A stretch of 64,000 nt of DNA from Hyphomicrobium facile (GTDB lineage: Bacteria; Pseudomonadota; Alphaproteobacteria; Rhizobiales; Hyphomicrobiaceae): assembly GCF_900116175.1 (NCBI RefSeq), contig NZ_FPCH01000002.1, positions 620,001 to 684,000 of the forward strand. Reading direction: 5' to 3'. Every line of letters begins with the position of its first letter. Positions within the stretch are counted from its first letter, which is position 1. The notes under the pieces are model-generated. The model was not told where the DNA came from and made no database searches. It worked only from the letters and a program-made list of their open reading frames with translations. Below are positions 1 to 64,000 of this stretch, piece after piece. The position numbers and the translations under genes were made by a program.

Positions 1-47
1 CCAGTGTACATATTATTTGCAAAGAGCCTAGAGCGAACGTTTCGCAA

Positions 48-800
48 TCATGAGCGAAATCGCGGACTCATCATTTGCGCGACGACGAGGCCGAATATTT
101 TCGGGCATTTAACCAGGTATCGCTTCGCGAGGCGCTTGGGATCCGATAACAGGCGATGCGCCCATTCGAGCCCCCAATGCTGAACCCATAACGGCGCCCT
201 CTGCTGTTTCCCGGTGAGAAAATCGATCGAAGCACCGATGCAAAGAGCCACTCCCCTCGCCTCCGGATTCTTAAGGAGCCGGTACGCCAAAATCTCCTGT
301 TGCGGCGATCCAATAGCCAAGAACGTGATGTTCGCGCCGACACCCAATATGAACGCGATGCACTTCTCCACCTCGGCGTCGGAGGCAATGAAGCCCATCG
401 GCGGCGTGTACGAGGCAATTTCGAGGCCGGGAAAACGACGGCCGACAATGGCGCAGTCCGAAGCGCTCGGCCCGACAATTGCGATTTTCCGTCCAAGTTC
501 GGATGCTCGCGCTAAAAGGCCGGCGGTCAGATCGCTGCCTGTTACGACATCGAGCTTCGCCCCGCACAATCTGGCCAATTTCCCGAGCACGCGGCTATCG
601 CAATAGGTTCGCCATGCCGCGGCATATTTGGCCCTTAGTACTTCTCCCTGCTCGTGAATTTCGACGACATGCTGCACATTCGGCGTCACGACGTATATGA
701 ACGGCGTTGCATTGGCGCCCAATATTTCTTCGATTGCGGTCTCGGTCGAACCACCGTCGAATTGGAGACCGAGAAAAGCCGCTCTGTTGGGCGCCGCCAT
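48..800 (-). CDS. WecG/TagA/CpsF-family glycosyltransferase
   Basis: Probably transfers a sugar (typically N-acetylmannosaminuronate or a related sugar) from a nucleotide donor to a lipid-linked acceptor in surface polysaccharide synthesis, at the cytoplasmic face of the inner membrane. From the ATG at 800 the protein has 250 residues, a normal length for the family. Family signatures are TPN at about 39-41, a CDS segment near 67 where the family has its conserved Asp, and GSPQQE at about 164-169. The start was chosen because GGGGGAG lies just upstream; a GTG at 815 is possible. The gene stands alone and its acceptor and donor cannot be told from sequence. Family call is firm, substrate unknown. 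Confidence 0.88.
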   Translation of the reverse strand: MAAPNRAAFLGLQFDGGSTETAIEEILGANATPFIYVVTPNVQHVVEIHEQGEVLRAKYAAAWRTYCDSRVLGKLARLCGAKLDVVTGSDLTAGLLARASELGRKIAIVGPSASDCAIVGRRFPGLEIASYTPPMGFIASDAEVEKCIAFILGVGANITFLAIGSPQQEILAYRLLKNPEARGVALCIGASIDFLTGKQQRAPLWVQHWGLEWAHRLLSDPKRLAKRYLVKCPKIFGLVVAQMMSPRFRS

Positions 801-1080
801 ACGTCTCCCCCACACGACGAATCGGTTATTTCTTCGCCTTTTCCCGACAAATTAACAAGAAGAAGATGGCTTTAAAATTGGCGACTTGCGCGACAGGTTA
901 ATTGGCCCCCGATGCCGGGCAATCCCGTTCGACATGAGGCTGCCGCAATAGAAGCGGCGTTTACGGAGCAAATGCCGGGCGGTTCGGATGTTTTTTGAGG
1001 GTTTATAGAGCGATCGCGCGCTATTTTCGTTTGGCGTCGCAACTCGGCGGATTGATCCGTGCCGGCGCGGCCATAAGATC

Positions 1081-2199
1081 TCAATTCAGCAAGCGCTGCA
1101 CATACGCGGCAATTGCCAGCGCCGACGTGAGCCCGGGGCTTTCGATACCGTAAAGTCCCACGAAGCCTGGAATTCCGTGTTGCTGTTCACCGTGGATCGC
1201 AAAGTCGGCGGGCGGCATGCCATTCGAATAAATCTTCGGGCGGATTCCGGTATACGCGGGGACGAGCGCGCCTTCGGGGAGCGCCGGCCAATACCGCTTT
1301 ATCTCTTTCGCGAAAATCTCGCGCCGCGCGTCCACGTCGACAAACGTGTAATCGATGTCGTCCTGCCAAAAGATGTCGGGCCCAAATCTTGCGCCGCCCG
1401 ATATATCGAGCGTCAAATGGATGCCAAGGGCATCGGGCGTCGGCATCGGATAAATGAGATGCTTGAAGGGCGCCCGCGCCGGCAGTGCGAAGTAATGGCC
1501 TTTTGCCGGATAGAGGCCCGGCACCACGTATTCGGACTTCGTGGGCTCGAGCATTCGTCCGACGCGTGTCGCGCTCAATCCCGCTGCATTGATGAGGCGA
1601 GCACAGGAGAGTTCCGAGACCTCGTTCGCCGATAGGATCGACAGCCGGAATTCGCCATCCGTCATCGCTTTTACGCCGACGACTTCGGAGTTGAAGGCGA
1701 TTTGGCCGCCGGCGTCGAGAAGGCGGGTTTCGAGCGCCGCCATGAAAAGGTGGCTATCGATTACTCCGGTCGACGGCGACAAGGTGGCGGCGACGCAGCG
1801 AATATCCGGTTCGAGCCGATGGGCTTCTGCTGCCGTCAATGGGGTGAGATCGTGGACACCGTTGCGGGCGGCCTTCACTTCGATGGCCGCGAGCTGTTCG
1901 ATCTCCGCTTCGCTCGTTGCGACGAGAAGCTTGCCGCAGCGATTGAACGGCACCTTGTAGTCTTCAGCGAATGCATAGAGGCGCTCGCGGCCCTCGACGC
2001 AGAGTTTGGCTCGCAGCGACCCTTCCGGATAATAAATTCCGGCGTGGATCACCTCGGAATTTCTCGAAGACGTCTCAGTGCCGAACGTGTGGTGCCGCTC
2101 GAGGATAAGAACGTCCTTTCCGAGGCTCGCGAGTTCGGCTGCGATGGCGAGACCGACGACGCCGGCTCCGACGATCACCGTTTCGACTTCGACTGGCAT
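1081..2199 (-). CDS. FAD-dependent oxidoreductase, L-2-hydroxyglutarate oxidase-like
   Basis: DAO-type flavoprotein, 372 residues from the ATG at 2199. The Rossmann motif GAGVVG is at about 11-16, followed by an acidic beta-2 end (LILER). The segment SRNSEVIHAGIYYPEGSL around residues 45-65 is the LhgO/L2HGDH signature. The C-terminus contains a GIRPK segment as in this family. The likely reaction is oxidation of L-2-hydroxyglutarate to 2-oxoglutarate with electrons passed to the membrane quinone pool; oxidases of other 2-hydroxy acids cannot be excluded. An upstream GTG/ATG start at 2268 would add 23 residues that do not resemble the family. Monocistronic on the minus strand. Confidence 0.85.
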   Translation of the reverse strand: MPVEVETVIVGAGVVGLAIAAELASLGKDVLILERHHTFGTETSSRNSEVIHAGIYYPEGSLRAKLCVEGRERLYAFAEDYKVPFNRCGKLLVATSEAEIEQLAAIEVKAARNGVHDLTPLTAAEAHRLEPDIRCVAATLSPSTGVIDSHLFMAALETRLLDAGGQIAFNSEVVGVKAMTDGEFRLSILSANEVSELSCARLINAAGLSATRVGRMLEPTKSEYVVPGLYPAKGHYFALPARAPFKHLIYPMPTPDALGIHLTLDISGGARFGPDIFWQDDIDYTFVDVDARREIFAKEIKRYWPALPEGALVPAYTGIRPKIYSNGMPPADFAIHGEQQHGIPGFVGLYGIESPGLTSALAIAAYVQRLLN

Positions 2200-2547
2200 T
2201 CTAGAAATGCCTTTCCCCGCTGCTCCGAACTGCCGCCGGATCGTGGATGGATTTGCTCGGGAATACAAACGGCTTTCGCGACTATCGTGAAGGGCGCTGA
2301 TTCAAACCCAAAAACCAACGCTCAGGCGGGTCTGCTCCATCCACTTCATGCTCATGCTCATGCTCGCATTCGTCGCAAAGCGCACAACAACACGACGAGC
2401 ATGTGCAGGCTCTTCTCGAGGCCAACTTCAGTCAACAGGTTTGCCGTTCAAAAACTTGAGGTGACCGTATCGATGAACTAGAAAAACAGCATCGACTTTT
2501 CACAGGTCGGACCGCACTCCACACTCACTGCACGAGAAATGTGAAAC
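2200..2547. other. Intergenic region upstream of two divergent genes
   Basis: This 348-base gap separates the divergent L-2-hydroxyglutarate oxidase-like gene and the sulfotransferase-like gene, so it should hold both promoters. I see no convincing coding frame. The only regularity is three tandem copies of CATGCT at 2347-2364. No clear -35/-10 pair or operator was recognised. Confidence 0.4.
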
Positions 2548-3336
2548 ATGAAAATGCACGACGCCGACCTGATCCTTTTTCATGGCATGAAGCGCAGCGG
2601 CAATCACGCGGTGCTCGATTGGATGACGGACAACGTCCACGGAATCAGGCACTTCAACAATGTGTTTCCGCTTCGGATTGAATTAGAACAGCCCGGCTTT
2701 TACGAGTTCCCTGTGGCCCTTGGAGATTTCCTTCGCGAGCAGAAGCGGTGGTCGGACGTCTTTGCGAAAGCGCCGGCACACACGATTTGCAGCATCGAAG
2801 ACTGGAACTTCGGCCACGAGTATTTTTCCGGCGCGGAGCGCACGCTCAACATTTTATTGCTGCGGTCGGCTGAAAACCTATTCGCGAGCCGGATCCATAA
2901 GGCATTCAAGATGCGCATGGCGGCTTATCCTCGCGAGTTGGACCACGTGATGCGCCGGGCGATGAACGTATGGGTCGATCACGTCGAAGCGTTGCTCGAA
3001 AATAGCGGTCAGCCTGATTTCGTCGTGATCGTGTTCGATGATTGGGTGACGAAGCCAGCGTATCGCGAGGCAGTCGCCAGCCGGCTAGGCTTCAAAGCCG
3101 TCGCGCAACCGAGAGTTTCGCGCGCCAAGGCGGGAGGCGGAAGCTCGTTCGACGGTCACGCGCATGTCGCCGGAACGGACCCAAGCTCACTCTTGCGACG
3201 CCCTGACCGGTTGGGCCCTGCGGAGCGCGATTTGTTGGAGCAGGTTCTGGCGGACGCGATGATCGTCGAAGCCCAGCGCAAGTTGGATGCTTTCCTGCCG
3301 AGCCAGGAATACCTCAAGGAGACGACGAGCGCCTGA
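2548..3336 (+). CDS. Sulfotransferase-like P-loop protein
   Basis: A 262-residue cytoplasmic protein starting at ATG 2548. Residues 9-20 read as a beta strand running into GMKRSGNH, resembling the PAPS-binding loop of sulfotransferases (strand followed by G-x-x-R-S-G-[NST]). The middle part, with an LLLRSAENLFASR segment near residue 110, resembles the second PAPS-contacting element (R-x-P-x-x-x-x-x-S/A-x-x). No signal peptide or membrane segment. It converges with the PP-loop gene downstream. Substrate unknown; surface carbohydrate sulfation is only a guess from the polysaccharide genes nearby. It could also be a P-loop NTPase of another family. Confidence 0.55.
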   Translation: MKMHDADLILFHGMKRSGNHAVLDWMTDNVHGIRHFNNVFPLRIELEQPGFYEFPVALGDFLREQKRWSDVFAKAPAHTICSIEDWNFGHEYFSGAERTLNILLLRSAENLFASRIHKAFKMRMAAYPRELDHVMRRAMNVWVDHVEALLENSGQPDFVVIVFDDWVTKPAYREAVASRLGFKAVAQPRVSRAKAGGGSSFDGHAHVAGTDPSSLLRRPDRLGPAERDLLEQVLADAMIVEAQRKLDAFLPSQEYLKETTSA

Positions 3337-3419
3337 GGTCGCGCACATGCGGTCGCGTCGAAATGGCTAGGAACAGGGCGGAGCCGTCGCGAGGATATTT
3401 GGCGCCGGGGGTTCTTCGT

Positions 3420-4643
3420 TCAGCCGCCAATCGACTTTCGCCAAAGGTTCGGCTTTCTGAGAATGTATTTGCGGTAGACCCTCGTTAATCGGCGCGAGAG
3501 CTTTGCCGGCGCCTCTGACAGGCGCCGGCGCGAGAGCTCCCATTTAGAGGAGAAAACGATCCTGCGAACCGCGTCGCGCAGTTCTTCGTGCCCAGCCCAA
3601 TCGCCGCCACTGTCCAGAATGTCTCGATAGAGGGTCAAAACCGCCGGCTCATCGATTGCGAGGCGATCTATCTCCGAAGGCGTCGGCAAGTCACCCAGGC
3701 ACGGAACGCGGCCAATCCCGGCGGCTATAAAATTCAGCTTCGTCCGGATGCACTTTTCGCAGCGGCCGCAGTTATGACCGTCTTCCGGACCGTGATAACA
3801 CACCCTGAGATTCGAAAGGACGACCGAGTTGCCGCGGAATGCCTTCGCCTTGCTTGTCCTTGTATAGCCCCCACCTACATACTCGATCGGAAAGCCCGGA
3901 TGGCTCATGAACGGGTTCGTTATGCTGTTGCCACCGCAGCCGGGAATTTCTCCATCGTAGGCTTCGTCTGAGGCGATTACGGCGCGCGACACGACACTGG
4001 AAAACTGGTGCATCACGCCAGACAGCGCGAACATGTAGACGGTGAACCAGGGCAGGCCGCGGATATCGCGCCAATTCGTTCGAACGATCGTCAGAGGCAG
4101 ACCGTAGGACTCGAGGATTTTCGCACCAAGCTCGGATGACTTGCTGAAGATATCCGAACGATTCAACGGCACATCGAATCCGTGGACCATCACCCCTGCG
4201 CGCAGATTGTTCTGGCGGCGGCCTAGCAGGCCCTTGCAGTGCGCGTGAAGGGCGAACGTCGCGTCCAATCCGCCAGAGTATGCGAGTACAGCGTCTCGGT
4301 TCGCCGGCGGAGCGCTGTCGACTTCATCCTCGGCAAAAATCGAGATCTTGCGGAAGAGATCCGGGCGCCACATGACCCAGGCGTCCTGCGCTTCTTCAAG
4401 CCGTGCGAGCTGCTCGCGGAAAACTCGCCCCTCGCAACGCATATCAGCGCCGACCTTCATCGCGTGCGGTAACAGTGCGACAACGGCAAAGTCATCCGTC
4501 GACGGGGCGGAAGGCAAAAACCCGCCGGAAAATTCGTAAAATAAGGAAAAGTTCTCGCCTGTATGACCGCGAAATTTGATCGTCGAACGAACCCCATTCG
4601 ACGTTTCGTCAAACGCGGTCCCGATCACAATTTCCTTTGCCAT
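3420..4643 (-). CDS. PP-loop (QueC-like N-type ATP pyrophosphatase) protein of unknown function
   Basis: 407 residues from an ATG preceded by GAGAGGG. Residues 121-128 (AYSGGLDA) form a PP-loop SGGxD motif that binds ATP and adenylates a carboxyl or carbonyl substrate. Cysteines 281, 291, 294 and 297 (C...CGRCEKC) resemble the zinc site of QueC. It is much longer than QueC (about 230 residues): about 115 N-terminal residues and a basic C-terminal tail of some 90 residues are extra. No queuosine genes are nearby, so true QueC activity is unlikely. Relatives of this kind occur near polysaccharide loci, but the substrate is unknown. Fold call is good, function open. Confidence 0.6.
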   Translation of the reverse strand: MAKEIVIGTAFDETSNGVRSTIKFRGHTGENFSLFYEFSGGFLPSAPSTDDFAVVALLPHAMKVGADMRCEGRVFREQLARLEEAQDAWVMWRPDLFRKISIFAEDEVDSAPPANRDAVLAYSGGLDATFALHAHCKGLLGRRQNNLRAGVMVHGFDVPLNRSDIFSKSSELGAKILESYGLPLTIVRTNWRDIRGLPWFTVYMFALSGVMHQFSSVVSRAVIASDEAYDGEIPGCGGNSITNPFMSHPGFPIEYVGGGYTRTSKAKAFRGNSVVLSNLRVCYHGPEDGHNCGRCEKCIRTKLNFIAAGIGRVPCLGDLPTPSEIDRLAIDEPAVLTLYRDILDSGGDWAGHEELRDAVRRIVFSSKWELSRRRLSEAPAKLSRRLTRVYRKYILRKPNLWRKSIGG

Positions 4644-4934
4644 TTATTCCCTCTCACGCATTCCGCAGTCTCGTCGCATGTGTAGAAAAAATGCTCACGT
4701 GCTTCGTTACACGACTTTTTTTTGCTGAGCGACCGGAGGTCCGGCAGCTTGTCGGGACATGTCACGCGGACAGGGGCGCGGGTCTATGTGAAGCGAACGG
4801 AAAAACAGCGCGAGCAGGCCGCGATCAAGCGGCGCGCATCTGTCGATTCCTGAACGAGAGGGAACAGTGAAAACGGCCACGCGAGCGTTGCGTGGAAATG
4901 GCCTCGAAGCGCCGGCCTAAGTCATTGAAAATAT

Positions 4935-5009
4935 TGGCTGGGATGCCAGGATTCGAACCTGGGAATGGAGGAATCAAAATCCTCTGCCTTACCACTTGGC
5001 GACATCCCA
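4935..5009 (-). tRNA. tRNA-Gln (TTG anticodon)
   Basis: On the minus strand the sequence folds as a cloverleaf. The 7-bp acceptor stem is TGGGATG/CATCCCA, the anticodon loop carries TTG in TTTTGAT, the T-loop is GGTTCGAATCC, the discriminator is G (4938) and CCA is encoded at 4935-4937. Reads CAA/CAG codons as glutamine. Confidence 0.96.
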
Positions 5010-5022
5010 ACGCGGAGACGGG

Positions 5023-5051
5023 GCGATAGCAGTGTTTAAGCCGGGTATCAA
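5023..5051 (-). promoter_or_regulatory. Putative sigma-70-type promoter of tRNA-Gln
   Basis: On the minus strand TTGATA (5051-5046) and TATCGC (5028-5023) are separated by 17 bases. The -10 ends 13 bases before the mature tRNA 5' end. The fit to consensus is moderate, but the position is right for a short tRNA leader. Confidence 0.4.
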
Positions 5052-5181
5052 GGTGCAGTTGCGGGCGGCCATTTGATGCACAACGGGCAAACAATGCGAT
5101 CCCGCGCCCGGCCGGTTGTTCAATCGTCCTCTACCGCAGCTGCACGCATGATCGCGGCCCTCTAGCTCGGCCGCGGTGGAC

Positions 5182-5664
5182 CTATGGCATGATCATGTGC
5201 ACGGGCTCCGCCGGAGCTTTTGACGCTGGTGGCCGCGAACCCTGGCTGTCGTTCAAGATGATTATTTTTTCCACACGGGCAGGGTCGCCGGGTTCCAAGA
5301 CGATGACGTGATTCCAGTTCTTCAACAGGCGGGCGAGGACGTCCTTGAAGCTTCCTTGAAAGCTTCCGGTCATTGGTTCCGCTTTGGAGACGTGCTCGAT
5401 GCCCTCGGTCTCGACGCCAAATTTCGTCGCCAACGCGTCGATGGTGTCGGCGAGGGGTTCGCTCTCGATGCTGACCTCGATTTCGCTCTGGTCATCGCCC
5501 TCGATGACGACTGCGGCCGAAGCGGGCTGATGCCCCATCAAGAGGATCAGAAGAGCGCACGCCAGTCCGATGGCTGCGAGCATCGAGCTCTTTCGGGCTC
5601 TCGCGACCGGCGCCGGCGCGAGGCGGAAGCAATCCGGATTTTCTGACACGATCACGTTCGTCAC
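5182..5664 (-). CDS. Exported STN-domain (secretin/TonB short N-terminal domain) protein
   Basis: 160 residues from a GTG at 5664. Residues 22-27 are basic (RARK), then a hydrophobic stretch to about 50 ends in an Ala-rich cleavage-like site, so it is exported. Residues 65-135 (PLADTIDALATKFGVETEG... followed by SFKDVLARLL) match the STN fold found at the N-terminus of secretins and TonB receptors. It follows gspD on the same strand and its GTG overlaps the TGA of a 25-codon ORF (GTGA). It is likely a periplasmic accessory of the T2SS secretin, perhaps a stabiliser or substrate-contact subunit. An ATG at 5583 is an alternative start but would lose the positive n-region. Exact role inferred. 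Confidence 0.7.
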   Translation of the reverse strand: MTNVIVSENPDCFRLAPAPVARARKSSMLAAIGLACALLILLMGHQPASAAVVIEGDDQSEIEVSIESEPLADTIDALATKFGVETEGIEHVSKAEPMTGSFQGSFKDVLARLLKNWNHVIVLEPGDPARVEKIIILNDSQGSRPPASKAPAEPVHMIMP

Positions 5665-5738
5665 CCCGAATAGCTGGCCGAATAGCTGGCCGAATAGCTG
5701 GCGTGAAATCCGGTCTCAAAATCCGGCTGGCGAAGCAT
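5661..5738 (-). CDS. 25-codon ORF with SYSA repeats between gspD and the STN gene
   Basis: ATG at 5738, seven bases after the gspD stop, runs to TGA at 5663-5661, which overlaps the GTG start of the STN gene. The peptide contains three in-frame Ser-Tyr-Ser-Ala-like repeats from the 12-bp DNA repeat. GAGGG abuts the ATG, which is too close for an efficient ribosome site. Whether it is translated is unknown. If it is, it would couple gspD translation to the next gene. Confidence 0.25.
   Translation of the reverse strand: MLRQPDFETGFHASYSASYSASYSG
5666..5701. repeat. Three perfect tandem 12-bp repeats (CCGAATAGCTGG)
   Basis: Copies lie at 5666-5677, 5678-5689 and 5690-5701, between gspD and the STN gene. 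The 12-base unit is a multiple of three, so copy-number change would not shift any frame crossing it. A perfect array this short suggests slippage-prone DNA. Confidence 0.9.
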
Positions 5739-5745
5739 CCCTCGG

Positions 5746-8001
5746 TTACTTGACCGGCTTGACGTTCATGTCCCAGGCAGCAGGCTGCGGCGCCAACGAA
5801 TGCATCGAGGCGCGCACCGCTTCGGCAACGTTGCTCGCGTCGCCAGGGTTGCGGATCACGCTCGGCCTCAGGAATATGACGAGCTCAGTTCTGGAGCGCG
5901 ACCGTTCCGTGTTCGCACCCAGGACGTCGCCGAGATACGGGATCTTATCGACAACAGGAACTCGGCTCTTTTGCTGATCCGCCTGCTCGCTGATGAGGCC
6001 GCCAAGAACCACCATCTGGCCGCTTTGAACGGCAATCGTGCTGGTAATGCGCCGTTGCGAGATGGTCGGCGTCAGCGTGTCGCTGCTCGTCGAACGGGCG
6101 ACCGCGCTGATCTCCTGCTCGACTTCCATCGTCACGAGACCATTCGAATTGATGCGCGGCGTTACATTGAGGATCACGCCGGTGTTCTTGAATTCGATTT
6201 CGTTGACGACGACCGGATCGGAAGCCGTCAAGTTGGTCGCCGACTTGGTCGACACAGGAACCTGGTCACCGACTTGGAGAGTTGCCGGCTGATTGTGCAG
6301 AACGACGACCGAAGGCGACGACACGATACGCACCGCCGTCTCTTTGGCGAGCGCGTCGAGAATGATCTTGGGGTTGGTCGCAACCGCTCCGACGATGAAG
6401 TTCAGTCCGGGGACTGCCGGCGCTATATCGATCGATTGCCCGTTGGTGAAGCCCAGCGCGCCGTCGAGCCCCTTGGTCTTCTGCAGGAAGAACTGCACGC
6501 CGTATTGCAGGTTGTCGTTCAGCGTCACTTCCGCGAGCGTAGCGTTGATGAGCACCTGCATCGGCGCGCGATCGATCTTGCGGAGCACCCCGAGGATCTC
6601 GCGGTATTTCCGGCCGGACGCTTTGATCAGCAGCGAGTTGTTGCGTTCGTCCGCCGTGATGCGGACGCCCGAGGCGTCGTTGCCGCCGCTCAATGTTGTA
6701 TTGGCGTCGGAGGTATGGCCGGCATTGTCGTTGCGTGAGGATGCGAGCAGTCCGTCGGACGCAATACCCGAGCGCTTTTCGAGCGGACCGGCGGCGGCGC
6801 CGTCTCCGTTCAGGCTGGATTTGTTCGACGCATTGTTGAAATTGCTCGATGAGGACGTCTGCGATGCCGCCAAGGTTGGGGCAACCTCGCTTTCCTCCGC
6901 CGGCCTTTCCGTCGATGCTCCGCTTCCACCGGCAAAGGATGCGGTGAGAAGCGCCGCCAGATCCTTCGCGCGACCGTTTTCGACGCGATAGACGTAATAC
7001 CCTTCGGCTTCCGCACCTCCGCGGTCGAGCCGCTGGACCCACGTAGCGGCATCCCTCAGGAGGGCCGGCTTATCGCTGAGAGCCAGAATCGCATTGAGGC
7101 GCGCGATCGGCTTGAAGCGAATGAGGCCCTTACCCTGTTCTTCCGCCCTGAAGACCTGCTGAAGCTCGCTGATGACTTCATCCGGCGCGGCGTTCGCCAG
7201 CGTGAAGATGGCAGCCGACTGGTTCTTCATCCAGTTGACGTCAAACGTCGCAGCGAGTTCGAGAAGCTGCTCGCGCTCCGCGGCCGTTCCCCGGATTATG
7301 AGCAGATTGTTGAAGATGCTTGCCCGCAAAACGTCCTGACCCGAGGACAACTGCTCGAGCATGGTCATCATCGTATCGGTCGAAACGTAATTGAGGGCCA
7401 TGATCGAGACACCGTATCCGGGTCCGATCTCGCTGCGCTCCTTCTTGTAGTCAAAAATCGAAACGTTCTGCGTCGACTTCTCGGAGTCCGGAACGATCCG
7501 GTAGAGCGTGCCGTCGCTGATGAGAGCTGCCCTGTTCATCTGCAGCACAGCCTCGAAGACGGCAAGCAGCTCGTTGCGGGCCACCGGGCCGCCCGTTGAA
7601 ATCGTCACGCGGCCCTGTACGCGCGTGTCGAACACGTACGGCTTATTGAGAGTGTCGCGAAAGATGACCTTCGCCAGCTCGGAGAGCTCGGCGTCGGCGA
7701 AGTTGAGCTCGTAATAGCCGTCTCTCGCTTCCGAAACGCCGGTGAACGCCTTTCGCTGCACCGGCACACTGGGGCTGCCGGGATAGATGTCGGTGCGCGT
7801 TTCGGAGCTCGGGGGGCGATCGCGGCCATTTATGCTCGCGGTCATGGGCGCAGCGGGACCGAGATCGGCGTTGGCCAACTGCCCCATCAAGTCAGGCGGC
7901 TCGAGATAGGGCGCTTTCGGGATTCCTTGCGAGCAGCCTGTCAGCATAAGGCCCGCGACGGACACGCAAAATACCAGCCAACACCAGCTTCTTGCCTTCA
8001 T
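5746..8001 (-). CDS. gspD: Type II secretion system secretin GspD (lipoprotein)
   Basis: Forms the outer-membrane channel of the T2SS. 751 residues. The N-terminus has a lipobox LTGC ending at Cys23, so the secretin is itself lipidated and may not need a separate pilotin. Residues about 90-170 form the N0 (STN-like) domain (NFADAELSELAKVIF), followed by N1/N2-type repeats. A Ser/Asn/Gly-rich, low-complexity insertion spans roughly residues 355-455, before the last N domain and the C-terminal secretin barrel. The barrel includes the family motif VPVVDKIPYLGDVLG. It is divergent from gspE and heads a short leftward unit with the STN protein. Clear family assignment; the long low-complexity insert is the odd feature. 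Confidence 0.95.
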   Translation of the reverse strand: MKARSWCWLVFCVSVAGLMLTGCSQGIPKAPYLEPPDLMGQLANADLGPAAPMTASINGRDRPPSSETRTDIYPGSPSVPVQRKAFTGVSEARDGYYELNFADAELSELAKVIFRDTLNKPYVFDTRVQGRVTISTGGPVARNELLAVFEAVLQMNRAALISDGTLYRIVPDSEKSTQNVSIFDYKKERSEIGPGYGVSIMALNYVSTDTMMTMLEQLSSGQDVLRASIFNNLLIIRGTAAEREQLLELAATFDVNWMKNQSAAIFTLANAAPDEVISELQQVFRAEEQGKGLIRFKPIARLNAILALSDKPALLRDAATWVQRLDRGGAEAEGYYVYRVENGRAKDLAALLTASFAGGSGASTERPAEESEVAPTLAASQTSSSSNFNNASNKSSLNGDGAAAGPLEKRSGIASDGLLASSRNDNAGHTSDANTTLSGGNDASGVRITADERNNSLLIKASGRKYREILGVLRKIDRAPMQVLINATLAEVTLNDNLQYGVQFFLQKTKGLDGALGFTNGQSIDIAPAVPGLNFIVGAVATNPKIILDALAKETAVRIVSSPSVVVLHNQPATLQVGDQVPVSTKSATNLTASDPVVVNEIEFKNTGVILNVTPRINSNGLVTMEVEQEISAVARSTSSDTLTPTISQRRITSTIAVQSGQMVVLGGLISEQADQQKSRVPVVDKIPYLGDVLGANTERSRSRTELVIFLRPSVIRNPGDASNVAEAVRASMHSLAPQPAAWDMNVKPVK

Positions 8002-8374
8002 AACTTCTGCAGTTCCGCCGTGTGTAGGGCCCCTGGCTCAATTACCTGAAGCGAGCCAAGTAAACTGAACTCTGATTCTCGTGATCCGCAATATATCTGC
8101 GATTAACGATCAATAGCGCGCGGACATGCACCAATATTCCCGAAATAACATGCCGAGAGAGAACAACCTGGGCGCAGAGAGAACAGGCCTTGATCCGCAT
8201 GGTCGCGCGTCCTTATTTCGCGCGTGTAAACAGTATATTAGCTCGTCGCATTGCAAAGCCTCGTAAGGGAATGGCTTGCTTGCACGGGTTCAACCCGGAC
8301 CGTATGCTATGGATCACGACCTCTATATATATGTCCGTCTTCACTCCGGTTAACTTCACTTCTGCGTATAAGTC
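8002..8374. promoter_or_regulatory. Divergent gspD/gspE control region
   Basis: This 373-base gap lies between the two divergent halves of the T2SS locus and must drive both. It is visibly more AT-rich than its surroundings (for example TATATATATG near 8321-8332). It contains a perfect 13-base palindrome, CGGGTTCAACCCG, at 8285-8297, a possible operator. No convincing -35/-10 pair was found for either direction and no coding frame. Confidence 0.4.
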
Positions 8375-10078
8375 TTGAGTATTACTAAGATGAACATCGC
8401 TTATACGCCGACACTTGAAGAATACTTGCTCGATCGAAGTCTCGTTACTCGACCCCTCCTGGATAAGGTCGAGCGGCTGAAAAAGGAGACGGGATGCTCG
8501 ACATGCTCCGCACTCCGGCGCCTGTCTGCGCTTCCGCCTGAGGCCTTGCTGAAGGCACTTTCCGATTTTCACGGCATACCTGTCTTGCAAGAGGCAGACT
8601 GGCAGCAACAATCGCCGCTGAGCGGCTCCATTGCGCCTGCATTCCTCCGGGAATGCCAAGTCTTCCCGGTCAGCGAGACTGCCGAAGGCGTGGTCCTCGC
8701 CATGCAGGATCCCGAAGACGCCTACGCCATCCAGGCCATTGCGCTCGCGCTCGGCCGGACCGTCATTCCGCGGCTCGCGTCGGCTGAGGATATTCAGTCT
8801 GCAATCGAACGATCGCTCCGCGACCGGGACGTGCCGAGCGTTTGGTCCGATGCCTCGGCGCCGGAAGCCAGCTCCGACGATATCGACGATCTTCGCGATA
8901 TGGCGCTCGGCGCCCCGGTCGTGCGTTTCGTCAATCAGCTGATCCAGGACGCCGTCCATTCCCGCGCAACGGACATCCATATCGAGCCGTTCGAAGGACG
9001 CATCGCGGTGCGTTTGCGCGTCGACGGAATGTTGCGCGACGTTCCACCTCCTCCCGCCAGCAACGGGAAAGCGATCGCCTCACGCATCAAAATTCTCTCG
9101 GGCCTCAACATTGCCGAACGGCGCGTCCCGCAGGATGGCAGAGCGCGCGTCAGGATCAATCAGACCAAGCTCGATCTTCGCGTTGCGACGATGCCGACCG
9201 TTCATGGCGAAGCGATCGCCATTCGTCTTCTCGACAACGTGCGACGATCTCTGGACCTTGAAAAGCTCGGCTTCAATGCGCGCGACAAGGCCATCATCGG
9301 CAATCATCTCGCGGCTCCCTACGGTTTGATCCTTGTCACGGGCCCGACGGGCAGCGGAAAGACGACGACGCTTGCGACGGCGCTGGCGCTTCTCAACGGC
9401 GGCCAGCGCAAGATCGTGACCGTCGAAGATCCGATCGAATACGAAATCGACGGCGTGAACCAATCGCAGGTGAAGCCCGCCGTCGGGCTGACATTCGCAT
9501 CTGCATTGCGCTCATTTCTCCGCCATGACCCCGATGTCATGATGGTTGGCGAAATGCGCGACGGCGAGACCGCCAGCATCGCCATTCACGCCGCCCTCAC
9601 CGGTCACCTCGTGCTCAGCACGCTGCACACCAATACGGCGGCCGGCGCGGTGCCGCGGCTTCTCGACATGGGCATCGACGCCTTCCTCCTCGCGTCATCT
9701 CTGAGATGCGTCATCGGACAGCGGCTCGTCCGCGTCCTTTGCAATCATTGCAAGCGCCAGGTGGAAGGAGAGCCCGATCTCGCCCTCGTCCGGCGCATGG
9801 GCCTCGATCCGGCGAGCCGTGAGGCGCGGCTACAATGGCAACGCACCGGATGCGATCGCTGCTTCGGCACCGGATATACCGACCGCATCGTCATCTCCGA
9901 GGTGCTCGACATCGACGATACGATCCGATCTCTCATTCGCCCCGATGCGAACCCGGCGGAGATCGAAGCTGCGGCCTGCCGCAAAGGCATGACGCCCATG
10001 ATCGTCGATGGCTACGACAAGTGCCTCAAAGGGCTGACGACGCCCGAGGAAGTCCGGCGGGTGGCGCTCGATGCGTAA
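8375..10078 (+). CDS. gspE: Type II secretion ATPase GspE
   Basis: Cytoplasmic hexameric ATPase that powers pseudopilus assembly. 567 residues from TTG 8375; an in-frame ATG at 8390 is equally possible. An N-terminal GspE/PilB N1E-type domain is followed by the ATPase core. Walker A is GPTGSGKT at 323-330, the Asp-box and His-box segments follow (DPDVMMVGEMRD, LTGHLVLSTLHTN), and a zinc-binding tetracysteine site is C456-x2-C459 ... C493-x2-C496, typical of GspE/PilB. First gene of the rightward T2SS operon; gspF starts 72 bases after it. Confidence 0.96.
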   Translation: MSITKMNIAYTPTLEEYLLDRSLVTRPLLDKVERLKKETGCSTCSALRRLSALPPEALLKALSDFHGIPVLQEADWQQQSPLSGSIAPAFLRECQVFPVSETAEGVVLAMQDPEDAYAIQAIALALGRTVIPRLASAEDIQSAIERSLRDRDVPSVWSDASAPEASSDDIDDLRDMALGAPVVRFVNQLIQDAVHSRATDIHIEPFEGRIAVRLRVDGMLRDVPPPPASNGKAIASRIKILSGLNIAERRVPQDGRARVRINQTKLDLRVATMPTVHGEAIAIRLLDNVRRSLDLEKLGFNARDKAIIGNHLAAPYGLILVTGPTGSGKTTTLATALALLNGGQRKIVTVEDPIEYEIDGVNQSQVKPAVGLTFASALRSFLRHDPDVMMVGEMRDGETASIAIHAALTGHLVLSTLHTNTAAGAVPRLLDMGIDAFLLASSLRCVIGQRLVRVLCNHCKRQVEGEPDLALVRRMGLDPASREARLQWQRTGCDRCFGTGYTDRIVISEVLDIDDTIRSLIRPDANPAEIEAAACRKGMTPMIVDGYDKCLKGLTTPEEVRRVALDA

Positions 10079-10150
10079 CGTTCTCAGCCAATCACATCGC
10101 GCACCGCATCCGCCGCGAGCTGTTGAAATATAACGGGCAACAGCAGCACG

Positions 10151-11371
10151 ATGGCACGATATTCCTATACTGCAATCAGCCGAAGCGGCTCCCAACTCGC
10201 TGGCGAGATGGAGGCGGCTGCGCGTGAAAACGTTATCGATGCGCTCGTAAAGCTCGGCCATCTACCTGTCGAAGTGCACGAACGTTCGCAAACATCCGGC
10301 ACCGCTGCGGGCGGCAAGGGCGGGCTTTTCTCGCGCCCGCCCTCCTCCAAGCAGATCACGCTCTTTACGCGCGAACTCGGCATCCTGCTCGCCGCCGGCC
10401 TGCCGATCGACCAATCGCTGGCGCTTCTCGAACAGGACAGCGTATCTGCAAAAATGCGCCAGCTGCTCGGCGCGATCGCCGCGCAGATCCGCGACGGCAA
10501 AAGCCTTCACGAGGCGCTCGCATCGCAGCCCGCCGCTTTCCCGCCCGTCTACGTCAACATGGTGCGCGTCGCTGAGACGAGCGGGACGCTCGAAGCCGTG
10601 CTGCTGCGGATCGCTCAATCGCGCGAGAAAACCGAAAAGCTCGCGAGCAAAGCGCTGTCGCAGATGCTTTACCCTTGCCTGCTCATACTGATGGCGATCG
10701 CTGCCGTCACGATCATGCTGACGTTCGTCGTTCCGCGCTTCAAAGACATGATCATGCAGCAAGGGAACGAAGTGCCCGAGCAAGCGCGCCTCGTGATCGG
10801 GGCATCCGATTGGCTGATCGCCAACGGCCAATTCATTCTCATCGCTCTTGCCGCGTTCATTCGTCTGATTTCGGTGGGCTGGACGCGCGGCTGGGGCCGC
10901 GAGGCTATCGAGAACGCGATCCTGCGTCTGCCGTTGATCGGTCATGTGGCCCGCCTGAATTTGACCGTCCGGTTTTGCCGCGTTCTCGGCGCCCTGCTCG
11001 AAAACGGCGTCGAGCTGCATTCCGCGATCAAGCTCGTACGCGACGTCATCGGCAATCAACTCGTCGGGCGCGTTCTCGACGAGTCCTACGACGCGTTGCG
11101 CAAGGGGCGCAGCTTTCTCGAGCCGCTCGCAAACTCAAAGCTCTTTCCTGCGGTCGTCATCAGTATGCTCCGCGTCGGCGAGGAAACGGGAAATCTCACG
11201 AACGCGTGCTCACACATGGCGGACATGTTCGAAGACAAGATGGAAACCGCAATACAGCGCACGTTCACGATCGTCGAACCAGCCGTGATCCTTCTTGTCA
11301 GCGCGTTCATCGGAGGGATCGTCGTTTCGATCTTCGGCGCCATCATCAGCATGAACGACTTGGCGATGTGA
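10151..11371 (+). CDS. gspF: Type II secretion inner-membrane platform protein GspF
   Basis: Polytopic inner-membrane platform on which the pseudopilus is built and which contacts GspE. 406 residues, the usual length. Two homologous GspF/T2SSF domains are visible: residues about 75-195 (FTRELGILLAAGLPIDQSLALLEQ) and 275-395 (FCRVLGALLENGVELHSAIKLV). A hydrophobic segment follows each, with three membrane helices overall. Second gene of the rightward gsp operon. Confidence 0.96.
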   Translation: MARYSYTAISRSGSQLAGEMEAAARENVIDALVKLGHLPVEVHERSQTSGTAAGGKGGLFSRPPSSKQITLFTRELGILLAAGLPIDQSLALLEQDSVSAKMRQLLGAIAAQIRDGKSLHEALASQPAAFPPVYVNMVRVAETSGTLEAVLLRIAQSREKTEKLASKALSQMLYPCLLILMAIAAVTIMLTFVVPRFKDMIMQQGNEVPEQARLVIGASDWLIANGQFILIALAAFIRLISVGWTRGWGREAIENAILRLPLIGHVARLNLTVRFCRVLGALLENGVELHSAIKLVRDVIGNQLVGRVLDESYDALRKGRSFLEPLANSKLFPAVVISMLRVGEETGNLTNACSHMADMFEDKMETAIQRTFTIVEPAVILLVSAFIGGIVVSIFGAIISMNDLAM

Positions 11372-11443
11372 AGCGACACGATGCGAAAACGACACGATAC
11401 GAAAACGACTTGGCGAAGTCAGAAACAATGGGAGGAATTTGAA

Positions 11444-11926
11444 GTGCGGCCCGTCGAACTAAGTGCGCTCGCTTCGCGATTGAAGGCAAGGATTTCCGCA
11501 TCTCACCGCGATCGCCGGGGTGAAGCGGGCTTCACGCTCATCGAACTCCTGGTCGTCATGGTCATTCTCGTGCTGCTGGCCAGCCTCGTGGCGCCGCGCG
11601 TGATGGGCTATCTCGGCGGATCGCGGACAAAGGCCGCCAAAGTTCAGATTGAAAGTCTGGCGACGTCGCTCGAACTCTTCAAGCTCGACGCGGGCCGCTT
11701 CCCGACATCGAACGAGGGACTGGACGCACTCGTCAAAGCGCCTGCCGGATTGCGGAACTGGAACGGTCCCTATCTCAAGAAGTCGCAGGTTCCAGTCGAT
11801 CCTTGGGGCCATCCCTATCGCTACCGCTATCCCGGCCAGAAAGGCGAATACGACATCTTTTCGCTCGGCGCCGACAATCGCGAAGGCGGCGACGGCGAGG
11901 ACCGAGACGTTGCGAGCTGGCAGTGA
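11444..11926 (+). CDS. gspG: Major pseudopilin GspG
   Basis: Main subunit of the T2SS pseudopilus. 160 residues from a GTG at 11444, chosen because GGAGG lies at 11431-11435; the in-frame ATG at 11381 has no such site. The N-terminal leader is about 30 residues, then EAG|FTLIELLVVMVIL is the prepilin cleavage and N-methylation site with Glu at +5. The C-terminal part has the GspG layout: a PTSNEGLDAL segment, then WGHPYRYRYPG and a terminal DIFSLGADNREGGDG calcium-site-like loop. Its TGA overlaps the gspH start. A prepilin peptidase must act on it, and none is in this window. Confidence 0.95.
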   Translation: MRPVELSALASRLKARISASHRDRRGEAGFTLIELLVVMVILVLLASLVAPRVMGYLGGSRTKAAKVQIESLATSLELFKLDAGRFPTSNEGLDALVKAPAGLRNWNGPYLKKSQVPVDPWGHPYRYRYPGQKGEYDIFSLGADNREGGDGEDRDVASWQ

Positions 11927-12405
11927 TACCGGCGGCGTCTTTAATCCCGCCCAGGGCCCGGCGGCCCAAAGAGGCGGGATTCACGCTCGTCGAAATTCTG
12001 GCCGTCATGTCGGTCGCCGTCGTCGCGGCGGGCGCGATCTCTTTCGCCTTCAGGAACCCGTCCCCGGGTCTCAAGGTGAAGAACGCGGCGATGATGACGG
12101 CATCGCGCTTGCGGGATCTGCGCGCGACGGCCATGGCGCGCGGCGAGGAGCGTGTGGTTCAGATCGAGCCAGTCCATCGTCTGATCCGCTTCGACGACGG
12201 ACGTCCGGATCTTCGTCTCGATCCATCGATCGACATCGCGGTCACGTCGGCCGACGGCGAGCGAGGCTCGGCACAATCCGCAGGCATACGCTTCTTTCCA
12301 AACGGGAGTTCGACGGGCGCGACCATCAAGATGGGCTCGCAGAAAACGGTCTACGAGCTTCGCGTGAATTGGCTCACGGGTCGCGTATCGATGAGTGCAC
12401 TGTGA
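11923..12405 (+). CDS. gspH: Minor pseudopilin GspH
   Basis: Minor pseudopilin that joins the tip complex of the pseudopilus. 160 residues from a GTG at 11923 that overlaps the gspG stop (GTGA). After a 17-residue leader comes EAG|FTLVEILAVMSV with Glu at +5, then the GspH/FimT beta-rich domain ending in a YELRVNWLTGRVSMS segment typical of the family. A longer start at 11803 would lie wholly inside gspG and is rejected. Translation is probably coupled to gspG. Confidence 0.92.
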   Translation: MIPAASLIPPRARRPKEAGFTLVEILAVMSVAVVAAGAISFAFRNPSPGLKVKNAAMMTASRLRDLRATAMARGEERVVQIEPVHRLIRFDDGRPDLRLDPSIDIAVTSADGERGSAQSAGIRFFPNGSSTGATIKMGSQKTVYELRVNWLTGRVSMSAL

Positions 12406-12806
12406 TGAGAGACGCCATCGACATTGCTCCGCGCGGCGATGGCGGCTTCACGCTTCTCGAGACGCTGACCGCCCTCGTCATCCTCGCGATCGGATTGACG
12501 GCATTGCTCCAGTCTCATGCCGGCGCCGCGCGCGTTACGGGCACGACCGAGGATTACGCCTATGCCAGGCTGATCGGCGAGAAAGTTCTCTCTGAAACAC
12601 TCGGCACGTGGCGCGGGGGAACTTACGGCGCGAGCGGCACCGAGGGACGTTACGGCTGGGTCGCGGAAATCAAACCGGAAGCGGCGCCGTGGGCAAAGAC
12701 GTCGACCGAAAAAGGCTGGGCGCTCTACCGGGTGGACGTCAAGGTCCACTGGCCCGGAGGCCGCAATCTGCAATTGGCGACATTGAAGCTCGGAGCGGCG
12801 AAATGA
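12405..12806 (+). CDS. gspI: Minor pseudopilin GspI
   Basis: Minor pseudopilin thought to initiate the tip complex with GspJ and GspK. 133 residues from the ATG at 12405, which overlaps the gspH stop (TGATG). Prepilin motif GDGG|FTLLETLTALVILAIG with Glu at +5. The short globular part has the GspI pattern of a small domain ending in hydrophobic strands. The stop overlaps the gspJ ATG. The long open frame upstream of 12405 is a shadow of gspG/gspH. Confidence 0.92.
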   Translation: MRDAIDIAPRGDGGFTLLETLTALVILAIGLTALLQSHAGAARVTGTTEDYAYARLIGEKVLSETLGTWRGGTYGASGTEGRYGWVAEIKPEAAPWAKTSTEKGWALYRVDVKVHWPGGRNLQLATLKLGAAK

Positions 12807-13519
12807 GCAGCGCCTTCGCCGGGCCGCGGCACGACGAAGCCGGCTTCACCCTCATCGAACTCATCGTCTGCCTGACGATCCTCGCTGGCATCCTCGCGCT
12901 TCTCGGCGGCGGGCTCAGATCACTATCGCACGGCGCGGACCGCAATAACGAGCGTATCCAAATGCTGGATATGATCTCGCGGGCGTTCGACATCCTGAAG
13001 CGCGACGTCAATGGACTGCAACGCATCGCGATCAACGACGGGACGAGCGGGCGCTATCTGTTTTCCGGAACGTCCGAGCATCTGCGTTTCGTGACGATCG
13101 AGCCGCCATACCCGGCCGCGGAAGGCCCCTATGTCGTCGACTACTCCGTTTCCGGGAAGCCGCAGAGCGTGCTCATCCGCGGGCGCGCACCATTGCAACC
13201 GGGGCAGTTCACCTATTCCGGCGCAACGCCCGCCAATCGCGTCAATCTACTCGAAGGACGCGTGAGCTATCGCTTCCGCTACGGAGCAAGGTCGGACAAA
13301 GGCATGAAGTGGTACGACACGTGGCCCTTCGCGACGCGCCTGCCGCAGGTCATCAGCCTCGACATCATCGACACGCGCACCAACCTGCCTGCATCTCCCG
13401 CCTTCTTGGTGCAACTGCGCGCCAATGCCGAAATCGGATGCCTGGACGAGACGCCGACCATGTGCTCGGCCAATCCCAATGGAGAGCTTGTAGCAACCGC
13501 CGATGGGAGCCAGCTCTAG
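12803..13519 (+). CDS. gspJ: Minor pseudopilin GspJ
   Basis: Tip-complex pseudopilin. 238 residues from the ATG at 12803, overlapping the gspI stop as ATGA. Prepilin motif EAG|FTLIELIVCLTILAG with Glu at +5. The globular domain carries the GspJ-type LLEGRVSYRFRYG segment and ends with two cysteines in a short loop (CLDETPTMC). gspK follows two bases after the stop, so the pseudopilin genes form one tightly coupled unit. Confidence 0.92.
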   Translation: MSSAFAGPRHDEAGFTLIELIVCLTILAGILALLGGGLRSLSHGADRNNERIQMLDMISRAFDILKRDVNGLQRIAINDGTSGRYLFSGTSEHLRFVTIEPPYPAAEGPYVVDYSVSGKPQSVLIRGRAPLQPGQFTYSGATPANRVNLLEGRVSYRFRYGARSDKGMKWYDTWPFATRLPQVISLDIIDTRTNLPASPAFLVQLRANAEIGCLDETPTMCSANPNGELVATADGSQL

Positions 13520-13521
13520 TC

Positions 13522-14379
13522 GTGGAACGGCACAGCAGACATCTGCCCGAGGCGGCGAATAACGGAGAGCGCGGGTTCGCTCTCCTCGTCGTGCTGTGGG
13601 TCATTGCGACCGGCACTTTGCTCGTCGCAGCCTTCAACACGACGGTGCGGAGCGGAGCGTCCTTCATGTCTTCCGAAACGCAATTCTCGCGGGCGGAACA
13701 TCTTCTGGATGCGGGACTTGAGATCGCTGCGGCGCGCCTCATCGACGAATCGTCGGCGCGGTGGCGTCCGGACGGAAAACCGCGCGCCATCTCGTTCGAC
13801 GGAATGACCCTTCAAATCAACGTCAGCGATCCGAACGGGCTCATCGATCTCAACAAATCAGATGAAAAGTTGCTTGGTGAGTTCTTCCGCGCATTCGCGT
13901 CCGATGCGGGGGCGGCGGCGACCATCGTGAAAGGAATTCTCGACGCGCGCATAAAAGCCTCGGGACAATCGGGCGCCCCGGACTCGCGAAGCGGCGGAGG
14001 CTCGCCGGCCTTCGTCGATATCGGTCAATTACGCAAGGTCCCGGGCGTTTCGATGGCATTGTTCCGCCGCGTTCTCCCGTACGTGACCGTCCATAGCCGA
14101 GACGGGTCCGCAAACCTCGAGACGGCTCCTGCCGAACTGAGGGCTGCTTTTGCCAGAGCGCGCGGCACTCGCGACTTTCCCGGGCAACAGCATGCGATCT
14201 CAAAAAGCAACGGCGCCGCCGACGAGGACGACGAAGATCAATTCGGTCCCGCCTACATCGTCTCGGTCAAGGTGTCGGCGCCGAACTCGAAACGTACGGC
14301 GGCGAAGATTTACGTGATCGCGGTCGGCTTGGACGATGCCGCGCCTTACCGGCTTCTCTCACAACGACCGAGTGCCTGA
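13522..14379 (+). CDS. gspK: Minor pseudopilin GspK
   Basis: Large tip pseudopilin that caps the pseudopilus. 285 residues from a GTG at 13522, two bases after gspJ. The processing site is ERG|FALLVVLWVIATG. Position +5 is Val rather than Glu, as expected for GspK, which lacks the Glu that neutralises the N-terminus of a preceding subunit. The helical domain contains the DPNGLIDLNK segment and a helix-hairpin-helix-like segment (VDIGQLRKVPGVSMALFRRVLPYVTVHS). Longer starts overlap gspJ and are not supported. Confidence 0.92.
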   Translation: MERHSRHLPEAANNGERGFALLVVLWVIATGTLLVAAFNTTVRSGASFMSSETQFSRAEHLLDAGLEIAAARLIDESSARWRPDGKPRAISFDGMTLQINVSDPNGLIDLNKSDEKLLGEFFRAFASDAGAAATIVKGILDARIKASGQSGAPDSRSGGGSPAFVDIGQLRKVPGVSMALFRRVLPYVTVHSRDGSANLETAPAELRAAFARARGTRDFPGQQHAISKSNGAADEDDEDQFGPAYIVSVKVSAPNSKRTAAKIYVIAVGLDDAAPYRLLSQRPSA

Positions 14380-14410
14380 TCCAACCAATGCTCATTCGAA
14401 GAACACGGCC

Positions 14411-15496
14411 ATGACCCCAACCGACCGCGCAAAGCAGTTATATTCGTGGTGGATCTCGTCCTTAAGCGAGATGCTGACCCGGCGCGGCGCACTCGGCGCG
14501 CGTTGGAGCACGCTTCTGAAACACACGCCGCAGGGTCTCGACATCTTCGTTCGGGAGAGGCGCGAGGCCAAGCTTATCGGTACTCTGACGCCCGACGCCA
14601 GCGACGAGCAGGCCGCCGTCCTGAAAACGATGCTGGAAGCGCACGCGAAGCGTGATCCGACGCGCATCGTGCTCCGGCTTTCACCTCAGGACGTGCTGCA
14701 ACGGCCCTTCCGGATTCCGGTCACCGCGAAGGATGTCGTCGCGCAGATTCTCGAAAACCAAATCGATCGCATGGTGCCGTGGCCGCGAGAGGAAACACTG
14801 CACGGCCATCGCATCATGGGCGATGTCACGCCCTCAGCCGAGTTCGTCGACGTGCACATCGTCACCACCCGCACTGAAATTCTCGACGCTCTCTTGAAGC
14901 GGGCCAGCATGCTCGGAATAGCGCCCGCCGTCGCCGACTTCGCCACCTCGGACGACGAAGAGCCCGTCGAGATCAAATCGTTTCTTCCCGACGCGACGCG
15001 CAAGACCGCATCGACCATTCACGTGGCACTCATGTTTCTTGCGGGCTTCAGCCTCCTCTCCGCCGCGAGCGGGGTATATTTCGCCTGGAGCCGTCACCGC
15101 GCGTTGACTGAGCTCGAAGCTCGGTCAGATGCCGTGCGCGAGCGGCTCGCGACCCTGAGCAAGCTCGCCGCTGAAAACGACCACCTCCGCGGGCAACATG
15201 GCCTGCTGTTGCGCAAGAAGCAGGACGAGCCTCCCGTCATGTTTCTTCTCGAAGGCTTGAGCCGCGCGCTGCCGGACGCCGCCTATGTGACCGAACTCGA
15301 AATCCATGGGCGGGATGTTCGCATCGTGGGAAAATCCTCGAATGCAACGGGCCTCATTACGGACCTCGAAGCCTCACCGCAATTCGAGGGCGTTCATTTT
15401 TCGGCTCCGACGACTCGCGAGGCCAACGAAACGGTGGACTCGTTTGCAATCGTCGCCCGCGCCGAAGGCGGCGCCAACTTCGATCCAGACCAATGA
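14411..15496 (+). CDS. gspL: Type II secretion protein GspL
   Basis: Inner-membrane assembly-platform protein linking GspE to the pseudopilus base. 361 residues from the ATG at 14411. The N-terminal about 190 residues form an actin-like cytoplasmic domain. A single membrane segment follows at roughly 205-225 (HVALMFLAGFSLLSAASG), then a coiled-coil-prone helix and a PilN-like ferredoxin domain (residues 270-350). The stop overlaps the gspM start by four bases. A start at 14336 would overlap gspK and is not needed. Confidence 0.9.
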   Translation: MTPTDRAKQLYSWWISSLSEMLTRRGALGARWSTLLKHTPQGLDIFVRERREAKLIGTLTPDASDEQAAVLKTMLEAHAKRDPTRIVLRLSPQDVLQRPFRIPVTAKDVVAQILENQIDRMVPWPREETLHGHRIMGDVTPSAEFVDVHIVTTRTEILDALLKRASMLGIAPAVADFATSDDEEPVEIKSFLPDATRKTASTIHVALMFLAGFSLLSAASGVYFAWSRHRALTELEARSDAVRERLATLSKLAAENDHLRGQHGLLLRKKQDEPPVMFLLEGLSRALPDAAYVTELEIHGRDVRIVGKSSNATGLITDLEASPQFEGVHFSAPTTREANETVDSFAIVARAEGGANFDPDQ

Positions 15497-16071
15497 AAGC
15501 TTCACCCTCGACACAGCGGAACATCGCCGCCGCGCTCCTGATCGGCGTCATTGCGATTTCGGCGGCGCTCGCAGCACTGCCCTGGGCTCAATGGTACGCG
15601 TTTGGCCAGGATGAAAAGATCCAGCAGAGCGAACTCAAGAGCCTCTTGTCGCAAACCAAGCGCGAGGCAGACTTGCGCAAGGAAAACGAGCGTCTCATTT
15701 CACCCGAGCAGTCCGCCGGCCTTCTCATCGCGGGCGATACGATGGGCATCGCGGGCGCCAATCTGCAGCGCCTGATCAATACGGTCGTGCAGACGCACGG
15801 CGGGCAGGCGACGAGCCTTCAGGTGCTTCCCGCAACGGAAGAAAGCAATCTCGTGCGAATGTCGGTGAGCCTGTCGATCAGCGCCGACATCGATAGCCTG
15901 CGCGGAATTCTCTACGAACTGGAGACCGGACAGCCGCTCGTTTTCGTCGACAGCATGTCCATCGCAACTTCGGACACCCTGTTCGGCTCAGCGAATCTTC
16001 ACTACCTCGGCCCCCTGGAGGTGACGCTTCAAGTCAGCGCGTACTCCGCAAGAAAAGAACAGCCGCAATAA
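15493..16071 (+). CDS. gspM: Type II secretion protein GspM (PilO-like)
   Basis: Bitopic inner-membrane partner of GspL. 192 residues. A membrane helix lies at about 10-32 (IAAALLIGVIAISAALAALPW), followed by a coiled-coil-prone segment to about 65 and a C-terminal ferredoxin-like domain. Overlaps gspL by four bases and shares its last base region with the next gene, so the three are translated together. Sequence conservation in this family is low; the call rests on topology, size and position. Confidence 0.85.
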   Translation: MKASPSTQRNIAAALLIGVIAISAALAALPWAQWYAFGQDEKIQQSELKSLLSQTKREADLRKENERLISPEQSAGLLIAGDTMGIAGANLQRLINTVVQTHGGQATSLQVLPATEESNLVRMSVSLSISADIDSLRGILYELETGQPLVFVDSMSIATSDTLFGSANLHYLGPLEVTLQVSAYSARKEQPQ

Positions 16072-16670
16072 TGTCTCAACTTCGCATCATCGGGCTGCTG
16101 CTGCTTTGTGTAGGCCTCGGCTATCTCGTTTGGCTGGACAACACTGCCGGCGGCGATACGGCGGCGAGCGTGACCACGGACGCGACCGCGACCGCCGGTG
16201 CGCGATCGGGGAATGGCGAGATCACCGGCTTGGATGATGACACTCCGGCAAATGAAGGTGAACTCGCTCATGTACGCGATGAAGAATCAGATCCGCCCGC
16301 ACCTGAGGACGCAGAGGATCAAGCGGATGCCGAACCGGAGAACTTGAATCCGCTCAAGAGGATCGAGATCGACATTCTCAGCGATACAATCGAACGGCCT
16401 ATCTTCGCCTCGAGCCGTCAACGTCCGCCGCAGGAGGCGAAACCGGCCTCGACGTCTGAAAATTCGCTCGCGACTTTCGAACTTGTCGGCGTGGCGCGCA
16501 CGGGCGCTCGCGCAACCGCCGTGCTGCGCAAGCAGCCTCAGGGAGATCTCTTTCGTGTCGAGGCTGGCGATACATTCGGCAAGTGGCGCGTGAAGGCGAT
16601 CGAACCACGATCGATTGTGCTATCGGATGGCAACGGCAACGAAGAAACCATCAAGTTGCTTCGCCCTTGA
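16071..16670 (+). CDS. GspC/GspN-like T2SS protein (single TM plus HR-type domain)
   Basis: 199 residues with a membrane helix at about 5-22 and an acidic, Ala/Asp/Glu-rich periplasmic linker (residues 25-95). The C-terminal domain begins at IERPIFASSRQRPP and continues with FELVGVARTG...AVLRKQPQGDLFRVEAGDTFGKWRVKAI, which resembles the homology region of GspC/PulC that contacts the secretin. There is no PDZ domain and the protein is shorter than GspC of about 280 residues. It is the last gene of the operon and no other GspC candidate is in the window. It may stand in for GspC; databases often label such proteins GspN. Confidence 0.7.
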   Translation: MSQLRIIGLLLLCVGLGYLVWLDNTAGGDTAASVTTDATATAGARSGNGEITGLDDDTPANEGELAHVRDEESDPPAPEDAEDQADAEPENLNPLKRIEIDILSDTIERPIFASSRQRPPQEAKPASTSENSLATFELVGVARTGARATAVLRKQPQGDLFRVEAGDTFGKWRVKAIEPRSIVLSDGNGNEETIKLLRP

Positions 16671-16709
16671 GCCATTCCCGGCCCGCGCGCAGCGTGATGT
16701 CAACCTGCT

Positions 16710-17060
16710 TCAGTAGCAGTCGCGCTCTAGCATGCAGTTGGTGTAACGCCAGTTGTCCGAGCCCCAGCTTTCATACTTCCAGCCGCCGATGCCTCGCCCA
16801 TTCACAAAAATGCATCTGTGATGAACTTGCAGGCAGCGCTTATAATTTTCGCAGATGCCCGCGTGAGAATGCCGTCGAAAAATTCCGCTGCGCGGCTCCC
16901 AACCCAACTCGGGCCGGCAGTGAAATCCGTGCACCTTTTGGATGAGTGGTTGCGTCGTCTGCAACTTCACCGATCCTATCGCGTGAGCTGCGCCGGCGAA
17001 TGGCAGAAGACACGTTAAACATGCGGCCATCGTCAGCTTTGAAGTGAAGCGGTGTCTCAC
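16710..17060 (-). CDS. Small exported six-cysteine protein of unknown function
   Basis: 116 residues from a GTG at 17060 preceded by GGAGG at 17069-17065, a strong ribosome site that fixes the start. Residues 1-27 form a signal peptide (basic n-region, hydrophobic core, AHA cleavage-like site). The mature part holds six cysteines, suggesting up to three disulfides, and many Trp/Tyr residues in its C-terminal third. It is convergent with the T2SS operon and divergent from the AraC pair. I do not recognise the family. Its position beside the secretion locus makes it a possible T2SS substrate, but that is a guess. Confidence 0.6.
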   Translation of the reverse strand: MRHRFTSKLTMAACLTCLLPFAGAAHAIGSVKLQTTQPLIQKVHGFHCRPELGWEPRSGIFRRHSHAGICENYKRCLQVHHRCIFVNGRGIGGWKYESWGSDNWRYTNCMLERDCY

Positions 17061-17249
17061 ATAACCTCCGTTGTTAAGCTGCGCACCGTATTGTTTCGAA
17101 GCACCGCGAGCAACGAAGATCTACTGTGTGATCCAACAGTTCGACTCAGTGCATCCAACATATTTGTGCTGCGGCATTCGCGTTCGTTGGCTATGGTGCC
17201 GGCGAAAGAAAACACGACGCTGACGAAGCGAAACACTGCGAGTGACTCG

Positions 17250-18293
17250 ATGGAGCGATACGCCGATACGCCGACGGATCTGGTCGTCTGGGACACAGAA
17301 TATTTTCCATCAAGACAAGCTCTGGATGTTTACAACAACGGAGTTCGCACGTCGTGCTTGCCTTGGAGCAATGACCTCACGGCGTCCTCCCAATTCTGCG
17401 GAAGAATCGAGTCGCGGCCGCACAGCTCGGGAACGATAAATCGCGTTCGCGTTACACCGCATTTCTGTCTGCGCTCAGCAGCCGACGTTCGCATGTCGTC
17501 GACGGAATGCGTTTACGCGAGCTACATCCTCGGCGGCGATGTGCAGATCGAGCAGGCTGGGTGGCAGACGACCGCTCGCAAAGGCGACATTGCTCTTTAC
17601 CGGAGCGACCTACCAATCAGCATCAAGCTCCAACCCGATGCGCCGCACCAGGTTATGGTCATGCTGGTATCGAAAGACGCCGTCGACAAGGCGTTCCGCT
17701 CCGACAGCGACTATACGAACGTCGTTATACCGCGCGAGAAAATGGCGAAGCCTCTCGCCGCTTGCGCGTCGTTCCTTGCGCGCCAGTATCGTGTCTCGAA
17801 GCGCGAAGAACTCGATTCCGTCATTGACGCGTTGCTCCAGCTGCTGCCAACGGGGACCTCCGAGTCACAGCTTCGCGGGGAGGACGCAATCGATCTCGTT
17901 GACAACCCGCTCCGCACGAAGCTTGTCGCATTCGTGGAGGAGAATATTCAGAGCCGCAGCCTCACGCCGAGATTGGCAGCGGACCATCTGAATGTCTCCA
18001 CGCGCTACATTCACAAGATGTTCGCGGCTACGGGGCAAACGTTTTCCACGTATGTCGCGTGCGAACGGCTCAAGCACATCGGTCGAGAGTTGGCCTCGGG
18101 AAGCGAGCAACGCCAGCCCATTTCATCGTTGGCCTACCGTTGGGGCTTCGACAGCATCTCGACGTTCAATCGCGCCTTCAGGCGGCATTTCGGCTGCTCG
18201 CCGAGCAGCTACAGAGAGAAGGCTTTGGGCCTGATTGCGTTCCTCTCGGCCGGCCTCCCCAGCGTCATTCAAATTGGCGGAATCTGCTTTTAA
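17250..18293 (+). CDS. AraC-family transcriptional regulator (first of a tandem pair)
   Basis: 347 residues from ATG 17250. Starts at 17193 and 17052 are also open, but the last would overlap the neighbouring gene's ribosome site, and 17250 gives an N-terminus of the same length as the paralog. Residues about 30-210 form a cupin-like AraC-binding domain of the AraC_binding_2 type; residues about 245-340 hold two helix-turn-helix motifs (LAADHLNVSTRYIHKMFAA and ISSLAYRWGFDSISTFNRAFRRHF). The TAA stop overlaps the next gene's ATG. Likely responds to a small molecule and may control the adjacent exported hydrolases. Confidence 0.88.
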   Translation: MERYADTPTDLVVWDTEYFPSRQALDVYNNGVRTSCLPWSNDLTASSQFCGRIESRPHSSGTINRVRVTPHFCLRSAADVRMSSTECVYASYILGGDVQIEQAGWQTTARKGDIALYRSDLPISIKLQPDAPHQVMVMLVSKDAVDKAFRSDSDYTNVVIPREKMAKPLAACASFLARQYRVSKREELDSVIDALLQLLPTGTSESQLRGEDAIDLVDNPLRTKLVAFVEENIQSRSLTPRLAADHLNVSTRYIHKMFAATGQTFSTYVACERLKHIGRELASGSEQRQPISSLAYRWGFDSISTFNRAFRRHFGCSPSSYREKALGLIAFLSAGLPSVIQIGGICF

Positions 18294-19279
18294 TGTGCAG
18301 TAGCCTGAAGCCCGACATTCACTTCGACGAAATGACCATCGGCCCGGAAACCGTTTCGAAGGGAAACACTTTCGACGTCTTCCAGGAGGTGGTCGCGGAC
18401 TTTCCCGTCCGCTGCACGTTCGAATATTCCGGCAGCGATCCATTCCAAACACAATGGATCAGCACCCAGTCGGGCAAAGGGTCCGCAATCCGGTGGTCGT
18501 GTGCGGCTCACACCACGAGGCGCACGGAAAACGATATCGCGGATTCGATTCCCTCGGGGTACGGCATTCTCTTTGCGGTCTCCGGAGGCGCGATGCTCAC
18601 GCATAAGCGCGAAGAGATCCTGGTATCTCCCGGAAATGCCGTACTTTACAATCTGGATCAGCCGATGCAGGTCGACATGCTGAAGGCGGCCAAGCGGGAC
18701 TTCCTGCTGATCACACTTCCGCATGACATCCTACCGGAGCCATTTTCGTCCAACGATGGCAGCTTTTCTCCCCGGCTCTTGTCTCACCATACGCCGCTCT
18801 TGCAGTGCGTCGATCATCTCGCGTGCATGATCGCCGAGAAAAATGCGGATGAGTTCCGTCACGTATTTCGTGCGTGCGAGCGGCTGATCACTGCCGAACT
18901 TCTCGCTAGAGATCACGCCGGTTTGGAGGCTGCACAACGTCCGTCGGTCGCGAACGATCTGTTCGAGCGGATTCTCAGCGTTATCGAAATGGAGATCGGA
19001 AACCCGGAGCTTTCTCCACAATGGCTCGCGGATAAATTCGGCATCTCGGTCCGGTATATCCACAAACTGTTCGCGAGCAGGGATCTTACCTGCCAGGGGT
19101 ACATCACCACCGAGCGGCTCTCTCACGCGAAGCAGGATCTATCGGCCTCGGCCAATACCATCAGAATTTCCGCCCTCGCCTATCGATGGGGCTTTTCCGA
19201 TTCTTCGTCGTTCGGACGCGCGTTCAAAAGCCGCTTCGGCTTGGCGCCCGGTCAATACCGAAGCAAACGCCGGGCATAG
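18293..19279 (+). CDS. AraC-family transcriptional regulator (second of a tandem pair)
   Basis: 328 residues. The ATG at 18293 overlaps the TAA of the preceding regulator (TAATG), so the two are translationally coupled. The architecture is the same: N-terminal ligand-sensing domain and C-terminal double HTH (WLADKFGISVRYIHKLFAS and ISALAYRWGFSDSSSFGRAFKSRFG). The two HTH regions align over their whole length, so these are paralogs by tandem duplication. Convergent with the hydrolase at 19365. Two co-made paralogs may form a heterodimer or sense two ligands. Confidence 0.88.
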   Translation: MCSSLKPDIHFDEMTIGPETVSKGNTFDVFQEVVADFPVRCTFEYSGSDPFQTQWISTQSGKGSAIRWSCAAHTTRRTENDIADSIPSGYGILFAVSGGAMLTHKREEILVSPGNAVLYNLDQPMQVDMLKAAKRDFLLITLPHDILPEPFSSNDGSFSPRLLSHHTPLLQCVDHLACMIAEKNADEFRHVFRACERLITAELLARDHAGLEAAQRPSVANDLFERILSVIEMEIGNPELSPQWLADKFGISVRYIHKLFASRDLTCQGYITTERLSHAKQDLSASANTIRISALAYRWGFSDSSSFGRAFKSRFGLAPGQYRSKRRA

Positions 19280-19311
19280 AGCCGTCTCTCGGCGCCGCCG
19301 AGCGTAGACTC

Positions 19312-19339
19312 TGCGACGCGCCTTTCCAGGCGCGTCGCA
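19312..19339. terminator. Hairpin between convergent AraC and hydrolase genes
   Basis: TGCGACGCGCC (19312-19322) and GGCGCGTCGCA (19329-19339) form a perfect 11-bp stem with a six-base loop. It sits between the stops of convergent genes. There is no T-run on either side, so termination would be inefficient or Rho-assisted; calling it a terminator rests on location and stability. Confidence 0.5.
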
Positions 19340-19364
19340 TACCGGTTCTCGAGAGAACCAGAAC

Positions 19365-20534
19365 TCACTTCTTCTGGTCCTTGTCGAGGCCGTACTTCTT
19401 CAGGAACCCGGAGACGAAATCTGCGATCTGCAGGCTGTTCGTGTCGAGGAACAGGAAGTGCGTGTTGCCACGGATTCCCCGCTCCTTGGTCCAGATGAAC
19501 TGGGCCTTGCCGCCATTGGCGTTCAGAGCGTTCACGAAGCTGCGACCCTTCTCAGGGTTGAGCTGATGGCCGTCGCGGATCAGGTTCGGCATGGGGCAGG
19601 TGACGGTATTGTCACCGTACATGACGAGAATCGGAACCTGCGTAAGACGCGTGAAGTTTGCAACGCTCGTTGCCGAGCCCTGCGCGACGTCGTTGCCGGC
19701 ACAGTTCTTCAGCGGAGCCGGAACATTGTTCTCGGGGAACACATAGCCACCCTCGAACGTGATGATGCCCTTCACCTTGTCAGACTTGTAGCGAGCCATC
19801 CAGCCGTGGATGCCCGACTGCGAGTGCGTCACGAGAATTGCCGGGCCGATCTTGTCGAGCAGCGCGACGATGCTGTCGGTGATGATGTCGTTGTTGTCAC
19901 CGAACAGAGGAACGTTGCCCTGCAGGAAGTCGTCCATGACCCCAGCCGGGAACTTGGAGTTCGGGTCAAGGTTGGGATAGCTGGTCGTGCCAAGGCGCCA
20001 GCTGTAGTAGGCCTGCTTGTCGCCGACTGCAAACGACGTGGACGGGCCGATCTGCTGACCGTCGAGATCGCCGAGAGGACCAGTGAACGTCGGGATACCT
20101 GCGCGGCCGCGACGCGGGAAGTCGACGACGTAGGTCGGATGACCGCGACGTGCGAACTCGACTGCGAAGCCTTCACGGCCATCGGGAGTCGTTTCCCAGA
20201 CCTTACCCGTGCCCGCGCCGCCGTGAATGAACACGATCGGGAGCTTCTTCGAGCCCTTCGGCTTCAGGTACTGCGCGTAGATCTGATCGATCTGGAAGCA
20301 CTGGCCCTGGTTGCGCGAACCTGCGCCTGGGACGGTCGGATCGAACGCGCCCGGCGCGCAGACCTTGCGGCCGCCAGCGGTCAAGCTGCCGATGGCATCG
20401 AGCTGCAACGCCTTCTGGACGTTGTGGTGGCCATGGTGGCCATGGTTGCCGTCGTTGCCTGCCATGGCTGCGCCGGTCATGGCGGCCATGCCGACGAAGA
20501 GCGCCGCGGTTGCGGTACTCAGACGTGATTTCAT
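19365..20534 (-). CDS. Exported alpha/beta-hydrolase (esterase-like), paralog 1
   Basis: 389 residues with a signal peptide of about 25 residues ending in AMA, then a His/Gly/Asn-rich stretch (residues 26-40, several HGHH repeats). The hydrolase core has an oxyanion-loop segment PIVFIHGGAGTGKVW near residue 98. The nucleophile is in HSQSG, a variant of the usual GxSxG, with Ser at about residue 236, and the candidate catalytic His is in GNTHFLF near 360. Substrate unknown; similar proteins are annotated as esterases or lipases. It is closely related to the next gene upstream. The position beside a T2SS locus makes secretion plausible but unproven. Confidence 0.8.
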   Translation of the reverse strand: MKSRLSTATAALFVGMAAMTGAAMAGNDGNHGHHGHHNVQKALQLDAIGSLTAGGRKVCAPGAFDPTVPGAGSRNQGQCFQIDQIYAQYLKPKGSKKLPIVFIHGGAGTGKVWETTPDGREGFAVEFARRGHPTYVVDFPRRGRAGIPTFTGPLGDLDGQQIGPSTSFAVGDKQAYYSWRLGTTSYPNLDPNSKFPAGVMDDFLQGNVPLFGDNNDIITDSIVALLDKIGPAILVTHSQSGIHGWMARYKSDKVKGIITFEGGYVFPENNVPAPLKNCAGNDVAQGSATSVANFTRLTQVPILVMYGDNTVTCPMPNLIRDGHQLNPEKGRSFVNALNANGGKAQFIWTKERGIRGNTHFLFLDTNSLQIADFVSGFLKKYGLDKDQKK

Positions 20535-20712
20535 AGGCGTTTCCTCCTGATGCCCTCAGGTTCGATCCCGAGGGCTTTGCTTTTTGCAACGGAGGAAAGC
20601 TCGCAGCCTCAGCTCGCATCAGCAATGATCGGACGTGCACAAGTTGCGCGTTCAGCGAACGCATTTGCGATCGCATCTCAGGCGGGACAAAAAGATCCGC
20701 AGGCGGCGCGAT

Positions 20713-20742
20713 AAAAAAAACCGCGATCCTTACGGACCGCGG
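20713..20742 (-). terminator. Rho-independent terminator after hydrolase paralog 2
   Basis: On the minus strand CCGCGGTCC-GTAA-GGATCGCGG forms a 9-bp stem with one G-T pair and a GTAA tetraloop, followed by eight T (20720-20713). It lies 25 bases past the stop at 20767, a textbook intrinsic terminator that separates the two paralogous hydrolases into independent transcripts. Confidence 0.88.
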
Positions 20743-20766
20743 CATCAAGGTTCGGATGACTAATTG

Positions 20767-21876
20767 TTATCTTCTGGAGTTGGAGGCCTTGTAGGGGCTC
20801 TTCTTGTTCAGCCACTTGATGAGGTAGTCGGCAACCTTCAGGTTGTTCTTGTCCTGCATCAGCATGTGCGTGTGGCCGACGAGTCCGACGTCCGCGAGCT
20901 TGACGATGTCCGACTTCCCGCCGGCTGCGTTGATCTTATCAACCGTTACCTTGCGGCCGTCGTAGCGGCTTTGCCCGATGCCGGCGGTGCTGTGGAGGTT
21001 ATCGCCGAACACGTCGATGGTCGGAATTTTCGTGTAGGCGGCGACCTGTGGGTTCGTCGGCGGGAGCCCTTCAAAGCCTTCGACATTGATGACTGCCTTC
21101 ACGAGATTAGGCCGCGCCTCGACGACCGGATCAGGGAACGGACCCGATTGCGAGTGAACAACGAGGATCGCCGGGCCGATCTGATCCAGAAGATCGATCA
21201 GAGCTTCGGCGCCCCAAACGAAGGAGTTGCGGTCGGTGATCGTGCCGTCGGTGCTGTTGAAGCCCTGAGCGATCAAGCCGTCCATGGCTTCAACCGGGAA
21301 CGCCGTGTTCGGAAATTTCACGCCGTCAGACGGACCGAAGCGGAAGGCCGGCCAGAGACGCTCCGCGCCGCTGCGCGAAAAGGTAGGAACGCCAGCCCAG
21401 TTCTGATTGTACCGCGCTTCGTGAAGTCCCGTCGGGTCAAATCCCGCACGGCCGCGCGTCGGGAAATCCACGACGTAGGTCGGGAAGCCCTTGCGTGCGA
21501 AGTACGTGGCCCAGCCCTCGCGGCCATCCGGCGTCGTCTCGTACGACTGGCCGGTGAGGCCACCGCCATGCACGAACACGATCGGATAGTTCTTCACCGT
21601 CGCCGGAATGCGATAGTGAACGTACATCTGCTCGACCATGATCGTCGCGGGTGCCGGAAGATTGGCTCCCGGCGTCACCGGACCTGTAAACGACGAGGTC
21701 TTCCTCTTGCCGTGCACGTAGAACGTGCCTTCGTCCTTGAGCGTGAGCTTGCCGCCCAACGACTGCTTCGGCTTTGCGACCTGCGCTTCTGCTGCCGAGC
21801 ACACGGCGAGAGCCGCGAAGCCAACAGCGATGTTACGAAGAATGCGTTTCCCGCCCTGTAGTTTTGTTATTGTCAT
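20767..21876 (-). CDS. Exported alpha/beta-hydrolase (esterase-like), paralog 2
   Basis: 369 residues with an N-terminal signal peptide (hydrophobic 12-30, ending AEA). Shares blocks with paralog 1: PIVFVHGGGLTG, ETTPDGREGWATYF, PTYVVDFPTRGRAG, IGPAILVVHSQSG and the C-terminal GHTHMLM, in the same order. The likely nucleophile is Ser in HSQSG and the His is in GHTH. It lacks the His-rich N-terminal stretch of paralog 1. It has its own intrinsic terminator. Substrate unknown; secreted or periplasmic esterase is the best reading. Confidence 0.8.
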   Translation of the reverse strand: MTITKLQGGKRILRNIAVGFAALAVCSAAEAQVAKPKQSLGGKLTLKDEGTFYVHGKRKTSSFTGPVTPGANLPAPATIMVEQMYVHYRIPATVKNYPIVFVHGGGLTGQSYETTPDGREGWATYFARKGFPTYVVDFPTRGRAGFDPTGLHEARYNQNWAGVPTFSRSGAERLWPAFRFGPSDGVKFPNTAFPVEAMDGLIAQGFNSTDGTITDRNSFVWGAEALIDLLDQIGPAILVVHSQSGPFPDPVVEARPNLVKAVINVEGFEGLPPTNPQVAAYTKIPTIDVFGDNLHSTAGIGQSRYDGRKVTVDKINAAGGKSDIVKLADVGLVGHTHMLMQDKNNLKVADYLIKWLNKKSPYKASNSRR

Positions 21877-22374
21877 TGACTTACCTTTTTTTAGTGCACT
21901 TCCGGGGCGATCTTAAAATGTGGGTGGAGCAAATTGGTCGCAGAACTCTGCGCAAGGAGTGAACTTACTGGGCGCGGGAAGAACTTCCCCGGAGCGTTTC
22001 GCGGATGTTTACCAAGCATTCCGAAATGTGATTTCCAGACCCGCGATCGCTGCACGCGGCACCGTCGTTCTGATCGGTCGCGCGCGGCGCTCGTTTGAAG
22101 TTGCGGCCCTGCGCGCCGAGTGCATTCGCATCGCGCTACGAGCGGCGCCCATTGATGGGAACCTCCCACTTGCCGCCGAGTACTAGTCCGGCGGTCGCGA
22201 CGCTTTGATGTTCCCTTGTGCCGCCCCCCAAAAAAGCTGTCCTGGTCGTTGCATGAGGAACCTGCAACATTCCGCGAAGAGGCGCTTGCGGGACGTGATC
22301 GGGGTCGCTATAACCCCGGTCTCCCTGGTGCCCCTGCGGTGCCGGGGGAAGCCTTTATTAGGCTGACGGTCGGG
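21877..22374. other. Intergenic region between hydrolase paralog 2 and tRNA-Pro
   Basis: About 500 bases with no convincing gene. Short open frames on both strands (for example 88 codons at 21920-22186, plus) show no recognisable motif or ribosome site. The left part should hold the hydrolase promoter; the right part contains the tRNA-Pro promoter. Confidence 0.4.
22286..22314 (+). promoter_or_regulatory. Putative promoter of tRNA-Pro
   Basis: TTGCGG (22286-22291) and TATAAC (22309-22314) are 17 bases apart, a good sigma-70-type match, about 60 bases before the tRNA. Confidence 0.5.
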
Positions 22375-22451
22375 CGGAGCGTAGCGCAGCCTGGTAGCGC
22401 ACTTGCTTCGGGAGCAAGGGGTCGGAGGTTCGAATCCTCTCGCTCCGACCA
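22375..22451 (+). tRNA. tRNA-Pro (CGG anticodon)
   Basis: Cloverleaf with acceptor CGGAGCG/CGCTCCG, D-loop AGCCTGGTA, anticodon stem CTTGC/GCAAG with loop TTCGGGA (anticodon CGG), T-loop TTCGAAT, discriminator A and encoded CCA at 22449-22451. Reads CCG as proline. Confidence 0.97.
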
Positions 22452-22684
22452 GTCTCCTTCGAACCATCCATATGGGTTCGTAAGATCGGCTTGCTGTGCG
22501 GGCCTGATGGGCTTTTCGGACCTCATTTATATCGTCGCGTGGCGGCTGCGATCCCCAGTGCGCGGTTTGCCTCCCCCTATCGGTGAATATCCGCATCTCA
22601 CGTTGGCCGGTTCCGGGACGATCGCCATTTCTCTGTGATACCGTGAATACCGGCATACCCGCCGGGCCGCGCTAAGGATCACGC

Positions 22685-23614
22685 ATGAGGGGGTTGATTT
22701 CCCGCCTAGCCCGGCAACTGCGCGGCCGGCGAAATTCGTGCGTCACGGTTTGCCTGATCATCAAGGATGAAGGCCGGTATCTACCGGAATGGATCGCTCA
22801 CTACCTCGCGCTCGGGTTCGATCGCATCGTCATCTATGACAATAATTCCAGGCCCGAGACGCTGGCCATTGAACGCGTCTGCGCTCAACAGGACGCGCGG
22901 ATCACCGTCATCCCCTGGCCCGACGTTCCGTCGCAGTTCGCGCAAATAGCGGCTTACGAAGATGCGCTCCGGCGCTGCGCGACCGATTGGATTGCGTTCT
23001 TCGACACAGACGAATTCCTCGTCCTCAAAAAGCACGCCTCGATCCAAAGCTATCTCAAATGTGCTCCGGTCGATGCCGGGGCTGTCTGCATCAACTGGGT
23101 CATATTCGGCTCCAGCGGAGAAGCTCGTTACCGGCCCGAGCTGGTCGCTCGACGGTTCCGCCGATGCTCACTGACGGCGGACATCAACCGACATGTCAAA
23201 TGTATCGTGCGAAGGGCGGGCGCAAAGCGCATGTCCCATCCCCACTCGCCCAAATTGAGGAAACGCTACACATACGTCGATAGCGACCTGAAGCCCATCA
23301 CGCTCGATCAGCGCGCTTTCAATGCGAACTACACGTACGAGACGGCGCAGCTCAATCATTACGTCTTGAGATCGCGTGAAGAGTACCAGTGGAAACTGGA
23401 ACGCGGGACCCCAGAGCCGCGAGAGGGCGGATTCAAGAACCGAAAATTCGCCGATCCCGAGTCCTTCTGGGCGAAGCACGATTTCAACGACACCCTCGAC
23501 CGATCCATCGATGTCTGGGTCGACAGGGCGAGCGAACTCAGGTCGACGTTCAGCAAAGTGCTCGGCGAGCAGGATCATGTCACCGAAGGACGCGCTGTTC
23601 CAATTTCCACTTAG
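22685..23614 (+). CDS. Glycosyltransferase family 92-like protein
   Basis: 309 residues. The N-terminal motif CVTVCLIIKDEGRYLPEWIAHY and a DTD metal/sugar-nucleotide motif at 107-109 (FFDTDEF) are the GT-A/GT92 (DUF23) hallmarks; a later basic segment with HPHSP and the NHYVLRSREEY element are also typical. No signal peptide or membrane helix, so cytoplasmic. Probably adds a hexose in surface glycan synthesis; donor and acceptor unknown. Lies downstream of tRNA-Pro and upstream of an acetyltransferase, with a 206-base gap that shows no gene. Confidence 0.82.
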   Translation: MRGLISRLARQLRGRRNSCVTVCLIIKDEGRYLPEWIAHYLALGFDRIVIYDNNSRPETLAIERVCAQQDARITVIPWPDVPSQFAQIAAYEDALRRCATDWIAFFDTDEFLVLKKHASIQSYLKCAPVDAGAVCINWVIFGSSGEARYRPELVARRFRRCSLTADINRHVKCIVRRAGAKRMSHPHSPKLRKRYTYVDSDLKPITLDQRAFNANYTYETAQLNHYVLRSREEYQWKLERGTPEPREGGFKNRKFADPESFWAKHDFNDTLDRSIDVWVDRASELRSTFSKVLGEQDHVTEGRAVPIST

Positions 23615-23820
23615 GTCTTCCCGTGCGGGTTCGGCGCCCCTCTGCTTCTCGCGCGGTATCACGGGGAATTGGAAGCGCTCCTATGTCATATTTGGCAGCT
23701 TGATCCCAATTTCTTCTGCCGCCGCGATCAATTCTGAAGCACTTGCCGATCTGGCGGCGTTGAACCGTTGCGTTGCTCAGCGTATCGTCCACCCCGATTG
23801 TCAGGGGGAATACGCACACG

Positions 23821-24468
23821 ATGACTGCACCGGTCGCGAAGACTTCGGCCAATAACGACGCCCTCCTAGAAGATTTCGTTCGGCTCCCCGGTTGCGAGCT
23901 TTTTCCGGGAGAAGGTGAAATTCGCGTCGGCTACCGCAGCTACGCCAATCCAGGAACAATAATCAGACCCTTTACCCAGATAGGCCGCTATTGCTCAATC
24001 GGCCGAAGGTGCTCGATCAATGCTGGCGCCCATTCTGTCGATCGGCTCTCTACACATCCATTTGTCAGTGTCGTGAACCGAAAGCCGTCTCCGTCTCCGT
24101 CCCCATCGCAACCAATTCCCCCTCGAATGACGCTGAGGATTGGGAACGATGTCTGGATCGGTGACCACGCCGTCATCGTATCTGGCGTCACGGTTGGCGA
24201 CGGTGCGGTGATAGGAGCCGGTGCAGTCGTCACAAAAGATGTTCCTCCCTATGCAATCGTCGGCGGCATTCCCGCTCACATCATCCGGAAGCGGTTTTCC
24301 GATGCTATCATCGAAGATCTCTTGGAAATTAAATGGTGGGATTACGAGGAACGACTTTTTACGGACATCCCGATGACAGACATCACAAAAACCATCGATG
24401 TCCTGAAAGCGCGAGTTGCTACTGGCGATTACAGCAAGATCGCGCCTCATCACGCGCTTAAGCAATAG
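23821..24468 (+). CDS. CatB/WbbJ-type hexapeptide-repeat O-acetyltransferase
   Basis: 215 residues from ATG 23821. Left-handed beta-helix repeats are visible at residues 50-75 ([19 protein letters not shown]) and 105-150 ([35 protein letters not shown]), followed by the xenobiotic-acetyltransferase signature [17 protein letters not shown] and a WWDYEE helix. Probably acetylates a sugar in a surface polysaccharide. The loop between the two helix parts contains an SPSPSPS run encoded by CCGTCT repeats (24085-24102). The 3' end overlaps the convergent small gene by 11 bases. A start at 23773 is less likely. Confidence 0.82.
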
Positions 24469-24766
24469 ACGGTAGATTGAACCCGATCGATGCCGCTGCC
24501 TGATTGAGATTTCCGACCGCAGTTTCCAGGACCGATGCGTCTATGTTATTCAATGCGGCGATGCACTCGGCCTCGGTGAAGGTTCTCGATGGCGCGCCAA
24601 CCGGATATTGCCGCGCGAGCACATCATACAGCTCCACTTCATTCGCGATTCTGGAGAGCCGGTCTGCCGGGTACTCAGTCACAAACGCACGCGCCGCGCT
24701 CGACCATGCTTTCGTCTCATCGCCTGCTACAATCCAAAACCAGTTCCTCGGATCAAATTCTGACAT
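24458..24766 (-). CDS. Small phage-tail-associated protein of unknown function
   Basis: 102 residues, starting six bases after the tail-spike-like gene on the same strand, so probably cotranslated. Contains W/F-rich N-terminal residues ([11 protein letters not shown]) and a short alpha-helical C-terminal half. No membrane segment. N-termini of this kind (DP-x-x-W-x-W) are seen in small proteins encoded after phage tail fibres. It may be a fibre-associated or assembly protein; this is inferred from context. Confidence 0.5.
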
Positions 24767-24772
24767 GCTGCC

Positions 24773-26449
24773 TCACTTATAAAGACCGTATGGGGAGTTT
24801 CCGGCGTTCGTGCCTGTTCCCGCGGTGCTACCGGGGAAATAGCTAGCGCCGCCGCCGCCCGTATTCAGGACGCCGTGATCGTTCGCATCGTATCGCTTTC
24901 CGGTCGCGGTATAAGTTCCCGCGAACACCAAGCTGAAGACATTTGCATAAGAGTTGCGCTGAGAAACGATGAACGTCGTGAACGCAAGAGTGCCGGATAG
25001 GGTCAGCGTTCTGGCTGCTATATTGGCCGTTGAGCCGTTTAGTGAGACGTGCTGATTAGCTCCGCCCGAAATGGCATAGTCAGTAGCCGTCCCGATCGAC
25101 GAATAGTTTGAAGCGACCATGTGCCCGCCCGCACATGCGCCAAACTCCATATTGCTGTGAGTTATCGCGGCGCCGTTTTCGGCGGCAATGCAGTTGCCGC
25201 TCGTCGTCGTCTCAAGCTTGAATCCGTTGACGGTCAACGTTATCGGCACGGTCACGCGGATGGCGCTCGCCGATGTCGTGCTAATAATGCAATTGCCCGG
25301 CGATGACGCGTTGCCGACGAGAGTGACAAGACCGCCGACGGGCGGGGCAGCGATGAGCAAGCCAGTCGTATATGTCCCATCAGCGACCCGAATGGCCACC
25401 GTGAACCCGTTGAGGTCGAGCGTTTTAATTACGTCATAGGCCTTCTGGATCGTCAGAAACGCGCCACCCGTGGTGTTCGCAAGGCCTGTGTTGCTGTCGC
25501 TGCCATCGGTGCGGACGTAGTAGCTCCGGCCGGCTGTCAAAACTTCGCGCGGACCGCCCGATTGCGGGAACGAGACTTTTCCCGTGTTGCGATCGATCTT
25601 TATGGCTTCGCGCCACGTCGATCCGTCGGCGCTGACCTTGAAGTGAAAGTCGTCGTCGCCGGTCAGGCCAATTTCGGCGCGGCCCGAATAGTTCGTTTGA
25701 TAGAGCTGGCTCGCCGTGTCGCTCGCTGCGGCCTTGTTGATTTTCTGCTGATGTCCGTTGCCGGCGTTATCGAAGAGGCTGGCCGCGCTTTTAATGGCGA
25801 GCTTGTTCGTTGCATCCGCGGTCGCGTTAACGCCGACGAGCGGGACATTGCTCAGGTCTTGCCACGTCCCATCCTCGCGTAAATATTTGGCAGTTCCGGC
25901 GGTCGCGCCGGGTGTGGGGACAAGACCTTTCTTGTGGCTCGCGCCGGAGCCCGTGAAGACATCGAGAAGTGCCGTTGCCTGCGCCGCGCTCAGGTCTTCC
26001 GGCGAACCGCTTCCGGCGCTCGCACGGCCCTTGATCGTGCCTGACGACACATTGGCGAGATCGGCGTTGGCGACGGGTCCCGTGAGGCCGCTGCCGCCGC
26101 CTGAACCCGCAAACAGCGACCAGGCCCCTGCGTCGTAGATAACGAGCGCGCTTTCGTCGGCGACCCAGGCGATCCAGCCGTCCTTCGGCCGATAGAAAGC
26201 CCACGCGCCGTCCTGAAATGCCGCGATCTCACCCGCATGGCCGGACCATGCGCCGGTCGGCGACACGGCTATCAGGAACCTGTCGCCATTGGTCGGGGCC
26301 GACGGCGGCGCCGTCAGCGCCCGGCTTTCGACGGATAGCTGAACGAGGCAATCGAGCGCGCGAATCGCCTCGTTGTGCGTGACATGCTTCTGCGCCTGGG
26401 CGGCAAGGATATAGGGCAGTGCGAGGTTCGGCGTATCGTTCATGTTCAC
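24773..26449 (-). CDS. Phage tail-spike-like protein: DUF2793 domain plus beta-helix
   Basis: 558 residues. Residues 6-120 (PNLALPYILAAQAQKHVTHNEAIRALD, then a GDRFLI and a WAFYRPKDGW segment) match DUF2793, common in alphaproteobacterial phages and gene-transfer-agent-like particles. From about residue 310 the sequence begins YYVRTDGSDSNTG and continues in short beta-strand repeats, resembling a pectate-lyase-type right-handed beta-helix as in tail spikes. The Gly-rich C-terminus ends in NSPYGLYK. No other structural phage genes are nearby; neighbours are polysaccharide genes. Likely a remnant or a recruited tail spike; depolymerase activity unknown. Confidence 0.72.
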   Translation of the reverse strand: MNMNDTPNLALPYILAAQAQKHVTHNEAIRALDCLVQLSVESRALTAPPSAPTNGDRFLIAVSPTGAWSGHAGEIAAFQDGAWAFYRPKDGWIAWVADESALVIYDAGAWSLFAGSGGGSGLTGPVANADLANVSSGTIKGRASAGSGSPEDLSAAQATALLDVFTGSGASHKKGLVPTPGATAGTAKYLREDGTWQDLSNVPLVGVNATADATNKLAIKSAASLFDNAGNGHQQKINKAAASDTASQLYQTNYSGRAEIGLTGDDDFHFKVSADGSTWREAIKIDRNTGKVSFPQSGGPREVLTAGRSYYVRTDGSDSNTGLANTTGGAFLTIQKAYDVIKTLDLNGFTVAIRVADGTYTTGLLIAAPPVGGLVTLVGNASSPGNCIISTTSASAIRVTVPITLTVNGFKLETTTSGNCIAAENGAAITHSNMEFGACAGGHMVASNYSSIGTATDYAISGGANQHVSLNGSTANIAARTLTLSGTLAFTTFIVSQRNSYANVFSLVFAGTYTATGKRYDANDHGVLNTGGGGASYFPGSTAGTGTNAGNSPYGLYK

Positions 26450-26535
26450 GCTAATGTCTGCAACGAAGCTCCCACGCAGGAAGATAAGGGCCGGCCAATG
26501 GGCGGGGATAAGTTTTTTGAAGAGAGAGAGTTTTT

Positions 26536-26592
26536 GTTTGGTGCCGGCGACTCCCCTGCGGGGAGCCGGCCGCCGGCGCGGCGTTGTGGTGG
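26536..26592. repeat. Dispersed GC-rich palindromic repeat, copy A
   Basis: The segment contains CTCCCCTGCGGGGAG followed by CCGGCCGCCGG and is nearly identical over some 57 bases to the segment at 34328-34385, including the flanking GTTTGG and GTGGC. It is intergenic between the tail-spike gene and the epimerase. Confidence 0.75.
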
Positions 26593-26708
26593 CCGCGGCC
26601 CGGCGTTAAGGTTTGGGCATTGGGCGTGATTGACAGATTCAGCGGACCTACTAAACCGGGCTGTCGCTATCTCCCCGAGCCAGAAATCAGACAAGGATTC
26701 GCTCGCCA

Positions 26709-27716
26709 ATGAAGTTTCTGGTCACTGGCGTTGCCGGCTTCATCGGCTATCACACGGCGGTTCGTCTGCTGGACCGCGGCGACGAAGTCGTCGGCGTCGA
26801 CAACATCAACGGCTACTACGATCCGGCCCTCAAGAAAGCGCGATTGGCGAAGCTCGGGGGCCGAGAGGGCTTTTCGTTCCTGCATCTCGATATTGCCGAT
26901 CGAGCGCCCATGAATGAGCTGTTCAGGGTGCAGCGGTTCGACAAGGTCATTCACCTCGCGGCACAGGCTGGCGTTCGCTACGGCAGCGAAAACCCGAGCG
27001 CGTATATCGATTCCAACATCGTCGGCACACAGAACGTTCTCGAAGGATGCCGCCATAACGGCGTGCAGCATCTCGTGTACGCGTCATCGAGTTCGGTGTA
27101 CGGCGCCAATGCCAAGCTGCCGTTCAGCACGCACGACAATGTCGATCATCCTGTGAGCCTCTACGCCGCGACGAAAAAAGCCAATGAGCTTGCCGCGCAC
27201 GCGTATGCTCATCTCTACCGCCTTCCCGTCACGGGCCTTCGCTTCTTCACGGTCTACGGGCCGTTCGGGCGGCCGGATATGGCGTACTTTAGCTTTACGC
27301 GGAAAATTCTCGCTGGCGAGCCGATCGAGGTTTTCAACAACGGCCATCATGCGCGCGATTTCACGTATATCGACGACATCGTGGAAGGCATCGTTCGCAC
27401 AGCCGATCGGATTGCCGAGCCCGACCCGAATTGGAATGCCGTGCTCCCCGATCCCGCCAGTTCGAATGCGCCCTACCGGCTCTACAATATCGGCAACAAC
27501 AATTCCGTCGGGCTGATGGATTTCATCGCCGCGATCGAAAAGGCGACAGGTCGCGAGGCGAAGAAAGTCTTTCTGCCGATGCAGCCCGGCGACGTCGCGA
27601 AGACGTACGCCGACATCGACGATCTCGCGCGTGATGTCGGTTTCCGGCCCTCGACACCACTTGCCGAGGGCATCGGCCGCTTCGTCGATTGGTATCGATC
27701 GTACTACGGCGTGTAA
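26709..27716 (+). CDS. NAD-dependent epimerase, UDP-glucuronate 4-epimerase-like
   Basis: 335 residues, extended SDR family. NAD-binding GVAGFIG at about 7-13, the catalytic triad segment SSSSVYG near 130 and YAATK near 155, and the FFTVYGPFGRPDMA segment typical of UDP-glucuronate/UDP-glucose 4-epimerases (CapI/LpsL type). Probably makes UDP-galacturonate for LPS core or exopolysaccharide. Monocistronic, with a palindromic repeat element downstream. The exact sugar specificity is inferred. Confidence 0.87.
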   Translation: MKFLVTGVAGFIGYHTAVRLLDRGDEVVGVDNINGYYDPALKKARLAKLGGREGFSFLHLDIADRAPMNELFRVQRFDKVIHLAAQAGVRYGSENPSAYIDSNIVGTQNVLEGCRHNGVQHLVYASSSSVYGANAKLPFSTHDNVDHPVSLYAATKKANELAAHAYAHLYRLPVTGLRFFTVYGPFGRPDMAYFSFTRKILAGEPIEVFNNGHHARDFTYIDDIVEGIVRTADRIAEPDPNWNAVLPDPASSNAPYRLYNIGNNNSVGLMDFIAAIEKATGREAKKVFLPMQPGDVAKTYADIDDLARDVGFRPSTPLAEGIGRFVDWYRSYYGV

Positions 27717-27773
27717 GCCGACGCTTTCGCCTCACACCGTCATGCCGACGGAGGTGCATACGCCAGAAACAAT

Positions 27774-27877
27774 TGTCATCCCGGGCGAGCCTTCTTGCGA
27801 GACCCGGGACCCATCGTGGTCGCAGGTATTTGCGGCCCTGGGTCCCGGCTCTGCGCTACGCTCCGGCCGGGATGACA
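27774..27877. repeat. Palindromic intergenic repeat element (about 104 bp)
   Basis: Ends are the inverted repeats TGTCATCCCGG (27774-27784) and CCGGGATGACA (27867-27877). Inside is a second inverted pair, GGGACCCA and TGGGTCCC. Such elements are widely dispersed in alphaproteobacterial intergenic regions. It lies between convergent genes, nine bases from the SDR stop, so it may also act as a transcription barrier. Confidence 0.8.
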
Positions 27878-27886
27878 GCTGGCGTA

Positions 27887-28666
27887 TCACAGGTTCGTAC
27901 CGCCGGAGACTTCGAGGCGCTGAGCCGTCATCCAGCGGTTCTCGTCAGCCAGCAGCAATGCGATCATCGGTCCGATGTCGTCGGGAACGCCGACGCGCCC
28001 CAGCGCCGTCACCGATGCGATGTGCTTGTTGATATCGGCATTGTCTCGCACGAGGCCGCCGCCGAAATCGGTTTCGATTGCTCCCGGCGCCACCACGTTG
28101 ACGGCGATGCCGCGCGGTCCGAACTCTTTCGCCATGAAGCGCGTCAGCACTTCGATCGCTCCCTTCATGGCAGCGTAAGCTGCGAAGCCCGGCATCGTGA
28201 AGCGCGCGAGGCCCGAGGACAGATTGACGATACGGCCGTTGTCGGCCATCAGCGGCAGTAGCTTCTGCGTCAGGAAGAACACGCCCTTCAGGTGAACATT
28301 ATAGAGCTCGTCGAAATCGGCTTCCTTCATCTCCGCGATGGACCCGATCAACCCCATGCCGGCGTTGTTCACGAGATAATCGAACGTGTCCCGGCCCCAT
28401 TCAGCCTTCAGCGCCTTGCGGACTTCGGCGACGAAGGCATCGAACGAGGCGACGTTGCCGGCGTCTAGTTGCAGGGCGACCGCCTTGCGGCGGCGCTTTT
28501 CGACTTCCGACACCGTCTTCTCGGCTTCTGCGCGATTGGAACGATAGGTGAAGATCACATCGACGCCCCGCTCCGCGAGGCTCACCACGGTGTTCTGTCC
28601 GAGCCCGCGGCTGCCGCCTGTGACGATGGCGATCTTCTGACCCGATGCGCTTTTTACCTGTGCCAT
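27887..28666 (-). CDS. Short-chain dehydrogenase/reductase (SDR)
   Basis: 259 residues, classical SDR. Cofactor motif TGGSRGLG at about 16-23 and an arginine after beta-2 (FTYRSNRAEAE) suggest NADP preference. Also present are NNAGMG near 95, the catalytic Ser (NLSSG) near 148 and YAAMK near 162. The C-terminus has the usual SGGTNL ending. Divergent from an AraC regulator with a 181-base shared control region, so likely its target. Substrate unknown. Confidence 0.88.
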   Translation of the reverse strand: MAQVKSASGQKIAIVTGGSRGLGQNTVVSLAERGVDVIFTYRSNRAEAEKTVSEVEKRRRKAVALQLDAGNVASFDAFVAEVRKALKAEWGRDTFDYLVNNAGMGLIGSIAEMKEADFDELYNVHLKGVFFLTQKLLPLMADNGRIVNLSSGLARFTMPGFAAYAAMKGAIEVLTRFMAKEFGPRGIAVNVVAPGAIETDFGGGLVRDNADINKHIASVTALGRVGVPDDIGPMIALLLADENRWMTAQRLEVSGGTNL

Positions 28667-28847
28667 TGCTTGCTCCTCAAACGAATATTTGTGAGCGGAC
28701 TATCTATGCCGCGACGGCCGTTTCCTGAATACCGGAACTCTCAAATTTCTTGCCTAATCCTCCAAACGGGCTTGGGCCGTGGTCTCTCTTGCCCTAAGTT
28801 AACCTGCAGCCCGGCACGATATCGTCTGCAGAGGGAGAAGCTTCGAG

Positions 28848-29750
28848 ATGCTCAATTTGAAGACGGCGCTCAGCACCTACGCCGATGCGAACGGTGGCGG
28901 CGAAGGCGTTTTCGACACGCCGATCCCGGGCTTCACCTTCATGCGCACGAGCCGCGCCACACTTCCGCGTCACATGGTCTACCGGCCATCGCTGTGCATC
29001 GTCGCGCAGGGCGAAAAGCAAGTTCTGTTCGGCGAAGAGACCCTCACCTACGGCGAGATGCAGGCGTTGGTCTTCAGCGTCGAAATTCCAGCGCTCGGGT
29101 GGGTCTCGAAGGCGAGCACGGAGAAGCCGCTGCTCGGGCTCATCCTCGAACTCGATCTCGGCATCATGCGCGAGGTGATGGAAGAACTCGAAACGCCGCC
29201 TCAGCCCAACGACGATGGCGGCGTCGGCGTCTTCGTCAGCAATCTCGAAGGACCGCTTTCCGATTGCACGGCGCGGCTCTCACGGTTGCTTGCGACGCCG
29301 AACGCCATTCCCGTTCTCTATCCCACGATCATGCGCGAGATCTCGTTCTGGCTGCTGACGGGCGAATACGGCGGCGAGTTCTGCAAGCTTGTCTTGCCCA
29401 ACAGCCGGACGCGGCGGCTCGCTGAGGCGATCCAAGTCTTGCGCGAGGATTTCTCTCGTCCCATTCGCATCGAGCAGCTCGCGTCCGTCGCGCGAATGAG
29501 CACGTCGTCGTTTCATGCGCATTTCAAAATGCTGACGTCGATGACGCCGCTGCAATATCAAAAGCAGCTTCGGCTTCTCGAAGCGCGACGGCTTATGGCG
29601 GCTGGCGACATCAACGTCGCGGGCGCGGCATATCAGGTCGGCTACGAGAGCGCCTCTCAATTCAGCCGAGAATATGCGCGCATGTTCGGTACGTCACCAA
29701 AGCGCGACGTCGTCGATATCAAATCGTTGGCGCTCGGGAGCCCGGTATGA
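28848..29750 (+). CDS. AraC-family transcriptional regulator with AraC_N (type PF06719) domain
   Basis: 300 residues. Residues 15-170 (TPIPGFTFMRTSRATLPRHMVYRPSLCIVAQGEKQVLFGEE) match the AraC_N sensory domain; residues about 195-290 carry two HTH motifs (IEQLASVARMSTSSFHAHFKML and VAGAAYQVGYESASQFSREYARMFG). Divergent from the SDR and overlapping the FAD monooxygenase start by ATGA. Relatives commonly activate an adjacent oxidoreductase gene in response to an aldehyde or quinone-like compound. Confidence 0.9.
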   Translation: MLNLKTALSTYADANGGGEGVFDTPIPGFTFMRTSRATLPRHMVYRPSLCIVAQGEKQVLFGEETLTYGEMQALVFSVEIPALGWVSKASTEKPLLGLILELDLGIMREVMEELETPPQPNDDGGVGVFVSNLEGPLSDCTARLSRLLATPNAIPVLYPTIMREISFWLLTGEYGGEFCKLVLPNSRTRRLAEAIQVLREDFSRPIRIEQLASVARMSTSSFHAHFKMLTSMTPLQYQKQLRLLEARRLMAAGDINVAGAAYQVGYESASQFSREYARMFGTSPKRDVVDIKSLALGSPV

Positions 29751-31030
29751 TCCTTGAAGCGGGCGCTGCGCCTGTTCCGGAACCGTCAGAAAGCGAAGAG
29801 GACATGGCGGCGAACCGCGAGATCCACACGACGTGCGCCATCGTCGGCGCGGGACCTGCCGGTCTCATGCTCGGCCTTTTGCTCGCGCGTGCAGGCGTCG
29901 ATGTGACCGTCGTCGAAAAGCATGGCGATTTCCTGCGCGATTTTCGCGGCGATACGATCCATCCGTCGACGTTGCAGGTGATGCACGAGCTCGGTCTTGC
30001 GGATGAACTCCTGAAGCTCCCGCACACGGAAGCGCGCACGCTCCATGCGGAGGTCGAGGGCAAGGACATCAAAATCGCGGATTTCTCCTGGCTGCCGACG
30101 CGGAACCGCTTCATCGCGTTCATGCCGCAATGGGACTTTCTCGATTTCCTCGCGCGCGAAGCGAAGCGTTATCCGAATTTCCGTCTGCTGATGCAGAGCG
30201 ACGTGACGGACCTCATCATCGAAGGCGACCGGGTCACGGGGCTTCGTGCGGCGACAGCCGAGGGACCGCTGACACTCCATGCGTCGCTCGTCGTCGGCGC
30301 CGACGGCCGCAATTCGGTGACGCGCAAGCTCGCAGGGCTCGAAGTCGAAAGCTTCGGGAACCCAAGCGAAGTGCTCTGGATGAAGCTTTCGCACGCCGCC
30401 GGCGATCCGGTGCAGACCATGGGTCATGCGGGGCCGCAGCAGGGCTTCGTGATGATCGATCGCGGCGACTACTGGCAGTGCGGATATATCGTTCGCAAGG
30501 GAACCTATGAGGATATCAAGGCTGCGGGAATCGAGGCATTCCGCAAAACGGTCAGCGCGGTCTCGCCGCTGCCGCCGGAGCGGCTCGATGAAATTCGATC
30601 GTTCGACGACGTGCATCTTCTGAGCGTCAAGATCGATCGCTTGAAGCACTGGTGGCGGCCGGGCCTTCTCTGCATCGGCGATGCGGCGCATGCTATGTCG
30701 CCGATCGGGGGCGTCGGTGTTAACCTCGCCATTCAGGATGCGGTTGCGAGCGCGAACATACTGACGGCGCCGCTGAATGAACGACGTCTTTCCAATGCGC
30801 ATCTCGCGGCTGTGGAAATGCGCCGCACGTTTCCCACCAAGGCCACACAAAAGTTGCAACTAATGATGCGCCGAGATCGTAGGAAGCGGGAAGCCGACGA
30901 ACGTACGAGATCCGGTCCGCCGGGGTTTGTGCTCGGCATCGCCCGATGGCCGATCCTTGCGCATCTCGCGGGCCGTTTGATCGGTCTCGGGTTCCGTCCG
31001 GAACATGTGCGAAATCGCGCACGGCATTAA
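29747..31030 (+). CDS. FAD-dependent aromatic-type monooxygenase
   Basis: 427 residues from the ATG at 29747, which overlaps the regulator stop and has GGGAG six bases upstream. Residues 34-39 (GAGPAG) bind FAD. The second FAD/NADPH motif (VVGADGRNS) is near 185 and GDAAHAMSPIGGVGVNLAIQDA near 312 completes the PHBH-like signature. Substrate unknown; hydroxylation of an aromatic or quinone-like compound is likely. Translationally coupled to its presumed regulator, which is unusual. An internal ATG at 29804 is an alternative start. Confidence 0.87.
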   Translation: MILEAGAAPVPEPSESEEDMAANREIHTTCAIVGAGPAGLMLGLLLARAGVDVTVVEKHGDFLRDFRGDTIHPSTLQVMHELGLADELLKLPHTEARTLHAEVEGKDIKIADFSWLPTRNRFIAFMPQWDFLDFLAREAKRYPNFRLLMQSDVTDLIIEGDRVTGLRAATAEGPLTLHASLVVGADGRNSVTRKLAGLEVESFGNPSEVLWMKLSHAAGDPVQTMGHAGPQQGFVMIDRGDYWQCGYIVRKGTYEDIKAAGIEAFRKTVSAVSPLPPERLDEIRSFDDVHLLSVKIDRLKHWWRPGLLCIGDAAHAMSPIGGVGVNLAIQDAVASANILTAPLNERRLSNAHLAAVEMRRTFPTKATQKLQLMMRRDRRKREADERTRSGPPGFVLGIARWPILAHLAGRLIGLGFRPEHVRNRARH

Positions 31031-31110
31031 CCTGCGTCGAATTTCGGGGTATTCGTCGTTTGCCGGTGTTCCCTATAAGCGGGCCATAATTCAACGAGGG
31101 GTCACGGGGT

Positions 31111-32019
31111 TTGGATTCACTTAATTTCAAAACAGAGATGGCATTCACCTACGGCGTACCGTCGCCGATGGGACCGGGGGTCATTCGCCTCGTCGCCGAC
31201 AATCCGAGCCCTTTCACTTTCAAGGGCACGAACACTTATCTCGTCGGCTCAACGTCGCTCGCCGTCATCGATGCCGGACCCGATAGCGCCGAGCATCGCG
31301 CGGCCATTCTGAAAGCTGCGGGCGGCCGGCCGATCACGCACATCTTCTCGACGCATGCCCATCGCGACCACGTCGACGGTATCGCCAAGCTCAAGGCGAA
31401 AACCGGCGCCGTAACCGCCGCCTATGCGCGCGATCCCTCCACGGGGAAAATGGCGCTTGAGAACAGTCCTTCGGGAAGCTACTTCGTCGACTACGACTTC
31501 ATGCCCGATATCGCGCTCAATGGCGGCGACACGATCGCGGGGGCGGATTGGGCGCTGACTGCGATCCACACGCCCGGGCACGCGCCGGATCATCTCTGCT
31601 TCGCGCTCGATGGCCGCCGCGTCGTCTTTTCCGGCGATCATGTGATGGCGTGGAATACGACCGTCATCGCGCCGCCCGAGGGGCGCATGGCCGACTACGT
31701 CTCATCGCTCGAAATTCTGCTCGATCGCAACGACGACGTCTTCCTGCCGGGCCACGGCGACCGTCTCAACGATCCGCAGCGGACCGTGAAAGCCTATCTC
31801 CTGCACCGGACGTGGCGCGAGAAATCCGTGCTCGATGCGCTAACCGGCGGCGCGACGACTATTCGTCGAATTGTCCCCGAGATTTACCGCGGCCTTGCCC
31901 CCCAGCTGATCCCGGCTGCGACGCTTTCCGTTCAGGCGCACGTCGAATATCTGATCGAGAAAGGTTTGGTCGCTTCCGATCTGCCTTTGACGCCTGACCG
32001 CGACCTTTCTCCGCTTTGA
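31111..32019 (+). CDS. Metallo-beta-lactamase-fold hydrolase
   Basis: 302 residues from TTG 31111; ATG 31138 is also possible. The metal-binding motif HAHRDHVDG is at about 82-90, the second-site His is in HTPGHAPDH near 155, the bridging Asp in SGDHVM near 178, and another His in LPGHGDR. A C-terminal winged-helix-like segment suggests the LACTB2/glyoxalase II-like MBL group. Function may be thioester or RNA hydrolysis; not resolved. Its 3' end overlaps the convergent DUF1499 gene by 161 bases. Confidence 0.8.
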   Translation: MDSLNFKTEMAFTYGVPSPMGPGVIRLVADNPSPFTFKGTNTYLVGSTSLAVIDAGPDSAEHRAAILKAAGGRPITHIFSTHAHRDHVDGIAKLKAKTGAVTAAYARDPSTGKMALENSPSGSYFVDYDFMPDIALNGGDTIAGADWALTAIHTPGHAPDHLCFALDGRRVVFSGDHVMAWNTTVIAPPEGRMADYVSSLEILLDRNDDVFLPGHGDRLNDPQRTVKAYLLHRTWREKSVLDALTGGATTIRRIVPEIYRGLAPQLIPAATLSVQAHVEYLIEKGLVASDLPLTPDRDLSPL

Positions 32020-32911
32020 GCTTGTTCTTCTTCTCGACGGCGGCTTTGGTTTCCTTGTCGACGTCGGGAACGGAAGCTTCGAAGCGGCTCGCAACTTCCT
32101 TCAGGATCGCGCGCACGTGCGCGGCGTTGCGGCCGAAGTCGTTCGAGCCGTAGCGCGATGCCGATCTGATATCGACGCGAGACGCACCGTCCTCGCCCAG
32201 CACGCGAATGACGATGTCGTCGACGAGGCCGAGAACGGGCGATTGGTCGGCCAGCTCGATGAAGCCCGGCGCGTCCTGCTCGTCCTCCGGCGGGACTTCG
32301 AGCGTCGTCTTCAGCTTGAGCTTGGCGAGCGCCTGCAGCACCAGTTCGTAGCCTTCCTCGGTCGAGCGCGGAAGGATCAGGCTTTTGAGATCGGGATAAT
32401 GTTCGCGCTGGAGCGCCGCGAACTCGTCTCCCGGATATTCGGTCGGATTGGCGTCGGCCGCGCGCTCATCCTTCGCCTCGGTGAACTCCGGCGGCTCGGC
32501 GAGATCGGTCGAGACGTCGTTGATCGGCGGCCACTTGAAGCTCATCGCCCAAACGCCCGCGGGAATGGCGAGCAGCCCCAGCGCCACGATCGCGCCGCAG
32601 AACACACGCGCCGCGCCGAGCCTTCCCGTCACCCAGATATCGAGACCGGCGACGAACGCCATCAGGAGCGACAGCCCAGCGCAGAAGATGACGATGTAGG
32701 CGATCGTCAGGGCGACCGGAGTCGGCAGCAAATGGAGGCGATGCAGAACCGCCGTCACGAGGGCCGCGACGGCTGCGAAGAGCGCGATGCGGCTCGTCCA
32801 TTTCGCTAGAAAGGACGGCGGCCGACCGGCGGCGTAGTAGATCCGCGTCGACTGATAGCGGTCGCGCACCCGCCTTCTCGGGCGGCGTTCGTCGATGCGA
32901 TCCGTTACCAT
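31859..32911 (-). CDS. DUF1499-domain membrane protein with long basic tail
   Basis: 350 residues. A basic N-terminus is followed by three predicted membrane helices (about 40-60, 66-92 and 100-122), then a DUF1499-like domain (about 140-285; DLKSLILPRSTEEGYELVLQAL and a GEDGASRVDIRSASRYG segment). The last about 65 residues are Lys/Arg-rich and disordered. 161 bases of the tail are antisense to the MBL gene, so this tail may be a recent extension by stop-codon loss. Function unknown; likely inner membrane. Confidence 0.72.
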   Translation of the reverse strand: MVTDRIDERRPRRRVRDRYQSTRIYYAAGRPPSFLAKWTSRIALFAAVAALVTAVLHRLHLLPTPVALTIAYIVIFCAGLSLLMAFVAGLDIWVTGRLGAARVFCGAIVALGLLAIPAGVWAMSFKWPPINDVSTDLAEPPEFTEAKDERAADANPTEYPGDEFAALQREHYPDLKSLILPRSTEEGYELVLQALAKLKLKTTLEVPPEDEQDAPGFIELADQSPVLGLVDDIVIRVLGEDGASRVDIRSASRYGSNDFGRNAAHVRAILKEVASRFEASVPDVDKETKAAVEKKNKLKAEKGRGQASKADRKRPNLSRSDIRRAPERKASQPGSAGGQGRGKSRGQFDE

Positions 32912-32979
32912 TCAAGCCTCAAAACTCGAACCTCGCCACCGTACTTCCTTATGGCACAAGCGCTGCCTTTTGTGGTCAC

Positions 32980-33648
32980 TCAAGGATAGAGCCGGGTTTT
33001 CTGCCAGGAGTCGCGCGGGGCGTCGCGGCGGAAAACGATGCGATCGTGCAGGCGATACGGCCGGCTCATCCAGAATTCGATCTCCACGGGAAGCACGCGG
33101 AACCCCGACCAGTAGGCGGGGCGCGGAATCGAATCTTCCGGGAACTTGGCTTCGAAATGATGAACCTTGGCTTCGAGGACGTCGCGCGACGACAGCGGCC
33201 GCGATTGATGCGACGCCCAGGCGCCGATGCGGCTCAGCCTCGGCCGCGTCGCGTAATAGGCGTCGGCCTCACCGTGGGAGACGAGGGAGACGGGACCACG
33301 AATCCGGACCTGCCGCTCCAGGCTCTTCCAATGAAAGAGCAGCGCGGCTTTCGGGTTTGCGAGCAGCTCGCGGCCCTTCGCGCTTTCGAAGTTCGTGTAG
33401 AAAACGAAGCCGCGATCGTTGCTCTCCGCCCCATCGAGGCCCTTCAGCAGCACCGTGCGCACGTTCGGCATGCCGCCGGCGTCGACGGTTGCGAGCGCCA
33501 TCGCGTTCGGATCGTTCGGCTCGGATTTCTCGGCCTCCGACATCCACGCTTCGAACAGCAGGAACGGATCCTCGGCCGCTGAAAAATCCGGCGCCGCGAT
33601 TGGGGACGCTGCTGGGGCCGATGTGGAGGCGCTTTCGCTATCACTCAT
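32980..33648 (-). CDS. pdxH: Pyridoxamine 5'-phosphate oxidase
   Basis: Oxidises pyridoxamine/pyridoxine 5'-phosphate to pyridoxal 5'-phosphate using FMN; last step of vitamin B6 synthesis and salvage. 222 residues with an Ala/Ser-rich N-terminal extension of about 20. Conserved blocks are [42 protein letters not shown], and the C-terminal signature IEFW...[10 protein letters not shown]. Monocistronic, divergent from a small exported protein. Confidence 0.95.
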
Positions 33649-33805
33649 GTTGCATGCTCAATGCTTGATCTTCGTTTCCGCGGCGCGCCGTTACAGCACA
33701 CAACGATTGCACGTGTTTAGTACCTTTTAACCATACTGAGGCAGAGTACCCTTATCGTCTTGTTGGGCGAAAGATCGAGTTCAGTCCGCGTAAGAAAGTA
33801 GCGTC

Positions 33806-34258
33806 ATGTCCACAAATGCGTCTCTTTTCTCACTAGCCGCGGCCGGCGCAACGGCTTTCGCGCTGGTTGCGGCGATTTTCGTACCTTACGGGCTTGCCTG
33901 GGCGGGAGACCAGCCCCTGGACCGGGCTCTCGCAGCGGCGGCTTGTCCGAAAACCGGCGAGACCGCCGAAAAACCCAATTTCATGGACGTCAAGGTCGCC
34001 CTCAATCAGGACGACGAATATGCGGCGCTCGAGAGCGTGCAGTTCGCCCTGACCGAGGTCGCAGACGGCTCGAGCTATGTCTGGCACCGCGCGCATGGCC
34101 GCCTCTCCGGCGTCGTCAAACCCATCTCGTCGTTCAAGGACACGCGCGGCAGCGTTTGCCGCCATGCCGTCGTCTCGCTGACCGGCCTCGACGCGACGAA
34201 GCAGACCGAAATCGTTGCCTGCCGTTTGCCGACGGGCATCTGGCAGCTCGAATCCTGA
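33806..34258 (+). CDS. Small exported protein of unknown function
   Basis: 150 residues. Hydrophobic residues 8-32 act as a signal peptide or anchor. The mature part is cysteine-poor (three Cys). Its last 45 residues (SVCRHAVVSLTGL, then ACRLPTGIWQL) resemble the C-terminal pattern of small surface-antigen-like proteins in alphaproteobacteria. Followed 42 bases later by an intrinsic terminator. Function unknown. Confidence 0.65.
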   Translation: MSTNASLFSLAAAGATAFALVAAIFVPYGLAWAGDQPLDRALAAAACPKTGETAEKPNFMDVKVALNQDDEYAALESVQFALTEVADGSSYVWHRAHGRLSGVVKPISSFKDTRGSVCRHAVVSLTGLDATKQTEIVACRLPTGIWQLES

Positions 34259-34300
34259 GTTTCCCCAAACTACGTTTACCGATCCTCCCAAACGAGAATG

Positions 34301-34327
34301 AAAAAGGCGGCGCAAGCTGCCTTTTTT
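34301..34327 (+). terminator. Rho-independent terminator
   Basis: AAAAAGGCGGC-GCAA-GCTGCCTTTTT forms an 11-bp stem with a GCAA loop, followed by T residues to 34327. The A-run on the other side means it could work in both directions. It ends the small exported protein gene. Confidence 0.85.
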
Positions 34328-34385
34328 GTTTGGCGCACGGCGACTCCCCTCCGGGGAGCCGGCCGCCGGCGCGGGCTTGGGGTGG
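34328..34385. repeat. Dispersed GC-rich palindromic repeat, copy B
   Basis: Second copy of the segment at 26536-26592: CTCCCCTCCGGGGAG plus CCGGCCGCCGG with matching flanks. It directly follows the terminator hairpin. Confidence 0.75.
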
Positions 34386-34398
34386 CGTTCTGCGGAAA

Positions 34399-34533
34399 TC
34401 AGCGTCGAGAGGAGGCGTGGAAGCTCGGGATGAAGTGATGTCCGGCGCGGCCGCCGGTGACGGCGTTGGCGATGAGCGTTCCGAGTACGGTGACGATGAC
34501 GCCTATGACGATCTGCGAGAACCAACCCTGCAT
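34399..34533 (-). CDS. Possible small single-pass membrane protein
   Basis: 44 codons from ATG 34533. Residues about 5-26 (FSQIVIGVIVTVLGTLIANAV) are a convincing membrane helix, followed by a short His/Arg/Ser tail. No clear ribosome site; a longer frame to 34617 adds a basic N-terminus. Kept as tentative because the hydrophobic pattern is unlikely in random GC-rich DNA. Confidence 0.35.
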   Translation of the reverse strand: MQGWFSQIVIGVIVTVLGTLIANAVTGGRAGHHFIPSFHASSRR

Positions 34534-34670
34534 GGCCCGACGATGCCCGCTCAAAGTGCCCATTGTCCCAATTGCGCGCCCGGTGTTGAACCGGCGGCGA
34601 CCGGGTTTCCGTCGCACGGCACGCGTGCTTTTGCGCGGCCGCGTCGCGGCGGAATTCGGGCACCCCTATT

Positions 34671-34714
34671 GGCGCGGGTTCTTCCGGCGCGGTTTATTCC
34701 GGCGCGTCTATTCC
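34671..34714. repeat. Three imperfect tandem repeats of about 15 bp
   Basis: Units GGCGCGGGTTCTTCC, GGCGCGGTTTATTCC and GGCGCGTCTATTCC follow one another at 34671-34685, 34686-34700 and 34701-34714. They start just past, and overlap, the stop of the small cysteine-rich gene. Confidence 0.6.
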
Positions 34715-34950
34715 GGCTCGGGGGCCGCCGGCTTGCAGACGAGATCGATCTGCGTACACGTCGCGTTGCGCACGTCGATCAGCGGCTTGCACTCGGCGGC
34801 CGACTGCTCCTTCGTGCATTTCAGAGCCTTCGCCGTCGCTTCCTTGCAGAGCGCCTTCATGTCGTCGCAGCCGTCGGCGCGGGCCTCTCCTGCATGGAGC
34901 GCCAGCACTGCGATTGCCGCGAAGAGCGGCCGGGACCACTTCGTCTGCAT
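34708..34950 (-). CDS. Small exported six-cysteine protein
   Basis: 80 residues from ATG 34950, fixed by GGGAGGGAG seven bases upstream. Signal peptide about 1-25 ([18 protein letters not shown], cleavage near ARA-D). The mature part has six cysteines in a regular helical spacing, suggesting disulfide-linked helices, and ends in PAAPEPE. Divergent from lexA. Family not recognised; likely periplasmic. Confidence 0.62.
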
Positions 34951-35107
34951 TGCGCGTTCTCCCTCCCGTTGCTGCTCGTCAGCGGAGATTGGATTCGCTG
35001 CGCCCTTCAATTCGGCCGACCGGATCCAGCCGAATGGCCATGCGAGGCATTCGGGCCACTCGCGCGTTGCCATTGGCGCTGGCGAATGGGGATAACGCGG
35101 GGCGCGC

Positions 35108-35136
35108 TTGCGGAACGAGACAAGAACGTGTAGCGT
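35108..35136 (+). promoter_or_regulatory. Putative lexA promoter
   Basis: TTGCGG (35108-35113) and TAGCGT (35131-35136) are separated by 17 bases. The SOS box occupies the spacer, so bound LexA would block RNA polymerase. About 100 bases upstream of the lexA ATG. Confidence 0.55.
35113..35127 (+). promoter_or_regulatory. LexA operator (SOS box, GAAC-N7-GAAC)
   Basis: GAAC at 35113-35116 and GAAC at 35124-35127 are spaced by seven bases. This is the reverse complement of the alphaproteobacterial SOS box GTTC-N7-GTTC, a direct repeat. It implies autorepression of lexA. Confidence 0.8.
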
Positions 35137-35237
35137 ACATACATGATTTGTACCGTCATTCAGCGGGGGTCCGATCGGTGGTCAGCGTTTCGGCCTGCGG
35201 TCCCCGCGCAGCCAAGGAAGGCTTGAGACGAAACGCG

Positions 35238-36029
35238 ATGCTTACCGAGAAACAGAAAGACCTCCTGCTCTTCATCCATGCGCGCATGCAGGAACGCGGC
35301 GTGCCCCCATCCTTCGATGAAATGAAGGATGCGCTGGATCTGAGGTCGAAATCCGGCATTCACCGCCTGATCACGGCCCTGGTCGAACGCGGCTTCATCC
35401 GCCGGCTGCCGCACAGGGCGCGGGCGATCGAGGTCATCAAGCTGCCTGACAATCAGACCGGCGGGCAGACTGGCCAGAATGGCGGGCAGAACGTTGCACC
35501 AAATGCCGGCCAGCACGCGGGCCACAATTCAGGGGCGTCAGTCGCCTCAATGCCGCAACGCGGCGGCTTCCAGCCGAGCGTGATCGAAGGCTCCGGGCCG
35601 CGGGCGAGCGTTTCTCCCCCGCCGCCGTCGCACATCATCGATGCGCGGACGGTATCGATCCCCGTCATGGGCCGGATCGCTGCCGGTACGCCGATCAGCG
35701 CCATTCAAAACCACACCCACGACATCGCCGTGCCGCCCGATATCCTGACGAACGGCGAGCATTTCGCCCTCGAGGTCAAGGGCGACTCGATGATCGAGGC
35801 GGGTATCCACGACGGCGATACCGTCATCATCCGCCGCTGCAATAACGCCGAAAACGGGGACATCATCGTTGCTCTCGTCGAGGGCGAAGAAGCGACGTTG
35901 AAGCGGCTTCGCAAGAAGGGCTCAACGATTGCGCTCGAAGCGGCCAACCCCGAATTCAAGACGCGCATCTTCGGACCCGACCAGATCGACATCCAAGGCC
36001 GGCTCGTGGGGCTGTTGCGGCGCTACTGA
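35238..36029 (+). CDS. lexA: SOS repressor LexA with extended hinge
   Basis: Represses DNA-damage genes and self-cleaves when RecA is activated. 263 residues from ATG 35238; longer upstream frames are shadows. The winged-HTH domain is 1-69 ([34 protein letters not shown]). The S24 peptidase domain starts near 137: cleavage site Ala149-Gly150 (RIAAGTPI), catalytic Ser184 (GDSM) and Lys222 (ATLKRL). The hinge, about residues 70-135, is unusually long and rich in Gly, Gln, Asn and Pro with GQ-type repeats, making the protein about 25-60 residues longer than usual. Autoregulated through the SOS box in its promoter. Confidence 0.96.
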
Positions 36030-36037
36030 GCTACTTG

Positions 36038-36062
36038 GCTCTAGTTGCGCGGGCGCTAGAGC
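36038..36062. terminator. Possible stem-loop between convergent lexA and comEC
   Basis: GCTCTAG (36038-36044) and CTAGAGC (36056-36062) form a 7-bp stem with an 11-base loop in the 36-base gap between the two stops. No T-run, so its role as a terminator is tentative. Confidence 0.35.
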
Positions 36063-36065
36063 ACC

Positions 36066-38423
36066 CTACGGGGCGTCGCCGGCGACTGGCACGGCATTCG
36101 TGGACTCGGGCTCAAAGTCCGGCTCCTCGCCCGGATCGCTCTCGGCAAGGGTTCGCGGCTCGGCTTCGGCTTCGACTTCCGCAATTGACCGCGATGGCGC
36201 CCCGGCAGGTGGCGTTGCTCCGGGTGTCTCCAGGATGCGGGGTTTTGGAAGGCCGCCGGGCGTTTTCCGTTCGGGCATGACGCTCCACGGCCGCTCGCCG
36301 CGGTGGGATGCGACCGTCACAAGGTGCACGCGCGGCTCGGGGTTATCGTCGCTTCGATCGATGTAGAGGGCGTAGGCGCCGTTCCGCCAACGGTCGAAGA
36401 CGTCGATGACGGTCGCCGGCACCGCGCAGTCCTCGGGCTTCGGGTCATTGATCACCAGCACATCGGCGTTGAGGCAATCGTCGGTCACGGCTGCCGGATG
36501 CCGGGCGACAGCAACCGTTGCGCCTTTGACGTGGGCAATGCAGCCGACCGCGTCACACGAGAACGCGTCACCGGACTGCGCCTCGCGCGCCGTCCGGCCG
36601 TCGCCGTCGTATTCGAGCCAGCGGTCCAGATCGTATTTTGCGCCCTTGTTCGGCAGTGCGGAGAGTTTTCCGGACGTATCGCGCACGGCGATCAGCCCTT
36701 TCTGGCCGATGAGGATATCCGGGCGTGACATCAAGGGCGCTCCGAGCACGCCCAGAACACAGAGCGCAATGCCGAAGAGCCGGATTCGCGTTTGCCAGAG
36801 CGAAAGCCAAATTCCGCCGGCGAGCATGAGAATGAACGCGAATGCCGGAATTTCCGGAAGGTGGCCGACGGCACCGGGCAGCGCGCCGACCTTGTTCGCG
36901 CACCAGGCCATGCCTTCGATGCCCCAGCCCATCGGCATCAGGGCGAACCATTCCAGTCCGAACGGCATCAGAACCATCGCCAGCAGGGCGGAGGGCAGGA
37001 CGATGATGTTGCAGATCGGGATGGCGATCATATTGCCGAGCACGGCATACTGCTGACTCTGGTGAAAGTTGTAGGCGGCGAGCGGAGCGACGGCCACGCT
37101 CGCGATGAGCGTCGAGGCGACGATCTCGCCGAAGAATTTCAGCACCTTCATCGCCGGGTGCGGCCTCGACTGACGTCCCAGAAAATTACTCAACGTTTCG
37201 TGCGACGCGATCAGGGCCGTGACCGCCGCAAAGGACATCTGAAAGCCGGCGTCGAGCAGGCTTTCCGGATAGACGATGAGGATCAGGAATGCGGCGAGAG
37301 CGACGTTTCGCAACGCCAATGCAGGGCGATCGAGAAGGACGGCTCCGAATATGATGAGGATCATCAGCGCCGAACGGACAGTCGCAAATTGTCCGCCGGA
37401 AATGGCGAGGTAGGCAATTGCGCTCAGTATTCCCGCTACCGCCGCGATCTTCTTGATCGGCATCGTCAGCGCGATCAGTGGAACGGCCGCAAGCAGCAGG
37501 CGGACCGAATAGAATACGGCTCCGGCCGCGATCACCATATGCAGGCCCGATATCGACAGGATGTGAAAGAGGCCCGAATTCTTGAAGGCGTCATTCGTCG
37601 CGGTGGTTATCCCTCCTCGCTCTCCCGTGATCAGCGCCAGCGCGATCTCGCCGGTTTCTCCCGGCAGCGCCTGGCGAATGCGCGCGGCGATTGCTTGGCG
37701 AATGTTTTCGATTGAGCGGCGGTACCATTGTGAAAGCGTGCCGCTATCGCTCTGGCCCTCGATCTGAGGCGCTGCGAATGCGTAGCCGACGGCGCCGACG
37801 GAATCGAACCATGCCGTGCGGGCGTAGTCGAAGCCGCCGGGAAGCGGTGGTTTCGCGGGCGGCGACAGGTTTGCCTTTATCCGGATGAGGTCGCCGGGCG
37901 CCGCGGGCGAACGCGCCGACATCGTGCGCACGCGAATAACGGCCGGCGTTTGCTCGGGCGCGAGGCCTGCGATGCTCGGCGATTTGATCGTGAGGCGCTG
38001 GCCGCGCGGGATCTTCGCTTCGACCATCGTCACGGTGCCGGTGATCTCGACGCCGTGGAGCGCTTTCGTCAGAACCGGCGCACGCACCGCTTCGACGCGC
38101 AGTTTCGCGATTGCAAATCCGGCTCCGGCCAAAACGAAAGCCGTCACAATCGTTGCGGCCAGCGTTCCTCCGCGGACGGCCAGGCGCAAGATGAGCGCCA
38201 GCACGAACGGCACGCACGCGATGATCGTTGCAGGCTCGACGGGTAATGCGAAGTAGGCCGCGATGCCTACGCCCAGGCAAACCGGAGCCCATAGAAAAAA
38301 GCTTTCCCGCTCGGCTTCGAAAAGAAGCGCAGCGCGGCTGGTCCCGTGCTCGGGGAGCGCCGGAAATCCGGTCTCTCTTCCCGCGTCCCGACCTAATTCC
38401 GGTCCCGCCGCCTCGACCGACAT
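36066..38423 (-). CDS. comEC: ComEC/Rec2-family DNA uptake channel
   Basis: Inner-membrane protein expected to pass single-stranded DNA into the cytoplasm during natural transformation. 785 residues: N-terminal membrane helices, a DUF4131 OB-like periplasmic domain (about 140-225), then the Competence domain with many helices (about 290-590), including the hallmark [17 protein letters not shown]. The C-terminal region (about 590-785) is in the place of the metallo-beta-lactamase domain, but I see no HxHxDH motif, so hydrolase activity there is doubtful. Convergent with lexA. Other competence genes are not in the window. Confidence 0.88.
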
Positions 38424-38536
38424 GCCCCGCCCAACGCGCTGCCGAAGGCCGGTATTTCCGCCCTCTTAACTTGTCCCACCTCACATGCTACGAGCGGAAC
38501 CTCATTCCCTCAATGGCAGGCGAGCAAAAAGGTCCA

Positions 38537-40078
38537 ATGTCCGTGACCACTACACCGAGTGCGCCCATCGTACGATTTGCACCCTCTCCTACTGGGTATC
38601 TGCATATCGGGGGGGCCCGCACGGCGCTTTTCAATTGGCTCTACGCCCGCGGCCACGGTGGACGGTTCCTTCTGCGCATCGAGGATACCGATCGCGAGCG
38701 CAACAACGAGGCGGCGGTTGCCGCGATCCTCGACGGCGTCAAATGGCTCGGCCTCGACTGGGACGGCGATGTCGTTTCGCAGTTTTCGCGGGCCGACCGG
38801 CATCGCGAGGTTGCGAACGAACTCTTGAAGCGCGGGGCAGCCTACTACTGCTATTCATCGCCTGCCGAGATCGACGCGGCGCGTGAAAAGGCAAAGGCCG
38901 AGGGCCGGCCGCAGATCTTCCTTTCGCCCTGGCGGGATCGCGATCCGCAGGATGCACCAAAGGAGGTCAAGCCGACGATCCGCCTCAAGGCGCCGCGCGA
39001 GGGCGAGACGATCGTCAACGATCACGTGCAGGGCCGCGTCGCGTTTCCGAACAAGGATCTCGACGACCTGATCATTCTCCGATCGGACGGCAATCCGACG
39101 TACAATCTCGCCGTCGTCGTCGACGATCACGACATGGAGATTACGCACGTCATCCGCGGCGCCGATCATTTGACCAACGCCGCACGCCAGACGCAGATCT
39201 ATCAGGGCATGGGGTGGACCGTTCCGGAATTCGCGCACGTGCCGCTCATTCACGGTGCGGACGGCGCGAAGCTCTCGAAGCGTCACGGCGCGCAAGGCGT
39301 CGAAGAATACCGCGATATGGGCTACCTGCCGGTCGCACTGCGCAATTATCTCGTGCGCCTCGGCTGGAGCCACGGCGACGACGAGATCATCTCGACCGAC
39401 GATCTTATTCGCTGGTTCGACATCGACGGCATCAACAAGAGCCCGGCGCGGCTCGACTTCAAGAAGCTCGACGATCTGAACGGGCACTACATCCGCGCCT
39501 CGGGGGACGAAGAACTCGAAGCGCACGTGCGCGGAATGCTGCCTCATCTCAATTTTAAGGCGCTCGTGGAAATCCCGTCCGATCCGAAAGCGCCGGCACG
39601 CCCCGACATCGCACTCGCGCGCGAAGTGTTGCGGCAGCTTCCCGCCGTTTCGACGGGCAAAGAACTCGCAGATCTTTTCGCCGCCAAGGGATGGGGAAAA
39701 TTCACGGCGGCCATTCCGTCCCTCAAAGAGCGCTCGAAGACTCTCGCAGAACTCGTTGGCGGAGCACTATTCATCGTTGCGGAGCGGCCGCTCAAACTCG
39801 AGGACAAGGCAGCGAAGCTTCTCGGGCCGGAAGGCCGCGCGTCGAACGCCGAAATTCTCAAGCTGCTTTCGGCCGTCTCGGAGCAGGAATGGTCGGCGCC
39901 CTTGCTGGAAGCGAAGGTAAAATCCTTCGCCGAGGAAAAGGGTTTGAAACTCGGCAACGTCGCGCAACCGCTGCGGGCAGCACTCACCGGACGCGCAGTT
40001 TCGCCGCCGGTATTCAATGTCCTGGAAGTGCTTGGCCGTGACGAGAGCCTCGGCCGCATCGGCGACGCCGCCGGTTAA
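38537..40078 (+). CDS. gltX: Glutamyl-tRNA synthetase
   Basis: Charges tRNA-Glu (and, where no GlnRS exists, tRNA-Gln) with glutamate. 513 residues from ATG 38537, preceded by AAAAGG; an ATG at 38513 would add eight residues. Class I signatures: [20 protein letters not shown] near 13-32 (HIGH-type) and KLSKRHGA near 250 (KMSKS-type). The C-terminal anticodon-binding helical domain follows. Monocistronic, 189 bases before gltA; no clear intrinsic terminator. Confidence 0.96.
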
Positions 40079-40267
40079 CCCGGAATCCGGATGTCTTAAC
40101 GATCCCTTGCCGCACCGCAAAAAATCCGTTAAATCCTTCAATAGCCGACTGCTTTTGTGAAGGCCGCCGAACATTCTGCGGGCCGCCGACATCGCGACCT
40201 ATATGACGGGGGAAGGCGATAGTTACTTCAGGCATCGGCGGTGTCTTCCGGGGCGAAGGTGGCGATC

Positions 40268-41578
40268 ATGAATATTCACGACAAAGCTTCAAAGGGCGCG
40301 ACCAAGCCCAGCGCGACATTGACGGTCGACAACAAGCAGGTTCAGCTCTCGGTGCGTTCCGGTACCATCGGCCCTGACGTCGTCGACGTCGGCAATCTCT
40401 ACAAAGACACCGGCTGCTTCACGTACGATCCCGGCTTCACCTCGACGGCGAATTGCAAAAGCTCGATCACCTACATCGACGGCGATAAGGGCGAGCTGCT
40501 CTATCGCGGCTATCCGATCGATCAGCTCGCGGAAAATACCAATTTCCTGGCGGTCTGCTATCTGCTGCTCTACGGCGAGCTGCCGACGAACGGCGAGTTC
40601 ATCAATTTCCGCAAGACCATCACGAACCACACGATGGTTCACGAGCAGATGACGCGGTTCTTCACCGGATACCGGCGTGACGCGCATCCCATGGCGGTCA
40701 TGGTCGGAACGGTCGGCGCGCTGTCATCGTTCTATCACGACTCGACCGACATCAACGATCCGGCGCAGCGCGAAGTCGCGAGCCAGCGCATGATCGCCAA
40801 GATGCCGACGATGGCGGCAATGGCCTACAAATATTCGATGGGCCAGCCCTTCATCTATCCGCGCAACGATCTCGACTACACATCCAATTTCCTGCAGATG
40901 TGCTTCGCCGTTCCGTGCGAACCCTACGTCGTCAATCCGACCATCTCGCGGGCACTAGATCGTATCTTCATCCTGCATGCCGATCACGAGCAGAACGCCT
41001 CGACGTCGACGGTGCGGCTGGCCGGCTCCTCCGGCGCCAATCCTTTCGCGTGCATCTCGGCCGGCATCGCTTGCCTTTGGGGGCCCGCGCACGGCGGCGC
41101 CAACGAAGCTGCGCTGAACATGCTGAAGGAGATCGGCACGGTCGATCGCGTTCCTGAATTCGTGAAGCGCGCGAAGGACAAGACGTCCGGCTTCCGGCTC
41201 ATGGGGTTCGGCCATCGCGTTTACAAGAACTACGATCCGCGCGCCAAGGTGATGCAGAAGACCTGCCACGAGGTGCTCGATGCCCTCGGCCACAGGGACG
41301 ATCCCCTGCTCAAGGTCGCGATGGAGCTCGAGCGCATTGCGCTTCAGGACGAATATTTCATCGAGAAGAAGCTCTACCCGAACATCGACTTCTATTCCGG
41401 CATCACGCTCAGGGCGATGGGCTTCCCGGTCGATATGTTCACCGTGCTGTTCGCTGTCGCGCGCACGGTCGGATGGATCGCGCAGTGGAAGGAAATGATC
41501 GAAGATCCGGAGCAGCGCATCGGCCGCCCGCGCCAGCTCTACATCGGGCCGCCGCGCCGGGATTTCCCGGCCGCCTGA
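40268..41578 (+). CDS. gltA: Citrate synthase
   Basis: Condenses oxaloacetate and acetyl-CoA to citrate. 436 residues from ATG 40268, with AAGGTGG upstream; the 40241 start adds nine unsupported residues. Type II (hexameric, NADH-sensitive class) architecture with an N-terminal beta-rich domain. Catalytic segments include [20 protein letters not shown] near 245, [12 protein letters not shown] near 272 (His), and [14 protein letters not shown] near 316 (His). The 3' end overlaps the convergent lpxI-lpxB gene by 40 bases. Confidence 0.97.
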
Positions 41579-44007
41579 CCCGCGACAACCGAAAGCACGA
41601 CGTTAGCTGCCGCCTCGCTCGGACTCGAGGCGGTGAGGCGAAGCTTTTCCGGCGCCAAGCTTAGTCCATCGAGTTGCGCCGAGCGGGCATCGGTATCACC
41701 CAGAAGCGGCTCGATAGCGTTTGCCAGATTTTCGGCCGTGCACGCTTCCTGGAGATATTCGGGATAGACGTTCTTGCCGATCACAAGGTTGGCCAGAACC
41801 ACGCTCGGCACTTTCAACAGGAATCGCAGGTTCGACATTATCGCGTCGACCTTGTAGGCGACGACCGATGGCGTGCCCGCGAGCGCAAGCTCGAGCGTTA
41901 CGGTGCCCGATGCCGCGAGCGCTGCGCGCGCGAGGCGCATGGCGGCGTATTTATCGTCCGCGTCGATGATGTGCGGTTTCGGCGTCCATGTAGACGTCTT
42001 CGCGGCGATGCGGTCTCGCAGGTGGCGGACGGCCGGGATGACGACCTCGATCGGGCCCTTGGCGGATGAGACGCGCGCGACGGCCCCGCCGAACACGTCG
42101 ATCAGCCGCTCGACCTCCGATGTCCGGCTTCCGGGCAAGACGAGAAGAACTGGGCGATCCTGCGCGATACCGAGGCGCGACGCGAGGCTGCTCGCATCGG
42201 CATTCTGGATATCATCGAGCTTCTCGATCAGCGGATGGCCGACATACGTGCACGCGGGGCCGCCGAGACGCGCGTGCGCTTCGGGCTCGAACGGCAGCAG
42301 CGCCAAAACATGATCCACGTAGGGGCGCATTTTCTTCGCGCGTCCCGGCCGCCAAGCCCAGACGCTGGGACTGACATAGTCGAGGATCGGAATGTTCGGT
42401 GCGCGCTTCCTGATGCGCTTCGCAATCGGGTGCGTGAATTCAGGGCTGTCGATGATGACGACGACGTCGGGCGCGAATGCGACAGCCGCGTCGACGGTCT
42501 GATAGACGCGCCGCAGGATGCGCGGAAGCTTCGGCAATATGGACAGCGGGCCCATGACGGCCACGTCCTCGATGGGAAAGAGTGAACGGACGCCCTGCTC
42601 CGCCATCTCCTCTCCGCCGACGCCTGAGAAGTCGATGGGACCCGAATGCTGCTTCTCGAGTGCGCCGATCAGCTTGGCGCCCAACGCGTCGCCCGAGTGC
42701 TCACCCGCCACGAGAAAGATTTTCAATGGCTTCGGTCCTGATCCGAGGTTTGAAGTGGCAACGAACATCGCGGACCTGTTTGCCAACTGAATGACTGGGG
42801 AAGATTTTCCGAGACCGGAGCCGTTCGCCGTGATTGCGAGCCCGATCAGGTGAGCGCGTTGAGCTGCACCGATCAGTGCTTCATCGAGCTGGTGCTCTGG
42901 TCCGACGACCAAGACGCCACGGCGTCGCGTATTGGTGCCGCGAAGCGTTCGGACGCGTTCGACGACGGTCGTCGGTTCTTCCGAGGCGCCGACTGCGAGG
43001 ATGCGTCCGCCATCGATGACGACAGCCGAGCTGCCGCCGAACGATGTGAGTGCCGATAAGACGCCGCTCGCTCGTGCGATATCGGCTTCGGCTGAAGGAT
43101 TGATTGGATGTTCGCCCGCGGCGCGGACGCCGAGCTTCTGAGCTTCCCGGGTGCCGGGCTTGGTTTCCTCGGCCCGTATGCCCTGGACGAACAACCCTCT
43201 CTCATCGGCGAGCGCGATCATCTCAGAACGGTTGGCGGTGAGGACGTGATCGGCCATGACGGCGATGCCGCAAAGCCCGGCTGCATCGGCCTGGGCGACC
43301 GTATTCGGTCCGATCGCCGGCAGATCGACGCGAAGATCCTGGCCGGGCTTCGGACGCTTGACGAGAACGCCGTAACGTTCGCGATCGCCCCTCGCGTGGC
43401 GCGCTTCGGCGACGCGCTTCAGCATGCGGTCAGTACCTTCGGCGCCTTCGATCGCCTCGATGCGGCCGCGGCTCACCACCACCGCTTGGCCGATATCGTA
43501 CCGGCCGAGTGCGGCGACGAGATCGAAGCCGCGTGCGATGTCAGCTGCGTTTTCAGCCGAGGCGGAGGTTTTGGTCAGATTGCCGTCGCCGACGAGCAGC
43601 TCCGGCGCGACTTCATCGACGCCGACGATGCGAAGACCGAGCGCTTCGAATTGGGCGAGAACCCCGCGCAGTACGGCGTCGTCGCCGCCCGCTTTCAACA
43701 GCTTCACCACTGCCGGAGCGAGACGCAGAAAAGCGAGATCGGGGCGCGCGGTCAGAAACGAAGGACGGCGATAGCCGCCGAGCAGCAGCGCGTCACTGAT
43801 GCCGGCCCGCCTGAACGCCGCCATCGCGCGTCCGGGCTGAGCCCAGTTGACGACCGTATGTGGAAACGCGCTGAGCGCCGGATCGGCGGCGCCCTCCACC
43901 ATGACGATGTGAACCTCGCCGCCGCGGCGCGTAACACTTTGGGCGACTTCAAGAGGAAGCGAGCCTGCTCCAGCGATGATCCCGATGCGGTTCATCGGAT
44001 CGACCAT
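41539..44007 (-). CDS. lpxB: LpxI-LpxB fusion: UDP-2,3-diacylglucosamine hydrolase plus lipid-A-disaccharide synthase
   Basis: One uninterrupted frame of 822 residues from ATG 44007. Residues 5-285 are LpxI ([17 protein letters not shown] at the start, [23 protein letters not shown] near 174, [14 protein letters not shown] near 255), which removes UMP from UDP-2,3-diacylglucosamine to give lipid X. Residues about 325-420 look like a second, degenerate copy of the LpxI C-terminal domain ([13 protein letters not shown]...GVLVVGP...[15 protein letters not shown]). Residues 428-822 are LpxB ([51 protein letters not shown]), which joins lipid X and UDP-diacylglucosamine. So two consecutive steps are on one polypeptide. 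Eight bases after lpxA. The C-terminal 13 residues overlap convergent gltA. Confidence 0.88.
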
Positions 44008-44015
44008 GGGCGGTT

Positions 44016-44822
44016 TCAGCTCTCTTCGCCGTTCTTCGGCGTGCACAGCGATCGCTTGCCGCCCTGGCGAATGAACGCGAGGATTTCCTGCACGGAGGCG
44101 TGGCCCGCGAACTCCTCGGCGACGTCTTCCATGCGCTCGACCAGCGTGCCTTCAGCGGCGAACAGCAGCCGGTAGGCGCGGCGAAGATCGTGAATATCGT
44201 TGCGGGAGAAGCCACGCCGCTGCAGGCCAACGATGTTGAGGCCCGAAAGATAAGCGCGATTGCCGAGCGCCATGCCGTAGGGAATGAGATCGTTCTCGAG
44301 GCCCGACATGCCGCCGACGAAGGCGTGATGGCCGACGCGGGCGTACTGAATGACTGCGGCCCCGCCGCCGATGATCGCGAAATCGCCGACGTTGCAATGG
44401 CCCGCGAGCATGACGTTGTTCGAGAAGATCACCCCGTTGCCGACGTGGCAATCGTGGCCGACGTGGCTGTTGGCGAGAAATGCGCAGCCATCGCCGACGA
44501 CCGTCACCGAGCCGCCGCCGGCGGTGCCCGGGTTCATCGTCACGCCTTCGCGAATGATGCAGTCCGACCCGACAGTCAGCGAGCAGGGCTCGCCTTTGTA
44601 TTTCAAATCCTGCGGCTGATGGCCGATCGACGCGAAGGGGAAAATGCGCGTGCCCGAGCCGATCTCCGTCGTTCCGGCGACGACGACATGGCTCACGAGC
44701 TCGACGCGCTCGCCGAGCGTGACGTCGCGGCCGACGACACAGAAGGGCCCGACCTTCACGCCTGCGGCTATCTTTGCCCCGTCTTCGACGACGGCCGTCG
44801 GATGGACTTCCACTTCAGCCAT
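44016..44822 (-). CDS. lpxA: UDP-N-acetylglucosamine acyltransferase
   Basis: First step of lipid A synthesis: transfers a hydroxyacyl chain from ACP to the 3-OH of UDP-GlcNAc. 268 residues from ATG 44822 (the 44834 start is a TTG). A long left-handed beta-helix of hexapeptide repeats fills residues 1-185, with the catalytic-His region [19 protein letters not shown] near 117-135. The C-terminal helical domain begins at [16 protein letters not shown], the LpxA signature. Overlaps the fabZ 3' end by eight bases and is followed closely by the lpxI-lpxB fusion. Confidence 0.96.
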
Positions 44823-45318
44823 TTTGGCTCGCAAATGCGCGCGCGTCGGCGGTGTCTGCCAGCATGGCGCTGATTTCGGCCTCGGCCACGGTCTTGCCGT
44901 TGACCTTCGCTTCGCACTTGAAGCGCCACACGCGGCCGCGATTGCGGACCTTGCGTACGTGGTAGTGGAGCTGGTCGCCAGGGAGCACGGGTTTGCGGAA
45001 CTTGGCGTTATCGATGCCCATGAAATAGACGAGCTCGGCCTTGTAGTCGTGGCCGACGTTCGAGACGCAGAGCGCGCCTGCCGTCTGCGCGAGGCCCTCG
45101 ATGATGAGCACGCCCGGCATCACGGGAAACTGTGGGAAGTGACCTTGAAAGAACGGCTCGTTGATCGTGACGTTCTTGACGCCGACGCAGCTCTCGTCGG
45201 CATCCATATCGTACATCCGGTCGACCAGAAGGAACGGATAGCGATGCGGCAGGAGCTTCATCACCCGGTTGATATCCGCGGTGCCCAGGGTCTTGACCGC
45301 CGTTGCCTTGCCTTCCAT
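44815..45318 (-). CDS. fabZ: 3-hydroxyacyl-ACP dehydratase FabZ
   Basis: Dehydrates 3-hydroxyacyl-ACP in fatty-acid elongation and competes with LpxA/LpxD for the same substrate, which explains its place in this operon. 167 residues from ATG 45318, with GGAG nine bases upstream; the TTG at 45333 is not needed. Hot-dog fold with [12 protein letters not shown] near 23, then [23 protein letters not shown] near 64-86 holding the catalytic His and Glu. Confidence 0.96.
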
Positions 45319-45368
45319 CGTCGTGTGCTCCAAAAAAATTATGCTCGACCGATCGAGCCTGCCGGGCG

Positions 45369-46430
45369 TCAGCCTTCTTCAGGCTCCGGCGTACCGTCCT
45401 CATAGCTGTCTTTATCGCGCGCGACGAGCCGCTTGATCATGGCCTGTTCACGGGCGGATTCGCGCAGCGGCTTTGCCGGAGTGCCGAAATAACGGGCGCC
45501 CGGCGGCACATCGTGCGTCGGGTGCGAGGCCCCGCCGACTTGTGCGCCGCTTCCGATCTTGATGTGGCCCACAGTTCCCGATTGGCCGCCCATGACGACG
45601 AAGTCGCCAAGTTCGGTCGAGCCCGAGATGCCGCACATCGATACGATCACGCAATGGCGACCGATGATGACGTTGTGCCCGATCTGGACGAGATTATCAA
45701 TTTTCGAGCCCTCGCCGATGATCGTATCCTTAAGGGCACCCCTGTCTATGGTTGTATTTGCCCCAATTTCCACGTCGTCCTGGATGATGACCCGGCCGAT
45801 CTGCGGCACTTTGAGATGGCCCGTGCGCCCCATGGCGAAGCCGAAGCCGTCCTGGCCGATCCGGACGCCGGAATGGATGATAACCCGGTCGCCGACGAGC
45901 GCATGGGTCACGGTCGCCAGCGGGCCGATGAAGCAATCACGCCCGATTGTGACGCGCGCCCCAATGACCGCGCCAGCCGCGATGCGCGTTCCGGCCCCGA
46001 TCTGAGCCTCACGGCCGATAACGGCCCCAGGCTCGATCATTACGCCTGCTTCGAGGACCGCCGTCGGATCGACCGGCGGTGCGCCGGCGGTCGCCACCAT
46101 CGGCTGCATGGCGGCCGGATAGAACAGCGCCAGGGCGCGGGCAAAGCCGTGATAGGGCTGCTTGGTGATGAGCGCCGTCGTTCCGGCCGGAACGCGGTCC
46201 GCGATCGCCGGAATGACGAGACAGGCACCGGCCTTCGTCGCGTCGAGCTGGGTCAGATATTTCTTGTTGTCGATGAAGGAGATATGGCTCGGGCCTGCTT
46301 CGAAAAGCGGGCGCACGTCATCGATCTTGACCGCCGGGTCCGCGCCGTTCGCGATTTCCGCGCCTGCAGCCGTTGCGACTTCCGAGAGTGCATACGGCCC
46401 GGCACGTTCAAAGAATCCGGGATGCTCCAT
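45369..46430 (-). CDS. lpxD: UDP-3-O-acylglucosamine N-acyltransferase
   Basis: Third step of lipid A synthesis, adding the 2-N-linked hydroxyacyl chain. 353 residues from ATG 46430, fixed by GGAGG eight bases upstream; the 46523 start adds 31 residues with no family match. An N-terminal uridine-binding domain (1-100, [18 protein letters not shown]) precedes hexapeptide-repeat beta-helix 105-310 with the catalytic-His segment [17 protein letters not shown]. Between bamA and fabZ, 189 bases after the bamA stop and its terminator. Confidence 0.96.
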
Positions 46431-46550
46431 AACGCCGCCTCCGGTCCGCTTTTGTTTCAGATCTGTCAATTTTGGAAGCGTTGAATGAACGACGCGAGGG
46501 ATGTTGGCAAGACCCTCAGGCAAATAGCCAGTTCAAGTAGGTGATAACTC

Positions 46551-46584
46551 AATGAAAAAGAGCGGCGCTTTTGACGCCGCTCTT
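46551..46584 (-). terminator. Intrinsic terminator downstream of bamA
   Basis: AAGAGCGGCG (46558-46567) and CGCCGCTCTT (46575-46584) form a perfect 10-bp stem with a 7-base loop. On the minus strand it is followed by TTTTCATT. It lies 36 bases after the bamA stop, so lpxD probably needs its own promoter or relies on read-through. Confidence 0.72.
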
Positions 46585-46619
46585 CAAAACTCAAGTCGCT
46601 CGGCCGTTAGGCTCAGACG

Positions 46620-49007
46620 TTAGAACTTCGTCTGGGCGCCGAAGCGGAAGAACTGCGTCTCGTCGTAAGCCTGCTTCGTCAGGACCTTCGCGAAGTCCAT
46701 GCGCAACGGGCCGACAGGCGAGTTCCACATCAAGCTGCCGCCAACCGACGAACGGACGGAGTCGCTGTCTCCAAGGATGTTGGGATCAGTGCCGAGGGCC
46801 TTCTTGGCACCGCCTGTCGCATCCCACAGCGAACCTGCGTCAGCGAAGACCGCGGCGCTGATGCCGAGATCGTCAGGAACGTAGGGGATCGGGAAGCGGA
46901 CTTCGGCAGTCGCACCCCAGTACTTCTGGCCGCCAAGCGCGTCTTTGTTTTGTGAACTCAAGTCGCGCGGACCGTAGCCCGACCGGTCGAAGCCGCGGAT
47001 CGTCTCGCCGCCTTTGAAGTAAGCGTCGAGCAGTCGAACATCCTCGCCACCCCAACCCTGAACCACGCCGCCTATCGCGCGGCCGACGAAGGTGATCTTT
47101 TCGGTGATCGGGTAGTAGAAGCGACCTTCCGCATTGACGCGCCAGTACTGAGCGTCGCCACCGAGGCCAGCGAAGTCGTTGGCGACCTCGATATAATAGC
47201 CGCGCGTCGGGTTCGCTCCATTGTTGCGCTTGTCGTAGCTGATCGTGGTGCCGACCAGCGACGTCCAGTAACCACTGTCGCGGCAGTTAGGAGGGCTATT
47301 AGGTGTGAGATCGGCGGCACCGCAAGCTTCCTTGATCGCAAGTGAGGCATTGTTCTGCACGTCGAAGATTTCGTCACGCGAGATCGAGTACGCCGTCTGC
47401 ATCCAGAGGTTTTCGGCGATCGGGAAGCCGAGACGAACCTGACCGCCCATCTTCTTCTGCTGGAAGCCGGACTGCTGGGTGTAGTCGAGCTGTTTATAGA
47501 AGAGGTCGAAGCCTGCCGACAGGTTGCGGTCGAGGAAGCGCGGCTCGGTGAACGAGAAGTCCGCCTGCATACGCTCGAAGGAGCCTGCGAGTTTCAGTCG
47601 AACGAACTGGCCGTTGCCGAACAGGTTGCGCTCGGTGATCGACACGTCGCCGATCACGCCTTCACTCGTGGAGTAACCGGCGCCGAACGAGAGTTCGCCT
47701 GTCGACTGCTCTTCGACAACCACATCGAGAACGACGCGATCGGGTGCCGATCCGGGACGCCGCTTGACGTCGACGTTCTTGAACAAGCCGAGCGACTGCA
47801 ATCGCTTCTTCGCGCGGTCGACCATGAGGCTGTTGAAGGCGTCGCCTTCAGCCAAACGGAATTCGCGACGGATGACGAAGTCTTTGGTGCGCGAGTTGCC
47901 GATGACGTTGATGCGCTCGATGTAAACTCGCGGACCTTCGTCGACAACGTAGGTGATCGCGATCGTGCGGCTCGCGGCATCCGGGATCGGGCGAGGACGA
48001 ACACGCGCAAAGGCATAGCCCTTGTCCGCGATGTTGAGCGTCAACCTCTCGGACGTCTTGTCGATCTGCGAGGCGTCGTAGACGGCGCCGGCTTGCGTCA
48101 GCAGGTCACCCGTAAGCGAGCTGCCGTCGATGTCGGGCAAAGAGCTTTCGACGTTGATCGCGCCGAAGGTATATGGCTGGCCTTCGTCGATCGCGAACGT
48201 GATCAGGAAGCCCGAACCATCTGGATCGATCTCAGCATTAGCGGCCGTGACGGTCGCGTCGGGATAGCCGTTCTTGAGATAGTACTGACGGACGAGCTCG
48301 CGATCGAGATTCATGCGGTCAGGATCGTAGACCGAAGTGCCCTTCAGGAAGTCGAACCAGCCGACCTGCGTCGTCGAGATGATGTCGCGCAGCTGGCTAT
48401 CGGAGAACGCGTGGTTGCCCACGAAGTTGATGCCCTTGACCTTGGTCGCGTTGCCTTCGTCGATTTCGAAGACGAGGTTCACGCGGTCTTGCTCGAGCTG
48501 AATGATTTTCGGCTCGACGCTGGCAGCGAAGCGGCCCTGCCTGCGGTAGACGTCCAGAATACGCTGCACGTCGCCCTGCGCCTTGGCGCGGGTGAAGACG
48601 GAGCGCGGCTTCAGCTGGACTTCACCAGTCAAGGTCGCGGTGTCGACCTCGCTGTTGCCTTCGAAGGCAACCTGATTGATGACCGGATTTTCTTTGACCG
48701 TGATAACGACGGTCGAGCCCTTGTAGTCCATCGAGACGTCGGCGAAGAGGCCGGTCCCGAACAGGGCTTTGATCGACGCGTCGATCTTCGAGGCGTTGTA
48801 TGCGTCGCCTGCACTGAATTGCAGGTACGAGCGCACCGTTTCAGGCTCGACGCGCCGATTCCCGACGACCTCGATGTTCTTGATCACGCTTTGGGCGGAC
48901 GCAGCACCTGAAATCCAGGCGGCGTCACCCATGGCGACCACCGGCGAGAGGACTAGAAGCGCCAAAACAAGGCGCAGTCCCGCCAAGATGATCTTAAATT
49001 TCTGCAT
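46620..49007 (-). CDS. bamA: Outer-membrane protein assembly factor BamA
   Basis: Central Omp85 insertase of the outer membrane. 795 residues. Signal peptide 1-40 (ends ASAQS). Five POTRA domains occupy about 41-375 (IKNIEVVGNRRVEPETVRSYL begins the first). The 16-strand barrel follows, with the lid-loop VRGF-type motif (TIRGFDRSGYGPRD near 650). The last residues QFFRFGAQTKF give the C-terminal aromatic beta-signal. Downstream of rseP in the usual order. Confidence 0.96.
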   Translation of the reverse strand: MQKFKIILAGLRLVLALLVLSPVVAMGDAAWISGAASAQSVIKNIEVVGNRRVEPETVRSYLQFSAGDAYNASKIDASIKALFGTGLFADVSMDYKGSTVVITVKENPVINQVAFEGNSEVDTATLTGEVQLKPRSVFTRAKAQGDVQRILDVYRRQGRFAASVEPKIIQLEQDRVNLVFEIDEGNATKVKGINFVGNHAFSDSQLRDIISTTQVGWFDFLKGTSVYDPDRMNLDRELVRQYYLKNGYPDATVTAANAEIDPDGSGFLITFAIDEGQPYTFGAINVESSLPDIDGSSLTGDLLTQAGAVYDASQIDKTSERLTLNIADKGYAFARVRPRPIPDAASRTIAITYVVDEGPRVYIERINVIGNSRTKDFVIRREFRLAEGDAFNSLMVDRAKKRLQSLGLFKNVDVKRRPGSAPDRVVLDVVVEEQSTGELSFGAGYSTSEGVIGDVSITERNLFGNGQFVRLKLAGSFERMQADFSFTEPRFLDRNLSAGFDLFYKQLDYTQQSGFQQKKMGGQVRLGFPIAENLWMQTAYSISRDEIFDVQNNASLAIKEACGAADLTPNSPPNCRDSGYWTSLVGTTISYDKRNNGANPTRGYYIEVANDFAGLGGDAQYWRVNAEGRFYYPITEKITFVGRAIGGVVQGWGGEDVRLLDAYFKGGETIRGFDRSGYGPRDLSSQNKDALGGQKYWGATAEVRFPIPYVPDDLGISAAVFADAGSLWDATGGAKKALGTDPNILGDSDSVRSSVGGSLMWNSPVGPLRMDFAKVLTKQAYDETQFFRFGAQTKF

Positions 49008-49291
49008 ACGCGGAATAGCCCCCGTGTGCCGCCGACCCCCAATTTCACATGCGCGCTGTCGGCGGCAGCGTCACACTCATGCGTAGTGTTGTTTTTCGAG
49101 TTTTTCTTGTTCTTGTCGTTCGTTTCTTATGGTCGTTAAGGCTCTTAGGTCCCACCGCAGCCCATCAAAGACTTCAACTCGGCCCCCCGATTCGAAGACT
49201 TAACATGCTGCGCACCATACCGCTTTTAACGATTCAGAAAGCCTCCGGAAAGTGGTAAGTTTACGTCACTCTACAGGGAATCTGCAGGCGT

Positions 49292-50434
49292 TCAACCGGT
49301 GCCGACCAAACGTCGCCAAACGTTCAAAATGTCGTTGAAATTGACGAAAACCATCAACATCATCAGCAGCGCCAAACCGACCTGGAAACCCATCTGCTGA
49401 AGGCGCTCGCTGGCGGGCTTTCTGCGGATCGCTTCGAAGGCGTAGAACATAAGGTGACCACCGTCGAGAACGGGAACCGGCAGCAGGTTCAGAAAACCAA
49501 TGTTTGCCGAGATGAAGGCGATCCATCGCAGCATCGGCTCAATGCCAAGCTCGGCGACCTTGGCAGTCACCTCGGCCATCATGATCGGACCGCCCATTTG
49601 CTCGGCCGACTGGCGCCGCGTGACGATGTCCCGCAGCCCGGCGAGCGTCTGCGTTAAATTGCCATAGGTTTCGGAAACGCCGAGCGCTACCGCTTCCGGC
49701 AGGCTGACCTGGACCGTCTTGACCTTGTCCGGGGAAATCGCGCGCTGAATGCCGATAAGGCCACGCCTAAACGTCCGGCCCATCGCATCTTTTTGCTCGT
49801 CCACGTTTGGCGTCGCATTGAGCGTAATCGTGTCGCTGCCGCGTTGCACCGTAAACTTCAGCTCTTCGCCGGCGCTGGAGCCCACGATGCGCTGGAGGTC
49901 GTCGAACTTGTCGATTTTGGTGCCGTCGATCGCGAGGATCGTGTCGCCCGACTTGAAGCCTGCCCGCTCGGCCGGAGAATTGGCGACGACGGCATCAACG
50001 AGCGGAGGCAAAATGCGGATGCCGACCGTGGCGTTGATTGCCGAATAGAGCACAATGGCCAAGAGGAAGTTGGCGATCGGTCCGGCCGCGACGACAGCGG
50101 CACGTGCACCGACGGATTTCGAGTGAAAAGCCCCTGCCCGCTCGGCCGGTTTCAGTTGCTTCTCGCCGCCGAAAGACGACGCGTTTTCGTCGTCGATGAA
50201 CTTGACGTAGCCGCCGAGGGGAATCCACGCGAAGCGCCAGCGCGTTCCGTGCTTGTCGAAAAACCCAAAGATTTCAGGCCCGAAACCGATCGAGAAGGTT
50301 TTGACAGTGACGCCGCACCAGCGCGCCACCAGAAAATGCCCAAGCTCGTGGATGAAAACGACGAGCGTCAGCACCAGGAGGAACATGATCCCGTATTGCC
50401 AAATCCCACCGGCGAGCGACGACAAAAATTCCAT
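49292..50434 (-). CDS. rseP: Site-2 protease RseP (intramembrane metalloprotease)
   Basis: Intramembrane zinc protease that cleaves anti-sigma factors and remnant signal peptides. 380 residues from ATG 50434, with AAGGGA seven bases upstream. HExxH motif (FIHELGHFLVARWCGV) near 28-43 in the first membrane segment. Also present are a GGYVKF segment, one PDZ domain (about 125-205; the E. coli enzyme has two), and the second metal motif NLLPVPVLDGGHL near 325. Sits between dxr and bamA as in most Proteobacteria. Confidence 0.95.
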   Translation of the reverse strand: MEFLSSLAGGIWQYGIMFLLVLTLVVFIHELGHFLVARWCGVTVKTFSIGFGPEIFGFFDKHGTRWRFAWIPLGGYVKFIDDENASSFGGEKQLKPAERAGAFHSKSVGARAAVVAAGPIANFLLAIVLYSAINATVGIRILPPLVDAVVANSPAERAGFKSGDTILAIDGTKIDKFDDLQRIVGSSAGEELKFTVQRGSDTITLNATPNVDEQKDAMGRTFRRGLIGIQRAISPDKVKTVQVSLPEAVALGVSETYGNLTQTLAGLRDIVTRRQSAEQMGGPIMMAEVTAKVAELGIEPMLRWIAFISANIGFLNLLPVPVLDGGHLMFYAFEAIRRKPASERLQQMGFQVGLALLMMLMVFVNFNDILNVWRRLVGTG

Positions 50435-50495
50435 TTGAAAATCCCTTGAGTGCTGGTTCGAACAGCGGAAAACCCGACCCTAAGCGCGAGCCGTC

Positions 50496-51656
50496 CTAAT
50501 AGCCACTGAGTTTGTCTTCCGAGAGATAGCGAGCGAGCTCATCCACGGCCAGTATATCGTCCAGTGTTTCTGCTGGGCAAATGGCACCCTGACGCTCTGC
50601 CGCATCGAGCGTGTCTTCGACCAGGGCGGCGATGTCCAAAAACTTGATCCGGCGGTCGAGGAAAGCCTTAACGGCGATCTCGTTTGCGGCATTCAGTACC
50701 GCGGGGGCCGTGTCGCCTCGCCGCATCGCTGCGCGGGCGACGCGAAGGGCCGGAAAACGGGTTTCATCGGGTGGCTCGAACGTCAACGTCGCGAGACGGG
50801 CGAGATCAAGCTTTTCGGTCGGCGCGATCATGCGGTCGGGCCATGCGAGTGCGACGGCGATGGGGGTGCGCATGTCTGGCGCGGCCAACTGGGCCAGCAC
50901 CGATCCGTCGACGTAGCTCACAAGGCAATGAACGATCGATTGGGGGTGTACGATGCAATCGAGCGCATCGACCGAGACGGGGAAGAGGTGAAATGCCTCG
51001 ATCAGCTCAAGGCCCTTGTTCATCAGGCTGGCGCTGTCGATGGTGATTTTCGCGCCCATCGACCAGTTGGGATGCTTCAAAGCCTGCTCGGGCGTTGCCG
51101 TCGCTATCTGTTCGTGGGTCCAGTTGCGAAAAGGGCCGCCCGACGCCGTCAGAACGATCTTCTCGATCGAATCCGGGTCGGCTCCCGCCAATGCCTGGAA
51201 GGCTGCAGAATGTTCGCTGTCGACGGGCAAAAGCTCAGCGCCGGAGCGCGCGACCGCGGAGGTGAAGACGTGGCCGGCGGAGACGAGACATTCCTTGTTA
51301 GCGAGTGCGACGCGGGAGCCCTGGGACGCGGCTGCAAATGTCGGCCGCAGCCCGGCCGCGCCGACGATTGCCGCCATTACGCAATCGGCTGGCTCCAGAG
51401 CCGCTTCCACGAGCGCCGAGGCGCCGCCCGCTGTCCGAATGCCGGTTCCCGCGAGTGCCTCCCTGAGCTCGCCCAAGCGGCTTTCGTCGCCGATGACAGC
51501 GAGCTTGGCTTTGTGAAGGCGCGCGAGGTCCGCCAGTTCCTGGGCGTTCGATTGCGCGGTCAGAGCGACGATCTCGAAGCGCTCCGGCGTGCGGCCGACG
51601 AGATCGAGCGTGCTCTTCCCGACGGACCCTGTGGCGCCGAGAACGGTTAGCCGCAT
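50496..51656 (-). CDS. dxr: 1-deoxy-D-xylulose-5-phosphate reductoisomerase
   Basis: Second, committing step of the MEP isoprenoid pathway: converts DXP to MEP with NADPH. 386 residues from ATG 51656, aligned with the family start (MRLTVLGATGSVGKSTLDLV, the NADPH motif); AGGGG is only a few bases upstream. ATG 51740 would add 28 residues. Metal and substrate motifs include PVDSEHSAAFQ near 155, TASGGPF near 180, HPNWSMGAKITIDSASLMNKGLE near 205 and the NAANE motif near 350. In the uppS-cdsA-dxr-rseP cluster. Confidence 0.95.
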   Translation of the reverse strand: MRLTVLGATGSVGKSTLDLVGRTPERFEIVALTAQSNAQELADLARLHKAKLAVIGDESRLGELREALAGTGIRTAGGASALVEAALEPADCVMAAIVGAAGLRPTFAAASQGSRVALANKECLVSAGHVFTSAVARSGAELLPVDSEHSAAFQALAGADPDSIEKIVLTASGGPFRNWTHEQIATATPEQALKHPNWSMGAKITIDSASLMNKGLELIEAFHLFPVSVDALDCIVHPQSIVHCLVSYVDGSVLAQLAAPDMRTPIAVALAWPDRMIAPTEKLDLARLATLTFEPPDETRFPALRVARAAMRRGDTAPAVLNAANEIAVKAFLDRRIKFLDIAALVEDTLDAAERQGAICPAETLDDILAVDELARYLSEDKLSGY

Positions 51657-51744
51657 AACCCCTGACGCGGCGGCCGAACCAAGTCGAGCCGCTGACGCTT
51701 TCTCAGGCAACCGGTAGGGAACGCTCGTTGTCACTGCCATTCGC

Positions 51745-52617
51745 TTATGACCCGTAAAGAAGAGCGCGCGCCGGCGCATAGGCATCAATCGCAAGGCCGA
51801 TCAGGGCCGCCAGGACGCTCGCGGTCACGATGCCGTCCATGCGATCCATGAACCCGCCGTGGCCAGGTATCAAGCCGCCGGAGTCCTTCAATCCGAAGTG
51901 CCGCTTCAAGGCCGATTCCGCCAAATCACCGCACTGGGCCACCAATCCTGTGGCAAGACCGAGGCCCGCGAGCCAAAGCGGCGTGCCGGAACCGGTGAAA
52001 AACGAAAAAAGCAGGCCAGCAAAGCCAGCGGCGGTGATGCCGCCCAGAAGGCCCGACCAGGTCTTGTTCGGAGAAATCTCCGGCCAGAGCTTCGGTCCGC
52101 CGATCGTCCGCCCCGAGACGTAGGCTGCGATATCCGTCACCGCGACGGCGATCAAAACGAATAGCGTTGCGAGAAATCCCAAAGGTTCGTCCGATCTCAG
52201 CCAGACGAGCGCAACGACCGGCAGCGCTGTGTACATCACGCCGGCGCCAGAGAGCCGCGCCCGGCCGGATCCTATCGCCAGGGCCGCGACGACGGCGGCG
52301 CCTACGACTGCCGTCAGGACGCTCAGGCCGGCCATATCGTTGGTCACAAGGACAGCCGCGATGAAAACCGCGATGATGTGGACGACGAGGGCGCGGTCCG
52401 GCATTTCGCCTCGAACGATGCGGCCCCACTCCCAGCTCATCGCCGCCGCGATCAGAAACGTCAGCACAGCGAAGGCGGCGGGACTCCAGTAGAGCATGGC
52501 GAACGCGACGACGCCGATGGCGACGCCCGACGCGATGCGCAGCCTCAACTCGTACGGGATGAAATCGAGCGCGCCTCCGAGAAACGGCCGTTGATTGTCG
52601 GGATTATCGGCCGGCAT
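51745..52617 (-). CDS. cdsA: Phosphatidate cytidylyltransferase
   Basis: Makes CDP-diacylglycerol for phospholipid synthesis at the inner membrane. 290 residues from ATG 52617; the 52770 start overlaps uppS with no homology. About eight membrane helices. The signature SALKRHFGLKDSGGLIPGHGGFMDRMDG near 235-262 includes the metal-binding Asp residues. Starts 12 bases after uppS. Confidence 0.95.
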   Translation of the reverse strand: MPADNPDNQRPFLGGALDFIPYELRLRIASGVAIGVVAFAMLYWSPAAFAVLTFLIAAAMSWEWGRIVRGEMPDRALVVHIIAVFIAAVLVTNDMAGLSVLTAVVGAAVVAALAIGSGRARLSGAGVMYTALPVVALVWLRSDEPLGFLATLFVLIAVAVTDIAAYVSGRTIGGPKLWPEISPNKTWSGLLGGITAAGFAGLLFSFFTGSGTPLWLAGLGLATGLVAQCGDLAESALKRHFGLKDSGGLIPGHGGFMDRMDGIVTASVLAALIGLAIDAYAPARALLYGS

Positions 52618-52628
52618 TTTCCAAACCC

Positions 52629-53387
52629 TCAAGCTGTCGAGCGTTTGGACAAGCCGCCGAAGCGACGTTCGCGCGAGCGAAATTCTGCGAGGGCGACTTC
52701 GAACGCCGCCTTGTCGAAATCCGGCCAATAGCAGTCCAAAAACACAAATTCTGAATACGCCGTCTGCCACAGCAGGAAGTTGGAGAGGCGCATTTCGCCC
52801 GACGTCCGGATCAACAGGTCGGGATCGGGAATGCCGGACGTATCGAGCGCATTGGCGATCCGCTCGACGGTGATGTCGGAGGGATCGAGTTTGCCCGCCG
52901 CTACTTGCTCGGCGAGCTTTCGCGCCGCTCCCGCGATCTCGGTGCGCGAGCCGTAATTGAAGGCGATGACGAGTGTCAGAACATCGTTGCCGCGGGTCAG
53001 CTCGACGGCTTCATCGATCAACGTCGTCAGTTCGCTGTCGACGTGCTGGCGCTGGCCGATGACGCGAATGCAGACGCCCGCCTCATGCAGTTCGGCAAGA
53101 TCGCGGCGGATGAAGCGCTTCATCAGCCCCATGAGATCGTCGACCTCTTCGACCGGCCGGTTCCAGTTCTCGGAAGAGAAGCTGAAGATCGTCAGGTAAG
53201 TGATTTTGAGTTCGATCGCTGCACGGACGGCGCGGCGAACGGCCTCGACGCCTTGGCGATGGCCCAACGCTCTCGGCAGCCCGCGCTCCCGCGCCCACCG
53301 CCCGTTTCCGTCCATGATGATCGCGACGTGACGCGGAGGGGCCAGTATGCCGGACCCATCGTCGGTAGGCTTCGCTGCTGGCGCCAC
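52629..53387 (-). CDS. uppS: Undecaprenyl diphosphate synthase
   Basis: Cis-prenyltransferase making the C55 carrier for peptidoglycan and polysaccharide. 252 residues from a GTG at 53387. Signature [20 protein letters not shown] near 20-39 holds the Mg-binding Asp; [13 protein letters not shown] near 77 and the conserved [23 protein letters not shown] segment near 200-222 complete the family. Lies 72 bases after frr. Confidence 0.96.
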
Positions 53388-53459
53388 TGTCGAATGGCCT
53401 CTGGGATCAAAATCTCAAAATCATTTACACGACTTACTGCGCCCAAAAGGGGCGGCAGA

Positions 53460-54023
53460 TCAAACCTTCTGAATTTCGGCTTCTTTTGTGACGAGCGTAG
53501 CGTCGATCTCCTTGATGAGGCGATCTGTCAGCTCCTGGACCTTTTCGGAATTACCCCGATGGTCGTCCTGGCTCATTTTGCCGTCTTTCTCAAGTTTCTT
53601 CAGAAGGTCCATTGCCTCGCGCCGGACGTTGCGGATCGAGACCTTGCCCTGCTCGGCATACTTGTGCGCAAGCTTGACCAATTCCTGGCGGCGGTCGGCC
53701 GTCAGCGCCGGGATCGGAAGGCGGAGAATCTGGCCGTCAACAATCGGATTGAGACCGAGATTGGCTTCACGGATGCCCTTATCGACAGCCATGACGTTGC
53801 TGCGATCCCAGACCTGAACGCTAATCATTCGCGGCTCGGGCACCGAGACTGTCGCGACCTGATTGAGCGGCATCCGCGAGCCGTAGACCATCACCTGGAC
53901 AGGGTCGAGCAGGTTGGCGCTGGCGCGCCCAGTCCGAAGCCCTGAAAACTCGCGCTTCAACGCGTCGATCGAGGCGCGCATGCGCGTTTCGATTTCTTTA
54001 ATGTCGTGAACTGCCGATGCCAT
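53460..54023 (-). CDS. frr: Ribosome recycling factor
   Basis: Splits post-termination ribosomes with EF-G. 187 residues, standard length. ATG 54023 has GGAGGAATAGGAAA just upstream, one of the best ribosome sites in the window. Family motifs: FSGLRTGRASANLLDPVQV near 25-43, SVPEPRMISVQVWD near 65, and the C-terminal KLEKDGKMSQDD segment. Confidence 0.97.
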   Translation of the reverse strand: MASAVHDIKEIETRMRASIDALKREFSGLRTGRASANLLDPVQVMVYGSRMPLNQVATVSVPEPRMISVQVWDRSNVMAVDKGIREANLGLNPIVDGQILRLPIPALTADRRQELVKLAHKYAEQGKVSIRNVRREAMDLLKKLEKDGKMSQDDHRGNSEKVQELTDRLIKEIDATLVTKEAEIQKV

Positions 54024-54105
54024 TTTCCTATTCCTCCCAGCGCGCGAAACCTCAAACCACAGCTGCCGTCAACCAGGCGGCGCGAGGATGGGTTTTCAGC
54101 GGCGT

Positions 54106-54852
54106 TCAACCGGTTCCCTCGATAAGGGTCTGGCGAGCTTCTCCGCGCAGAGCTTTCAAGAGGTTTCCCGGTTCGTCGATTGAAACCACAATTAGCGGAA
54201 GTCCATTATCCCGGGCAAGGGCAATGGCCGCACCATCCATCACTTTGAGATCCTTGGCCAAAACCTCCGAATAAGTCAGCTGGTCGTAGCGGACTGCGTC
54301 CTTGTGCTTCTTCGGGTCGGCCGAATATACGCCGTCGACCTGAGTGGCCTTCAGAACCGCGTTACAGTTCATCTCGATGCCGCGCAGAACGGCCGCCGTA
54401 TCGGTCGTGAAAAAGGGGTTTCCGGTGCCTGCCGCAAATATGACGACGTTGCCTCGGCCGAGGTATGACAGGGCCTTCGGGCGAACATAGCTTTCGCAGA
54501 CCGTCGGCATCGGAATTGCCGAGAGGACGCGCGCCTGGACGCCCCGATGATCCAGCGAATTCTGGAGGGCCAGCGCGTTCATCACGGTGGCGAGCATGCC
54601 CATGTAATCGGCCGTCGCGCGGTCCATCCCCTTGGCCGCACCACTGAGGCCGCGGAAGATGTTGCCACCGCCCACGACGATCGCGATCTCGGCGCCTTCA
54701 GCGACGGCCGCCGCGATATCGTTCGACAAGCGGTCGGCGACGCCCATGTCGATGCCATAGGGCTGCGCGCCCATCAGAGCTTCGCCGGAAAGCTTCACCA
54801 GCAGCCGCTTGTATTTGAGACCCTGCGCTCCACGCATCGGCGTCACTCCCAT
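54106..54852 (-). CDS. pyrH: Uridylate kinase
   Basis: Phosphorylates UMP to UDP with ATP; hexameric amino-acid-kinase fold. 248 residues from ATG 54852, chosen for AAGGA nine bases upstream; the 54888 start abuts the tsf terminator. Motifs: [14 protein letters not shown] near 15, [13 protein letters not shown] near 55, [15 protein letters not shown] near 84 and the [16 protein letters not shown] segment near 140. Confidence 0.96.
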
Positions 54853-54888
54853 AGGCACTTTCCTTGGCACGACAATCTGAGATGGCAC

Positions 54889-54917
54889 AAAAAACGGCCG
54901 GTCGCGAGGACCGGCCG
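54889..54917 (-). terminator. Intrinsic terminator between tsf and pyrH
   Basis: CGGCCGGTC (54895-54903) and GACCGGCCG (54909-54917) form a 9-bp stem with loop GCGAG. On the minus strand it is followed by six T (54894-54889). It ends the rpsB-tsf transcript or attenuates read-through into pyrH, whose ATG is 37 bases further on. Confidence 0.82.
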
Positions 54918-54984
54918 GCTGATACCTAACGCTCTAGAGCGATTCCAGCTAGCGTCTAACCGGGCCATTCGGCCCGGCAAGAGC

Positions 54985-55908
54985 TTAGCCGCCGCTTGCG
55001 AGCTTGCGGACTTCCTCGCCGAAGTCCTCTTCCTTCTTGTCGATGCCTTCACCGAGCGCGAAGCGGACGAAGCCTGCGACCTTGATCGGAGCACCGGCCT
55101 TGCCCTCGGCTTCCTTGACGGCCTGTGCGACCGTCTTGGTGGTGTCGTGGATGTACTGCTGCTCGAGCAGGCAGTTTTCCTTAGCGAACGCCTTGATACC
55201 GCCGGAGATGATCTTCTCGAGAACGTCCGGCTTCTTGCCCTGGTTCTTGTCGGCGAGAATGGCTTTCTCGCGCTCGATCACGTCGGCCGGCACCTCGGAA
55301 ATGTCGAGTGCGACGGGGCTTGCGGCCGCGACGTGCATCGCGATCATGCGCGCCAATTCGAACAGCGTCGGCTCATCGCCGGCACTTTCGAGAGCGACGA
55401 GAACGCCGATCTTGCCGAGGCCATCGGCCACGCGGTTATGGACATAGTCGGCGACGACGCCTTCCTTGACGGCAACCGCTGCCGTCCGGCGAACGGTCAT
55501 GTTCTCGCCGATCGTCGCGACGGCTTCCTGGATCGTCGTTTCGACGCTGTTCTTGGTGCCGGGATAAGTTGCAGCCAAAAGCGCCTTGAGATCGCCCTTG
55601 GCGGCCGGAGCCAGCGCGGCGATCTCGCGGACGAGCGTCTGGAACTGCTCGTTACGCGCAACGAAGTCCGTCTCCGAGTTCACTTCGACAACGGCGCCCT
55701 CGCGGCCCTTCGCGACGATGCCGATGAGGCCATCGGCGGCGACGCGGCCGGACTTCTTCGCGGCCTTCGAGAGGCCCTTCTTACGCAGCCAATCGACGGC
55801 GGCTTCGATATCGCCGTTCGTCTCGGTCAGCGCCGTTTTGCAATCCATCATGCCGGCGCCGGTCATATCGCGCAGCTTCTTCACATCTGCAGCGGTGATC
55901 GTCGTCAT
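54985..55908 (-). CDS. tsf: Elongation factor Ts
   Basis: Nucleotide exchange factor for EF-Tu. 307 residues, normal length. N-terminal signature [24 protein letters not shown] near 3-26 and a GL...[14 protein letters not shown] core segment near 75-90. The C-terminal half is the dimerisation/coiled-coil domain. Second gene after rpsB. Confidence 0.97.
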
Positions 55909-56015
55909 TCTCTCACCTATGAGGTTCGAGGCGCCACGATGGGCGCCTCATATCAGTTCATTCACAGTCACGCTTCAGCAGCACGACAGTTCGATGTCGG
56001 ACACCAACGCCGGAA

Positions 56016-57005
56016 TTAGACGGTGGCTGCCTCAACGAGCTTCTTGGCCTGAGCGACCCAGTCTTCCTTGGCGATCTGCCCCCTCAGCTTCAGCTGACGG
56101 TCGAGCGACTCGACGTAGTCGGGCGTGAGGTCGGCGATCTGCCAGAAGTGGTAGACGCCGGCGTCGTTGAGGCGCTGCTCGATCTTCGGGTTGATGCCCG
56201 TGATCCGCTTGAGGTCATCAGCTTCGCCGCGCGGCGCTTCGATGCCCTTGAAGACGACCTTCGGCAGCTCTTCTGCCGGCGGCGTCTCGGATGCACCGAT
56301 GTCGACGCCAGATGCGCCTTGCGAACGCTCGAGACCGTCAAGAGCTGCGCGAGCCATCAGATCGCAATAAAGGGTGATTGCGCGGCCGGCGTCGTCGTTG
56401 CCCGGAACCGGATAGTCAACGCCGTCCGGATCGCAGTTGGTGTCGACGATCGCGACGATCGGGATACCAAGCTTGCGCGCCTCCTGGATGGCGATCGCTT
56501 CCTTGTTGGTGTCGATGACAACGAGGAGATCGGGCGTGCCGCCCATGTCCTTGATGCCGCCGAGCGACTGGTTGAGCTTGTCGCGTTCGCGCGTGAGGTT
56601 CAGGATTTCTTTCTTCGTGCGGCCCTGCGGGTCGGCCAGGATCTCATCGAGCTGGCGGAGACGGCGGATCGACTGCGAAACGGTCTTCCAGTTGGTCAGC
56701 GTACCGCCGAGCCAACGGTGGTTGATGAAGTACTGGGCGCTGCGCTTTGCAGCGTCGGCGATGCCATCGGAAGCCTGGCGCTTCGTCGCGACGAAAAGAA
56801 CGCGACCGCCGCCGGCGACCGTGTCGGAGACCTTGAGCAGCGCCTGATGCAACAGCGGCACCGTCTGCGTCAGATCGAGAATGTGGATTTTGTTGCGCGA
56901 CCCATAGATGAACGGTGCCATCTTGGGGTTCCAGCGGTGTGCCTGGTGGCCGAAGTGAACGCCAGCTTCCAATAGCTGACGCATGTTGAAGGCAGGAAGT
57001 GCCAT
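56016..57005 (-). CDS. rpsB: Small ribosomal subunit protein S2 with C-terminal extension
   Basis: Ribosomal protein of the 30S head-body interface. 329 residues from ATG 57005, with AAGGGA nine bases upstream; the 57065 start is unsupported. Residues 1-225 are ordinary S2 ([53 protein letters not shown]). E. coli S2 stops near 241; here about 90 residues follow. Of these, 263-326 ([31 protein letters not shown]) resemble a helix-hairpin-helix-like domain seen at the ends of some other alphaproteobacterial proteins. First gene of the rpsB-tsf unit. Confidence 0.95.
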
Positions 57006-57065
57006 CGTATCGTTCCCTTTTCCGGTTAGACCTCCGCGAGACTTAAGAAGAGATTTGCCAGCCAT

Positions 57066-57385
57066 TTCAGAGGCTTGAGCTAATCTCCACCGGAGCGCGA
57101 TGCGGGGCTTTTCATCCGCATTGCGCGAGCGTCTCGCGTGTGAGATGGCGGCTATATACGGGGGATTGTCCGAATGCGCAACCCACGAGGATCATTTGGG
57201 CGGCCCTTGCATCCGGCGCGGGAGGACCGAGCCACCCTCCCCTCCTGTAAGCGGCCGAAAAGCAGAACGCACTGCAACCGGCCGACGTGGGGCGGATGGC
57301 AGTGCGTCCATGATTTGTCAGGGCATTTTATCAGCCGGCGCAGATCGCTCGCTGCGCTACCGGCTGCGTCTTCAGGTTTTGGCTG
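57066..57385. other. Intergenic region with rpsB leader
   Basis: 320 bases between rpsB and the small exported gene at 57386. It holds the rpsB promoter and a leader of about 145 bases on the minus strand, which could carry S2 autoregulation. No supported gene; open frames on the plus strand lack motifs and ribosome sites. Confidence 0.45.
57153..57181 (-). promoter_or_regulatory. Putative rpsB promoter
   Basis: On the minus strand TTGCGC (57181-57176) and TATATA (57158-57153) are separated by 17 bases, a strong sigma-70-type pair, leaving a leader of about 145 bases before the rpsB ATG. Confidence 0.6.
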
Positions 57386-57730
57386 TTACTTGCACTTGCC
57401 GTCGAGCAACGCGACAGCCTCGTCCATCGCGCTTGCTTCAGGAGAACCGTCGGCCGCGTCCTGGCCTGCATCCCAGGCGTTCTCGAAATCGTCGCCAAGC
57501 GTTTTGAAGTAGCCGTCGATTTCGTCGCCAGCGGCTTCAGCCTTCTTCTCATCGTCGCCGATCTCGTCCATCTTTTTCGACATCGAGCAATAGGCTTTGA
57601 GCTTCGCGGGGTCGGATGCTGTCGCTTCGAGGTTCTTCTTGATATCGGGCGCGGCCATTTTCTGGTCGGCGGCATAAGCAGCGGGGGCAAGCAGCAAAGC
57701 AGCGACCAGGGCGGCGTAGAATTTCGACAT
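57386..57730 (-). CDS. Small exported protein of unknown function
   Basis: 114 residues. Signal peptide 1-20 (MSKFYAALVAALLLAPAAYA, cleavage before ADQ). The mature part is acidic and helical with only two cysteines, one near residue 48 and one in the C-terminal GKCK, possibly disulfide-bonded. Family not recognised. Same strand as, but separate from, the next small gene; presumably periplasmic. Confidence 0.68.
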   Translation of the reverse strand: MSKFYAALVAALLLAPAAYAADQKMAAPDIKKNLEATASDPAKLKAYCSMSKKMDEIGDDEKKAEAAGDEIDGYFKTLGDDFENAWDAGQDAADGSPEASAMDEAVALLDGKCK

Positions 57731-57834
57731 GTTTTGCCTCTTATTTGGCTAGCTCAAAGGAGCGGAGCTATGGACGCAAACTGGGTCAGAAGAAGGCAGC
57801 GCTCGCGCGCTACCTTCGGTCGAGTTGCGGGCGC

Positions 57835-58098
57835 TTAGCGCCAAGCGCAGTGACGGTGACCATGACGGTAGCGGCAGACCCACTTCTTGTGGTGCCTGTG
57901 GTGGTGCGCATTGTAATGCCGCTTGTGATACCGCTTGTAGTACCGCTTTTTTCTGTAATCGACCTGTTCGATGACAGATTTTTCAGCGTGCGCGCCGATG
58001 CCTTTCAGGCCGGCACCGGCAACGCCGGCGTTAGCGCCGCCAGCAAGGCCGAGGGTGATAGCTGCGAGGGTCGCTGCAGCAATCAAGCTCTTTTTCAT
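57835..58098 (-). CDS. Small exported His/Tyr/Arg-rich protein
   Basis: 87 residues from ATG 58098, fixed by TAGGAG eight bases upstream; the 58134 start is unsupported. Signal peptide about 1-24 (MKKSLIAAATLAAITLGLAGG, then ANA). The C-terminal half is dense in His, Tyr, Lys and Arg (YYKRYHKRHYNAHHHRHHKK) with two Cys near the end. Such composition suggests metal or nucleic-acid/polyanion binding in the periplasm; function unknown. Confidence 0.65.
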   Translation of the reverse strand: MKKSLIAAATLAAITLGLAGGANAGVAGAGLKGIGAHAEKSVIEQVDYRKKRYYKRYHKRHYNAHHHRHHKKWVCRYRHGHRHCAWR

Positions 58099-58232
58099 TG
58101 ATAGGCTCCTATCGAAACTAGACGCGTCTCTCACGTCTGGTCCCTTAACGCCTATCCGAGGACAAAGCCGTCGCTAATTCGATTAAAATCTTCATTGGCC
58201 GGAGCAAGACAGCCAATCCGCAACCGCTGGTT

Positions 58233-61200
58233 TTAAATTTCAATGATTTCCGACACGATTGGCAGCGCTTCAATGCGAAGTGATTCGCGGGGAGAAACGT
58301 CATATCTGCCGGGCAAGACAAATTCCATTTCGCGATTGCGATCATCCAGCGCAAGCACAATGCGAATTTCGCCACCGCGCGCATTCGGCTTCAAATATTT
58401 TCCGACATCTGAAACCGGCGCAGCTTTTGCGACAACCGACCGGCGATCAAGCACAAGCTTCAGATTGCGCGGAACGGCGGCCGCGGCCTTGTCGAGTTCT
58501 TCGATCGATTGCACACGCAGTTTCATCGTGTCGCCATCACGCTCGGCTTCGACCGAAACAATGACGGGCGTTCCTGGCTCGAGAAGATGGCGGCTCGCTG
58601 CCAGCGTGTCCGAGAAAATGATGGCTTCGAATTGTCCGGTCGCGTCGGAGAATGTGGCGAACGCAAACTTGTTGCCTTTCTGGGAGCGCCGCTCGCGCGC
58701 CGCAATCACGATACCGGCAAGGCGCCCAGCGCTTGCTCCGCGCATCACCAGCGCCTCGAACTCGCTCACCCGCTTCACGCCGAGCTTCCCCAGCACCCGG
58801 TCGTACTGATCGAGGGGATGGCCGGAAAGATAGAAGCCGATGGCTTCGAATTCAGCCGACAGCTTCTCCATGCTGGTCCAGGCGGGCGTCGCCCGGAGCA
58901 CCAGGTCGGCGGGCTTGCCGCCCGAGCCAAAAAGATCCGTGATGCCCTGCGCCGCGTCGGCGGTTCGGCGCTGAGCGGACGCAAGGATGGTGTCGGCGTT
59001 GGCTGCAACGAGGGCGCGATTGGAATTCAGAGAATCGAAAGCTCCGGCTTTGGCCATTGTTTCGACGGCGCGCTTATTCAAAGCCTTGGCATCGACACGG
59101 CTCGCGAAGTCGCCGAGGCCGCTATAGAGTCCACCGGCGGTTCGCTCGCTGACGATGGTTTCGACCGCGCCCGAGCCGATGTTCTTCAAAGCCGCGAGCG
59201 AATAGCGGATAGCGCCGAATTTGGAATCGCCCGACGGCGGCTCGACACCGAAATCGACACCCGATTGATTGACGCACGGGGGCAGCATCTTAATGCCGGA
59301 CTTTCGCGCTTCGGACGCAAACATCGCGAGCTTGTCGGTATTGCCCATATCGAGCGTCATCGAGGCAGCAAAGAATTCCTCGCGGAAGTTCGCCTTCAAA
59401 TAGGCGGTGTGATAGCTGACGAGCGCGTAAGCGGCGGCGTGCGATTTGTTGAAGCCGTAGCCCGCGAATTTATCGACCAGTTCGAAGATGTAGATCGCGT
59501 CTTCTTTCTTGACGCCGTTGGCGAGCGCGCCCTCGACGAAGCGCGCTTGCTGCTTCGCCATCTCGGCCTTGTCTTTCTTACCCATGGCGCGGCGGAGCAA
59601 GTCGGCTTGTCCGAGCGTGTAGCCGCCCATCACCTGAGCGATCTGAATGACCTGCTCCTGATAGATGATGACGCCGTACGTCTCCTTCAGGATGCCTTCG
59701 AGCATCGGATGGAGGCAGTCGACAGGCTCTTCGCCGTGCTTGCGGTTGATGTAGGTCGGGATGTTGTCCATCGGGCCCGGGCGATAGAGCGCCACCATGG
59801 CGATGATGTCCTCGAAACGGTCGGGCTTCAGCCGCTTCAAGCTTTCACGCATGCCCGTACTTTCGAGCTGGAACACGCCGGCCGTATCGGCCTTGGCCAG
59901 CATCTCGTAAGCCGGTTTATCGTCGAGCGGCAGTGCCGCCAGATCGATATCGATGCCGCGGCCGCGCTTGATCAGTTCGAGCGCCTTGGCGAGAACCGTC
60001 AGCGTCTTGAGGCCGAGGAAGTCGAACTTCACGAGGCCCGCCGCCTCGACCATTTTCCAGTTGTACTGGGTGATCGGGAAGTGGGACTTCGGATCGCGAT
60101 AGAGCGGAACGAGCTCTTCGAGCGGTCTGTCGCCGATCACCATGCCGGCGGCGTGGGTCGAGGCGTGGCGATACAGGCCTTCGAGCTTCTCGGCGATTTC
60201 GAGCAGCCGGGCGACGATCGGTTCGCTGTCGCGCTCTTCCTGAAGCTTCGGCTCACCGTCGATCGCCTCGCGCAGCGTCACCGGATTAGCGGGGTTGTTC
60301 GGTACGAGCTTGCAGAGCCGGTCGACCTGACCGTAAGGCATTTGCAGCACGCGACCGACGTCGCGGAGCACGGCGCGGGCCTGCAGCTTTCCGTGCGTGA
60401 TAATCTGCGCGACGCGATCGTCACCGTACTTCTTCTGCACGTAGTCGATGACGCGATCGCGTTTTTCCTGGCAGAAGTCGATGTCGAAGTCCGGCATCGA
60501 GACGCGCTCGGGATTGAGAAAGCGTTCGAAGAGCAAGCCGAAGCGAAGCGGATCGAGATCGGTGATGGTCAGCGCATAAGCGACGAGCGAGCCCGCGCCC
60601 GAACCGCGGCCCGGTCCGACCGGCACGCCGTTGGCTTTCGACCATTTGATGAAGTCGGCAACGATCAGAAAGTAGCCGGGGAACTTCATCTGCGTGATGA
60701 CGTCCACCTCGTAGGCGAGGCGCTTCTCATAATCCTCGACCGTGAAGCCCTGCGCAGGACCGTGTGCCTCAAGGCGTACTTTGAGGCCCTCGATCGCCTG
60801 CCGCTTCAGCTCCGCAGCTTCGAGGCGAAAGTTCTCGATTTCGCTCAGACTATCGTCGGCGGCAACGAAGCGCGGCAGGATCGGCTTGCGGCCCTCGGGC
60901 CGGTAAGCGCAGCGGATGGCGATTTCGACGGTGTTCGCCAAAGCCTCGGGGAGATCGGCGAACAGTGCCGCCATCTCGTCTTCGCTTTTCAGATAGTGCT
61001 CGGGGCTCGCACGGCGGCGATTATCCTCGACCACGTAGCGCCCGTCCGCGATGCAAAGAAGCGCGTCGTGCGCTTCATAGTCGCCGCGCACCGCGAAATA
61101 GCATTCGTTCGTTGCAACGATCGGCAGGTTGCGCGCATAGGCGAGTTCGATGAGCTGCGGTTCGACTTCGGCTTCTTCCGGAAGGCCGTGGCGTTGCAGT

Positions 61201-61778
61201 TCAACGTAGAGCCGGTCGCCGAAAATCTTCTCGAGCGTCTTCAGTCGTTCGACGGCCTGCTCGTGCTGGCCGTCACGAAGGGCTGCATCAATCGGACCTT
61301 GCGGGCCGCCGGTGAGCGCGATGAGCCCCGCGGACAGTTCCTCCAGGCGCGCGATTTTGACGTGCAAAGGCTCATCCGCCGACGGTTCGAAATTCAAAGA
61401 TTTCGAAAGGCGCATGAGGTTGGCGAAGCCTTCGGCGTTCATGGCGAGCAGCGCAATCTTACCGGCCGGCTTCACGCGCGGTTCGTTGCTCATCGCCTTG
61501 AGCACAACCGTACCGTTGTCTCGATTGTCGCCAAAATCGATATCGAGCGTCGTGCCCGAAATCGGCTGAACGCCCGCGCCCCACAGCTTCTCGGAAAATT
61601 CGAGAGCGCCGAACAGATTGTTCGTATCGGTCAATCCGAGCGCGGGAAGATTCATCGCTGTCGCGAGCTTGGCGAGCTTCGTTATCGGAAGCGCGCCTTC
61701 GAGCAGCGAGTAAGCCGAATGCACCTTGAGGTGAATGAACTTCGGGTTTCGCGCGGGTGGCCGAATCGGGTGTTCCAT
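58233..61778 (-). CDS. dnaE: DNA polymerase III alpha subunit
   Basis: Replicative DNA polymerase. 1181 residues. The N-terminal PHP domain starts at FIHLKVHSAYSLLEGALPI (residues 14-32). The C-family polymerase core contains VGPGRGSGAGSLVAYAL and the catalytic PDFDIDF segment near 425-435, and the GYGFNKSHAAAYALVSYHTAYLKANF block near 770. Helix-hairpin-helix and OB-fold (about 1000-1080) regions follow. Standard dnaE1 length. Downstream of lolD in the usual alphaproteobacterial order. A 1102-codon open frame on the opposite strand is an antisense shadow. Confidence 0.97.
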   Translation of the reverse strand: MEHPIRPPARNPKFIHLKVHSAYSLLEGALPITKLAKLATAMNLPALGLTDTNNLFGALEFSEKLWGAGVQPISGTTLDIDFGDNRDNGTVVLKAMSNEPRVKPAGKIALLAMNAEGFANLMRLSKSLNFEPSADEPLHVKIARLEELSAGLIALTGGPQGPIDAALRDGQHEQAVERLKTLEKIFGDRLYVELQRHGLPEEAEVEPQLIELAYARNLPIVATNECYFAVRGDYEAHDALLCIADGRYVVEDNRRRASPEHYLKSEDEMAALFADLPEALANTVEIAIRCAYRPEGRKPILPRFVAADDSLSEIENFRLEAAELKRQAIEGLKVRLEAHGPAQGFTVEDYEKRLAYEVDVITQMKFPGYFLIVADFIKWSKANGVPVGPGRGSGAGSLVAYALTITDLDPLRFGLLFERFLNPERVSMPDFDIDFCQEKRDRVIDYVQKKYGDDRVAQIITHGKLQARAVLRDVGRVLQMPYGQVDRLCKLVPNNPANPVTLREAIDGEPKLQEERDSEPIVARLLEIAEKLEGLYRHASTHAAGMVIGDRPLEELVPLYRDPKSHFPITQYNWKMVEAAGLVKFDFLGLKTLTVLAKALELIKRGRGIDIDLAALPLDDKPAYEMLAKADTAGVFQLESTGMRESLKRLKPDRFEDIIAMVALYRPGPMDNIPTYINRKHGEEPVDCLHPMLEGILKETYGVIIYQEQVIQIAQVMGGYTLGQADLLRRAMGKKDKAEMAKQQARFVEGALANGVKKEDAIYIFELVDKFAGYGFNKSHAAAYALVSYHTAYLKANFREEFFAASMTLDMGNTDKLAMFASEARKSGIKMLPPCVNQSGVDFGVEPPSGDSKFGAIRYSLAALKNIGSGAVETIVSERTAGGLYSGLGDFASRVDAKALNKRAVETMAKAGAFDSLNSNRALVAANADTILASAQRRTADAAQGITDLFGSGGKPADLVLRATPAWTSMEKLSAEFEAIGFYLSGHPLDQYDRVLGKLGVKRVSEFEALVMRGASAGRLAGIVIAARERRSQKGNKFAFATFSDATGQFEAIIFSDTLAASRHLLEPGTPVIVSVEAERDGDTMKLRVQSIEELDKAAAAVPRNLKLVLDRRSVVAKAAPVSDVGKYLKPNARGGEIRIVLALDDRNREMEFVLPGRYDVSPRESLRIEALPIVSEIIEI

Positions 61779-61784
61779 GTGCCT

Positions 61785-61812
61785 ACGTTATGTACACGAC
61801 GGCATGCCGCAA
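61785..61812 (-). promoter_or_regulatory. Possible dnaE promoter giving a near-leaderless mRNA
   Basis: On the minus strand TTGCGG (61812-61807) and TAACGT (61790-61785) are 16 bases apart. The -10 ends six bases before the dnaE ATG, so a start at the usual distance would fall on or next to the ATG. Moderate match only. Confidence 0.35.
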
Positions 61813-61880
61813 GTTAAACGCGCCGACGCCGCACAGCTCGGAACGAGCCGTGTTCTGCAGACCCGCAAATCCGTGGATTT

Positions 61881-62600
61881 TCAGCGCGTTTGTGCCAGCG
61901 AGATCTCGACAAGGCGGCCCTCATGAACCTGCAGAACGCGGTCCATGCGGCTTGCGAGCTCAAGATTGTGGGTCGCGATCAACGCTGCAACCCCTTGGCG
62001 GCGGATAACATCGATCAGCTGACGGAATACATGCTCGGACGTGTGCGGATCGAGGTTTCCGGTCGGCTCATCGGCGAGCAGAAGCCGCGGGCTGTTCGCC
62101 AGTCCACGGCAAATCGCGGTGCGCTGCTGCTCGCCGCCAGATAGTTCCGCGGGACGGTGCTCGGCTCGTCCGGCGAGACCAACACTTGCGAGAAGCTCGC
62201 GCGCGTGTTTGTCCGCCGCCTTACGGCTCGTGCCGAGGATCAGCTGCGGAATGACGACGTTTTCGAGGGCGCTGAATTCCGGTAACAGCTGATGAAACTG
62301 ATAGACGAAGCCGATCTCTTTGCGACGGAGTTTCGTGCGCTCGGCTTCGGTGAGTGTCGCGCAGTCATGGCCGTTGATGATCACGCGGCCGCTCGTCGGA
62401 GATTCGAGCAATCCCGTTATGTGCAGAAGCGTAGACTTGCCCGCGCCGGAGGGTCCGACGAGCGCCACGGCCTGACCCGGCCATAGAACGGCGTCGACGC
62501 CCGTTAAAACCGTGATCTCTTTTTCGCCTTGGCGAAAGGATCGCGTGACGTTCTCGAGCTGCAGAATCGGAGCAATGGGTGTGGTGTCCATGGGTCTCAC
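61881..62600 (-). CDS. lolD: Lipoprotein-releasing ABC transporter ATPase LolD
   Basis: ATPase that powers release of lipoproteins from the inner membrane to LolA. 239 residues from GTG 62600, overlapping the lolC/E stop; ATG 62591 is equally possible. Walker A GPSGAGKST near 49-57, signature LSGGEQQRTAICRGLANSP near 153 and Walker B LLLADEPTGNLD. The LolD-type Q-loop YQFHQLLPEFSALENV is present. Partner of the adjacent permease. Confidence 0.95.
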   Translation of the reverse strand: MRPMDTTPIAPILQLENVTRSFRQGEKEITVLTGVDAVLWPGQAVALVGPSGAGKSTLLHITGLLESPTSGRVIINGHDCATLTEAERTKLRRKEIGFVYQFHQLLPEFSALENVVIPQLILGTSRKAADKHARELLASVGLAGRAEHRPAELSGGEQQRTAICRGLANSPRLLLADEPTGNLDPHTSEHVFRQLIDVIRRQGVAALIATHNLELASRMDRVLQVHEGRLVEISLAQTR

Positions 62601-63913
62601 TCGTACCGCAAAGCTTCAACGGGATCGAGCTTCGAGGCTTTCCACGACGGGTAGAGCGTTGCGATGACCGACAGCACAAGCGCCATCAAGACGATGCCTC
62701 CCGTTTCGTGGACGTCGATCTCAGCGGGCAACTTCGTCAGATAATAGACGCTCGGATCGAAGACCGTCGTACCGGAGGCCCACGATACGAAGTTCTTGAT
62801 GTTCTCGATGTTCCAGCAGAAGACGACGCCGAGCACCAATCCGGCGAGCGTGCCGACGATGCCGATGGATGCGCCGGTGATCAGGAATATCCGCATCACG
62901 GCGCCCTTGGTCGCGCCCATCGTCCGCAGGATGGCGATGTCGCGGCCCTTGTCCTTCACCAGCATCATCAGGCCGGAAATGATGTTCAACGCCGCGACGA
63001 GCACGATCAGCGAGAGGATGATGAACATGACGTTTCGTTCGACCGCGAGCACGTTGAAGAACGTCTCGTTGCGCTGACGCCAATCGTTGATGGTGATCGA
63101 CGGCCCCGTTGCCTCCTGGATCAGCCTATTGTAACGATCGACATCTTCAGGATTATCGACGACGACTTCGACGACGTCGACTTCGCCGTTCTTCGAGAAA
63201 TATTTCTGCGCTTCGGCAAGCGGCATGAAGATCATCATGCGGTCGTATTCGGACATGCCCAATTCGAAGATCGAGGTGACTTGATACGCTTTAGATCTCG
63301 GCGCCGTTCCGAACGGGGTCGCTGCACCGCGCGGCGAGACGAGCGTCACCGTATCGCCGAGACCGACGCGCAACTGGTTCGCAAGGCGCACGCCCATCGC
63401 GATGCCGGTCTGGTTGTCGAAGCCGTCGAGCGTGCCGGCGCGAACGTTGCTCGCAACGAGCTTCAACGATTTCAAATCGTTCTCTCGAACGCCACGCACG
63501 AGACCACCGAGCGCCTGCGAGGTCGAGGAGACCATCACCTGGCCCTCGATGACGGGCATCGCCGTCACGACGCCGGGCACGCGTGCAATCGTGTTGGAGA
63601 TATCCGTGTAGTCGGTGAATGGGTCGCCGAGCTTCTGGACGATGACGTGGCCGTTGAGGCCCATGATCTTGCCGAACAGATCGTGCCGGAAGCCGTTCAT
63701 CACCGCCATGACGATGATCAACGTCGCGACGCCGAGCATGATGCCGAGAAACGAGAACCCGGCAATGACGGAGATGAAGCCTTCCTTCCGCCTTGCGCGC
63801 AGATAGCGGCCGGCGATCATCCATTCGAAGGCGGAGAATGGCTTCGTCCCGCTGGACGCTGCCCGTTCGCCTGAAAATCCAGCCGACGCCTCGCTGTGCC
63901 CTGAAACAGTCAT
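62597..63913 (-). CDS. lolC: Lipoprotein-releasing ABC transporter permease LolC/LolE
   Basis: Inner-membrane permease of the Lol system. 438 residues with an N-terminal Ser/Ala-rich extension of about 25. The first membrane helix is near 45-72 (GFISVIAGFSFLGIMLGVATLIIVMAVMNGF, the LolC/E signature). A large MacB-like periplasmic domain spans about 75-290. Three C-terminal helices belong to the FtsX domain (RTMGATKGAVMRIFLITGASIGIVGT). Only one permease gene is present beside lolD, which suggests a homodimeric (LolF-type) transporter. Confidence 0.93.
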   Translation of the reverse strand: MTVSGHSEASAGFSGERAASSGTKPFSAFEWMIAGRYLRARRKEGFISVIAGFSFLGIMLGVATLIIVMAVMNGFRHDLFGKIMGLNGHVIVQKLGDPFTDYTDISNTIARVPGVVTAMPVIEGQVMVSSTSQALGGLVRGVRENDLKSLKLVASNVRAGTLDGFDNQTGIAMGVRLANQLRVGLGDTVTLVSPRGAATPFGTAPRSKAYQVTSIFELGMSEYDRMMIFMPLAEAQKYFSKNGEVDVVEVVVDNPEDVDRYNRLIQEATGPSITINDWRQRNETFFNVLAVERNVMFIILSLIVLVAALNIISGLMMLVKDKGRDIAILRTMGATKGAVMRIFLITGASIGIVGTLAGLVLGVVFCWNIENIKNFVSWASGTTVFDPSVYYLTKLPAEIDVHETGGIVLMALVLSVIATLYPSWKASKLDPVEALRYE

Positions 63914-64000
63914 CGTGGCCTCACCGCCGTTACCCCAATCGCGCGCCGCATCGCAGCTCCCTGTGTCGCAGTTAAGGCCGATCGACCGAATTCCAGCCGT
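63914..64000. other. Window edge, no feature
   Basis: 87 bases upstream of the Lol permease gene; it should contain the translation start region and possibly a promoter or the end of the next gene. Nothing could be supported. Confidence 0.3.

Follow-up and report, generated by a model that had tools for sequence, protein, structure and literature searches.

The window analysed here, a 64,000-nucleotide stretch of the genome of Hyphomicrobium facile (labelled G000 in this study), contains a gene in which LpxI and LpxB are encoded in a single open reading frame (Table 1). The fusion that had been predicted from the letters of this DNA is therefore present, as one frame of 822 codons in which the Pfam domains score above their cut-offs. 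The domains follow one another in the order LpxI_N, LpxI_C (copy 1), a second LpxI_C-like domain, which we call X, and a complete LpxB, and the computed mass of the protein is 86.3 kDa. The linker between copy 1 and X is variable, with a mean pairwise identity of 0.30 over residues 278-302 in 45 pairs of fused genes. The longest mechanical frame begins at a GTG at position 44046, 13 codons upstream of the ATG and within lpxA. Both fabZ and lpxD, named by eye like lpxA, also lie upstream of the fused gene and are co-directional with lpxA. At its 3′ end, the fused gene overlaps by 40 bases (window positions 41539-41578) a convergent gene at 40241-41578 that resembles citrate synthase by eye.

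Table 1. Features of the fused gene and its upstream neighbour, in positions of the window.
Feature	Position	Strand	Extent	Basis
lpxI-X-lpxB fused gene	41539..44007	-	822 codons, from the ATG at 44007 to the end of the stop at 41539	
LpxI N-terminal domain	43597..43989	-	residues 7-137	Pfam PF17930, E 1.4e-31
LpxI C-terminal domain, copy 1	43186..43587	-	residues 141-274	Pfam PF06230, E 3.2e-47
Variable linker 1	43108..43185	-	residues 275-300	mean pairwise identity
X, second LpxI_C-like domain	42748..43107	-	residues about 301-420	sequence and fold
Linker 2 (X to LpxB)	42727..42747	-	residues 421-427	alignment of fused proteins
LpxB	41602..42720	-	residues 430-802	Pfam PF02684, E 2.4e-88
lpxA, directly upstream, same direction	44016..44834	-		named by eye from sequence

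Judged by sequence, the LpxI part with copy 1 and the LpxB part are both complete, with their main catalytic residues kept. LpxI_N and copy 1 reach 109.6 and 160.1 bits, respectively, against a Pfam cut-off of 25, and LpxB reaches 297 bits with PF02684 (cut-off 22.6) and 237.4 bits with NCBIfam TIGR00215 (cut-off 190.25). Alignment to the solved LpxI of Caulobacter crescentus (4ggm) equates Q174, T192, D193, K217, D228 and T236 of copy 1 with C. crescentus Q169, T187, D188, K214, D225 and T233, the numbers of which are used below; the review PMC6286764 describes D225 as the likely base and the other five as substrate contacts. Among the Hyphomicrobiaceae, T233 is present in 92 of 93 copies and the remaining five residues in all 93. 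Two sugar contacts of the C. crescentus enzyme are replaced in the window: T228 corresponds to A231 (A in 64, T in 21 and V in 8 of the 93 family sequences), and N74 corresponds to G78. Both positions vary elsewhere in the order as well, with N at the second of them in 1/15. In the LpxB part, D520, W550, R628 and N740 of the fused protein align with D98, W126, R201 and N316 of the Escherichia coli enzyme. With NCBIfam NF047836, which has a naming cut-off of 400 bits, the window's LpxI scores 220.6 and C. crescentus LpxI 487.9; an ordinary LpxI of the order (from G036) scores 246.9, also short of 400, so that the threshold apparently has no discriminating power within the order. The window's genome has one LpxB match, and a second LpxB was not found there. 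The sole match of the LpxH model in this genome scores 46 bits, where the cut-off is 190.35, and the same model also matches in the Caulobacter control. Because LpxB is matched only once and the LpxH match lies so far below its cut-off, the fused protein probably performs both consecutive steps.

The original prediction placed a second, degenerate LpxI C-terminal domain between the two enzymes, and this is confirmed both by profile comparison and by the predicted fold of X. First, profile comparison of X with LpxI_C gave 99.8% (E 3e-29), and 92 of 94 X tails match, at E 1e-3, an LpxI_C profile from other families. Second, Pfam recognises two LpxI_C stretches in the fused protein, residues 286-427 alone scoring 24.9 bits, slightly below the cut-off of 25. 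Third, the confidently predicted fold of X alone has a solved LpxI as its first Foldseek match (E 5.7e-8), 4ggm being matched, so that structural similarity to the LpxI C-terminal domain is present. ATIC/AICAR transformylase and the ADAT2/ADAT3 deaminases were also fold matches of X, but their identity to it is low (9-16%) and their chemistry is different. The model of the full-length fused protein was poor (pLDDT 49.3), and the arrangement of the domains is therefore not derivable from it.

X probably lacks the ability of LpxI to bind and cleave the substrate. Among 93 X sequences, Q169 is kept in four, T187 and D188 in three each, T233 in two and K214 in none; in a residue table that also includes the out-of-frame tail of G118, nine rows hold any of Q169, T187, D188 and K214, and the window's X is not one of them. 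An aspartate is aligned at D225 in 44/93, but the surrounding loop is reduced to 7 of 16 positions in 63/93. The earlier suggestion that the second copy is non-catalytic thus appears to be right, although not for the reason first given, a change of MADH to TANG; it is the losses of Q169, T187, D188 and K214 that argue for it instead.

How widespread is this domain? We searched 103 genomes of the family, in 97 of which LpxI was readable, and in 94 of these 97 the LpxI core is followed by an X-type tail of 121-207 residues. The other three are G034 and G073, where the contigs end, and G124, in which the protein ends after LpxI with no X. In two of these 94 the domain is flawed: that of G077 is truncated internally, and that of G118 is out of frame (this tail is a row in the X conservation profile, in the X tree and in the residue table mentioned above, and is excluded from the motif, residue and score counts based on 93 X). 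The corresponding tail is 0-16 residues long in 15 genomes that belong to the order but not to this family. No tandem LpxI_C was found outside the family among the matches listed for 240 LpxI_C-bearing genomes of the order; two LpxI_C matches were listed in ten genomes, all belonging to this family, which are 10 of the 13 family genomes sampled, the LpxI_C profile missing X in the other 3. Among the matches listed for 202 matching genomes of the class, two LpxI_C occurred only in the window's genome and in G622, where the copies lie on two contigs. LpxI-X occupies a frame apart from LpxB in 84 of the 97 family genomes. X is a trait of the LpxI of this family and is older than the LpxI-LpxB fusion. 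The original prediction described the extra domain within the fusion; it is indeed present there, but it did not arise with the fusion, and mostly it accompanies LpxI as a separate protein beside lpxB.

Where did X come from? It forms one clade with a support of 99/99 in a tree that includes 30 of the 94 X and whose bootstrap had not settled. This clade attaches, with weak support, nearest to five genomes of other families (G036, G042, G045, G052 and G059), and in 78 of 89 genomes X has a higher score against the LpxI_C of these five than against its own copy 1. The basic end of the domain bears on the same question. The motif L/I-R/K-x-W precedes the last basic stretch of LpxI_C in 5 of 15 genomes of other families and in none of the 93 copy 1 sequences of this family; X carries the strict form, L-R-x-W, in 48 of 93 sequences. 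A tryptophan at this place is found in 72/93 X, 0/93 copy 1 and 5/15 sequences of other families, and a tryptophan anywhere in the segment in 74/93, 2/93 and 8/15, respectively. X is also the most basic in this segment, with R+K and D+E contents of 5.9 and 0.3, compared with 4.0 and 1.2 for copy 1 and 4.9 and 0.9 for the other families. These figures suggest a complementary loss, in which copy 1 would have kept catalysis and lost the motif, and X the reverse. In the window's genus the strict motif is absent from X (0/22), which suggests that the role of X has shifted there.

Two histories are compatible with the placement of X: an ancient duplication with later complementary losses, or a transfer out of a different family. 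If X had been brought in by transfer of another family's LpxI and then joined on, instead of arising by duplication in place, its scores against the five other-family sequences, its attachment nearest to them and the L-R-x-W motif that it has in common with them would be accounted for. However, the same pattern is expected if X kept an ancestral motif that copy 1 lost, and the long branches and few alignment columns of X make its attachment unsure. We therefore regard transfer as a possible but doubtful origin.

The fusion itself has a narrower distribution. LpxI-X and LpxB share one frame in 11 of the 22 genomes of the genus, and are separate in the other 11; a survey of related genomes thus returned the same fusion in 10 genomes besides that of the window (in one of the 11, G011, the frame starts at a contig edge). 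These 11 fusions form one LpxB clade with an SH-aLRT of 96 in a quick tree of 62 of 104 rows without bootstrap, and two changes suffice on the whole LpxB tree, the second being G060, a single draft genome of another genus. Ten split genomes of the genus were read at the junction, and in all of them LpxB is in a different frame from LpxI-X, so that the fusion needed an insertion or deletion at the junction. At nine of these junctions the LpxI-X stop lies 23-65 bases before the LpxB core; the junction of G008 holds unread bases. The fusion is a later event than X and occurred in one clade of the genus. Open-frame lengths had also pointed to fusions in G036, G041, G052 and G054, which we rejected because the DNA shows two frames with a stop between them, and an 868-amino-acid candidate in G118 was likewise rejected, as its X is out of frame and the open frame continues to a contig end.

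Even with an open frame, translation might begin within the linker and yield LpxB as a protein of its own, in which case the fusion would be partly or wholly cosmetic. Candidate starts with sequences resembling a Shine-Dalgarno (SD) element do exist: AGGA-9-TTG at codon 428 in G000, G013, G015, G018 and G020, AGGT-5-ATG at codon 414 in G000 and at the matching place in G020, AGGAGG-11-ATG in G016, and GGAGG-5-ATG in G060. The lpxB starts of the split relatives have SD matches that are overall no stronger than those of the internal candidates, so that a weak SD match is no argument against an internal start. Against this explanation, the best-spaced internal start of the window's genome is a TTG with a four-base match, the fused frame is still open in all 11 genomes of the clade, and in the eight fusions of family f107 that were read (described below) the join is merely a few residues. 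We consider internal initiation rather unlikely.

X might also be a remnant of a tandem duplication that is now decaying and serves no purpose; the original prediction had spoken of a relic. The loss of its catalytic residues and its faster evolution, with a mean pairwise identity of 0.56 as against 0.78-0.84 for the enzyme domains, would be compatible with decay. However, X is under purifying selection: in eight pairs of fused genes, which share genomes, dN/dS calculated by the Nei-Gojobori method with our own script is 0.19-0.40 for X, compared with 0.06-0.26 for the LpxI domains and 0.05-0.11 for LpxB, while the short linker before X ranges from 0.06 to 1.23 and is undefined in two pairs. 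Together with the confident fold prediction, the conserved positions D309 (0.97), G364 and A409 (0.93 each) and R351 (0.87), and the retention of X in 94 of 97 genomes, these values disfavour a relic, and we think it improbable that X is without a role. That the architecture is an assembly artefact, in the form of two misjoined genes or a false second domain, is practically negligible, as nothing in its favour was found for the window (G118 exemplifies a doubtful case) and the same open frame recurs in the ten further genomes of the genus, two of which are single-contig.

Taking these observations together, we think it probable that a single polypeptide catalyses two successive reactions of lipid A synthesis and contains a non-catalytic X that predates the fusion, and that an insertion or deletion at the junction joined lpxI-X to lpxB. 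LpxI_N and copy 1 would hydrolyse UDP-2,3-diacylglucosamine to lipid X, and LpxB would join lipid X to a second molecule of UDP-2,3-diacylglucosamine. Tethering could set LpxI and LpxB at a ratio of 1:1 at the branch point, where the two enzymes draw on one substrate, and lipid X might then travel a short distance without building up. X itself would have been derived from LpxI_C once, before the fusion, keeping its fold under purifying selection while losing its catalytic residues. We infer that X is a non-catalytic partner or a docking domain: as a dead partner it may pack against copy 1 or a neighbour, or, alternatively, its basic helix end, which bears L-R-x-W in most other genera, may dock it to the membrane or to LpxB. 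The fold speaks for this by analogy only: ATIC and ADAT2/ADAT3 use paired copies of an X-like fold, and one copy is dead in ADAT3. More tentatively, although we find it less likely than not, X could be a pseudo-enzyme that has taken on a non-catalytic task of LpxI, such as docking to the membrane or to a neighbour or pairing as in a dimer, while copy 1 holds catalysis, one clade having then added LpxB to form a lipid A assembly unit. If so, tandem domains would have divided the functions of one ancestral domain within a single chain, and a pathway would be condensing into a multienzyme protein.

The premise that LpxI and LpxB are normally separate holds for most genomes of the family, but not without exception elsewhere, as direct, X-less fusions are present in two or more further alphaproteobacterial families (f107 and that of G584), a lower bound because it derives from the matches listed, with at most two candidates scored per genome. 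In f107, a family with small genomes, 27 of the 38 genomes with a match have LpxI_C on an open frame 628-720 residues long; the remainder are ten genomes of one genus with short frames and one with 471 residues. We read the DNA of 8 of the 27 long frames, and all eight hold both domains, whereas the two short ones read (2/2) are split. The fusions read, at L154:820-2802 (-), L155-L160 and L163, have almost no linker. The second case, G584, is an isolated direct fusion, 675 residues long and close to the end of a contig (L136:10-2034, minus strand); in its three relatives the LpxI and LpxB open frames differ in length and are therefore unfused, as judged by frame lengths. It was the one fusion among the 20 class-level candidates read, which were a selection from the long open frames listed; in another candidate, G396, LpxI is not on the stretch. 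This pair of enzymes is thus fused in several families, and the split relatives suggest that these were separate events. Such repeated fusion suggests, in turn, a favoured contact between LpxI and LpxB.

Compared with C. crescentus LpxI (4ggm, 4j6e), the fused protein has the same two-domain hydrolase and the same main catalytic residues, but the C. crescentus enzyme has one C domain only, no X, is separate from LpxB, and has N74 and T228, which are not kept in the fused protein. Likewise, E. coli LpxB (5w8n, 5w8s) is a GT-B lipid A disaccharide synthase with the four residues aligned above, but it is free-standing, whereas in the fused protein the N terminus of LpxB follows X. The fusions of f107 and G584 also place LpxI and LpxB in one frame, but they lack X, have a short join and belong to other families. 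To our knowledge, the route by which lipid X is transferred from its producer to LpxB is not settled, and the paper on the LpxI structure is said to have already suggested a multienzyme complex; the natural fusions provide ready-made constructs for testing whether contact between the two enzymes is favoured. A dead LpxI domain kept throughout a family is, moreover, a natural experiment on the roles of the C domain besides catalysis, since the two copies appear to have lost complementary features.

Fusion between neighbours of the lipid A gene cluster was known before. PMC6286764 and PMC3087551 place lpxI of C. crescentus between lpxA and lpxB, and PMC3087551 reports an lpxC/fabZ fusion in Bacteroidetes, Chlorobi and Verrucomicrobia, which is similar in that neighbouring genes of the cluster are fused and different in that it concerns other enzymes, with a duplicated dead domain unmentioned in the passage that describes it. 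A literature search, with most subscription journals outside its scope, found no description of an LpxI-LpxB fusion or of an extra LpxI domain.

Two further observations concern LpxB. In genus g414 of f107, LpxB (L161/L162) gives a two-piece match with 75 residues between the pieces, compared with 21 in the query, resembling an insert of ~54 residues. Two LpxB matches at different places, among the matches listed, were seen in G689 (C151, C170), G752, G675 and G472.
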